Assembly: GCA_947039395.1 (NCBI GenBank)
Contig: CAMQYS010000016.1
Span: 1-44,414, forward strand
DNA length: 44,414 nt
Reading direction: 5' to 3'
DNA from: an uncultured Deferribacteraceae bacterium
GTDB taxonomy: Bacteria; Chrysiogenota; Deferribacteres; Deferribacterales; Mucispirillaceae
Positions 1 to 44,414 of the stretch are shown here, piece after piece. How positions within the stretch are numbered: position 1 is the first letter of the stretch; every line of letters starts with the position of its first letter. The notes beneath the pieces are model-generated. The model was not told the DNA's origin and did no database searches. It saw only the letters and a program-made list of their open reading frames with translations. A program made the translations under genes and the position numbers.

Positions 1-240
1 CGATAATTGAAAGTTCTGCAATTGAGTTATTGTGATAATTGAAAGTCGTGCAATTGAGTTATTGTGATAATTTAAAGTTCTGCAATTGAGTTATTGCGAT
101 AGTGGAAAGTTCTGCAATTAAGTTATTGCGATAGTTGAAAGTCGTGCAATTAAGTTATTGCGATAATTGAAAGTCGTGCAATTGAGTTATTGCGATAGTG
201 GAAAGTTCTGCAATTGAGTTATTGTGATAATTGAAAAGTA
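1..240. repeat. 32-bp minisatellite, 7 full units plus a partial eighth
   Basis: Seven consecutive 32-base units start at 1, 33, 65, 97, 129, 161 and 193, and a partial eighth starts at 225. Each carries a core like TGCAATTGAGTTATTG followed by a CGATAATTGAAAG-like half. Two alternating versions exist (AAGTTCTGC in units 1, 3, 4, 7 and AAGTCGTGC in units 2, 5, 6). The period is not a multiple of three and no coding frame is evident. The array runs off the left edge, so its full size is unknown. It lies downstream of the minus-strand ANK1 gene. Confidence 0.95.
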
Positions 241-366
241 AAATAATTAGATTGAAAGAACATGGATTTATATCTATATAAAATAGAAGTGTACAGCTGT
301 ATATTTTATAACTTTAAAGCATTATCACTTAATCGTTTAAATCACTAATCCTAAGTTTAAAACTTA
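241..366. other. Non-coding stretch 3' of ANK1
   Basis: No gene is seen here. It contains a perfect 10-base palindrome, TACAGCTGTA, at 292-301 in otherwise AT-rich sequence. No convincing terminator for the minus-strand ANK1 gene was found. Confidence 0.4.
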
Positions 367-1161
367 CTACTTAGCACCAGCTTTTTTAAGTACAGCTATG
401 ATATCGTTATATCCTTTCTCTTTTGCGATCATAAGTGCTGTTTTCCCATCTTTACGATTTTTTATCTTATAATCTGCACCGTTTTTAAGTAGATATTTAA
501 CCCACTCAATACTATTACTCTCAACCGCTTTTGCAAGATAAGTGTAGCCGTACAAACTCTGAACATTCACATCAGCACCATTTTTAATTAACAGTTTAAA
601 TATTGTTTCATCATACTGCGATATCTCTAAAACATTACCATTATCAACAGCAATCAATTCAAGATCAACCCCTGCATCAATAAGTATCTGTATAACTTTA
701 AACTGATTGGTTTCATTATCAATAGATCTATTAAGCACGACACCGAAGAGTGCATTCATATTCCAGTTATCTTTAAGGTTCACATCAGCACCGTTTTTAA
801 GTAGCAATTTAACCATTTCAACATCGCCATTCCCTGCTGCGATCATTAACGGAAAACCTACATGAGTATGAAAAAACTCTCCCGGCATAAAATTAACATC
901 TGCACCTTGATTAATAAGTTTTTTAGCAAGTTCAATATCTTTATCATTTACTGCATAAATAAGTTTTGTCGCACCATATTTATCAATCTTATCAATACCT
1001 TCAGAGTTATTAGTTAAACCTTTAGTTTTAGCTTTATCGTTTGCAACAGTATCAATCTTTTTACCAGTTTTATCGTTCGCATAACTACCAGTAACGGTAT
1101 AATTTACGATAGGTAATATTATAGAAATTGATATTAATAATGATACAAAATGTTTGAACAT
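367..1161 (-). CDS. ANK1: exported ankyrin-repeat protein
   Basis: The 264-residue product begins with a Sec-type signal peptide (Lys3, hydrophobic core about 6-20, possible cleavage after Tyr-Ala near residue 28). A short Lys/Thr/Asn-rich stretch and about six ankyrin repeats follow from residue 60 to the end. Typical repeat elements such as LLLKNGADVN are clear; the fourth repeat is degenerate. The start is supported by GAGG at 1169-1172 (minus strand), 7 bases upstream. The C-terminal cap (DGKTALMIAKEKGY) resembles that of ANK2, so the two look like a duplicated pair in one minus-strand unit. Ankyrin repeats bind proteins; the partner is unknown and the location is inferred to be periplasmic. 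Confidence 0.93.
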   Translation of the reverse strand: MFKHFVSLLISISIILPIVNYTVTGSYANDKTGKKIDTVANDKAKTKGLTNNSEGIDKIDKYGATKLIYAVNDKDIELAKKLINQGADVNFMPGEFFHTHVGFPLMIAAGNGDVEMVKLLLKNGADVNLKDNWNMNALFGVVLNRSIDNETNQFKVIQILIDAGVDLELIAVDNGNVLEISQYDETIFKLLIKNGADVNVQSLYGYTYLAKAVESNSIEWVKYLLKNGADYKIKNRKDGKTALMIAKEKGYNDIIAVLKKAGAK

Positions 1162-1313
1162 ATTTAATCCTCAAAGTTGAAAATAAGTATTTGTTAATTT
1201 GTATAAGAACTTAATGTATCATCAATGAGCAATCTAATCAAGTACGATTAATTTTTCATCAACATAGTCATCTCACTAACTATCTAATCAACAATCTTTT
1301 ACAAAACTAAAAT

Positions 1314-3443
1314 CTACTCTTTAGCCCCAGCGTCCATAAGCAGTTTAATAACCTTATAATATCCTTTATCTTTAGCGAACATTAAAGCTGTTTTATCTTC
1401 TTCGTAATCTCTAACAGTATAATCTGCACCATGTTTAAGCAGATATTTAACCATTTCATCATCGCCTTTATATGCTGCACACATTAATTTACTAAACCCA
1501 CTAAATGTCTCTATTGAGTTTACACCAGCGCCGTTATCAATTAATAATTTAGATGCAACAACATTTCCCCAAACTTTATCTAACGTTGTTTCATTCTCTA
1601 TAATAGATAGATTAACATCAGCCCCAGCATCGATTAAGATTTTCATAATCTCTATTTTTTCAGAAGTAACTTCACTTCGATCATAGATTGTAGCCATTAA
1701 TGCAGTCATAGAGTAGCTGTTAATAAGGTTAACATTAGCACCTCTTTCAATCAATAAATTTACTATTTCTTTATTGTTATTTTGAGAAGCTATCATAAGT
1801 GGAGAAAGTTTATAATTATAATCACTTATATTTGAGTTAAGGTTAATATTAGCATCTTTATCAAGTATCAGTTTTACAAGTTCAATATTATTCTCTTTAA
1901 CAGCTAATGTAAGCGCTGTATCGCCATTTTTATCTATATTATCAATACTTTTTGATGCCGTTAGAAGTTCTTCAACTTTATCAGTAACACCATATTTAAT
2001 TGCTCTTATTAAATCATTAGGAGCGCCATTTTTGATAAGTAGATCAACGATATCAGTTTTATTCATTTTAGCAGCTATATCAATCGGTGTATTACCTCTA
2101 TTATCAATATGATTTACGTTAGGCTTATATTTGATAAGTAGTTTAATAGTATCGTTATCGCTATATTCAATAGCCATCATTAAAGCTGTTTTATTAAGAT
2201 AAGTTTCAGTAGTATCAATATCAGCTCCATATAAAAGGAGAGTTTCTACTATATCTTTATTGTCTTTAACCATTGATGCCTCAATAAGTGCTGTGCTACT
2301 AGTAGATTTAGTTCTTTGAAAAGGTTCATTAACATCCATACCTTTTCGAATTAATAAATTAACAACATCTAGATTTTTATGTTTAGCAGCGAGCGGTATT
2401 AAGTTAAGAAGTAATCCTTGTTCTATTAGCAATTTAGCGATATCGGTACGATTATACTGAATTGCAGTAGTTATAAGGTGTTGATCATTTTCATCAATAC
2501 CATTAAAGTTTATAAAATCATTTACTTTTTCAATATCTCCTATTTTTACAGCATCTATGATAGAGTAGTACGCTCCTCTATCTATTAATAGCTGTACTAT
2601 TTCTGGTTTATACGCATAATTTATAGCCGTTTTATTCGCTGCATTTCTAGCATTAAATTCAGCACCAACATCAATTAATAGTTTTGCACTATTATAATTA
2701 CCAGCTTTAACAGCGTGCATCAAAGCTGTTGTTGCTTGTTTGCTATCACAATTAACTTTTGCACTAGAGTTTAAAAGAAGTTTAGTTATCTCAATACTAT
2801 TATTATCTTCATTACGGTATACGCTATATCCAAGAGCAGTCATACCAGTTTCATCAATAACATTAACATCGGCACCAGCATTTATTAATAGCTTAACAAG
2901 TTCGATATTTTTAATATCTTTCACAGCACTCATAAGTGGAGTGTAGCCGTAGATATTCTTAACATTAACATCAGCACCTAACTGTAAAAACATCTTAGTC
3001 AGAGAGTTGTTATCTATACCTAAACTGTGATGCAGTGCAGAATCTCCTCTTTTATTTTGAATGTTGATATTGATTATAGCGTTACTGTAAAGAAGCATTA
3101 CGACAGCATCTTTATTATTATCTTTAGATATATAAGGGCTATTAGTATTTTTAAGCAACGTCATAATAATCGTATCACCATCACTACGTCCATTAACCCC
3201 ATTTACATCAACACCGTTCATTAGTAGACTATCAACATTAGCACGATCACGAGCATGAGCTGTTTTGAGTAACGCTATAGAGTAGATATCTTTATGTTCA
3301 GGAGTTACCATATTAATTTTATCTTTAATATTAATATTGATATTACTATCAATATTAGTTGCTTGAGCTTCAGGTTGTTTACAACTTATGAGAGATGATA
3401 TTGCAGATATTGAGATTAGTAGCAACATAATAAATCTAAACAT
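1314..3443 (-). CDS. ANK2: large ankyrin-repeat lipoprotein
   Basis: The 709-residue product has a lipoprotein signal peptide with lipobox LISC (lipidated Cys21), a polar Asn/Ile/Asp linker to about residue 50, and then about 18 ankyrin repeats to the C-terminus. GGAG at 3451-3454 (minus strand) lies 7 bases before the start. It is upstream of ANK1 with a 152-base gap and divergent from the plus-strand array. With ANK16 it is one of the two longest repeat domains here. The repeats are fairly divergent from one another, unlike the near-identical ones in ANK12, which suggests an older member. It is predicted to be membrane-anchored in the periplasm or at the surface. Confidence 0.93.
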   Translation of the reverse strand: MFRFIMLLLISISAISSLISCKQPEAQATNIDSNININIKDKINMVTPEHKDIYSIALLKTAHARDRANVDSLLMNGVDVNGVNGRSDGDTIIMTLLKNTNSPYISKDNNKDAVVMLLYSNAIININIQNKRGDSALHHSLGIDNNSLTKMFLQLGADVNVKNIYGYTPLMSAVKDIKNIELVKLLINAGADVNVIDETGMTALGYSVYRNEDNNSIEITKLLLNSSAKVNCDSKQATTALMHAVKAGNYNSAKLLIDVGAEFNARNAANKTAINYAYKPEIVQLLIDRGAYYSIIDAVKIGDIEKVNDFINFNGIDENDQHLITTAIQYNRTDIAKLLIEQGLLLNLIPLAAKHKNLDVVNLLIRKGMDVNEPFQRTKSTSSTALIEASMVKDNKDIVETLLLYGADIDTTETYLNKTALMMAIEYSDNDTIKLLIKYKPNVNHIDNRGNTPIDIAAKMNKTDIVDLLIKNGAPNDLIRAIKYGVTDKVEELLTASKSIDNIDKNGDTALTLAVKENNIELVKLILDKDANINLNSNISDYNYKLSPLMIASQNNNKEIVNLLIERGANVNLINSYSMTALMATIYDRSEVTSEKIEIMKILIDAGADVNLSIIENETTLDKVWGNVVASKLLIDNGAGVNSIETFSGFSKLMCAAYKGDDEMVKYLLKHGADYTVRDYEEDKTALMFAKDKGYYKVIKLLMDAGAKE

Positions 3444-3665
3444 AAAGGATCTCCAAAAGATAATAAAATGATAACTTTATATAACAGATACATATCGTCA
3501 ATTATAACTTTTAAAGAGTGTAGATATAAGTTATATTGACGGTATTTTGCTATCTCAATAATTATCGTAAAATATACGATTTTATTTAACATTTCTCTTA
3601 TAATTTCGTTATATATATGTTAAAATAATATGGTTATTGATAATGTTTAATAGGGTAAGGTTATT
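3444..3665. promoter_or_regulatory. Divergent intergenic region upstream of ANK2 and ANK3
   Basis: This 222-base AT-rich region separates the minus-strand pair from the plus-strand array and must hold promoters for both sides. A TTGACG at 3536-3541 could be a plus-strand -35 box, but the match at the -10 spacing (TAATTA, 3559-3564) is poor. No element is assigned with confidence. Confidence 0.35.
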
Positions 3666-3939
3666 ATGTGATATTCTAAGATGCTGTTATTATTGATTTT
3701 TTTATTATTAGTTTTGTTAGTTGGCTGTAGAAATCAAGATGTAATGATAGATAAAACAGATAATAAAAGTATCGGTATTTTTGAGGCGTCAGAGAGCGGT
3801 AATTTGGCTTATATAAAAAATATTATAGAATAAAGGTTATTATATTAATGCCTTTAATAAAGATGGAGATACAGTGTTGGTATTATCCTCAAAGAATGGA
3901 TATTTAGAAATCGTTAAATATTTAGAGAGTTTGAAGTAG
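3666..3939 (+). pseudogene. ANK3: broken small ankyrin lipoprotein gene
   Basis: Read from ATG 3666, codon 2 is TGA where the neighbouring paralog ANK4 has AGA (Met-Arg-Tyr). An in-frame ATG at 3681 could restart translation and gives a lipoprotein leader with LLVGC. The frame then hits TAA at 3831. Removing one T at 3831 restores a frame running IIEKGYYINAFNKDGDT and ending with EIVKYLESLK and TAG at 3937-3939, the usual ANK C-terminus. The locus therefore carries a nonsense change and a +1 frameshift. The intact form would have been a one- or two-repeat lipoprotein of about 90 residues. The repaired product closely resembles the N-terminal part of ANK4. Confidence 0.85.
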
Positions 3940-3990
3940 TAAATATTTTAATGAACATTGAGAGATAATTAAGATAGAGGAAGGTATGAG

Positions 3991-5652
3991 ATGAGATATT
4001 TTAAATTGGTTTTATTATTAATTTTGTTATCGGTGGTGGTGTTCGTTGGTTGTAAAAAGAAAGTTATAACAGTTGATAATAGTACTATTGAACAGAACGT
4101 AGAAAGAGATGAAACAGTTATTGAGCCTTCTGTAATCGTTGCAACAGAGAGCAAGAAAAGTAACGACAATATAAGTATTGAGATATTTAAAGCATCTAAG
4201 AACGGTAATTTAGTTGATATTAAAAAACTAGTTAATAAAGATATTGATATTAATGCTTTAGATGAAAATGGTGAGACAGTGTTAACGTTAGCCTCAAGTA
4301 ATGGACATTTAGAGATTGTGAAATACCTTATTGAAAACGGTGCAGATATTAACTTTCAATATAATAGTGGTGGTGGAGATTTAAATCAATCAGCATTAAT
4401 GAGTGCATCAATGGGTGGATATTTAGATATAGTAAAATATTTAGTAGATAACGGTGCAGATATTGATGCGAGAGATTACTCATATAGTACGGCTGTTTTT
4501 TTTGCAGGGGTTATGAATAAACCAGAAATAGTTTATTATCTTGTATCAGTTGGAGCTGAAGCATATCTTGAGATTTGGGCATCTATAGGCGATTTAGAGA
4601 AAGTTAAATCGAGTGTCAAAAACGGAGAAGACATAAATCAACAAGATGATTATGGAATGTCTCCTTTCCTTAGAGCAGTAAGTAATGGACATTTAGAGGT
4701 TGTAGAGTATCTTATAAAAAACGGTGCAGATGATGAGAATATGAGTAATGGGATTATTGAAGCATCACAGTATGGACGGCTAGATGTGTTAAAATATTTA
4801 ATAGAAAATGGAGCTGATGCAACAGCTAAGATGAGTGATGGTGAAACTTATTTAGAGTACGCTATTAGTAGATCTGATAAATATCCAGAAGTTATAAAAT
4901 ATTTAGAAAGTTTGAACGTTTCATCAGTTAGTAATAATAAGAATGTTCAAGTTGCACAGATTGATAAAACTATCAAATGTGGCGATATATATTTATCAGC
5001 TAAAAACGGAGATTTAAAATGTGTACAGCAGAATATATTAAACGGAGTGGATGTTAATATCAAAACAGAAAATAGCGATATGATGGGTAATACTCCACTT
5101 ATGACAGCATCATTTTACGGACATTTAGAGATTGTAAAATATCTAATAGATGAGGGTGCTGATGTGAATGCAAGCAGACGGTATGGTAATATCACTGCTT
5201 TAAATGAAGCATCACAAAATGGACATGATGAGATTGTTCAACTACTTATCAAGCATGGTGCGATAGATAGCTCATTAATTGATGCCTCTCAATCTGGAGA
5301 TATAGATAAAGTTAGTAGATTAATCAAGCAAGGTTCAGATGTTAATCTACAAGCTTATAGTGATACAACAGCATTAATTAAGGCATCAAGTAATGGACAT
5401 TTAGAGATTGTTAAGTTACTAATTAAATCAGGTTCTAAAGTTAATACACAGGATATGTATGGGCAAACAGCATTAATGCTTTCATCGTTTGATGGACATT
5501 TAGATATTGTTAAATATTTAGTTGATAACGGTGCTGATATAGATTTAAAATCAGGAATGTCAGATGGATCACTTAGTGGCGAGCCTGCGATATCGTATGC
5601 TAAGGATAGTGGGTACATAGAGATTGTTGAATATTTAGAGAGGTTAAAGTAA
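3991..5652 (+). CDS. ANK4: ankyrin-repeat lipoprotein with an internal joint
   Basis: The 553-residue product has a lipoprotein signal (lipobox FVGC, Cys21, then three Lys), an acidic linker with one NST sequon, and about 13 ankyrin repeats. AGAGGAAGG at 3976-3984 precedes the ATG. Near residues 300-335 the repeats stop with YLESLN, which matches C-termini elsewhere in the array. A 30-residue Asn/Ser/Val-rich linker follows, and a new first repeat begins (SAKNGDLKCVQQ). This suggests fusion of two ancestral neighbours. A Trp-containing repeat (IWASIGDLEKV) lies at about residues 190-215. It overlaps the next gene by one base (TAATG). Confidence 0.93.
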   Translation: MRYFKLVLLLILLSVVVFVGCKKKVITVDNSTIEQNVERDETVIEPSVIVATESKKSNDNISIEIFKASKNGNLVDIKKLVNKDIDINALDENGETVLTLASSNGHLEIVKYLIENGADINFQYNSGGGDLNQSALMSASMGGYLDIVKYLVDNGADIDARDYSYSTAVFFAGVMNKPEIVYYLVSVGAEAYLEIWASIGDLEKVKSSVKNGEDINQQDDYGMSPFLRAVSNGHLEVVEYLIKNGADDENMSNGIIEASQYGRLDVLKYLIENGADATAKMSDGETYLEYAISRSDKYPEVIKYLESLNVSSVSNNKNVQVAQIDKTIKCGDIYLSAKNGDLKCVQQNILNGVDVNIKTENSDMMGNTPLMTASFYGHLEIVKYLIDEGADVNASRRYGNITALNEASQNGHDEIVQLLIKHGAIDSSLIDASQSGDIDKVSRLIKQGSDVNLQAYSDTTALIKASSNGHLEIVKLLIKSGSKVNTQDMYGQTALMLSSFDGHLDIVKYLVDNGADIDLKSGMSDGSLSGEPAISYAKDSGYIEIVEYLERLK

Positions 5653-6098
5653 TGGGTAAAAATTATTGTAGAAAAGGTTGTTGGTACATCGGTGAATATT
5701 TAGAGGATCTTGCTGTAAATGAAAGTTTAATACCAGAGAATATTAGATCTTTTATAATGGATAATAAATCGTATATATTTGATAATAAAGAGTCGTTACA
5801 CGATGCTTGGCTAACATCGTTTAAATACTCTTTTAAGCCAAACGGTAAAAAAGAAGAGTTAATTATGAATTTTTTAGGGTCGTATCATGATTTTAATTAT
5901 CAATTTATTTTTCAAAATGTCTTATCTATTAAATTTAAATATGAAGATAAATATCTAGATAAAGATGATTTAATAATGCATTTATTTTCAGTTTGTAAAA
6001 ACGATATATATAACTATGATTTTATATTTTCTACTGGACAGAAAATCACTATTAAGTTTAAAAAGTTAGAGATAGTAAAGACACCGATAAAAAAATAA
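5652..6098 (+). CDS. Small non-ankyrin protein of unknown function
   Basis: A 148-residue protein with no signal peptide and no ankyrin repeat. It starts on the A of the ANK4 stop (TAATG), so it is probably translationally coupled to ANK4. It is rich in Asp, Lys, Phe and Tyr, with two early cysteines (6 and 10) and a central LHDAWL followed by alternating hydrophobic stretches such as YQFIFQNVLSIKF. The LHDA-type opening recalls small bacterial proteins sometimes found beside toxins as immunity factors, but I cannot assign a family. It is predicted cytoplasmic, which makes it unlike its exported neighbours. Confidence 0.8.
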   Translation: MGKNYCRKGCWYIGEYLEDLAVNESLIPENIRSFIMDNKSYIFDNKESLHDAWLTSFKYSFKPNGKKEELIMNFLGSYHDFNYQFIFQNVLSIKFKYEDKYLDKDDLIMHLFSVCKNDIYNYDFIFSTGQKITIKFKKLEIVKTPIKK

Positions 6099-6113
6099 AG
6101 AGGTTAGAACTAG

Positions 6114-7364
6114 ATGATATCTATAAGGATAGTAGGGTCACTATTAATATCATTTTTGATGATATTAACTTCATGTACAGCGAAAATATTAACTGTTCCA
6201 GAGCTTAATATATTACTGAATAAATCTGTTATGGAAAATGATTTAGCAGGGGTTAAATCAAGTTTAGATAAAGGAGCAGATATTAACGATAAGCGTTCTG
6301 ATGAGTGGGGGTATAGTGCGATAACTCATGCAACTATGCTCCATAATTTAGATATGGTAAACTATCTTATACAAAATGGTGCAGATATAGATACACAGAC
6401 AAACACTCACGGCACGCCACTTATGATAGCTATAAATAATAACGACTACAATATGGTTATAAATTTAGTAGAGCAAGGTGCAGATATCAATACAAGAAAT
6501 AACAAAAAGGTAACCGTATTTGATACAGCGATACAGCAAGGTAATACATTAATTGCAGAGTATTTAATTATACAAGGGATAGATACAAGTAAGTTGAGGG
6601 TTGCCGATTGGGCAGCGATCGGTGATTTAGATAAGGTTCGTGAGTTGCATAAATCAGATATTGATTTAAATTCTTCAAGCACATTAAATGATATAGATTA
6701 CTATACAGCCTTAGAATCAGCATCATGGGGTGGGCATTTAAATATAGTTGAGTATCTAGTTGAAAACGGTGCAGATGTAAATTTTGTATCAGGTAGCGAT
6801 ACGGGGAATAAGTACGGTAGAACACCATTAATCAGTGCAGTAGATAGTGGACAAGTTGATATTGTAAAATATTTAATTGATAACGGTGCAGATGTGAACG
6901 GTATCGGTGCTGAAAAGTATACAGCAATAACTGTTGCAAAAAGTTTAGAGATGGTAATGATTTTAGTAGAGAGTGGTGCTGATGTAAACTCAATAAACAT
7001 GAATAAACCAGTTTTAATATCGGCTGTTGAGAATGAGCAGATAGCGATTGTTGAGTATCTGTTAGATAACGGAGCTGATGTGAATGTAAAAGTTGATAAC
7101 AATTATTCAGCTATAAGTTATCCGAACAATTTAGCGATAGTTAAGATTTTAGTAGAGAGTGGTGCTGATGTAAATTTTAAAAACAGTTACAGTAGTACGC
7201 CGTTAATATTTGCAACAAATAGAGGAAATTTAGAGATTGTTAAATATTTAGTTGAGCAAGGTGCAGATATAAATATACAGAATGATGATGGCAGTAAAGC
7301 TATAGATATAGCGATATCTAACGGACATAAAAAGATCGTAAAATATTTAAAAAGTATTAAGTGA
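6114..7364 (+). CDS. ANK5: ankyrin-repeat lipoprotein
   Basis: The 416-residue product has a lipoprotein signal peptide ending in LTSC (Cys21), hardly any linker, and about 11 ankyrin repeats. One is the Trp-type repeat ADWAAIGDLDKV (Trp codon at 6609). Two near-identical repeats reading MILVESGADVN and KILVESGADVN flank a third, a sign of internal duplication. AAGAGG ends at 6103, ten bases before the start. The stop is TGA, the only intact gene here to use it, and it is followed directly by TAG. Confidence 0.93.
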   Translation: MISIRIVGSLLISFLMILTSCTAKILTVPELNILLNKSVMENDLAGVKSSLDKGADINDKRSDEWGYSAITHATMLHNLDMVNYLIQNGADIDTQTNTHGTPLMIAINNNDYNMVINLVEQGADINTRNNKKVTVFDTAIQQGNTLIAEYLIIQGIDTSKLRVADWAAIGDLDKVRELHKSDIDLNSSSTLNDIDYYTALESASWGGHLNIVEYLVENGADVNFVSGSDTGNKYGRTPLISAVDSGQVDIVKYLIDNGADVNGIGAEKYTAITVAKSLEMVMILVESGADVNSINMNKPVLISAVENEQIAIVEYLLDNGADVNVKVDNNYSAISYPNNLAIVKILVESGADVNFKNSYSSTPLIFATNRGNLEIVKYLVEQGADINIQNDDGSKAIDIAISNGHKKIVKYLKSIK

Positions 7365-7437
7365 TAGCTAGATTGTTTTTAATTATTATAGTATATATTT
7401 AAAAGTATAGATTATGCGTTAAAAGGAGAAAACAGTT

Positions 7438-8985
7438 ATGAAAGTTTCAAAACTAATGATTGTGATAATACTACTTATTGTAGCTATGGTTACTGTTATA
7501 GGATGTAAGAAAAAACCGTTAAACAACGCTCCATTTGTTGATAAAATTTCAACGGATAGTAGTACGATTGATAATAGTACGATTGATAATGTTACAACTG
7601 ATAATACCACAACGGATAATATCACGATTGATAACAGTACACTTAACAGTGAGGTTCTAAGTGATTATGAACTTAACACATTATTACAAGAGGCAGTTAG
7701 AGGAGATAATCTAGCAGATGTAAAAATATATTTAGATCTAGGAGCAAATATCAACGATCAAAGTTACGATGAAGAAGGTAACAGTCCGTTAACTTATTCG
7801 GTAAGAGTTGATAATATAGAGATGGTTAAATATTTAATCTCAAACGGTGTAAATTTAGAGACTTCGCCAGAGTATGAAGGCACTCCATTAATGATAGCAG
7901 TAGAGTCTGATAATTACGATATAGTTAAATTGTTAGTTGAAAACGGTGCAAAAATAGATGGCAAGAGTAATGAGGGAATTACCGTATTTGATACAGTTAT
8001 AAGTAATGGTAATCCAAAAATAGCGAACTATCTAATCAAAAAAGGTATAGATATAAGTAAGATGAAAACGGCAGATTGGGCAGCGATAGGTAATTTAGAA
8101 AAAGTTAAAGCTGATATAAAAAACGGTAAGAGTATTGATTTACCAAACAGTAAAGGTTTCACTCCTTTAGAGGCATCATTATCTAACAAACATATAAATG
8201 TTGCAAAATATTTAATTGCTAACGGTGCTGTAATTACAACGAAAGCGATTAGATATCCAGCAGGTTATGGAGACTTAGAGGTTATTAGATTTCTAGTTGA
8301 TAAAGGTGCAGATGTTAACGGTAAAGAAAGTTACGGATTAACAGCATTAATGAGTGCATCAGGAAGTGGTAATTTAAAACTTGTTGAATATTTAGTAGAG
8401 CAAGGTGCAGATATTAATGTTACTGATAATTCAGGAGAAACAGCACTGTTTGATGCAACAAAAAAAGGTGATTTAGTGATTGTCAAATATCTATTATCAA
8501 AAGGAATGGATATTAATGCTAAAAATACACACGGTGATACAGTAACAGATGTTGCATTCTTTTATGGAAACATGAAGACAGTAAAACATTTTATTGAAAA
8601 CGGTGCAGATCAATCAGGTATAGGTATCAATATTTGGGCAAGGCTTGGAGATAAGGATAAAGTTAAATCGTTATTACCATCAATAGATATTAATGCGACT
8701 AACGGAAGTTTATTGATTAACGCTGTACGATCTGGAAATCTAAAATTAGTTAAATTTTTAGTAGAGAAAGGTGCGAATATTCATGAAGAAACTTTTGAAG
8801 AAGGAAACGCATTAATTGCAGCAGCAACTGGAGGATATTTAGATATTGTAAAGTATCTAGTTGAGCAAGGTATAAATGTAAATACTGCTATTGAATATAC
8901 TGGTGAAACAGCTACTCAGATTGCAAAGGATCGAGGATATATTAAGATTGTTGAATATTTGAATAGTAAGCAGAAAGCAGAGTAA
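7438..8985 (+). CDS. ANK6: ankyrin-repeat lipoprotein with sequon-rich linker
   Basis: The 515-residue product has a lipobox VIGC (Cys23) followed by three Lys. A linker at about residues 38-68 is made of repeated Thr-Thr-Asp-Asn / Thr-Ile-Asp-Asn units containing five N-X-S/T sequons. About 13 ankyrin repeats follow, two of them Trp-type (ADWAAIGNLEKV; a looser IWARLGDKDKV). AAGGAG at 7423-7428 supports the start. The last 26 or so codons are identical at DNA level to the end of ANK7, part of a 145-base perfect duplication. It is likely anchored by lipid with the linker as an extended stalk. Confidence 0.94.
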   Translation: MKVSKLMIVIILLIVAMVTVIGCKKKPLNNAPFVDKISTDSSTIDNSTIDNVTTDNTTTDNITIDNSTLNSEVLSDYELNTLLQEAVRGDNLADVKIYLDLGANINDQSYDEEGNSPLTYSVRVDNIEMVKYLISNGVNLETSPEYEGTPLMIAVESDNYDIVKLLVENGAKIDGKSNEGITVFDTVISNGNPKIANYLIKKGIDISKMKTADWAAIGNLEKVKADIKNGKSIDLPNSKGFTPLEASLSNKHINVAKYLIANGAVITTKAIRYPAGYGDLEVIRFLVDKGADVNGKESYGLTALMSASGSGNLKLVEYLVEQGADINVTDNSGETALFDATKKGDLVIVKYLLSKGMDINAKNTHGDTVTDVAFFYGNMKTVKHFIENGADQSGIGINIWARLGDKDKVKSLLPSIDINATNGSLLINAVRSGNLKLVKFLVEKGANIHEETFEEGNALIAAATGGYLDIVKYLVEQGINVNTAIEYTGETATQIAKDRGYIKIVEYLNSKQKAE

Positions 8986-9045
8986 TATTTTTACAATAAA
9001 ATTTATTATAATTATGTGGAGAGTGTGATGAGAGTTTTAAAGATT
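8901..9045 (+). repeat. 145-bp direct repeat, copy 1
   Basis: This block is base-for-base identical to 10104-10248 (offset 1203). It covers the last codons of ANK6, the whole gap and the first six codons of ANK7. The second copy spans the same elements between ANK7 and ANK8. It indicates a recent tandem gene duplication or gene conversion. Confidence 0.93.
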
Positions 9046-10188
9046 ATTGTATTAATGGTATTCGTGGTTATTACGGTTATAGGGTGTAAGAAGAAAAATT
9101 CAGCTGATAAAGTAGTGGTTGATAATACAAGTATCACGGTTGACAATATCACAACAGAAGATATTGCAACAGATAATATTACAGTTGATAATATCACAAC
9201 AAAAGATATAGACGATGATATTTTACCAGTGAGTAATTTTATTAAAGAGTCGGAAGATATGAATAAGGCTCTTTTAAGATATTCGTTTGATAACAATACA
9301 GAGGCTGTGAAATCGCTTATAAAAGCTGGTGCAGATATTAACGCTAAAGATAATAGAGAGAGAACAGCGATATCAAACGCTGCATTTAGAGGTAATTTTG
9401 AACTGGTTAAATATTTAGTAGATAAGGGTGCTGATGTAGCAGAGTCAGTTGATGGCGCTATTAATAACGGACATTTAGATATTGTAAAATATTTAGTTTC
9501 AAAAGGAGCAGCTATAAATTCATACGATGAGTATGGCTCAACATTATCAAAAGCAATAGATAATAATCAGCTTGAAGCTGTTAAGTATTTAATAGAAAAT
9601 GGAGCAGAGCTTGACGATGCTAATATTGACGGCACGACACCATTAATGACTGCATCAGGTAAAGGCAATTTAGAAATTGTAAAAATGTTGGTTAATAAAG
9701 GTGCAGAGATAACTGCTGGGGTTTTATATGATGCATCAACGGGGGGATATATAGATATAGTACGTTTTATAGTAGAGAGTGGAGTTGATTTAGATGTTAA
9801 ACATAATGGTAGCACGTCGCTTATATCTGCTTCTAGTTATGGACATTTAGATATTGTTAAGTATCTAGTTGATAACGGTGCTAATGTTAATCCTGAGACG
9901 AATGGGGGCGACACAGCTGTACTTTTAGCATCATATTTTGGACATTTAGATATTGTTAAGTACCTAATTGGAAAAGGTGCAGATATAAATTATCAAAACA
10001 AAGATGGTAAATCAGCGTTGATTTATGCTTCATGGAGTGGACATTTAGATATCGTTAAGTACCTAGCTGAACATGGTGCAGATATTCGTATAAAAGAGAA
10101 GAGTGGTGAAACAGCTACTCAGATTGCAAAGGATCGAGGATATATTAAGATTGTTGAATATTTGAATAGTAAGCAGAAAGCAGAGTAA
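9028..10188 (+). CDS. ANK7: ankyrin-repeat lipoprotein
   Basis: The chosen start is ATG 9028, because GGAGAG at 9018-9023 sits correctly for it; an upstream in-frame GTG at 9016 overlaps that site. The 386-residue product has leader MRVLKIIVLMVFV, lipobox VIGC (Cys20) and three Lys. A Thr/Asn/Asp linker with four N-X-S/T sequons follows, then about nine ankyrin repeats. The region 9697-9920 is about 90% identical to 11437-11660 in ANK9. The leader is shared with ANK8 and, in looser form, ANK10. It was probably produced by tandem duplication with ANK8. Confidence 0.93.
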   Translation: MRVLKIIVLMVFVVITVIGCKKKNSADKVVVDNTSITVDNITTEDIATDNITVDNITTKDIDDDILPVSNFIKESEDMNKALLRYSFDNNTEAVKSLIKAGADINAKDNRERTAISNAAFRGNFELVKYLVDKGADVAESVDGAINNGHLDIVKYLVSKGAAINSYDEYGSTLSKAIDNNQLEAVKYLIENGAELDDANIDGTTPLMTASGKGNLEIVKMLVNKGAEITAGVLYDASTGGYIDIVRFIVESGVDLDVKHNGSTSLISASSYGHLDIVKYLVDNGANVNPETNGGDTAVLLASYFGHLDIVKYLIGKGADINYQNKDGKSALIYASWSGHLDIVKYLAEHGADIRIKEKSGETATQIAKDRGYIKIVEYLNSKQKAE

Positions 10189-10248
10189 TATTTTTACAAT
10201 AAAATTTATTATAATTATGTGGAGAGTGTGATGAGAGTTTTAAAGATT
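10104..10248 (+). repeat. 145-bp direct repeat, copy 2
   Basis: This is identical to 8901-9045. It holds the end of ANK7, the gap with its ribosome site, and the first six codons of ANK8. Just beyond it the two copies diverge within the signal peptide. Confidence 0.93.
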
Positions 10249-11217
10249 GTTTTATTAATGGCGTTGGTGGTTATTACGGTTATAGGGTGTAAGAGAAAGA
10301 ATTCAGCTGATAAAGTAGTGGTTGATAATACGAGTATAGATAATACAAGTATCACAGTTGACAATATCACAGTTGATAATATCACAACAGAAGATATTAC
10401 AACGGATAACAGCACAACAGAAGATATTACAACGGATAACAGCACAACAGATAATATCACAACAGATAATATTACAACTAATATAGACGATGATATTTTA
10501 CCAGTGAGTAATTTTATTAATAAGTCTGATGATATGAATTATGCTCTTCTAACATATTCGTTTCATAACAATACAGAGGCTGTGAAATCGCTTATAAAAG
10601 CTGGTGCAGATATTAATTATTATACATTTGACACAGGTACAGCGATATCAAACGCTGCATTGAGAGGTAATTTTGAACTGGTTAAATATTTGTTAGATAA
10701 AGGTGCTGATATTAATTTAGAATCAGAATATGGAGGCAGTCCAACAGATAGTGCTGCGATTAACGGACATTTAGAGATCTTGAAATATCTAGTATCAAAA
10801 GGAGCGGTTCTGCATTCATACGATGAGTTTGGTTCAACATTATCAGGTACGATAGACAATGGACATATAGATGTTATTAAATATCTAGTAGAGAATGGAG
10901 CAAATCTTGAAGCATCTAATATTGAAGGTACAACTCCATTAATGAAAGCATCGGGTAAAGGCAATTTAGAAGTTGTCAAGATATTAGTTGAAAAAGGTGC
11001 TGATATTAATAAAGTAGATAGCAGTAACTACACGGCGTTAATGTGGGCAACAAGTGGTGGATCGTATGGTGCTGGACATTTAGATATAGTTAAATATTTG
11101 AGTGAACAAGGTGCAGATTTAGATGTTAGAAACGAGGATAATCGTACAGCGTATGATCAAGCAAGTGGCGATGAGAGTGAAGAGATTCAAGAGTATTTAA
11201 CGAGTGTAAAAAAATAG
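10231..11217 (+). CDS. ANK8: ankyrin-repeat lipoprotein with the longest sequon-rich linker
   Basis: It starts at ATG 10231 by the same GGAGAG logic as ANK7. The 328-residue product has leader MRVLKIVLLMALVV, lipobox VIGC (Cys20) and KRK. Its linker of about 60 residues is built of Asp-Asn-(Ile/Ser)-Thr-Thr and Glu-Asp-Ile-Thr-Thr units, with eight N-X-S/T sequons. About seven ankyrin repeats follow. A 30-base unit in the linker is exactly duplicated at 10384-10443, so the linker is a coding minisatellite. The mature start NSADKVVVDNTS matches ANK7. The C-terminus (EIQEYLTSVKK) differs from ANK7. Confidence 0.93.
   Translation: MRVLKIVLLMALVVITVIGCKRKNSADKVVVDNTSIDNTSITVDNITVDNITTEDITTDNSTTEDITTDNSTTDNITTDNITTNIDDDILPVSNFINKSDDMNYALLTYSFHNNTEAVKSLIKAGADINYYTFDTGTAISNAALRGNFELVKYLLDKGADINLESEYGGSPTDSAAINGHLEILKYLVSKGAVLHSYDEFGSTLSGTIDNGHIDVIKYLVENGANLEASNIEGTTPLMKASGKGNLEVVKILVEKGADINKVDSSNYTALMWATSGGSYGAGHLDIVKYLSEQGADLDVRNEDNRTAYDQASGDESEEIQEYLTSVKK
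10384..10443 (+). repeat. Exact 30-bp tandem repeat inside the ANK8 linker
   Basis: There are two identical 30-base copies, 10384-10413 and 10414-10443, each encoding ten residues of the Thr/Asp/Asn linker. The unit preserves the reading frame, so gain or loss changes stalk length and sequon number without disrupting the protein. Confidence 0.93.
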
Positions 11218-11238
11218 ATAATAGGTAGACGATATTTA

Positions 11239-11781
11239 ATGAGATTTATAAAAGCGATAATGTTTATTATATTATTTTTTGTATTATTAGTGTTAGCGAT
11301 ACCACTTATTATATTGGTAGTATATAAAGTTAAAAGCAAAGTAAAAAATAAAAGAAAAAATATTAAAATGTTAAACGATTTACTTATTGATTATACTTGG
11401 GACGGCGATCTTGATGGTATTCAGGAAACTATATTAAAAGGTGCAGAGATAACTGCTGAAGTTTTATATGTTGCATCAACTAGGGGATATATAGATATAG
11501 TACGTTTTATAGTAGAGAGTGGAGTTGATTTAGATGCTAAACATAATGGTAGCACGTCGCTTATATCTGCTTCATACACGGGACATTTCATTGTTGTTAA
11601 GTATCTAGTTGATAACGGTGCTAATGTCAATATTGAGACGAACGATGGCGACACAGCTATACTCTCAGCAACAAGGGAAGGAAATTTAGATATTGTAGAT
11701 TATTTGATTAAGAACGGTGCATATATTAATGATAACGATAAAAAAATGATACTTAATGACAACGAAACTAGTTGTAAATAA
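11239..11781 (+). CDS. ANK9: short membrane-anchored ankyrin protein, chimeric
   Basis: The 180-residue product has one long hydrophobic segment at about residues 5-29 with no lipobox and no cleavage motif. Eight Lys/Arg in the next 16 residues suggest an uncleaved anchor with the ankyrin part on the cytoplasmic side, unlike the rest of the family. About four repeats follow, and the tail NDNDKKMILNDNETSCK lacks a normal C-terminal cap. Residues around IDYTWDGDLDGIQ match ANK10, while 11437-11660 is about 90% identical to ANK7. It is a mosaic and possibly truncated. It sits 21 bases after ANK8. Confidence 0.85.
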   Translation: MRFIKAIMFIILFFVLLVLAIPLIILVVYKVKSKVKNKRKNIKMLNDLLIDYTWDGDLDGIQETILKGAEITAEVLYVASTRGYIDIVRFIVESGVDLDAKHNGSTSLISASYTGHFIVVKYLVDNGANVNIETNDGDTAILSATREGNLDIVDYLIKNGAYINDNDKKMILNDNETSCK

Positions 11782-11807
11782 TAGTGTTAAACAAGGTTAG
11801 ATATTTA

Positions 11808-13655
11808 ATGAGAGTTTTCGTATTAATGATATTAACGATATTGTTAAGCATAACGATAGTTGGATGTAAACCAAAAACTCAAGAAGAGTTGGATGAATTA
11901 CTAGTTGATTACACTTGGGACGGCAATCTTGCAGGTGTACAGAAAACTATATCAAAGGGTGCAGATGTAACTGCTGGAGTATTGATAGTTGCAGCTACAA
12001 GGGGATATCTTGATATCACACGTTTTCTAATAGAGAACGGTGTAGATGTTAATAGTAAAGAGGGTTATAACACAGCACTTCTTGAGGCATCATATAGTGG
12101 ACATTTAGATATCGTTAAATATCTAGTTGTAAACGGTGCAGATGTTAATGTTCAAAAAGAAGATGGACAAACTCCATTACATAGTACTACATATCGTGGA
12201 CATTTAGATATTGCTAAATATTTAGTAGAGCATGGAGCAGATATTAATATAAAAGATAATTATGGAGATACAGCATTTGTATATGCGCAGAAAGATAAAC
12301 ATGTTGATATAGTAAAATATTTTTTAGAGTATAACTTATTGAATTCATCGCTTATCCAATATGCTAAAGATGGTAATTTAGAGGCAGTTAAATCATTTCA
12401 TGAAGCAGGAGCTATTATTAATTTTATAGATAGAGAAGGCAACACTCCGTTACTAGTTGCTATAAATAACGGTCATTTAGATGTTGTAAAGTATCTAATT
12501 GATAAAGGTGCAGATATAAATTATAGCGACGCATCTACTTTTAAAACACCTATAATGAATGCTTCATATTATGGACAGTTAGAGATTTTGAAATATTTAG
12601 TATCAAAGGATTTGAATCCTCATTATAAGAGTGTGTATGGCTCTAATTTATTATTCGCAGCACGAGAGGGACATGTTGAAGTTGTTAAATATCTAATAGA
12701 AAATGGTGCAGATATTAATGGAGTTGATGCTGAAGAGAATACGATATTGATGCTTCTATCAAGTGCGGGCAATTTAGAAATGGTAAAAGTATTTGTTGAT
12801 GCTGGAGCAGATATTAATATGGATAGCGTTTATATAGATGATAGTTTAAACACACAGTTTTTAGATGCAGCAAAAACTGGTAAATTAGCAGATGTTGAAA
12901 CCTTTATTAAGCAAGGTATAGATATTAATGTTGTGGATACAAGTAGAGGGTTTACAGCTTTAATGTACGCAGCCGATAACAGCCATATTGATATAGTAAA
13001 ACATCTTATCAAACAGGGTGCAGATATTGAAATCACATCATTATCTGGTACAGCTTTACATTTAGCATCATACAATGGCAATATTGATATCGTGCGTTTG
13101 CTTCTTGAGAACGGTGCAGATATTAATAGTAAAAGTGAGTATGTAGGATTTACATCATTAATGAGAGCATCATCTAATAATCATCTTGAAGTTGTGTGTT
13201 TTTTAATAGATAAAGGAGCAGATCTTGAGGCTATTACAGATGAGCGTGGGGATGTAAAAAGTTACGATAGAGGCTACACAGCGTTAATATTTACAGCAGA
13301 GATGGGACATGAAAACATTATCCGTTTACTGGTTGATAGTGGTGCAAATATCAATGCTAAGGATAACGATTCTTACGGTTACACAGCGTTAATTAATGCA
13401 TCACACACAGATGGCAATTACGATATGGTTCAACTGTTATTACAGTTAGGAGCTGATGTAAATAGTGTTGATAATTTTGGACGGACAGCATTAATGATGG
13501 CATCAAGTGTCGGCAAATATATGATTGTAAAATTATTAGTTGATAATAAAGCTGATGTTAATATTAAAAGTATTGATGATGTAACAGCGCTTAGTTTTGC
13601 AGAGGAAAATAAACAAACAAAGATAGTTGAATATCTGAAAAGCATTAAGAAATAG
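11808..13655 (+). CDS. ANK10: ankyrin-repeat lipoprotein
   Basis: The start is placed at ATG 11808 rather than an in-frame GTG at 11784, because AAGG at 11793-11796 lies upstream and the MRVFVLMILTILL leader then matches ANK7 and ANK8. The 615-residue product has lipobox IVGC (Cys20), then almost directly the opening repeat (VDYTWDGNLAGVQ), and about 17 ankyrin repeats. One repeat is enlarged by about ten residues (ITDERGDVKSYDRGY). There is no Thr/Asn linker. The N-terminal repeat is closely related to that of ANK9. Confidence 0.93.
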   Translation: MRVFVLMILTILLSITIVGCKPKTQEELDELLVDYTWDGNLAGVQKTISKGADVTAGVLIVAATRGYLDITRFLIENGVDVNSKEGYNTALLEASYSGHLDIVKYLVVNGADVNVQKEDGQTPLHSTTYRGHLDIAKYLVEHGADINIKDNYGDTAFVYAQKDKHVDIVKYFLEYNLLNSSLIQYAKDGNLEAVKSFHEAGAIINFIDREGNTPLLVAINNGHLDVVKYLIDKGADINYSDASTFKTPIMNASYYGQLEILKYLVSKDLNPHYKSVYGSNLLFAAREGHVEVVKYLIENGADINGVDAEENTILMLLSSAGNLEMVKVFVDAGADINMDSVYIDDSLNTQFLDAAKTGKLADVETFIKQGIDINVVDTSRGFTALMYAADNSHIDIVKHLIKQGADIEITSLSGTALHLASYNGNIDIVRLLLENGADINSKSEYVGFTSLMRASSNNHLEVVCFLIDKGADLEAITDERGDVKSYDRGYTALIFTAEMGHENIIRLLVDSGANINAKDNDSYGYTALINASHTDGNYDMVQLLLQLGADVNSVDNFGRTALMMASSVGKYMIVKLLVDNKADVNIKSIDDVTALSFAEENKQTKIVEYLKSIKK

Positions 13656-13679
13656 AATAATATAAGTTAGGTGTATAAG

Positions 13680-14957
13680 ATGAAATTTTCTAAATTATTA
13701 ATATCAATCATAATTATATTACTGTTTACAGTAACGATTATTTACGCTCAAACTGTTCCAAGTACAGATAATAATAGTGATAAAAACATTAGTGAGTTAG
13801 ATCATAAACTTTTATATTATGTTGAAAGGGGTAATCTTGATGGCGTAAAGAAGTGTATTAAAGATGGAGCGAATATTAATCTTATGGGTGGATATTTAAT
13901 GGGGCAACATTTTGAAGCACCGTTGACATTTGTTGCCTTTAATAACGGTTCAATAGAGATATTAAAATATTTAATAGATATGGATATTAACCTTGAGCTT
14001 ACAGATGAGAATAACGATGAAACAATTCTACAGATAACCTCAAGTCGTGGCAATTTAGAGGTTGTTAAATATTTGATTGATGCTGGTGCTAAGACAGACC
14101 GTATGACAATTATTGATTGGGCGAGTGCAGGTTATTTATCTAAAGTTAAGGATAGTGTTAAGTCGGGTGCAGATATTAATATTGATAACGGGTATGGTAC
14201 AGCACTTATGCGTGCATCACACAACGGACATTTAAAGGTAGTTAAATATTTATTAGATCAAGGTGCAGATACAAAATATATGACACTTCTAAATTGGTCA
14301 AGTGCAGGCGATTTAGATAAAGTTAAGAAGAGTATTAAATCAAGTGCAGATATTAATCAAGAGGATCAGTATAGGCGAATCCCTTTAACGGTAGCATCAA
14401 CCAATGGACATTTAGAAGTGGTTAAATATTTGATTAAGAATGGTACAGATTTAACTCTTAAAAATGGACAAGCAAATAGATCTTTAAACAATGCAATAAT
14501 AAATAATCATATAGATGTTGTAAAGTATTTAATAAGTAAAGATATTGATATTAATGCAGAAGTTTTGAGTGAGCGAGCGTTAAATATTGCATCATGGAAA
14601 GGACATCTAAATATTGTACGTTTGCTTCTAAAATCAGGTGCAGATATTAACGCTAAAGATGGTTATAATTCCACTGCACTTATGTCAGCCTCAATAAGTG
14701 GGCTTAATCAGAATATTGATATTATACGTTTATTAGTTGATCAAGGTGCAGATATTAATATAAAAAATAGTAGTGGTAAAACAGCTTTATGGCACGCAGT
14801 TATGGAAGATCATCAAGAGATAGTATCTATACTAATTGAGCTAGGAGCTGATATTGATATTAAGGATAATGAAGGTGTAACTATGATAGATACAGCGAAA
14901 CGATATGGATTATCAGATATGGTAGAGTTATTAAATAAGAGTTTAAAAAGTAAATAG
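13680..14957 (+). CDS. ANK11: secreted ankyrin-repeat protein
   Basis: ATG 13680 is preferred over an in-frame GTG at 13671, which overlaps the AGGTG ribosome site. The 425-residue product has a signal peptide with clear cleavage site IIYA|Q, so it is periplasmic or released rather than lipidated. A short Asn/Asp/Ser linker and about 11 repeats follow. Two are Trp-type (IIDWASAGYLSKV and LLNWSSAGDLDKV), spaced two repeats apart, which suggests duplication of a two-repeat block. Confidence 0.93.
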   Translation: MKFSKLLISIIIILLFTVTIIYAQTVPSTDNNSDKNISELDHKLLYYVERGNLDGVKKCIKDGANINLMGGYLMGQHFEAPLTFVAFNNGSIEILKYLIDMDINLELTDENNDETILQITSSRGNLEVVKYLIDAGAKTDRMTIIDWASAGYLSKVKDSVKSGADINIDNGYGTALMRASHNGHLKVVKYLLDQGADTKYMTLLNWSSAGDLDKVKKSIKSSADINQEDQYRRIPLTVASTNGHLEVVKYLIKNGTDLTLKNGQANRSLNNAIINNHIDVVKYLISKDIDINAEVLSERALNIASWKGHLNIVRLLLKSGADINAKDGYNSTALMSASISGLNQNIDIIRLLVDQGADINIKNSSGKTALWHAVMEDHQEIVSILIELGADIDIKDNEGVTMIDTAKRYGLSDMVELLNKSLKSK

Positions 14958-14991
14958 AGTTATAAATAAATTATATATGTGGGGAATGGTA

Positions 14992-16575
14992 ATGTTGATT
15001 TGCAATCGTTTAAAGGTATTAACAGTTTTAGTTTTTTGTATGGTTTTATTTTTATTTATATCAGTTGATGGATTAGAGGCAAATGAGCAAGTATCAACAG
15101 ATTTTAAAGTAGTAAAAACAGATAATTTAACTGCACAGTTATTTGAAGCGTCAAGTGATGGTAAGCTTTCAAAAGTTAATTCACTTATCAAAGAAGGTAT
15201 TGATGTTAACAGTCAAGATAACAGATATAAATATATTAGTGGTAGAACAGCGTTGATGGTTGCCTCAAGTGCAGGATATTTAGAGATTGTGAGATCATTA
15301 GTAAATGCAGGTGCAGATGTAAATGCTCAGGATATTGAAGGTAGAACAGCGTTGATGGTTGCATCTATTAACGGACGACTAGAGGTTGTACGATTTTTAG
15401 TTAAATCAAATGCAGATTTAAATGCTCAGGATATTGAAGGTTCAACAGCGTTAATGTTAGCATTAAATTTAGGGCATTTAGATATTGTTCGCTACCTTAC
15501 AACATTGAGTAAAGATATCCAGTTTGATGGAGTAAGACTGTTGATCTCTGCATCAAGTGCAGGGCATTTAGATATCGTTCGCTACCTTGCAACATTGAGT
15601 AAAGATATTAAGGTTGATGGAGCAAAACCGTTGATCTCTGCATCGTACGGTGGCAACTTAGATATTGTTAAATATTTTATTAGTAAAGGGGTAGATGTTA
15701 ATAGTAAGGATCGTGATAATAAAACTGGATTATACTGGGCATCTGTAATGGGTAATTTAGATGTTATACGATTTTTAGTTAAATCAGGTGCAGATGTAAA
15801 CATAAAAGATAAAGATGACTGGACGCCTTTAATGTGGGCATCAAATAAAAATCATTTAGATATCGTTAGGTTTTTAGTTAAGTTAGGATCAGATGTTAAT
15901 GTTAAGAATAATTACGGTACGACGGCGTTAATGTTATCATCACAGATGGGTAATTTAGATATAGTCCGTTTTTTAGTTAAATCAGATGCAGATATAAATA
16001 TACGATCAGATGATGGTGGTACAGCTATAATGTTAGCATCAGGTGGCGGACATCTTGAAATTGTAGAGTTCTTATTAAAATCAGGTGCAGATATAAAAAC
16101 AGATGGTGGCAAGTCATTAATATTTGCATCAAATTACGGACATATTGATATTGTTGAGTTGTTTATTAAGAAAGATGTAGATCTGAAAATTTACGGTGGT
16201 ACAGCGTTGATGTTATCATCAAGAGATGGACATTTAGAGGTTGTAAAATATCTAATAGAGAACGGTGCAAATGTTAATTCTAAACATATAGATAGTGGAG
16301 CAACAGCGTTGATGTTAGCCTCAAGAGATGGACATTTAAATATTGTAGCACTACTAATAGATAAAGGATCAGATGTAAATGCTCAGGATATTGAAGGTTC
16401 AACAGCGTTAATGAAAGCATCAAGTTCAGGACGTTTAGATATAGTAAGTTTTTTAGTTCTAAAAGGAGCTGATGTAAATATCAAGGATAGTAAAGGCAGA
16501 ACAGCTCTTGATATTATATCAGAAAAAGGGGATAAAAAAGTTATTGAATATCTAGAGAAACATGGTTCAAAGTAA
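14992..16575 (+). CDS. ANK12: secreted ankyrin-repeat protein with near-identical repeats
   Basis: The start is at the third in-frame ATG (14992), because GGGGA at 14981-14985 lies six bases upstream and the leader then aligns with ANK14, 15, 18 and 19 (ML..N.LKV). Two upstream in-frame ATGs are at 14977 and 14986. The 527-residue product has a signal peptide with likely cleavage after LEA. About 14 repeats follow, several nearly identical. The phrase NAQDIEG occurs three times, and a 90-base unit at 15472 is tandemly doubled. That unit lacks the usual beta-hairpin residues, giving 30-residue repeats. Confidence 0.92.
   Translation: MLICNRLKVLTVLVFCMVLFLFISVDGLEANEQVSTDFKVVKTDNLTAQLFEASSDGKLSKVNSLIKEGIDVNSQDNRYKYISGRTALMVASSAGYLEIVRSLVNAGADVNAQDIEGRTALMVASINGRLEVVRFLVKSNADLNAQDIEGSTALMLALNLGHLDIVRYLTTLSKDIQFDGVRLLISASSAGHLDIVRYLATLSKDIKVDGAKPLISASYGGNLDIVKYFISKGVDVNSKDRDNKTGLYWASVMGNLDVIRFLVKSGADVNIKDKDDWTPLMWASNKNHLDIVRFLVKLGSDVNVKNNYGTTALMLSSQMGNLDIVRFLVKSDADINIRSDDGGTAIMLASGGGHLEIVEFLLKSGADIKTDGGKSLIFASNYGHIDIVELFIKKDVDLKIYGGTALMLSSRDGHLEVVKYLIENGANVNSKHIDSGATALMLASRDGHLNIVALLIDKGSDVNAQDIEGSTALMKASSSGRLDIVSFLVLKGADVNIKDSKGRTALDIISEKGDKKVIEYLEKHGSK
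15472..15651 (+). repeat. Tandem 90-bp unit inside ANK12
   Basis: Two copies (15472-15561 and 15562-15651) each encode a 30-residue repeat starting GHLDIVRYL and containing TLSKDI and LISAS. They differ at only a few positions, so the duplication is recent. The unit is three residues shorter than a standard 33-residue ankyrin repeat. Confidence 0.85.
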
Positions 16576-16651
16576 TCTATCTAAGTTATTGAGTGGTAAT
16601 TGTTTTTACTGGTAGTATTGATGTTGTAAAAGGTGTAAATGAGGGGATATT

Positions 16652-18382
16652 ATGATTAGTTTGTATCATCTAAGAGTATTTATAATAGGGGTGTTTTATA
16701 TGTTTTTCTTACTATCGACGAATATGAGTGAAGCGAGTGATGATATAAATAAACAGCTTTTAGAAGCATCAGCTATGACAGAAGTTGAGAAAGTTCGTTC
16801 ACTTATCAAACAAGGAGCAGATGTAAATACTCGTGATGAGTATAACTCTACTCCGTTATTACTATCATTATTAGGTGGTAATTACTCTGTGAGTATGGAA
16901 GATGAGTGGGTAGAGTATCTTGATATGTCAGAGGGAGAAAGAAGCCTTATAGCGAAACTTTTAATAGAGCATGGAGCAGAAATTAATGTTAAAAATGATC
17001 ACAATAATACGCCTATAATGAACGCATCAAACAGTGAATATTTTGATATAGTAAAGTATTTAATTGAGCATGGAGCAGATATAAACAGTCGTGATATGAA
17101 TAATAGCACAGTTCTTGAAATGCCAACAATTAGAGATAATCTGGATATGGTAAAATATTTAATTGATAAAGGAGCAGATATAAATGCTATCGGACGTGAT
17201 AATAATACTGCTTTAATCTCATCATCACTTGAACGCAGTATAAATGTTTTAAAATATTTAGTAGATAAAGGTGCTAAACTTAACATTCAAAATGAGTACG
17301 GCGACACTGCACTTATGTATGCGTCAGCTACTAAAAATATAGAGATGATAGATTACTTAATCGCAAACGGTGCAGATTTAGATATTAGAGATAATGAAGG
17401 CAAAACTGCATTAATAAAAATGGTAGGTGGTTGGAAGGGAGATATCGGTAGATATTTAATTGAAAAAGGTGCAAACATTCATCTAAAGGATAATAGAAAC
17501 TGGAACGCATTAATGTATTCAGCTATCCATGGAGATCTTGAAACTTCAAAACTTTTAATATCTGAAGGTATAAATATAGAAGAGAAAGAGGATAACCAAT
17601 ATACAGCATTAATATGGGCTGTAAGGGGTGGACATTTAGCAGTTGTAAAACTTTTAATATCAGAGAAAGCAGATATCGAGGTTAAAGACCAATATGGTTT
17701 AACGCCGTTTATATATTCAGCAGGTGAAAACAGATTAGATATATTAAAGTATCTGCAAGATAAAGGAGCAGATATTAATGTTTTATCAAATCAAGGTTCA
17801 AACGCTTTAGTATATGCTTCTATGCGTGGACATTTAGAAATTATAGATTACCTGTTAGATCAGGGGCTTGATATAGATTTAATGCAAGGCCAGTATAAAA
17901 CATCAGCTATAATGTATGCTATCAGTAACGGTGGTAATGAGAGCCTTGCAACTGTGAAACATTTATTAGGTAAAGGAGCTGATATAAATCTAAAAGATAA
18001 TAGTGGTAACACATCATTAATGTTAGCCTCACAGAAAGGTAATATTGATACAGTTCGTTTAATATTTGATTTAGGTGTAGATATTAATGTTAGAGGAAAT
18101 TATGGAGAGTCAGCATTGATGTTGGCATCAAACACTAAACATTACGATGTTATCAAGTTTCTAGTTGATAATGGAGCTGATGTTAATATTGTAAGCAAGT
18201 TTGGATATTCGCCACTTATGTTTATGGTTGGTATGGGTAGTTTAGAGTATATTAAGCTTTTTGTAGAGAACGGAGCAGATATAAATATTATAGATGAGAA
18301 AGGTAATACAGCATTAAAGATAGCAGAAAGAAATGAGTATACAGATATAGTAGAGTATTTAAAAAAGAAGGGTGCAAAGTAA
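16652..18382 (+). CDS. ANK13: secreted ankyrin-repeat protein
   Basis: The 576-residue product has GAGGGG at 16641-16646 before the ATG. The signal peptide has likely cleavage after SEA, and its SEAS end resembles the SEV.A ends of ANK15, 18 and 19. About 16 ankyrin repeats reach the end (LKKKGAK). An insertion of about 20 residues with acidic character (SMEDEWVEYLDMSEGERS) interrupts the second repeat and is the main departure from a regular solenoid. The mature protein begins almost directly with the first helix (NKQLLEAS). Confidence 0.93.
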   Translation: MISLYHLRVFIIGVFYMFFLLSTNMSEASDDINKQLLEASAMTEVEKVRSLIKQGADVNTRDEYNSTPLLLSLLGGNYSVSMEDEWVEYLDMSEGERSLIAKLLIEHGAEINVKNDHNNTPIMNASNSEYFDIVKYLIEHGADINSRDMNNSTVLEMPTIRDNLDMVKYLIDKGADINAIGRDNNTALISSSLERSINVLKYLVDKGAKLNIQNEYGDTALMYASATKNIEMIDYLIANGADLDIRDNEGKTALIKMVGGWKGDIGRYLIEKGANIHLKDNRNWNALMYSAIHGDLETSKLLISEGINIEEKEDNQYTALIWAVRGGHLAVVKLLISEKADIEVKDQYGLTPFIYSAGENRLDILKYLQDKGADINVLSNQGSNALVYASMRGHLEIIDYLLDQGLDIDLMQGQYKTSAIMYAISNGGNESLATVKHLLGKGADINLKDNSGNTSLMLASQKGNIDTVRLIFDLGVDINVRGNYGESALMLASNTKHYDVIKFLVDNGADVNIVSKFGYSPLMFMVGMGSLEYIKLFVENGADINIIDEKGNTALKIAERNEYTDIVEYLKKKGAK

Positions 18383-18432
18383 GATATCAAAGTTTTAGAT
18401 AGATAGCATAGTTATAATTAGTGGGGTTTAAT

Positions 18433-19899
18433 ATGTTCATTTTAGGTCGTTTAAAAATAAGTATAGTGATATTATCTTCTATCTTTTCGTTTCTATTAAT
18501 CACAAGTAATGATACAGAGGCGAGTGTTGATCTTAATAAACGTTTTTTCACATCAGCGAAGTCAGGTAATCTTAGAGAGATAGTATCGGTTATTGAGCAA
18601 GGAGTTGATATAAATGTCAAGGATTACGGTGGCTTCACGGCGTTAAGTTATGCAACGGCAAAGGGACATAAAGAGGTTGTAAGTTACCTATTAAAATCAG
18701 GAGTATTAGTTGATCTAGCAGATAATTCAGGTGAGACGCCGTTAATGGTAGCTGCATATAATGGTGATATAGATATAGTTAAGATGTTGATTAGTAAGAA
18801 TGCAAGTATACGAGTTAAGGATAGTTCAGGTTATACGGTACTTATGAATGCAGCTCGTGGTGGACATATAAAGATTGTACGTTTATTAATCAGTAAAGGT
18901 GCAAATATAAATGATTTTGATGAGTATAGTCGAACGGCGTTAATGATGGCATCTGTTGCGGATCATATAGATGTAGTAAGTTACTTAATAGATAACGGTG
19001 CAGATATTGATATTAAGGATAATCAAGGGCGTACGGCTTTATCATATGCTTCAGATCGTGGTTTTATAGATGTAGTGGGTTTATTAGTTGAAGCAGGCGC
19101 AGATGTTAATATTCAAGATAATGATGGAAATACAGCGTTAATTGATGCACTAAATAAGAGTCATTTAGAGACAGTAATTTATCTAGTTAATAATGGTGCA
19201 GAGTTTAGTAATAATGTATATTATCGAGAACAAGTTTTAGATAAAGCACTAGAAGATGGCCGTTACGATATAGTTAGGTATTTAGTAAAGTTAGGAGTGG
19301 TGTTTGATACGAAAAGCAATGATAGTATTACAGCATTGATAAACGTATCTAGTGAGAACGATGAAAAACTTATAAGTTTATTATTAGAGTTAGGAGTTGA
19401 TATAGATGTTATGGATACAGCTGGACGTACAGCGTTAATGTCGGCATTATCAGATGGTACTCTTTACACTGCACGTTTTTTGATTGAGAAAGGAGCAGAT
19501 GTTAATTTACTAAGTATGAATGATCGAACGCCACTTATGATAGCATCAGAGAAAGGTTTAACAGAGGTAATAAGTTTCTTAATTAAGTCGGGTTCTGATA
19601 TTAATATGAGAAATAGTAATGGTAGTACAGCATTGTTAATTGCATCGACAAAAAAGGATATTAATACTATACGATTTTTACTTAAATTAGGTGCAAATAT
19701 AAATGTTCAAACAAATGATGGAGTAACACCATTGATGAATACAGTAGAAGTTGGTAATATTGAAATTGTACAACTGTTAATTGATAAAGGAGCAGATGTT
19801 AAAGCTAAGGATAGTAAAGGTTTAACGGCGTATGATATAGCAAAAGAGAGTGGACATAAAAGTATAGTAAAATATCTAAAAAAACATGGTAGAAGATAG
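18433..19899 (+). CDS. ANK14: secreted ankyrin-repeat protein
   Basis: The start is ATG 18433, with GTGGGG at 18421-18426 upstream acting as the ribosome site; the in-frame GTG there would use the site itself as a start. The 488-residue product has leader MFILGRLKISIVI and SIFSFLL, shared with ANK18, and likely cleavage after TEA. About 13 repeats follow. One, around NNVYYREQVLDKALEDG, departs from the consensus and lacks the TAL.A element. The C-terminal cap ends YLKKHGRR. Confidence 0.93.
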   Translation: MFILGRLKISIVILSSIFSFLLITSNDTEASVDLNKRFFTSAKSGNLREIVSVIEQGVDINVKDYGGFTALSYATAKGHKEVVSYLLKSGVLVDLADNSGETPLMVAAYNGDIDIVKMLISKNASIRVKDSSGYTVLMNAARGGHIKIVRLLISKGANINDFDEYSRTALMMASVADHIDVVSYLIDNGADIDIKDNQGRTALSYASDRGFIDVVGLLVEAGADVNIQDNDGNTALIDALNKSHLETVIYLVNNGAEFSNNVYYREQVLDKALEDGRYDIVRYLVKLGVVFDTKSNDSITALINVSSENDEKLISLLLELGVDIDVMDTAGRTALMSALSDGTLYTARFLIEKGADVNLLSMNDRTPLMIASEKGLTEVISFLIKSGSDINMRNSNGSTALLIASTKKDINTIRFLLKLGANINVQTNDGVTPLMNTVEVGNIEIVQLLIDKGADVKAKDSKGLTAYDIAKESGHKSIVKYLKKHGRR

Positions 19900-19981
19900 T
19901 AGTTGTAAGATCATGTTAAATAAGTTGTTTTCTAGATAATAGAAGTTTATAACGATATGTATTTTAAAAAGAGGGGGAGTT

Positions 19982-21448
19982 ATGTTGGTTTTAAATTGTA
20001 TTAAAAGGTATAGTATTTTCACTTTGTATGTATTTATGTTTATGGTTATAAATATATCGGAGGTTAAGGCTGATAAAAATCTTAATGATATGTATTTTGA
20101 TTCAGCAAAGAAAGGCGATTTAGTAAAGCTTAAATCGTACTTAAAGCAGGGTGTTGATGTTAATGTTAAGGACGAAATAGGCAACACAGCTTTAATATTT
20201 GCAGCAGGTTCTGGACATCTAGATATTGTTAAGTATTTAGTAGATAAAGGTGCAGATATAAATGCAATGACTCATAATGACGAAGATTATCACGATGACT
20301 CTCCCTTATTAATAGCTTCAAAAAATGGACATATAGAGATTGTACGGTTTCTGATTACATCAGGAGTAGATGTTAATCAGAAAACTAATACTCTTCAGAC
20401 AGCCTTGATGAATGTATCTACAAATACAAATTTAGAAGTAGTTAAATATCTAATTGAACATGGTGCAGATGTTAATGCAAAAAACAAGTATGGCTATACG
20501 ATATTAATGAGTTTATCAAGTATACGTCGTAACCCTAAAAATCTAGATATTATTAAATACTTAGTTGATAAAGGTGCAGATATTAATGCTGTAAGTAAAT
20601 ATGATGAAACTGTACTTTTTTATGCTTCTAAATCAGGTAATCTTGAGATTGTAAAATATCTAATAGATAATGGAGCAGACGTTAATGCGAATAAAAGTAA
20701 TGCGTTGGTTGCAGCATCAAAAAATGGACATCTTGATGTTGTACTTTATTTAGTTGAAAAAGGTATCAAGATTAAAGTAAGTGGTAGTCTATCGTTAATA
20801 TCTGCAGTTTATGGTAATCATTTAGATGTTGTAAGTTTTCTAGTTGAGCAAGGTGTTGATGTTAATTATAAGGAAAATGAAACGAGAACAGCACTTATGA
20901 TAGCATCTAATAAAGGGTATTTAGATATTGTTAGTTTTTTAGTAGATAGAGGTGCTGGTATTAATATTAAAGATGAGAGTGGGTATACGGCTTTAATAAG
21001 AGCGTCAGGTGAAGGTCATCTTGATGTTATACGTTTTCTTATTGATAATGGTGCTGATATTAATATCAAAAATAAGTTTGGCTCAACAGCGTTAAGGATA
21101 GCATTAGGTGCAAATCATTTAGATATAGCAACTTACCTTATAGATAAAGGTGCGGATTTTAATGTAAATGATGGTACCCCTTTAATAGAGGCATCACGAA
21201 TAGGTAATATTGATATCTTCAACTTTCTGATTAAAAACAAGGCAAATATTAACGCACAAGATAGTGATGGCTACACTGCATTAATATGGGCATCGTACGC
21301 TAACAGAGTAAAAATAGTGAAATTATTAGTTGAGTTAGGAGCAGATATTAATATTAAAAATAAACATGGCGACACAGCGTTAATGCGAGCAAAATCGCAA
21401 GGGAACAAAACGATCGTTAAATATTTAATACAGAACGGTGCAAGATAG
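19982..21448 (+). CDS. ANK15: secreted ankyrin-repeat protein
   Basis: The 488-residue product is preceded by GAGGGGGAG at 19971-19979, a very G-rich ribosome site. The signal peptide ends in SEVKA before DKNL. About 13 ankyrin repeats follow. Some lack the hairpin (SNALVAAS, GSLSLISAV, NDGTPLIEAS), alternating long and short forms. It is the last gene before the peptidase/dehydrogenase island. A weak hairpin follows at 21451-21479. Confidence 0.93.
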   Translation: MLVLNCIKRYSIFTLYVFMFMVINISEVKADKNLNDMYFDSAKKGDLVKLKSYLKQGVDVNVKDEIGNTALIFAAGSGHLDIVKYLVDKGADINAMTHNDEDYHDDSPLLIASKNGHIEIVRFLITSGVDVNQKTNTLQTALMNVSTNTNLEVVKYLIEHGADVNAKNKYGYTILMSLSSIRRNPKNLDIIKYLVDKGADINAVSKYDETVLFYASKSGNLEIVKYLIDNGADVNANKSNALVAASKNGHLDVVLYLVEKGIKIKVSGSLSLISAVYGNHLDVVSFLVEQGVDVNYKENETRTALMIASNKGYLDIVSFLVDRGAGINIKDESGYTALIRASGEGHLDVIRFLIDNGADINIKNKFGSTALRIALGANHLDIATYLIDKGADFNVNDGTPLIEASRIGNIDIFNFLIKNKANINAQDSDGYTALIWASYANRVKIVKLLVELGADINIKNKHGDTALMRAKSQGNKTIVKYLIQNGAR

Positions 21449-21450
21449 GA

Positions 21451-21479
21451 AATATGATAAATTGTATATGTATCATATT
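21451..21479 (+). terminator. Possible weak hairpin 3' of ANK15
   Basis: A perfect 9-base stem (AATATGATA / TATCATATT) with an 11-base loop begins just after the ANK15 stop. There is no T-run, so it is at best a weak terminator or an mRNA 3'-end stabiliser. Confidence 0.35.
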
Positions 21480-21538
21480 GATAAATCAATTTAGTATTTT
21501 ATAATATTGTTATATATTTGATAAAATTATAATAGTTA

Positions 21539-21567
21539 TTGACGGAGCGATTAAAAACCATTATAAA
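21539..21567 (+). promoter_or_regulatory. Sigma70-type promoter of the P1 peptidase gene
   Basis: TTGACG (21539-21544), a 17-base spacer and TATAAA (21562-21567). Transcription would begin near 21574, about 40 bases before the start codon. This is one of the two best promoter matches in the window and marks the peptidase as its own unit. Confidence 0.75.
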
Positions 21568-21614
21568 AGTACCACATATTTATTATGTAAATATTTTTTT
21601 AAGGAATAAGTTTT

Positions 21615-22769
21615 ATGAAAAAATCAAATGTATTTAGAGTTTTAATGCTCTTCGCTCTATTGATAACACTACCTGTAGCAGTATTCGCAGAGGATGATAA
21701 ACGTGCTAGGGATTACGGTATTACGATAGGTATTTTAGAACCGGGTAAGAACAATGCGATTACAGATGTTAAAGGTGTTAAGGTAGGACAAGTAACACTT
21801 TCATCAGGCGACAATATTCGTACAGGCGTAACGGCTATTCTTCCGTATGATGGCAACATCTATCAGTCAAAAGTTCCAGCAGCAATATATATCGGTAACG
21901 GGTTTGGAAAATTAGCTGGATATTCACAAGTTAAAGAGTTAGGAAATATAGAAACTCCAATCGTATTAACCAACACATTATCGGTTAACGCTGGATTACA
22001 AGGTATAATTGATTACACATTTTCATTTAAAGATAATGGAGAAGTTAAGTCTATAAACGGAATAGTTGGTGAAACTAACGATAGTGGATTAAACGATATT
22101 AGAGGACAACATGTAAAACCATCTGACGTTCTAAAAGCTATTACAACAGCTAAAACAGGAGTAGTAGAAGAGGGTAATGTTGGTGCAGGAACAGGAACTA
22201 AAGCGTTCAACTTTAAAGGTGGAATAGGTACGGCATCAAGAGTGTTACCAAAATCTTTAGGAGGCTACACAGTAGGCGTATTAGTTCAATCAAATTTTGG
22301 TGGAGTTTTATCAGTTGATGGAGTAGAAGTAGGTAAAGAGCTTGGTGGATACTTATTTCAAGAGAGTATAGAATCAGCTGATGGATCAATCATGATAGTT
22401 GTTGCAACTAATGCCCCACTTGATTCAAGAAACTTAGAGCGTGTTGCAAAACGTGCGATGTTAGGACTTGCTAAGGCTGGTGGTATAGCCTCAAACGGTA
22501 GTGGAGATTATGTAATTGCATTTAGTACAGATCCTAAATTACGAGTATCACATAACGCTGATAAATTATCTTTAGAGAAAAAAGCATTACTAAGAAACGA
22601 TGATATGTCAGCGATCTTTTTAGCAACTATTGAAGCAACAGAAGAAGCGATCATCAATTCACTTTTCGCAGCTGAAACAACTAAAGGTATTAATGGAAAA
22701 GTTTTAAATGAGTTACCAGTAGATAAAGTTGTTGAACTATTAAAGAAGCATAATAAAATTACTAAGTAG
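21615..22769 (+). CDS. Secreted P1-family (DmpA/BapA-like, S58) aminopeptidase
   Basis: The 384-residue product has a signal peptide (likely VFA|ED at about 25), so it acts outside the cytoplasm. The N-terminal motif ITDVKGVKVGQVT and the block NTLSVNAGLQ are typical of the DmpA family of N-terminal-nucleophile aminopeptidases, which remove N-terminal residues from small peptides. The family self-cleaves before a Ser/Thr. Here the site is ADG|SIMIVVAT (Gly257-Ser258), giving Ser258 as catalytic nucleophile and leading a beta subunit with the conserved NGSGD at 294-298. AAGGAA precedes the ATG. Substrate preference is not visible. Confidence 0.9.
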   Translation: MKKSNVFRVLMLFALLITLPVAVFAEDDKRARDYGITIGILEPGKNNAITDVKGVKVGQVTLSSGDNIRTGVTAILPYDGNIYQSKVPAAIYIGNGFGKLAGYSQVKELGNIETPIVLTNTLSVNAGLQGIIDYTFSFKDNGEVKSINGIVGETNDSGLNDIRGQHVKPSDVLKAITTAKTGVVEEGNVGAGTGTKAFNFKGGIGTASRVLPKSLGGYTVGVLVQSNFGGVLSVDGVEVGKELGGYLFQESIESADGSIMIVVATNAPLDSRNLERVAKRAMLGLAKAGGIASNGSGDYVIAFSTDPKLRVSHNADKLSLEKKALLRNDDMSAIFLATIEATEEAIINSLFAAETTKGINGKVLNELPVDKVVELLKKHNKITK

Positions 22770-22778
22770 TATAGTTAC

Positions 22779-22982
22779 GAGTTAGAGTTGATTACGAATT
22801 AGTATCGATTGCGAGTTAGCATTGATTACAAAATAGTATTGATTGCGAGTTAGAGTTGATTATAAATTAGCATTAATTACAAAATAGTATTGATTGCGAA
22901 TTAGCATTGATTACAAAATAGTATTAATTACAAACTAGTATTGACTACAAAGTAGTGTTGACTGTAGATTATAATTAATCAC
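22779..22982. repeat. Degenerate 17-bp tandem repeat, about 12 units
   Basis: Units of the form GAGTTAGAGTTGATTAC, GAATTAGTATCGATTGC and AAAATAGTATTGATTGC follow one another from the peptidase stop codon. About 12 copies keep the pattern NNNNTAG-NNTTGATTNC. The last two are strongly degenerated. It lies between the gene and its terminator, so it would be transcribed as part of the 3' untranslated region. Confidence 0.85.
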
Positions 22983-23017
22983 TTAGTACTGATTAAAAAA
23001 TAATTAATATTTCATAT

Positions 23018-23046
23018 AGCTCCCTAATTTTTAGGGGGCTTTTATT
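23018..23046 (+). terminator. Terminator of the P1 peptidase gene
   Basis: The stem AGCTCCCTA / TAGGGGGCT with a short T-rich loop is followed by TTTTATT. It is a good rho-independent terminator on the plus strand. Confidence 0.85.
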
Positions 23047-23175
23047 ATGAATATTTTTAATTTTAGATCATAATTAATAGTAAGTTATGATACATGAATT
23101 ATATATATCTAACTCACTTATAAATAAGAAAATATTCAACTAATATTGCGTAATAATAACAACAATAACAGTAAT
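23047..23175. other. Non-coding AT-rich spacer
   Basis: No gene is seen between the two convergent terminators. The sequence is AT-rich with short AATAATAAC runs near 23148-23170. Confidence 0.5.
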
Positions 23176-23207
23176 AAACCCCATCATAAAGAATTATGAT
23201 AGGGTTT
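23176..23207 (-). terminator. Terminator-like hairpin of the aldehyde dehydrogenase gene
   Basis: A 14-base stem with one mismatch and a 4-base AGAA loop (AAACCCCATCATAA / TTATGATAGGGTTT) lies 36 bases past the minus-strand stop. The T-run is weak on the minus strand (TTTATTACTG), but the stem is long. Confidence 0.7.
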
Positions 23208-23242
23208 AAATATATCAACTACTAATTACTAAGATCAAACTA

Positions 23243-24724
23243 TTATTTTGAAGGATAAAATCCACTAGGTTTATCAGAAAGATTAATCATAATATTTTTA
23301 ACTTGTGTGTAATGTTCTAAAATCATTTTATCTGTTTCTCTACCTATACCAGATGTTTTATATCCACCAAAAGGAGCACCAGCAGGTATAGTATTATAAG
23401 TATTTACCCAGATACGTCCTGACTCAATAGCTTTAGAAACTCTAATTGCTTTATTGATATCTTGAGTCCAAACTCCCCCAGCTAAACCGTATTCACTATC
23501 ATTTGCCATCTTGATAACTTCTTCTTCGGTTTTAAATTTAATAACAGTAGCTACTGGACCAAAGATCTCTTCTTTAGCCACTCTCATACTATTTGTTGCA
23601 TTAGTTATAAGAGTTGGTTCAACGAAAAATCCTTTATCGAGTCCGTTTGTTGTAATTCTTTTACCACCTGTTGCGATAGTTGCTCCCTCTTTTTGAGCTA
23701 TATCAACGTAGCTTAACACTATATCTAACTGCTCCTGAGATGCTAAAGCCCCCATTTGAGTATCAGCTTCCCACGATAAACCAACTTTTATCATCTCAAA
23801 TCTTTTAACAGCTTCAGCGATAAATTTATCGTATATACTTTCATGTACAAACACTCTACTACCAGCACAACAAACTTGTCCTTGATTGAATAGTATACCA
23901 AGTTGTAATCCATCCATTGCCATCTCGAAGTTACAATCATCAAAGAAGATGTTTGCAGATTTTCCACCAAGTTCAAGAGTTGCAGGAATTAATTTATTAG
24001 CGGCAGCTTGTGCAACATTACGTCCAACTTCAGTAGATCCTGTAAAAGCAAGTTTATCTATATCATTATGTTGAAGGATAAACTCTCCAGATTTAGCACC
24101 TGAACCAGTTATAAGGTTAAATACTCCAGCTGGAAGAATACCATCAATCAATTTAGCGAACTCTAAAACACTTAGAGATGTACTTTTAGATGGTTTAAAT
24201 ACACTTGTACAACCACAAGCTAATAATGGAGCTATTTTCCATGCAGCCATTAGTAACGGAAAGTTCCAAGGAACGATTTGTCCAACGACACCGATCGGCT
24301 CTCTAGTTACAATACTTAGCGTATTATTTTGTAGAAACGATGATGATCCTTCTTCTGCAAGAATAACCCCTGCAAAATATCTAAAATGTTCTATAGCCAG
24401 CGGTACATCTACATTCATCGTTTCACGAATAGGTTTCCCGTTATCATAAGTTTCAACCATTGCAAGATGCTCTTTATTTGCTTCCATAACGTCAGCGATT
24501 TTATTAAGCATAGCAGATTTTTCATAAGCACCAACATGTTTCCATGTAGCAAAAGCTTTTCTTGCAGCAGCAACAGCTTTATCTACATCACTTTGAGTAG
24601 CCTCTTCACATGTAGCCAATTTCTCACCATTAGCAGGAGAAAAAGCATCAAAAGTTTTCCCATCAGATGAGCTTACCCATTTACCATCAATATACAATTT
24701 GTAATTTGAATCAATTTTTAACAT
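23243..24724 (-). CDS. NAD(P)-dependent aldehyde dehydrogenase
   Basis: The 493-residue product is full length for the ALDH superfamily and closest in motifs to class 1/2-type enzymes. It oxidises an aldehyde to the acid in the cytoplasm. Seen: VPWNFP (151-156), FTGSTEVG in the nucleotide-binding region (227-234), ELGGKS with general base Glu251, FNQGQVCCAG with catalytic Cys285, EEIFGP (385-390), and PFGGYKTSGIGRE near the end. There is no signal peptide. AAGGAGAGAGG precedes the start. The specific substrate cannot be told. It stands alone on the minus strand within the array. Confidence 0.95.
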   Translation of the reverse strand: MLKIDSNYKLYIDGKWVSSSDGKTFDAFSPANGEKLATCEEATQSDVDKAVAAARKAFATWKHVGAYEKSAMLNKIADVMEANKEHLAMVETYDNGKPIRETMNVDVPLAIEHFRYFAGVILAEEGSSSFLQNNTLSIVTREPIGVVGQIVPWNFPLLMAAWKIAPLLACGCTSVFKPSKSTSLSVLEFAKLIDGILPAGVFNLITGSGAKSGEFILQHNDIDKLAFTGSTEVGRNVAQAAANKLIPATLELGGKSANIFFDDCNFEMAMDGLQLGILFNQGQVCCAGSRVFVHESIYDKFIAEAVKRFEMIKVGLSWEADTQMGALASQEQLDIVLSYVDIAQKEGATIATGGKRITTNGLDKGFFVEPTLITNATNSMRVAKEEIFGPVATVIKFKTEEEVIKMANDSEYGLAGGVWTQDINKAIRVSKAIESGRIWVNTYNTIPAGAPFGGYKTSGIGRETDKMILEHYTQVKNIMINLSDKPSGFYPSK

Positions 24725-24749
24725 AAACCTCTCTCCTTTTTTAAATTAG

Positions 24750-24767
24750 TAATGCATTATAGCATTA
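24750..24767 (-). promoter_or_regulatory. Extended -10 promoter inside an 18-bp dyad, upstream of the ALDH gene
   Basis: On the minus strand TGCTATAAT is an extended -10 box. It sits at the centre of a perfect inverted repeat TAATGC-6-GCATTA covering 24750-24767. Overlap of dyad and -10 box is what a repressor operator would look like. This is inference. Confidence 0.55.
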
Positions 24768-24844
24768 AAACAATATTAATTAAAAGACAATTCTTATCTT
24801 ATTTAGTTCTTTAAGATTATTATTAAATTTTATTTCATATATTC

Positions 24845-24873
24845 TTTACATTCATCTATAAATCAACTATTTT
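24845..24873 (+). promoter_or_regulatory. Candidate promoter for ANK16
   Basis: TTTACA (24845-24850), a 17-base spacer and TATTTT (24868-24873). It is a moderate sigma70 match about 50 bases before the ANK16 start and would begin the second half of the array. Confidence 0.45.
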
Positions 24874-24921
24874 AGAGGTGTACGCTTATTATCTAAATAA
24901 TATATAAAGAGGGTTTTCATA

Positions 24922-27054
24922 GTGACTAAATATCTAATTTTACTATTAATTTTTTTAAGTGTTATAAATGGTTGTAAGAAAAATATTAATACAAACAATC
25001 TTCAAACAGAAAACAGTATAAATACAGAAAGTAATATTAATGCTGATAGTATCCCTCCACAGATTACTGAAAAGGTAGAAGAGGTTCAATCTCCAAGTGT
25101 AGATATTTTTGAAGCATCTATGAGGGGTAATATATTAGAAGTTAAAGAGTTTTTAAAAAACGGTGATGACATCAATAGTAAGATGGATGTTTATTTGCGT
25201 GGCGACGTTACACCGATTGTTTTTGCTGCAGGCGGTGGAAACACAGAGCTTGTTAAATATTTTATTGATGAGGGTGCTGATTTATCGTTAATGAAGATCA
25301 CCGACTGGGCGAAAGCAGGTTTTCTAGATAAAGTTAAAGAGTGTTTAGTAAACGGTGTGGATATAGATACTGTATCAGGAGATGAGGAGTACGGTGGCAC
25401 GTCATTAATGTTTGCAATAGAGCACGAACAATTAGATATCGTTAAATATCTAATTGATGAAGGTGCAGATATTAACTATGATTATATAGAACCATCAATT
25501 CTAATTGCAGCCTCAAAGAGTAATCTTGAAGTTATAAAACTATTAGTAGAGCAAGGTGGAGTTATTATAGATCAAACAGGTAGATATAATACAACAGCGT
25601 TAGCAGTATCAGCAAGTAAGGGAGATTTAGAGATTGTAAAGTATCTGGTTGATAACGGTGCAGATATTAATGCTTATGATAATGTTAATCCGTTAACAGA
25701 AGCTTCATCTAATAATCATTTAGAGGTTGTTAAATATCTAGTTGATCAAGGTGCAGTTATTAATATTAATAACTCATCTAAAGGTGTTGCGTTACAGAAA
25801 TCATTAAGTAACGGACATTTAGATATTGCAGAATATTTACTAGATAAAGGTGCAGATATTAACGCTCAAGGTTACGGTAAAGATACAGCATTAATTATTG
25901 CATCAAGAGAAGGCAATTTTGATATGGTACGTTTTTTAGTTGATAGAGGTGCAGATGTTAATATTAATGATAACGATGGCATAACTGCAATGTTTGAAGC
26001 ATATAGTAGTGGGCATTACGATATTCTTAAATATTTAATAAAGAAAGGTGCTAACATACACGCAAGAAAAAGTATGGAAGCTACTCTACTAATATTAATT
26101 TCACAAAAAGATAACGTAACAGAAGATGATTATGAGGTTGTAGATATTTTAATAAAATCAGATATAAATCTTGATACAAATTATAAAGGCGAGACAGCTT
26201 TAATGTTTGCATCAGAGAAAGGAAATCTAAAATTAGTAGAGTTGCTGATTAAATCAGGTGCAGGTATAAATATATTAGATCGTAATAATTCAAATGCGTT
26301 TCTCAAAGCGTTTGATGGTGAACATAAAGAGGTTATGACTATATTGGTTAAGAGTGGAGCAGATGTAGATAGTAAGAAATTACAATTAATGAGTAAACCT
26401 ACAGCTTTAAGAGAAGCCTCAAGTGCAGGCAATTTTGAACTTGTACGTTTATTAATTGATTTAGGAGCAGATGTAAAAGCTGATAATAGCCACTCATTAA
26501 TGCTTGCATCAAGCACTGGAAATATAGATATTATAAATCTTTTAATTAAGTTAGGATCAGATATAAATATTAAGGATCAAGACGGCTATTCGCTTATACG
26601 CAACGCTACAGATCGAGGTAAAGTTGAAGTTGTTAAAACATTAATTTCTCATGGTGCAGATATTCATGAAAGAAATAAATATGATCAATCTACACTTTTA
26701 ATTAATGCATCAGAGGATAACTATATTGATGTTGTAAAACTTTTAATAGATAAAGGTGCAGATCTAAATGCTAAAGATAAAAAAGGTGAAACAGCGTTAC
26801 TGAAAGCGGTAGATGAAGATCACTATGAAGTTATGAAAGTTTTAGTTGGTGCTGGAGCAAATATAGATACTCCAAACAGTTTAGGCGATACTGCATTGAT
26901 GTTAGCAATAAGTAATAATTTAGAGAGTGTTAAATTTTTAGTTGAAAAAGGTGCTGATATAAATATCAAAAACAGTTACAATCGTACAGCATTAAATATA
27001 GCAGAACGCAAGAAGAAAGAAGATATTGTAGAGTATTTAAAAAGTATAAAATAA
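24922..27054 (+). CDS. ANK16: large ankyrin-repeat lipoprotein with GTG start
   Basis: The 710-residue product starts with GTG at 24922, supported by GAGGG at 24909-24913 and a leader that needs this start. The lipobox is VINGC (Cys18), with an Asn/Thr/Glu linker to about residue 50, then about 20 ankyrin repeats. It includes one Trp-type repeat (ITDWAKAGFLDKV, Trp codon at 25306). Several repeats have shortened or lengthened loops (TEDDYEVVDILIKSD; SKKLQLMSKPTAL). It is the first gene after the island, with its own upstream region, so probably the head of a transcript with ANK17. Confidence 0.93.
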   Translation: MTKYLILLLIFLSVINGCKKNINTNNLQTENSINTESNINADSIPPQITEKVEEVQSPSVDIFEASMRGNILEVKEFLKNGDDINSKMDVYLRGDVTPIVFAAGGGNTELVKYFIDEGADLSLMKITDWAKAGFLDKVKECLVNGVDIDTVSGDEEYGGTSLMFAIEHEQLDIVKYLIDEGADINYDYIEPSILIAASKSNLEVIKLLVEQGGVIIDQTGRYNTTALAVSASKGDLEIVKYLVDNGADINAYDNVNPLTEASSNNHLEVVKYLVDQGAVININNSSKGVALQKSLSNGHLDIAEYLLDKGADINAQGYGKDTALIIASREGNFDMVRFLVDRGADVNINDNDGITAMFEAYSSGHYDILKYLIKKGANIHARKSMEATLLILISQKDNVTEDDYEVVDILIKSDINLDTNYKGETALMFASEKGNLKLVELLIKSGAGINILDRNNSNAFLKAFDGEHKEVMTILVKSGADVDSKKLQLMSKPTALREASSAGNFELVRLLIDLGADVKADNSHSLMLASSTGNIDIINLLIKLGSDINIKDQDGYSLIRNATDRGKVEVVKTLISHGADIHERNKYDQSTLLINASEDNYIDVVKLLIDKGADLNAKDKKGETALLKAVDEDHYEVMKVLVGAGANIDTPNSLGDTALMLAISNNLESVKFLVEKGADINIKNSYNRTALNIAERKKKEDIVEYLKSIK

Positions 27055-27100
27055 GATAAGTAATTAAGTGATTTAAAAAAAAATATGATGAGGTTTGAGA

Positions 27101-27982
27101 ATGCAAAACTTGAGTAAAACAAAAAGTGTATTACTGTTACTATTGATTGTATCAATCGCGGTTGTAAGCTGTATGAAAAGCGAGAAAGAAATTGAAACAA
27201 CTGTTGTAGTTGTAGCGGTAGACAATTCAACAACTACAGAAATAAAATCAGAGAATAAGCCAGATAATATTAGTAATACAGAAAATAATATTGAGTACAC
27301 ACTCACATTAGCAGAGTATATTAAAGAGGGTAATTTAGCAGGTGTTAAAAGTCGTGTTATGCAAGGTGATGATATAAATGCTATTGATAATAATGAAAGC
27401 GTAGCTATCATAAACGCTGCATGGGGTGGACATTTAGATATCGTTAAATACCTTGTATCGGTTGGGGCAGATCCAAGCACTTTTTCATATTATCAAGGAA
27501 CGCCAGCGATCGCTGCTGCATATAACGGCGACTTAGAGATGTTAAAATATTTAGTATCTGTTAACGCTAATTTAGATTATCAAGCAGAAGAAGGATTATC
27601 TGCATTAACTGCTGCGTATGATGAAAATCATCAAGATGTTTTTTATTATCTTGCAGATAACGGTGCTAAGGTTGATATGGTTGGAATGGAAGGAGCTACA
27701 TTATTAAGTATGGCATCAGATATAGGCAGTTTAATGTTGGTAAAGTATTTAATATCTAAAGGTGCAGATGTTAATAATAAAGCAGGTAAAGGTGGTGGTA
27801 TAAGAGCGATACCTTTAGTGGTTGCAATAATAGAGGGACATCTACATGTTATAAAACATCTTATTGATAATGGTGCAGATATTAATATGGTAGGAGAGGT
27901 TACAGGACGTCCAACATCTGATTTTATAGATGAGTTTGGTGGCAAAGAGATCGTAGAATATTTTAATTCAATAACATATTAA
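27101..27982 (+). CDS. ANK17: ankyrin-repeat lipoprotein
   Basis: ATG 27101 is chosen because GAGG at 27090-27093 lies 7 bases upstream. The 293-residue product has leader MQNLSKTKSVLLLLL, lipobox VVSC (Cys24), a Val/Thr/Glu/Asn linker with one NST sequon, and about six repeats. Its C-terminal end (EIVEYFNSITY) is an unusual version of the family cap. The GGIRAIP loop in the fifth repeat is enlarged. It follows ANK16 by 46 bases. Confidence 0.92.
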   Translation: MQNLSKTKSVLLLLLIVSIAVVSCMKSEKEIETTVVVVAVDNSTTTEIKSENKPDNISNTENNIEYTLTLAEYIKEGNLAGVKSRVMQGDDINAIDNNESVAIINAAWGGHLDIVKYLVSVGADPSTFSYYQGTPAIAAAYNGDLEMLKYLVSVNANLDYQAEEGLSALTAAYDENHQDVFYYLADNGAKVDMVGMEGATLLSMASDIGSLMLVKYLISKGADVNNKAGKGGGIRAIPLVVAIIEGHLHVIKHLIDNGADINMVGEVTGRPTSDFIDEFGGKEIVEYFNSITY

Positions 27983-28023
27983 TTATTATAGATAAATATT
28001 TAATAAATAATAAGGTTAGGTTT

Positions 28024-29004
28024 ATGTTAATTTTTAATCGTCTAAAAGTATCAGTTGTGATACTGGTTTCTATATTTTCATTTATGTTGATGACTATGTC
28101 AGAAGTTATAGCAAACGATAATCTATCTATAGAATTTTTTGAAGCGTCAAAATCAGGCGATATAGATGAGGTTAAATCTCTTATCAAACAAGGTGTAGAT
28201 ATTAATGCTAAAGATAGTGACGATAGAGATCATACAGCATTAATGTACGCAGCAGCGTTTAATCATATTAAAGTTGTGAAATTTTTAATTGATAAAGGTG
28301 CTGATGTGAACGCACAAGATGATGATTGTAATATAGCATTAATGCGGGCATCAAGTGAGTCTAACTTAGATATCGCAAAGGTATTAATCGATGCAGGATC
28401 AGATGTTAATGCTAGAAGTTGTGAGTTTGGAGTTCCTGTTATACGGTTTGCGATAAAGGGTGGCAACCTTGATATAATTCGCTTACTTGCGAGTAGTGGT
28501 GTTAAACTTAATAGTGTTGATGGTATGGGACAGACAGCGTTATCGTACTCATCAGAAGAGGGTAATTTAGATGTTGTAAAAGTATTAATTGAACTTGGAG
28601 CAAATATCAACACAAACAGTTACGAAGGCACGCCACTTATGAACGCAACTTATGAGAATAAAATTGATGTTGTTAAGTATCTAATAGAGAAAGGTGCGAA
28701 TGTTAATGTTAGAGATCGTGAAGGTAAGACAGCTCTTTTTTACGTTAATAATATTGATATCTTGCGAACGTTGGTTACAACAAATATAAAGTTAAACGCT
28801 ACAGATAACGAAGGGTTCACAGCACTTATGTATCTATCTAAAGAGGGCAATTTAGAGCTTGTAAAATTTTTAGTAGAGAACGGTGCTGATGTGTATATAC
28901 AAAACAGTGGAGGCATGACAGCCTCTGATTATGCAGGTGCAGAGGGCAAAGTTGAAACCTCAACTTATCTACGAAATTATATGCGTGAGAGTAGTTCAAA
29001 GTAG
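28024..29004 (+). CDS. ANK18: secreted ankyrin-repeat protein
   Basis: The 326-residue product has leader MLIFNRLKVSVVI and SEVIA|ND, the clearest form of the second leader type, shared with ANK12, 14, 15 and 19. AAGG at 28012-28015 precedes the ATG. About nine repeats follow. One is shortened (GKTALFYVNNIDILRTLVTT). The C-terminus (YLRNYMRESSSK) is longer than usual. It is predicted periplasmic or released. Confidence 0.93.
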   Translation: MLIFNRLKVSVVILVSIFSFMLMTMSEVIANDNLSIEFFEASKSGDIDEVKSLIKQGVDINAKDSDDRDHTALMYAAAFNHIKVVKFLIDKGADVNAQDDDCNIALMRASSESNLDIAKVLIDAGSDVNARSCEFGVPVIRFAIKGGNLDIIRLLASSGVKLNSVDGMGQTALSYSSEEGNLDVVKVLIELGANINTNSYEGTPLMNATYENKIDVVKYLIEKGANVNVRDREGKTALFYVNNIDILRTLVTTNIKLNATDNEGFTALMYLSKEGNLELVKFLVENGADVYIQNSGGMTASDYAGAEGKVETSTYLRNYMRESSSK

Positions 29005-29071
29005 TATAGTTAAGTGGTTGTAAAATAAAGTTTTATCCATTAATGTTTAATTGTACTCACGAGGGAGTTTT

Positions 29072-30622
29072 ATGTTATTTTTTAACCATATAAAAGTGTT
29101 AATTGTATCAATCGTGCTTATCTTTTCATTTATTTTTCTAACGGTGTCAGAAGTTGTAGCAGATGATAATATTAAAAATAACAAGGGTAAAACTGCATAT
29201 CATTCTGCTAAAGATGATAGTAATTCAGGGGCTGTACAATTACTTAGTAATGGTGATTCTGGTATTGATATAAATGAGCAACTTTTAAAGGCATCGATTG
29301 CAGGTGATCTAATAGGGGTTAACTCTCTTATAAAAAAGGGTGCAGATGTTAATGCTAAGATAGGTTTTTATGATTGTATGTTTTGGGAAGCAAGTGATGG
29401 TCCTCAAGATATTACAGCATTAAATGCAGCATCATCTCGTGGTTATTTTGAGATTGTGAAAACTCTTGTAAAAGCAGGTGCAGATGTAAATATTTCTATC
29501 GATTACGATGAGAATGGGTGTGGAGATAGTACAGCTTTGATACATGCAACTACTCATGGGGATATAAATGTTGTACGTTTCTTAGTAGATAGTGGTGCAG
29601 AAATTGATAGCAAGTTATGGATAAATGGTTTCACTCCTTTAATAGCTGCTTCGGGGTATGGATATTTAGATATTGCTAAATATTTAATTGACAAAGGTGC
29701 TGACGTAAATGCTAAAGAAAAATATAATGGAACAGCATTGACGAGAGCATCAAGGAATGGAAAGATAGATATAGTGCGTTTACTTGTTGAAAACGGTGCT
29801 GATGTAAATATTAAAAGTTATCATTATGAGCAAACAGCGTTAATGAGAGCCTCAGAAGTTGGAGCATATGTAGAGATTATGCGTTTACTTATTAAGAAAG
29901 GTGCTGATGTGAATGCTAAAGATAATGAAGGTAAAACTGCATTAATAATTGCATCGGATCGCGACAAAGACAATTTAGATATTGTACGTTTACTTGTTGA
30001 AAACGGTGCAGATATAGACGCTAAAATTAATGATAATATTAATGATGGTATAGGCACAGCTCTCATGTATGCAGTTAGTAAAAGCAATATTGATACGGTA
30101 CGATTTTTAATTAAAAATGGTGCAGATGTAAATATTAAAAACAGTAAAAACAAAACAGCTCATAATTATACAAAATCTAAAGAGATTATTGATTTACTAA
30201 ATAATGAAAGTGCAATACCTACCAAGGTTAATGAAAAAACCAAACTTAATCAGCAACTTATGGAGGCTTCATTAGATGGCAATCTCAAAGTAGTTAAATC
30301 TGTTATCAAAAAAGGAGCTAGTATAAATAAGATGGATAAAAACGGTAATACTGCGTTATTATTTGCATCTAATTTAGAACATATAAAAGTTGTAAAATTT
30401 CTATTAAAATCAGGTGCAGGTGTGAATATTGCAAACAATAACGGCGAAACACCGTTCTCCTTCGCATCACTTAGAGGCAATACAGATATAATGAAATTAC
30501 TTATAGATAACGGTGCAGATATAAACCATAAAAACAAAAATGGTTATACAGCGTTAGGAGTTGCAAAAATGAGTAAGAATAAAGATGTTATAGATTACCT
30601 TATTGAACAAGGTGCAAGATAA
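29072..30622 (+). CDS. ANK19: secreted ankyrin-repeat protein with relic termini
   Basis: ATG 29072 follows GAGGGAG at 29061-29067; an in-frame TTG lies upstream at 29051. The 516-residue product has a SEVVA|DD signal peptide. Directly after it comes NKGKTAYHSAKDDSNSG, which looks like a C-terminal repeat, and only then the normal first repeat (NEQLLKASIAGDL). A second relic joint lies near residue 375: the cap SKEIIDLLNN, a linker NESAIPTKVNEKT, then a new first repeat (LNQQLMEASLDGNL). It therefore seems assembled from pieces of two or three genes. There are about 13 repeats. Confidence 0.92.
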   Translation: MLFFNHIKVLIVSIVLIFSFIFLTVSEVVADDNIKNNKGKTAYHSAKDDSNSGAVQLLSNGDSGIDINEQLLKASIAGDLIGVNSLIKKGADVNAKIGFYDCMFWEASDGPQDITALNAASSRGYFEIVKTLVKAGADVNISIDYDENGCGDSTALIHATTHGDINVVRFLVDSGAEIDSKLWINGFTPLIAASGYGYLDIAKYLIDKGADVNAKEKYNGTALTRASRNGKIDIVRLLVENGADVNIKSYHYEQTALMRASEVGAYVEIMRLLIKKGADVNAKDNEGKTALIIASDRDKDNLDIVRLLVENGADIDAKINDNINDGIGTALMYAVSKSNIDTVRFLIKNGADVNIKNSKNKTAHNYTKSKEIIDLLNNESAIPTKVNEKTKLNQQLMEASLDGNLKVVKSVIKKGASINKMDKNGNTALLFASNLEHIKVVKFLLKSGAGVNIANNNGETPFSFASLRGNTDIMKLLIDNGADINHKNKNGYTALGVAKMSKNKDVIDYLIEQGAR

Positions 30623-30654
30623 TATGTAAAAGAGTAGGAACGATAAAAAACTGT

Positions 30655-30676
30655 TTTAAATTATGTATAATTTAAA
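30655..30676. promoter_or_regulatory. 22-bp perfect AT-rich dyad upstream of ANK20
   Basis: TTTAAATTAT-GT-ATAATTTAAA is a perfect 10-2-10 inverted repeat. It includes TATAAT (30666-30671), a possible -10 box, although no -35 match is found. It lies 17 bases before the ANK20 start. It could be an operator or chance in AT-rich DNA. Confidence 0.35.
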
Positions 30677-30693
30677 TGTATAAGGGGATAGTT

Positions 30694-31689
30694 ATGAAAA
30701 CGAGTAAATCAATAGTATCGCTATTACTACTATTAGTTATAGTAACGGTAGTAATCGGTTGTAAGAGAAAAAATGAACAAAACGCTTTAGATAAAGTGGA
30801 TACGAAAGTTGTTATTGATAATGGGACGATTGACAATGGGACAGTTGATAAAGATATAGCCTATCAAGGTATAGATAATTCATCGCTTCAAAAAGATAAA
30901 GAAAGTGCTAAAAAGTATAATATTTCATTGTTAGAGTATTCAGTACAGAAAGGCAATCTAAATGGAGTTAAAGTAGCTATTTTAGAAGGTACAGATCTTG
31001 AAGAAGGTGATCGTGCGATAGGCAATACAGCATTAATGAATGCTTCACTTTTTGGACATTTAGATATAGTCAAACATTTAGTTGAACAAGGTGCGATGAT
31101 AGATAGCAACAGTAATGATTTAGGTTTAACAGCATTAATGTGGGCTTCTCAAAACGGTAATATTGATATAGCAAACTACCTTATAAAGCAAGGAGCTGAT
31201 ATATCTAATATGACTATTGTTGAATGGGCAGGTTTAGGTTTTTTAAAAGAGGTTGAAGATAATATTAAGTTAGGTAACGATATTAATATTGGAAGTCCAT
31301 TTTATGGAGTAACTGCATTGATGACTGCATCAGACAATGGACATATAGAAGTCGTGAAGTTTTTAATAGAAAACGGTGCAGATATTAATGCTAAGATGGA
31401 TTATATTGAGACAGCATTAATGTACGCTTCAACAGCAGGACACTTAGAAGTGGTAAAATATTTAATTAAAAACGGTGCTGATATGAATGTTAGGACAGAT
31501 TCTTTTGAGTCAGCATTAATAAAGGCTATAATGTATGGACATCTAGATGTTGTAAAACATTTAGTTGAAAGTGGTGTTAATATTAATCATGATAAAGATA
31601 AGTGGGGCGGACAAAGTATTCTTTCTATTGCTACTAATTCTGAAAATACAGAAATTATAGAGTACTTAAAAAGTAGAGGTGCAAAATAA
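30694..31689 (+). CDS. ANK20: ankyrin-repeat lipoprotein
   Basis: AAGGGG just upstream decides for ATG 30694 over an in-frame ATG at 30676. The 331-residue product has lipobox VIGC (Cys23), KRK and a linker with DNGTIDNGTVD and a later NSS (three sequons). About eight repeats follow, including a Trp-type one (IVEWAGLGFLKEV). In leader and linker it is closest to ANK6-ANK8 although 20 kb away. The last codons of YLKSRGAK provide AGAGGT, which serves as ribosome site for ANK21, whose ATG overlaps the stop. Confidence 0.93.
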   Translation: MKTSKSIVSLLLLLVIVTVVIGCKRKNEQNALDKVDTKVVIDNGTIDNGTVDKDIAYQGIDNSSLQKDKESAKKYNISLLEYSVQKGNLNGVKVAILEGTDLEEGDRAIGNTALMNASLFGHLDIVKHLVEQGAMIDSNSNDLGLTALMWASQNGNIDIANYLIKQGADISNMTIVEWAGLGFLKEVEDNIKLGNDINIGSPFYGVTALMTASDNGHIEVVKFLIENGADINAKMDYIETALMYASTAGHLEVVKYLIKNGADMNVRTDSFESALIKAIMYGHLDVVKHLVESGVNINHDKDKWGGQSILSIATNSENTEIIEYLKSRGAK

Positions 31690-32921
31690 TGATAATTATA
31701 AGAAAATTAACTTTTATAACTATTGTTTTCCTGTTTTTAAGCAGTAATATTTATGCAGAAGATACGATTTCAGATATTGATATAAAAAATGCAAAGTTGA
31801 TATCGGATTTAGTTGAAAGCGTTTTAAATAACGATTTAGAGGGTGTAAAGGAGAGTATTAAAAACGGTGCTGATGTTAATACTTATCTTGTAAAGAGTAA
31901 ATCTTTTCCTATAATTGAGGCGTCTAAGATAGGCGATATTGATATTGTAAAAGAACTTGTTGAAAACGGTGCAAATGTTAATGTAGAGGATGATAGAGAA
32001 GGAGTATCAGCATTAATGTATGCCTCTAAAAACGGACATCTTGAAGTTGTAAAATATCTAATCATGAACGGTTCTGCTATGTATGCTATTTCAAATAAGT
32101 CTACATCTTTTTCATTAGCTACAGAGAATGGACATAATGATATAGCTATGTATATAAAAGATATCTCAACCTTTATAGATAGTGCAAAAAATGGAGATTA
32201 CAATCAGGTTAAAAAGTTTATAGAGAAAGGGATACCAGTTGATGCATTAGTAGATTTTGATACAGCCTTAGCTGTTGCAAGTGAAAATGGACATATAAAA
32301 ATCGTTAAATATTTAATAGATAACGGTGCGAATGTAAATGGAGATCGTCCGTATCTAGGGATTGTCGCTCCAGCGTTAAGTATAGCATCACAGAACGGAC
32401 ATTTAAAGATTGTTAAAATTTTGATTAAAAACGGTGCAAAAGTTAATCTTGATAATACACTTGGTGGAACAGCTTTAATGAGTGCAAGCGAGAATGGGTA
32501 TGTAGAAATAGTTAAACTTTTAATAGATAACGGTGCAGATGTTAATGTACAGACAGATAGATCTTCAACAGCTTTAATCATGTCAAAAAATTATAAAGTT
32601 TCAAAAATTTTAATAGATAACGGTGCAGATATTAAAGTTTATAATGATTTAGGCTACACAGCTTTATACGGTGTTACAGATATTAAACTTGCAAAACTTC
32701 TAATTGATAAAGGAGCTGATCTGAATGCAACATTAGTAAATGATGGCTCAACTCCATTAATTGAGGCTGTTAGAAATAACAATTTCAAGATAGTTAAACT
32801 GCTTGTAGAGAGTGGTGCTGATATGAGTATTGAGGATTATGAAGAGATGACAGTGTTACAGATCGCTTGTAATTTAGAGCGTAAAGAAATATGTAATTAT
32901 TTAAAGAAACCTTTAAATTAA
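31689..32921 (+). CDS. ANK21: secreted ankyrin-repeat protein
   Basis: The 410-residue product has a signal peptide with cleavage NIYA|ED, a short linker and about 11 repeats. It starts on the A of the ANK20 stop (TAATG), so translation is probably coupled. Two repeats are shortened at the second helix (STALIMSKNYKVSKIL, LYGVTDIKLAKLL), giving a compact region around residues 290-340. The C-terminus is unusual in carrying two Cys (IACNLERKEICNYL). Confidence 0.93.
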   Translation: MIIIRKLTFITIVFLFLSSNIYAEDTISDIDIKNAKLISDLVESVLNNDLEGVKESIKNGADVNTYLVKSKSFPIIEASKIGDIDIVKELVENGANVNVEDDREGVSALMYASKNGHLEVVKYLIMNGSAMYAISNKSTSFSLATENGHNDIAMYIKDISTFIDSAKNGDYNQVKKFIEKGIPVDALVDFDTALAVASENGHIKIVKYLIDNGANVNGDRPYLGIVAPALSIASQNGHLKIVKILIKNGAKVNLDNTLGGTALMSASENGYVEIVKLLIDNGADVNVQTDRSSTALIMSKNYKVSKILIDNGADIKVYNDLGYTALYGVTDIKLAKLLIDKGADLNATLVNDGSTPLIEAVRNNNFKIVKLLVESGADMSIEDYEEMTVLQIACNLERKEICNYLKKPLN

Positions 32922-32940
32922 ATTTTAAAGAGATAAAAAA

Positions 32941-32948
32941 GGGGGGGG
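32941..32948 (+). promoter_or_regulatory. Eight-G tract forming the ANK22 ribosome site
   Basis: Six A residues followed by eight G residues lie immediately before AA and the ATG of ANK22. The G run is the only possible Shine-Dalgarno sequence. Homopolymer G runs of this length slip during replication, so the spacing to the start codon may vary between cells. Confidence 0.75.
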
Positions 32949-32950
32949 AA

Positions 32951-34786
32951 ATGAAATTTATTAAAGTTATAATGTTACTGTTACTTATCACGATAGTTGT
33001 TACAGATACAGAAGCGATCGCAATTGACACTATTACTACCTCTATAAATAATAGTGACAAAAATAAGGACACAAATTATAAAGATAAAACTGTTGATGAG
33101 TTAAATACTTTACTGTTAAAAAATATTGAGGCTGGCGATTTAGCAACTGTTCAAACTTTAGTTAAGCATGGTGCAGACGTTAATACAGAAGAGAATAGAG
33201 GACGTATAAGTAAAACAGCATTAAAAGTTGCGATAGATAATAGACATTCACAGATAATAGAGTATCTAATCGAAAACGGTGCAGATGTATATGAGTCTAT
33301 ATTAAATAATGCGATTAGTTCGGCTTGTTCGACAGATACGCTTAACTATTTAATATCAAAAGGAGCTGAGACAAAATTTTTATCTTTAACAGAGTGGGCA
33401 GCAGTCGGATCGCTTGATAAAGTAAAAGAAGAGGTAGAGGCTGGAGTTGATATTGAGTATACAGGTTCACGAGCAACAACAGCGTTAGCAGAAGCATCGT
33501 CTAACGGACATTTAGAGATCGTTAAATATTTAATTAGTAAAGGTGCGAATATAGAAACATTTAGTGAAAGTGGCACACCTTTACTGTTAGCGTCATATGA
33601 GGGACATTTAGATATAGTAAAATATCTAGTTGAAAAAGGAGCAGATAAATCTGTTAGAAATGATTACAGTGGCGAGACAGCTCTTGATAGTGCAGCAGGT
33701 AACGGACATCTTGATGTAGTAAAATACCTAATAAGTTTTAAGGTAGATAAAGAGTCAACTTTTGCAACTGTTGCAACTCAAACTTTTTGGAACGCTTCAA
33801 TAGGTGGACATATAAATGTTGTTGAGTATCTATTAGAAGAGAAAGATGTAGATATTAATATCGCAAAACCTGATACACCTGATTTTGGAGGGTTTACAGG
33901 ATTGATGTTTGCTTCATGGAGTGGACATACTGATCTTGCAAAATTTTTAGTAGATAACGGTGCAGATGTAGATATGAAAGATTCTATGGGACGCACAGCA
34001 CTTATGATCGCATCAAATAATGGATATTTAGAAATCGTTAAAATCTTAGTTGAAAAAGGTGCTGATATGAATGCTAAAGATGATGAAGGCAAAACGGCAT
34101 TAAAGCACGCAACATACCCCGGACATTTAGATATAATAAATTATCTAAATAATGCACAATCTAAAAAGATTAATAACAAATCTGTTAATAGTGATAATAA
34201 GACAGTTTTAACGATTGTTGATTGGGCAAACGCAGGAAGTTTAGATGATGTTGTAAAAGGTATTAAATCAGGCGAGGATATAGATACTCAAAACGACTCT
34301 GAATACACAGCGATATCGGTTGCATCAGAGAACGGATATTTAGAAATTGTAGAGTATTTAATAAAAGCTGGGGCTGATGTAAATATCGTCAACTATTCAA
34401 ACACAACTCCACTTATGCAAGCATCTAAAAACGGACATTTATCAACTGTTGAAAGTCTAATTAAAGCAGGTGCAGAGTTAGATATTGTTGATAGCACTTA
34501 TAAAGATACAGCGTTAATTTTAGCATCAGGCAAGGGACATACTGAGATTGTAAAAAGATTATTAAAAGCAGGCGCAAATATTGATAAGCAAGGTGCTTAT
34601 GGAGAAAAAACAGCGTTAATGCGAGCGTTAGAAAGTGGATATGTAGATACGAGTAAAGTTTTAATAGATCACGGTGCCGATGTAAATACTATTGAAAACA
34701 AGGCAGGACAGACTGCACTTTTTATGGCTAAACATTATAACTATATACCAGAGATAATAACATATATGAAGAACTCAAAAAAGTAG
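32951..34786 (+). CDS. ANK22: secreted ankyrin-repeat protein behind a poly-G ribosome site
   Basis: The 611-residue product has an N-terminal signal (MKFIKVIMLLLLITIVV, cleavage probably after TEA or AIA), an Asp/Asn/Lys-rich linker and about 16 repeats. Two are Trp-type (LTEWAAVGSLDKV and IVDWANAGSLDDV). Near residues 395-420 the repeat domain ends with a cap (IINYLNNAQSKK). It is followed by a Lys/Asn/Ser linker and a fresh start with the second Trp repeat, another apparent fusion joint. The ribosome site is an 8-G run. Confidence 0.93.
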   Translation: MKFIKVIMLLLLITIVVTDTEAIAIDTITTSINNSDKNKDTNYKDKTVDELNTLLLKNIEAGDLATVQTLVKHGADVNTEENRGRISKTALKVAIDNRHSQIIEYLIENGADVYESILNNAISSACSTDTLNYLISKGAETKFLSLTEWAAVGSLDKVKEEVEAGVDIEYTGSRATTALAEASSNGHLEIVKYLISKGANIETFSESGTPLLLASYEGHLDIVKYLVEKGADKSVRNDYSGETALDSAAGNGHLDVVKYLISFKVDKESTFATVATQTFWNASIGGHINVVEYLLEEKDVDINIAKPDTPDFGGFTGLMFASWSGHTDLAKFLVDNGADVDMKDSMGRTALMIASNNGYLEIVKILVEKGADMNAKDDEGKTALKHATYPGHLDIINYLNNAQSKKINNKSVNSDNKTVLTIVDWANAGSLDDVVKGIKSGEDIDTQNDSEYTAISVASENGYLEIVEYLIKAGADVNIVNYSNTTPLMQASKNGHLSTVESLIKAGAELDIVDSTYKDTALILASGKGHTEIVKRLLKAGANIDKQGAYGEKTALMRALESGYVDTSKVLIDHGADVNTIENKAGQTALFMAKHYNYIPEIITYMKNSKK

Positions 34787-34828
34787 GTTTAAGCAATCAC
34801 AAGCAGTAATATAATTTAGGTGGTATAT

Positions 34829-35860
34829 ATGAGATTTTTAAGGATTATAATATTTTCAATACTGTTTTTCATAATATCAATAAGTAGTAATAGTTATGTT
34901 TTTAGTAATGATATCTCTACAGTTTCAGCTAAGGAGAGCCTTACTATATCAAAAGAAACTCTGTATATTTTAGATGGTAAGATAGCAGATAAATATCCGA
35001 TCACTATCTATTTAAAAATTAATAATAGTAGTAAAATTGCAGAGTTAAAATATTACTATAACAATGTAGGCGAGTTTATATATTTTAAAGAGAGTGGTAT
35101 AGATAATAACTCTAAATACTTATTTAAACAATCAAGTGGTAGCGAGATAATAGATGTTACGATAGATAATAAAACGGCATTAAAAGGTAGATGGAAGAAC
35201 TCTAAGAAAAGTTTTACAATTGATGCAAAGCCTAATATTAATAGTAAGGTTAATAAGTTAAATATCACGATGTATACATTATTAAAAGAGAGTTTAGATT
35301 TTTCGACTAGACTTACTCAGCTAGATAATCCGAAAAAAATATCTGGAATAGATAAGTTAAATGAACAATTAAAGAAGACATATAGCAGTGATGTTAATGA
35401 GAGCAAAAATGTAGAGTTAATACGGTTTAGTGGTGGTTATTATCTTGCGTATATTGACAACAATTATGTCTCACTTATTTACGATATGATGTTTGTGGAT
35501 ACTTATAGTGGAGCTTATCCAGGTTCATATACAGATGGCGAAGTTTATAGTTTAGAAAGTGGTGAAGAGTTAAATAATATAGGTGAATTAATTATCTCAA
35601 AAGATGATCCTAAATTAGTATCGTTACTGCAAAAGAAGTTAGTCGATAAGTTTGATGGAAGACGAGATATATTCGGTAGTGATTTTGATAAAATTAGGTT
35701 AACGGACTCATATTATATAAATTCAAAAGGGATAACATTTATGTATTCACAACAAGAGATCGCACCGCATGTAGCAGGAGTGATAGAGATAGAATTTAGT
35801 TATAAAGAGTTTAAACCTTTTGTTAACAAAACGTCTAAATTATGGCATTTATTTAAATAA
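34829..35860 (+). CDS. Exported protein with a DUF3298-like C-terminal domain
   Basis: ATG 34829 is used (TTAGG upstream; an in-frame GTG at 34820 overlaps it). The 343-residue product has a signal peptide (MRFLRIIIFSILFFIIS, cleavage near VFS|ND) and no ankyrin repeats. Residues about 300-330 read KGITFMYSQQEIAPHVAG then IEIEFSYKEF. This matches the closing motif of DUF3298 (the RsiV-type extracellular domain: F-x-Y, EIAPYAAG, hydrophobic strand, Tyr-x-x-hydrophobic). In Bacillus RsiV this domain binds lysozyme; no such role can be claimed here. It sits between ANK22 and the ANK23 pseudogene. Confidence 0.75.
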   Translation: MRFLRIIIFSILFFIISISSNSYVFSNDISTVSAKESLTISKETLYILDGKIADKYPITIYLKINNSSKIAELKYYYNNVGEFIYFKESGIDNNSKYLFKQSSGSEIIDVTIDNKTALKGRWKNSKKSFTIDAKPNINSKVNKLNITMYTLLKESLDFSTRLTQLDNPKKISGIDKLNEQLKKTYSSDVNESKNVELIRFSGGYYLAYIDNNYVSLIYDMMFVDTYSGAYPGSYTDGEVYSLESGEELNNIGELIISKDDPKLVSLLQKKLVDKFDGRRDIFGSDFDKIRLTDSYYINSKGITFMYSQQEIAPHVAGVIEIEFSYKEFKPFVNKTSKLWHLFK

Positions 35861-35877
35861 GTTATCAGGAGTGTGTT

Positions 35878-36442
35878 ATGGAAGGTACTCACATATTCTT
35901 TATAGTAGTAACATTTATTACTGTGATATATTTTTACGATAAAATAAAACGAAATATAAAAAAATGCAGATATTTTTAGTGCCGTAAAGAGTGGTAGTTT
36001 TAAGAAGGTACAATCATTTATTAGTATGAGTAATACAAATGTAAAGATTACAAATAATAAAGGTGAAACAGCATTAATGGTAGCTATCTTTAATCAGAAA
36101 TTTGATTTAGCAAAATATTTAATTGAAAATGGTTCAGATATAAATGTACATAGCAATCAAGGTTTTACACAATTAATTATAGCTTCTCAATTATGATATA
36201 TAGAAACGATAAAATATCTTATATCAAACGGTGCAGATATCAATGCTCAAGATATGAATGGTGCGCCCCCTCTTATGTGGGCATCATTTGAGTGTCCTTT
36301 AGCAGTTGTAAGATGTTTAGTGGAAAACGGTGCTAACATCAACATTAAGGATAAGCATGAAGATACGGCGTTAAAATTAGCAACTTATTTTGAACAACAT
36401 GAAATTGTTAATTATCTAGCAAAGAAAGGAGGAATTATATGA
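35878..36442 (+). pseudogene. ANK23: ankyrin gene broken by a frameshift and a TGA
   Basis: ATG 35878 opens a leader with a hydrophobic segment (FFIVVTFITVIYFY) but stops at 35977-35979, just past an A7 run. Shifting frame there gives DIFSAVKSGSFKKVQSFI, the usual first repeat. That frame meets TGA at 36194-36196, where the family has Gly (GGA to TGA, before YIETIKYL). It then continues through two good repeats to a TGA at 36440-36442. The tail from 36254 is still open. The ATGA overlap with ANK24 shows the pair was once coupled. Confidence 0.85.
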
Positions 36443-36984
36443 TACTTTTTAGACCGTTACTAATATTTATTATACTACTTTTAAGTAGCCAACTATACGC
36501 ACAAGATATTTTCACATATATTGGAAAGAGCGATTTGACAGGTGTTAAAAAGTGTATAGATAACGGTGTAGATATTAACCTTCTTGATTATGAATATGGA
36601 CAGACAGCACTTATGATATCCTCACGAGCTGGAAATTTAGATATAGTTAAATATCTAGTAGAGCAGGGAGCTGATTTAAATATACTTGCTGAAAGCGAGT
36701 GGGGTTGGACAGCGTTAATCGAGGCATCATTTGGTGGACATATAGAAGTTGTAAAAATATTAGTAGAAAGTGGTGCAGATATTAATATTCAAGATGTAGA
36801 TAGTGCAAGCACTGCATTAATGATAGCTTCTAGATTAGGTAATTTAGATATAGTACAATATTTGGTAGAAAATGGAGCAAAGATAAACGTTGAAGATTTT
36901 GATGGAAAAATAATACCCGTCTTAAATTATACATCTGAACATCAAGATATAATTGACTATCTAAAAAGTAAGGGAGCTAAATAA
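36439..36984 (+). CDS. ANK24: short secreted ankyrin protein
   Basis: The 181-residue product has a signal peptide with cleavage LYA|QD and about four repeats. AAAGGAGG at 36425-36432 is an almost perfect ribosome site and lies inside the last codons of the ANK23 pseudogene. It is the first of four similar short genes in tandem. The region around the signal cleavage and first repeat (QDIFTYI, GVKKCIDNGV) is nearly identical in DNA to ANK25. The C-terminus YLKSKGAK supplies AAGGGAG for the next gene. Confidence 0.93.
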   Translation: MILFRPLLIFIILLLSSQLYAQDIFTYIGKSDLTGVKKCIDNGVDINLLDYEYGQTALMISSRAGNLDIVKYLVEQGADLNILAESEWGWTALIEASFGGHIEVVKILVESGADINIQDVDSASTALMIASRLGNLDIVQYLVENGAKINVEDFDGKIIPVLNYTSEHQDIIDYLKSKGAK

Positions 36985-37616
36985 TGAATATTTTTAAGTA
37001 TTTAGCTATATTAATTGTACTGATTTTAAGTAGTCAACTATACGCACAAGATATTTTCACATATATTGAAAAGGGAGATTTAGCAGGTGTTAAAAAGTGT
37101 ATAGATAACGGTGTAGGTATTGATATTAGAGACGATCACAGCACAGCATTAATTGAGGCAACAAGAGCTGAACAAGTTGATATTGTAAAGTACCTAATCA
37201 TCAAAGGTGCTGATATTAATGCTAGAGATCAATATCGAGACACAGCGTTAATGTATGCCTCACAAAATGATAATATTGAAATCATAAAGGTGTTACTACA
37301 AAATGGAGCAAATCATACTCTTCAGGATGAGTACGGTAACACAGCGTTAATATGGGCGTCTCTTAGAGGTAATTTAGATACGGTAAAATATTTAATCAAG
37401 AATGGTGTCGATGTCAATCTTCAAGATGATAAATATGGAAAGACAGCGCTCATGATGGCTTCAGGAGAGGGATATTTAGATGTTGTAAAATATCTAGTTG
37501 AGAACGGAGCAAAGATTAATATAAAGAGTAAAGAAGGCGACACTGCACTTATTAAGGCGACTAAATATAAACGCAGTGATATAGTATTCTACCTAAAAAG
37601 TAATGGAGCTAGATAA
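36984..37616 (+). CDS. ANK25: short secreted ankyrin protein
   Basis: The 210-residue product has leader MNIFKYLAILIVLILSS, cleavage LYA|QD and about five repeats. It starts on the A of the ANK24 stop. The signal peptide and first repeat are nearly the same as in ANK24, so the two genes are recent duplicates that differ in repeat number. It ends YLKSNGAR, whose GGAG (37605-37608) serves ANK26. Confidence 0.93.
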   Translation: MNIFKYLAILIVLILSSQLYAQDIFTYIEKGDLAGVKKCIDNGVGIDIRDDHSTALIEATRAEQVDIVKYLIIKGADINARDQYRDTALMYASQNDNIEIIKVLLQNGANHTLQDEYGNTALIWASLRGNLDTVKYLIKNGVDVNLQDDKYGKTALMMASGEGYLDVVKYLVENGAKINIKSKEGDTALIKATKYKRSDIVFYLKSNGAR

Positions 37617-38152
37617 TGAATATTTTTAAGATTTTAACGGTATTAAGCGTACTGATTTTAAGTAGTGTAGTTTATGCAGAAGAGATAACTGTTTTTGCAG
37701 AAGAGGGTAATTTAGCAGGCGTTAAACAATGTATAGAGAACGGTGTTGATGTTGATACTACCGATGATTTCGATTCAACAGCGTTAGACTACGCAGTATC
37801 TATAGGTAACCTACAGATGGCTACATATTTGATAGGAAAGGGTGCCGATGTTAATCGTCGTGGATATGATAGCATAACTCCACTTATGATCGCATCGAAG
37901 AATGGACATTTAAAAGTCGTTCAATATCTAGTTTCAAAAGGTGCTAAGCTTAATACTCAAGAGCTTGTATATAACACAACTGCGTTAATAACAGCTGCTG
38001 CGAATGGACATTTAAATATAGTAAAATTTTTAGTTGAAAAAGGTGCAGATATTAATCTTAAAGGCGAGGCTAATTTCACAGCGTTAATGTATGCAACAGA
38101 TAAGGGATATACAGATATAGCAGAGTATCTAAAAAGCAAAGGTGCAAAATAA
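37616..38152 (+). CDS. ANK26: short secreted ankyrin protein
   Basis: The 178-residue product has leader MNIFKILTVLSVLILSS, cleavage VYA|EE and about four repeats. It overlaps both neighbours by one base. It is less similar to ANK24/25 in its body than in its leader. The C-terminal YLKSKGAK is identical to that of ANK24 and ANK27, and its AAAGGTG (38138-38144) is the ribosome site for ANK27. Confidence 0.93.
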   Translation: MNIFKILTVLSVLILSSVVYAEEITVFAEEGNLAGVKQCIENGVDVDTTDDFDSTALDYAVSIGNLQMATYLIGKGADVNRRGYDSITPLMIASKNGHLKVVQYLVSKGAKLNTQELVYNTTALITAAANGHLNIVKFLVEKGADINLKGEANFTALMYATDKGYTDIAEYLKSKGAK

Positions 38153-38688
38153 TGAATGTTATAAAATATTTGGGAATATTAATTTTATTAATGGTTAGTA
38201 GTACAGTCTACAGTCAGGATATTCTTAGCTACGCACAACAGGGTGATTTAGCTTCCGTAAAAAAATGTATCGAGCAAGATATAGATGTTAATATTAAAGA
38301 TGAATATGGACATACAGCATTGATATTTGCAACAATGGCTGGACGGTTAGATTTGGTAAAATTATTAATAAAAAATGGTGCAGATATTACTGCTAAAGAT
38401 GAGCAGGGTAACTCATCATTAACGAAAGCTTCTTATGAAGGGTATACGGATATCGTAAAATATTTAATCAAGAGTGGTGCAAATATTAATTATCAAGCAG
38501 ATGCGACTGGTTGGACAGCATTGATAAGTGCATCATTTAATGGACAAATAGAGGTAGTAAAATATTTGGTAGAAAATGGAGCAGATATTAATATTATAGA
38601 TAAATCTGGTAGTACTGTATTAACGATAGCAACAGATATGGGACACATAGATATCGTAGAGTATCTAAAAAGCAAAGGTGCTAAATAA
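38152..38688 (+). CDS. ANK27: short secreted ankyrin protein
   Basis: The 178-residue product has leader MNVIKYLGILILLMVSS, cleavage VYS|QD and about four repeats ending YLKSKGAK. It is the last member of the overlapping set. No gene starts on its stop; a 99-base gap follows before the damaged ANK28, so the coupled unit appears to end here. Confidence 0.93.
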   Translation: MNVIKYLGILILLMVSSTVYSQDILSYAQQGDLASVKKCIEQDIDVNIKDEYGHTALIFATMAGRLDLVKLLIKNGADITAKDEQGNSSLTKASYEGYTDIVKYLIKSGANINYQADATGWTALISASFNGQIEVVKYLVENGADINIIDKSGSTVLTIATDMGHIDIVEYLKSKGAK

Positions 38689-38787
38689 TCGGCACTAAAT
38701 AATTGAGATATATCCTCTTTAATATTACCACCATAAACAACTCTTAAATAAAGTAAATAAAAATCAATTAGAAGCAAGTAATTAATC

Positions 38788-39445
38788 ATGAAAAAAATCT
38801 ACAGTTACGCTAAAGACGGCGATCTTGAACTTCTTAAAAAGTGTCTCGATAAAGGTGCTGATTGATGTTAATGTGGTTGAAAATAGAGGTGGCACTGCGA
38901 TCGGACTTTACAACTCGTACGGTGCTAATAATAAAGAAGAGATTATCAAGATACTTAAAGAGGCTGGAGCAACTACCGATTTTATTACAGATGTATCACT
39001 AGGCGATATTGATAGTGTACGCAACTATATTGATAACGGTGCAGATGTTAATAGTAGAGATCACCTAAAGCGAACAATTTTGATGGTAGCTTCATATTAC
39101 GGACATTTAGAAGTTGTTAAATATCTTATTGATAAAGGTGCTGAGATAGATACTACAGGAAGTTTTGAACAAACACATACAGCGTTACTTACTGCATCAC
39201 AAGAAGGATGGCTAGAGGTTGTTAAATACCTAATATCAAAAGGAGCTAATCTACATATAATCAGTCAGCATAACGAAACAGCACTTATTTTGGCAGTGAT
39301 TAAAAATCATTTTGAGGTTGTTAAATATCTAGTAGAAAACGGAAGTAATATTAATGCTAAAAAGTATACAAATAGGACACCGTTAATGATAGTCTCATAT
39401 CACGAACTTACATATATTGTTAATTTATTAAAAAGCATACAATAA
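38788..39445 (+). pseudogene. ANK28: ankyrin gene with a 4-base insertion
   Basis: ATG 38788 opens MKKIYSYAKDGDLELLKKC, a first repeat with no signal peptide. After DKGAD the frame stops at TGA. The sequence reads GCTGAT-TGAT-GTTAAT, so a 4-base TGAT duplication broke the usual GAD-VN. From there another frame runs intact to 39445 with about five repeats. A product could still be made from TTG 38825 in that frame, but it would lack the first repeat. Unlike the rest it seems cytoplasmic, or it lost its leader. Confidence 0.75.
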
Positions 39446-39470
39446 AAGATATAGCAAACAGGGGACTGAT

Positions 39471-40748
39471 ATAAAAAAAACTAACATAATTAAACTTAAC
39501 AAAAAACTTGCAGAGTCTGTAAAAGAGGGTGATTTATCCTTAATAAAAGAGACAATTACAAACGGTTTATTAGTTAATACAAGAGGTAAAGAGAGATCAA
39601 CATTATTGATGCTTGCCTCACTTTATGGACGGTTAGAGATCGTTAAATATCTAGTAGGTATTAAAGCCGATATAGATTTAAAAGATAAATATGGAAATAC
39701 AGCTTTAGCTAATGCGTCGTTAAAAGGACATCTTGATATCGTTAAATACCTAGTAGAGCAGGGTGCAGATATTAACACTCAAAGCAATGACGGATGGACA
39801 CCTATCATGTGGGCTGTAGCGAAAGAGTTCATAGAAGTTCTATCTTATCTTCATCAAGCAGGAGCAGATCTTGAGATCAAAAATAAATCCCATGATACGG
39901 TACTTACTCTATCAGCAGAGCTTGGGGGTATTGAGGCTGTAGAGTATTTAGTTAATAATGGAGCTGATGTTAATAGTAAAAATAAAGAGGGTTTTACAGC
40001 GTTAATACGAACTTCAGGACATGGACGGTTACCAACTGTAAAACTTCTAGTAGAGTACGGTGCAGATATAAATGCTAAGGCAAAAGGTGGATACACAGCG
40101 TTAAAGAGTGCATCAAATTATGGATGGCTAGATACGGTTAAATACCTTTTATCTCAAGGTGCAGATGCTAGTAAGATAACAATAGTTGATTGGGTATCAG
40201 CAGGTTATATTAAGAAAGTTAAAGAATGTATTCTAAAGGGTGCAGATGTTAATAGTAAGCATAAAGATGGTGATCCTATATTAATGATGGCATCTTCAAG
40301 AGGCTTATTAAGCATGGTTAAACTTCTTATCGAAAACGGTGCAGATATTGAAAGCAGAGATAATAATGATAATGATGGCAGAACATCACTTATGTGGGCA
40401 TCGTATGAGGGACAGTTAAAAATAGTTCAATATCTAGTAGAGCAGGGTGCAGATATGAACGCTAAATGTGAGGACGGCGACACTCCTCTTATGTGGGCAT
40501 CATACGATAATCACTTAAACGTGATAAAGTATCTAATAGAGCAGGGTGCAGATATTGAGGCTAAAAATAATGAAGGTAAAACTGTATTAATAACTGCATC
40601 AAGTTATTATAATTTAGGTATAGTTAAATATCTAGTAGAGAAGGGTGCTGATGTTCATGTTAAAGATAATGAAGGGCACACAGCACTTGATGAAGCAATT
40701 AATAATAATGATAAAAGGATTATAAAGTATCTGAAACAACAGGCTTAA
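39471..40748 (+). CDS. ANK29: ankyrin gene apparently lacking a standard start codon
   Basis: Repeat coding extends upstream of the first ATG in this frame (39609, or TTG 39606), as LNKKLAESVKEGDLSLIKETI is a proper first repeat. The only codon in the expected place is ATA 39471, after AGGGG (39460-39464) and before Lys-Lys, aligning with the Met-Lys-Lys of ANK28. Either ATG mutated to ATA, ATA is used, or a shorter protein starts at 39609. The body holds about 11 good repeats, including a Trp-type one (IVDWVSAGYIKKV). There is no signal peptide. The C-terminus lies in the 83-bp repeat array. Confidence 0.7.
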   Translation: MKKTNIIKLNKKLAESVKEGDLSLIKETITNGLLVNTRGKERSTLLMLASLYGRLEIVKYLVGIKADIDLKDKYGNTALANASLKGHLDIVKYLVEQGADINTQSNDGWTPIMWAVAKEFIEVLSYLHQAGADLEIKNKSHDTVLTLSAELGGIEAVEYLVNNGADVNSKNKEGFTALIRTSGHGRLPTVKLLVEYGADINAKAKGGYTALKSASNYGWLDTVKYLLSQGADASKITIVDWVSAGYIKKVKECILKGADVNSKHKDGDPILMMASSRGLLSMVKLLIENGADIESRDNNDNDGRTSLMWASYEGQLKIVQYLVEQGADMNAKCEDGDTPLMWASYDNHLNVIKYLIEQGADIEAKNNEGKTVLITASSYYNLGIVKYLVEKGADVHVKDNEGHTALDEAINNNDKRIIKYLKQQA

Positions 40749-40961
40749 TGATAGTATAAACCATTTCTAATGATATGGTTTAAATAAGCAACTGCAAAAG
40801 GATCATAAAGTATCTGAAACAATAGGCTTAATGGTAGTATAAACCATTTCTAATGATATGGTTTAAATAAGCAACTATAAAAGGATCATAAAGTATCTGA
40901 AACAACAGGCTTAATGGTAGTATAAACCGTTTATAATGATATGGTTTAAATAAGCAACTGC
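40713..40961 (+). repeat. Three tandem 83-bp units spanning the ANK29 3' end
   Basis: Units are at 40713-40795, 40796-40878 and 40879-40961. The first contains the last codons and stop of ANK29; the next two repeat those codons plus the 3' region without a gene. Each unit holds a hairpin AAACCAT-10-ATGGTTT. In unit 3 the left arm is AAACCGT, which still pairs through G-T. They may act as repeated transcript-end hairpins, though there is no T-run. Confidence 0.92.
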
Positions 40962-41233
40962 AAATAGTTGTTGCAGAACATCTTTTAATTAATAAAAATG
41001 ATTAAAATAGGCAAAAAAGAGGGGTTTTTATCATTTTTTAACCGTTTTTGCAGTTTTAAATGGTATATTTTCTTCAAATCCTTTCATTTCTCTTTATAAA
41101 TATAGAAAAGTTAGAGTTGTAAAAACTGTTCAGAATGAACAATTATTCTAACAAAACGAAAACATTCACAATTATTATGAAAATATTCACAATTATTCTA
41201 ACGATAGTCATTACAACCATCTCTAACGTACTC
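40962..41233. other. Non-coding stretch between ANK29 and the DUF4259 gene
   Basis: No gene is seen. It holds an imperfect inverted sequence around 41009-41059 (GGCAAAAAAG and TTTTTGCAG), which might terminate transcription from either side. It also holds a short direct repeat with core ACAATTATT present three times between 41137 and 41204. Confidence 0.5.
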
Positions 41234-42136
41234 TTATTTTATACCACTTAAAAGAGGGTTTAGTTCTTTTATTGTTTCATCAGATATATTCTGAAACTCT
41301 GTAAAACGATAATCAAGAATACCTGTAAGAGTTTCATTTTTCACATAAGATGTTGATAGCAATATTTTGATATATAAAGGCAATTGTCCTACTATATTGA
41401 AAATCTCATCACAACTATTAAAGTATAGCTCTCTATCATCAGATTTAGAATTAAAATATTCATACGATGAAACAGAGATTCTTCCAGTAACTTTCTCACC
41501 TTTTTCATTTATTTTAGCAAAAAACTTATCGCCTCCTCCATAAGTTTCTTCCCACTCAAAATTAAGCATTTTAGCGTTTAGAAAATTTTCAAATAAAGGA
41601 GGTTCACTCATATTTATATCGGTAAGTACAATACTCATTCTGCCATTACTTTTATAAAAAGCACTTTCAATAATTATAGCACCACCGTAATTATTATTAC
41701 GGTATTTAAACGAAACACAACTACCCGATTTATAGATACTGTCAAGTTGAATAGGAGGCTTCTTTCTAGCTTTAGGTTTCTCTTTAGGGATAGATATTTT
41801 ATCTATGAATTTTAGTAATATTTTAGCTCTTTTATTAATATCTTCCTTAGTCGCTTCAAGCCCTGTGATAACTTTCAAATCCTCACCTGTATCTACTATA
41901 GATTTAACTTGTTGGTGTAGATTACTATCTAACTCACAAACTTCCCATAAACATAACGCTAACGGTAGTAACACATTATATTTATCTTCAAAATCGTTAA
42001 GGCTGAACTCAAACTGAGATAGAATAATATTTTTAATTTCAATAGGTTTTAATCCATTATTATAATTTTCAAAGAACATTTCATACACATCAGTAGATGT
42101 ATCATTCTCTTTAATACCCATTCCCCAAGTTCCCAT
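41234..42136 (-). CDS. DUF4259-domain protein with an extra C-terminal region
   Basis: The start is set at the ATG giving MGTWGMG, because the family begins this way and GAGG lies 8 bases upstream; an in-frame GTG at 42145 is rejected. The 300-residue cytoplasmic protein has an N-terminal DUF4259 domain (MGTWG..I..ND...DVY, then LPLALCLWEVCELD) to about residue 115. A basic linker (PKARKKPP) and about 170 unassigned residues with a Gly-rich YGGGDKF follow. Function is unknown. It is divergent from the DUF4261 gene. Confidence 0.8.
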   Translation of the reverse strand: MGTWGMGIKENDTSTDVYEMFFENYNNGLKPIEIKNIILSQFEFSLNDFEDKYNVLLPLALCLWEVCELDSNLHQQVKSIVDTGEDLKVITGLEATKEDINKRAKILLKFIDKISIPKEKPKARKKPPIQLDSIYKSGSCVSFKYRNNNYGGAIIIESAFYKSNGRMSIVLTDINMSEPPLFENFLNAKMLNFEWEETYGGGDKFFAKINEKGEKVTGRISVSSYEYFNSKSDDRELYFNSCDEIFNIVGQLPLYIKILLSTSYVKNETLTGILDYRFTEFQNISDETIKELNPLLSGIK

Positions 42137-42182
42137 ATTAAGCACCTCACAATTTATACAGTCAATCTATTATCTATTTTAA

Positions 42183-42211
42183 TTGCATTAACATCAACAT
42201 ATATCTATAAT
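42183..42211 (+). promoter_or_regulatory. Promoter of the DUF4261 gene
   Basis: TTGCAT (42183-42188), a 17-base spacer and TATAAT (42206-42211). Transcription would start near 42218, about 30 bases before the ATG. It lies in the 110-base gap between the divergent genes. Confidence 0.7.
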
Positions 42212-42246
42212 ATTTAGATCAATATATTTTATAAGAGGTTGTCGTT

Positions 42247-43155
42247 ATGTCATCTTTAAATCAGGATACAACAATAGATGCAGAATTTAAAAATTTATTT
42301 ATGATGAGATTACTGTTTGAAGAAGCACCAGTAAGCGTAGATTTAGAAACAGTTAAAAAAGCGTTAATTGAAAAGTTCGGAGATATCACAGCTATCGGAG
42401 ATACAAACACTACATCAAATTCTGATATAACTGATAATATGTATGTTAATGAAGCATTGCAGTTATTTGCAATAAAGAAATATACTATTCAGTTTGCAGA
42501 AGGTTCTATGCCAGCACAAGTTGTATTATCGAACGCTACAGAGTTTGATGAGAGTTCTATTGATGCGATATCACGCACTCAATTTTGGGATATAGAGAAC
42601 GCATCTGAAATTATTTCAAAATGTTTATATCAGATAAATATTTTCGATATGATGTCATCACGACTAGATTATAAAGAACGTTGTGAGATGCTAATGGACT
42701 GGCTAGAGGTTGTTGTGGATCTATATCCTAGTTGTAAAGCTGTATGGATTGAATCAGCAGGTAAATTGATACTACCAGAAGCAATCCGTAACGATCCGAT
42801 AAGTAGAGAGGAGAGGTTTTTATATTACGGAATGAATATCCGTTTCTTTAAAGTAGAGGATACAGAAGATATGGTTATCGATACATTAGGGCTTTATGCG
42901 ATAGGGCTTCCAGATATACAATATCATTTTAAAGGGATTGATCCGAATAAAGTTGTCGCACATGCGTTCACTTTAGCACATTATACATATATGAAAAATG
43001 CACCTGTAAAGAGTGGAGAGACTGTAGCAGGGCTTCAAAATGATGATGGCAGTAAGTGGTGGTGGTGCCAATATGAAGAATCGTTAATACAACCGATACG
43101 TGAAGTATTAGATGTTTGTGCAGGAGAGTATGCTTCAGGTAAACGAGAGCAGTAA
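42247..43155 (+). CDS. DUF4261-like protein
   Basis: The 302-residue cytoplasmic protein has GAGG upstream of the ATG. Family-like features in order are: an N-terminal MRLLFEEAPVSVDLETV; a W-rich region where a short helix follows a FWDIENA strand; a segment around PSCKAVWIESAGKLILPE; and a C-terminal part with TLGLYAIGLPDIQYHF, then HAFTLAHYTYMKNAPVKSGETVAG split over two elements. These match DUF4261 as I know it; the molecular function of that family is not established. It shares a divergent intergenic region with the DUF4259 gene. Confidence 0.7.
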   Translation: MSSLNQDTTIDAEFKNLFMMRLLFEEAPVSVDLETVKKALIEKFGDITAIGDTNTTSNSDITDNMYVNEALQLFAIKKYTIQFAEGSMPAQVVLSNATEFDESSIDAISRTQFWDIENASEIISKCLYQINIFDMMSSRLDYKERCEMLMDWLEVVVDLYPSCKAVWIESAGKLILPEAIRNDPISREERFLYYGMNIRFFKVEDTEDMVIDTLGLYAIGLPDIQYHFKGIDPNKVVAHAFTLAHYTYMKNAPVKSGETVAGLQNDDGSKWWWCQYEESLIQPIREVLDVCAGEYASGKREQ

Positions 43156-43551
43156 TATAATTTTTTACATCTTACTAAATCAAGTAAAGGTTACATATAT
43201 AAAAGTTAGGGTGGTATTTCAAGGTTAGCAATATAGTACTGTGTAATAAATAGATCATATTTTAGTAGGTAGTCACTGGGATATATATAATACCTATAAA
43301 AGTATTTTATGATTTATTGCTATAAAGTATAGTTATAGTCATCAAGATTATCTAAAAACAAATGTTATTTAACAGTATAATTCAGTTTATAAAAGTATCA
43401 AAAAAATCTATAAAAGAAACTATATTTTTATAATCAACAGATTTACAAGAAAAAAAAGATAAGTAATAGTAGAAAATAATTTTAAAAACATATAGCTTTT
43501 TTTAAAAAATAGAATATAGTAAGGTATGTTACTTAAAAGGAGATGTCAAAG
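43156..43551. other. Non-coding region upstream of sodC
   Basis: About 396 bases, very AT-rich, no gene seen. It includes a 16-base exact match (43267-43282, AGGTAGTCACTGGGAT) to a segment of sodC (43872-43887). A TATAGT at 43515-43520 could be the sodC -10 box, but no -35 box is evident. AAAAGGAG at 43535-43542 is the sodC ribosome site. Confidence 0.5.
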
Positions 43552-44121
43552 ATGAAGAAACTTACAGTATTTTTAATTGCATTAACAGTTTTCGCTTGTA
43601 CTAAAAAGAAGCAAGAAGAAGAAGTTGTAGCAGTAATAGAACCAGTAGTTATTCAAGAAACATTAACAAGTAAGTTGTACACATTATCAGAGAAAGGTAT
43701 TGATAAAGAAGTTGGTACAATAACAGTTACAGATATCGGTGAAGCAGGTATAGTTATAGAAGTTGTAGGATCAAACCTGATGCCAGGTGTACATGGTTTT
43801 CATATACATGAGAAAAACACGTTAACACCAACTACATCAGCTGATGGAAAAGTTATGATAGCAGGAGCAGCAGGTAGTCACTGGGATCCAGACAAAACAG
43901 GATTACATTTAGGTCCTGACGGAAATGGACATAGAGGCGATCTACCTGCATTAACAGTAATGGAAGATGGCACTGTTAATGCAAAAATAACAAGCCCAAA
44001 AATATTTATAAAAGATATTCCTGGTAAATCATTTATGATTCATGTTGGTGGCGATAACTATTTAGATAAGCCTACAACATTAGGCGGCGGCGGAGCTAGA
44101 TTATACGCAGCACCGTTCTAG
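43552..44121 (+). CDS. sodC: Exported Cu/Zn superoxide dismutase (SodC), likely lipoprotein
   Basis: It converts superoxide to oxygen and peroxide outside the cytoplasm. ATG 43552 is chosen: AGGAG (43538-43542) is 9 bases upstream and directly abuts the other in-frame ATG (43543). The 189-residue product has a leader ending VFAC (Cys16) then three Lys, suggesting lipidation. Metal ligands are all present: His84 and His86 (FHIH), His110 (GSHWD), His119 (LHLGP), His127 (GHRGD), Asp130, His164 (MIHVGGD), and the GGGGAR loop with Arg183. Oddly, the mature protein has no cysteine beyond Cys16, so the conserved SodC disulfide is absent. Confidence 0.93.
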   Translation: MKKLTVFLIALTVFACTKKKQEEEVVAVIEPVVIQETLTSKLYTLSEKGIDKEVGTITVTDIGEAGIVIEVVGSNLMPGVHGFHIHEKNTLTPTTSADGKVMIAGAAGSHWDPDKTGLHLGPDGNGHRGDLPALTVMEDGTVNAKITSPKIFIKDIPGKSFMIHVGGDNYLDKPTTLGGGGARLYAAPF

Positions 44122-44149
44122 TCTTAGTAATATAATTTCATTAATCATC

Positions 44150-44184
44150 ATGCTTACTTATTTCTAATAGGTAAGCATTTTTTT
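44150..44184 (+). terminator. Terminator of sodC
   Basis: An 8-base stem ATGCTTAC / GTAAGCAT with a 13-base loop is followed by a run of seven T residues. It is a clear rho-independent terminator 29 bases past the sodC stop. Confidence 0.88.
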
Positions 44185-44291
44185 ATAATTATTTTTTATA
44201 CATTCAAGTATAAAACTTATAGTGATAGTTTTCTTCAATTACAGTTTTGATATTTAAGAGTAGGGTTATCTCTTATTAAAACTAATCAAAC

Positions 44292-44323
44292 AAAAAAAGC
44301 CACCCGATTAGAGTGGTTTTTTT
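44292..44323. terminator. Bidirectional terminator-like hairpin
   Basis: A7-GCCAC, a 9-base loop and GTGG-T7 form a hairpin whose A/T arms pair, giving T-runs on both strands. It probably separates sodC from a gene beyond the right edge. No gene is seen in 44122-44414. Confidence 0.75.
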
Positions 44324-44414
44324 ATACATGTGATATACATTCTAGCTATTCTAAATATCATACAAGAAATTGATATTGTACAAACTCATAACATAGAGGC
44401 AAACTCATAGCTGT

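Follow-up and report, generated by a model that had tools for sequence, protein, structure and literature searches.

ANK22, a 611-aa protein with ankyrin repeats throughout, is encoded within a long array of ankyrin genes and is preceded by a run of eight G, which raises the question of whether the number of G in this run controls the expression of the gene. A sequence-only reading of this DNA had described the upstream order as A6, G8, AA and ATG, and this layout matches the sequence exactly (AA at 32949-32950, ATG at 32951-32953; other features in Table 1). The G8 is the sole G run of at least 7 on either strand of the window (the whole stretch of DNA analysed, 44,414 bases), which is contig C16 of a genome of 2,112,365 bases in 64 contigs. 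It lies 2 nt 5′ of the ATG and 19 nt 3′ of the stop codon of the upstream gene.

Table 1. Positions of the G tracts and genes discussed (window coordinates unless a contig or locus is named).
Feature	Position	Strand	Basis or remark
A6 run preceding the G tract	32935..32940	+	Sequence
G8 tract, ANK22 Shine-Dalgarno (SD) element	32941..32948 (C16)	+	Sequence; G frequency in 310 sampled genes peaks at this distance; anti-SD CCTCC in 16S ends of G005; G>=8 tract of the genome
ANK22, 611-aa ankyrin-repeat protein, hydrophobic N-terminus	32951..34786	+	Start kept in sister species
Ankyrin gene (410 aa) upstream of ANK22	31689..32921	+	Stops 29 nt before ANK22 ATG
G5 SD of a second ankyrin gene in the array (sister: G9)	19973..19977	+	
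Array gene of 488 aa that follows the G5/G9 SD	19982..21448	+	DNA of the ankyrin array
G9, five nt before ATG of periplasmic binding protein gene	C36		Pfam Peripla_BP_6
G9, eight nt before ATG of Sel1-repeat gene	C37		G>=8 tract of the genome
G12 within ATP-grasp gene, frame ending a few codons later	C17:20989-21000	-	In L009 (G000:C17:19000-23000)
G8 without clear gene	C61		G>=8 tract of the genome
Examples of tracts in related genomes (G004 to G013)	L063, L086 to L142 (G005); L165 to L194 (G006)		

The ribosome-binding site of ANK22

The 16S end of the window's own genome was sought and is absent from the assembly; the 16S ends of a relative (G005) read GGATCACCTCCTTTCT and contain the anti-SD CCTCC. 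When duplexes with the anti-SD were modelled, the best one in the ANK22 upstream region fell on the G run and no better candidate was found upstream of the gene. The G8 thus serves ANK22 as its SD element: it is complementary to the 3′ end of the 16S rRNA and is located less than ~15 nt ahead of the start codon. It is also a homopolymer of the kind found at contingency loci (at least ~7 bases, at a place where length could alter expression), here at the SD.

The start codon and N-terminus of ANK22 are kept in the sister species. At 33000-33045, 42 in-frame bases of the sister are absent from ANK22, and these hold the TGC of a lipobox-like N-terminus; judged by eye, the protein may have shifted from a lipoprotein to another exported form.

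Chance and base composition

The sequence-only reading had also called the run very unlikely by chance, which is too strong for the run taken alone. A G8 run on its own appeared in 6 of 100 dinucleotide shuffles of the window (mean 0.06); a G8 with an ATG at most 12 nt away appeared in none of the 100, yet SD regions are G-rich anyway. We scored the 25 nt before the starts of 310 genes, drawn from 401,130 bases of the window's genome, and found a G frequency of 0.48 at the SD peak. These upstream regions held 35 G runs of at least 4, eight of at least 5, four of at least 6, three of at least 7 and three of at least 8, the counts of long runs being biased upward by the inclusion of contigs picked for bearing tracts. 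A model with independent positions expects 0.27 runs of at least 8 and 0.06 of at least 9 per 310 genes, and the long SD run count alone is a mild excess over it. Across the 15 genomes of family f1, 74 G runs of at least 7 were followed after 2 to 9 nt by an ATG; the reversed pattern gave 43, so that the excess is again mild. The G8 run is unusual, not extreme. As for chance alone as an explanation, which we did not retain, the shuffles and the composition model were decisive in neither direction.

A possible explanation, which we place somewhat below an even chance, is that ANK22 simply has an ordinary strong SD, the G8 being the tail of common G-rich sites, brought to fixation by drift or selected for strong translation, and its length having no regulatory use. 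The expectation of the composition model, which corresponds to ~1 or 2 runs of at least 8 per genome, is in keeping with this, as are a G7 on contig C2, located 7 nt ahead of an in-frame ATG of a 421-aa ORF, and the lack of conservation of the long run at ANK22 (see below). Against it, SD G-runs of at least 5 differ between the sister species where they were compared, while G5 runs elsewhere are the same.

G runs at ribosome-binding sites in two sister species

The sister species is 94% identical to that of the window, and the comparison uses one genome per species. At the place of the ANK22 SD it has GGGGAAAG where the window has GGGGGGGG (the sister site in full is AAAAAGGGGAAAGAAATG), that is, only a G4 followed by AAAG. 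The long G run at ANK22 is therefore young and not conserved. The length is preserved, with no plain indel and no clean change of G number, which counts against fast change of G length at this site. On one reading the two sites would be separated by three substitutions; on the other, one copy of a GAAA duplication may have been lost and four G gained.

There are five G tracts of at least 8 in the window's whole genome, and three of these are SD elements, since the ANK22 G8 and the two G9 tracts on C36 and C37 precede ATGs. Judged by eye from their N-termini, the proteins behind the SD tracts appear to be exported. In three more SD G-runs of the genus, the species again differ by four G, which favours fast-changing SD G-runs. 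The array gene with its ATG at 19982 has the SD GAGGGGGAGTTATG here and GAGGGGGGGGGAGTTATG in the sister, with ~230 identical bases on each flank, and the Sel1 gene, with G9 here, has G5 in the sister orthologue and in the neighbouring paralogue of each genome; both are clean 4-G length changes (G5 vs. G9). The binding-protein gene has a G9 SD here, compared with GGGGGAATT in the sister (G001) and in G002. All four differences, including that at ANK22, amount to four G. Three G5 runs that are not part of an SD served as controls and are the same in both species, and the remaining single-letter indels are all of one base (37,147 aligned positions, 96.0% identical).

Elsewhere in the window, a G6 within an ORF (9741-9746) corresponds to TAGGGG in the sister, another G run grown by substitution. 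Two ORFs of the ankyrin array with GTG starts, at 9016 and 10219, have identical 25-nt upstream sequences that lack an SD, pointing to a recent duplication or to a misplaced start. A search of genome contigs gave two relatives, one just 30% identical.

The genomes compared are draft, metagenome-type assemblies, and we considered whether reads or assembler might have extended a G4 over the next bases at ANK22, the true sequence being GGGGAAAG as in the sister. Length-preserving replacement by G is seen at ANK22, at the binding-protein gene (AATT) and beside the G4 at 9741 (TA), as such an error would predict. The G12 of the ATP-grasp gene corresponds to a G16 at the same place in the sister, whose assembly is visibly scrambled after it, and the consensus at long G runs can therefore err; among the G tracts of at least 7 in the sister, a G30 and a G13 close to contig ends were left out as probable assembly artefacts. 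However, the sequence resumes perfectly past the G8, in two of the other cases the gap is a clean one of four G between intact flanks, and runs of G4 and G5 are short for errors of this kind. A consensus error at ANK22 is very unlikely. Masking of the SD by RNA folding was rejected, since the predicted folds of both species leave the G run unpaired.

Poly-G tracts in the wider lineage

Among the 39 genomes of the taxonomic order that were searched, G tracts of at least 8 number 1 to 73 per genome. Genomes of the window's genus carry 1 to 5, a much lower number than in most genomes of related genera, which weighs against fast-changing SD G-runs; the other genera of the family have 2 to 73. Genus g3 of the family is probably Mucispirillum. 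G004 holds 73 tracts; those classified here are from two other genomes, G005 and G006. The 49 tracts of G005, a single contig, peak at nine (six of length 8, 33 of 9, eight of 10 and two of 11), as do 30 of the 37 tracts of G006 (three of length 8, 19 of 9, seven of 10 and one of 11). Poly-C lies between TTGACA-like and TATAAT-like boxes, with spacers of 14 to 17, in 8 of the 49 tracts of G005 and 4 of the 30 of G006. In G005, 22 of the 49 tracts have at least 40 codons open before and at least 60 after, and of these 17 are in frame and five broken; for the coding tracts of G006, five of 11 are in frame and six broken. The tract-bearing genes scanned in G005 include those for glycosyltransferases, an MBOAT acyltransferase, a sulfatase-family protein, a histidine kinase and an ATP-grasp protein.

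Surface-type coding frames and promoter spacers are the usual make-up of phase-variable loci. Given the tracts of related genera, which in the two genomes classified peak at G9 and occur in coding frames and promoter spacers, poly-G phase variation is plausible in the lineage. The other genera of the family would thus appear to hold a poly-G phase-variation repertoire, apparently unreported: our literature search returned no paper on poly-G phase variation in Mucispirillum or its relatives, and the available main text of the Mucispirillum genome paper, which notes 10 genes with ankyrin domains, contains neither "phase" nor "homopolymer" (PMC5285517).

Graded control or switching

In the duplex model, the energy at ANK22 goes from -8.4 kcal/mol at G4, a value equal to that of the sister's site, to -12.1 at G8, -13.7 at G9 and ~-14.8 at G10 or more, so that SD pairing climbs gradually with G number and then plateaus. 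Because a G4 remains a usable SD, as in the sister, and pairing rises gradually before levelling off, on/off control of ANK22 is unsupported. What stands of the earlier phase-variation reading is that the run is the SD, that SD G-runs differ between sister species at near-identical flanks and that poly-G tracts are numerous in other genera of the family, at positions like those of phase-variable loci. We favour graded tuning of ANK22 translation over on/off switching.

We give an even chance to the reading that the ANK22 G8 is one of a few SD G-runs in the genus with fast length change, acting as a gradual rheostat. Replication slippage and run-adjacent substitutions would alter the length of the SD G-run; more G would strengthen anti-SD pairing and add registers relative to the ATG, and for this reason G number could exert graded control of translation, setting the output of exported proteins in the manner of a rheostat, not of a switch. 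Slippage usually moves by one, and the fact that every difference here is of four G speaks against this reading. We consider it unlikely that ankyrin and other exported proteins of this Deferribacterota lineage are controlled by a translation rheostat that works in four-G steps (G4 to G8, G5 to G9), shifting from weaker to stronger ribosome sites and back by a process other than single-base slippage. The reading of a gradual rheostat is only partly supported, because draft assemblies can err at long G runs and the comparison is between species only.

Related arrangements are known, as described in the available portions of the papers cited. In Treponema pallidum, poly-G tracts of 7 to 11, mostly nine, precede the tpr genes and tp0126, which are surface-protein genes, and their length alters expression (PMC7864442). 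The likeness to ANK22 is a poly-G ahead of a gene; however, the Treponema tract acts on transcription, in the promoter, and varies in vivo, whereas that of ANK22 is an SD, compared here between species. One extra G in a 5′UTR tract of Mycobacterium tuberculosis espR leads to more protein (PMC11898584). This tract is likewise untranslated and causes no frame change, but it is located 144 bp upstream, with a proposed effect through RNA folding, while the ANK22 tract is itself the SD. In Campylobacter jejuni, poly-G/C contingency loci resemble ANK22 in having poly-G near nine, and the authors expect quantitative effects for repeats in Shine-Dalgarno contexts; the loci studied there are coding frameshift switches, with three intergenic tracts excluded, unlike the SD tract of ANK22 (PMC13317227). 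Word matching in the available text of three other papers (PMC1891110, PMC1501019 and PMC11868660) returned nothing on SD tracts.

SD G-runs differ between the sister species, so tuning of protein amount is possible, and such runs may tune the amount of the proteins behind them. In gut bacteria, ankyrin proteins are candidate factors of interaction with the host; should the number of G in their ribosome sites vary, the dose of ankyrin protein could differ from cell to cell.
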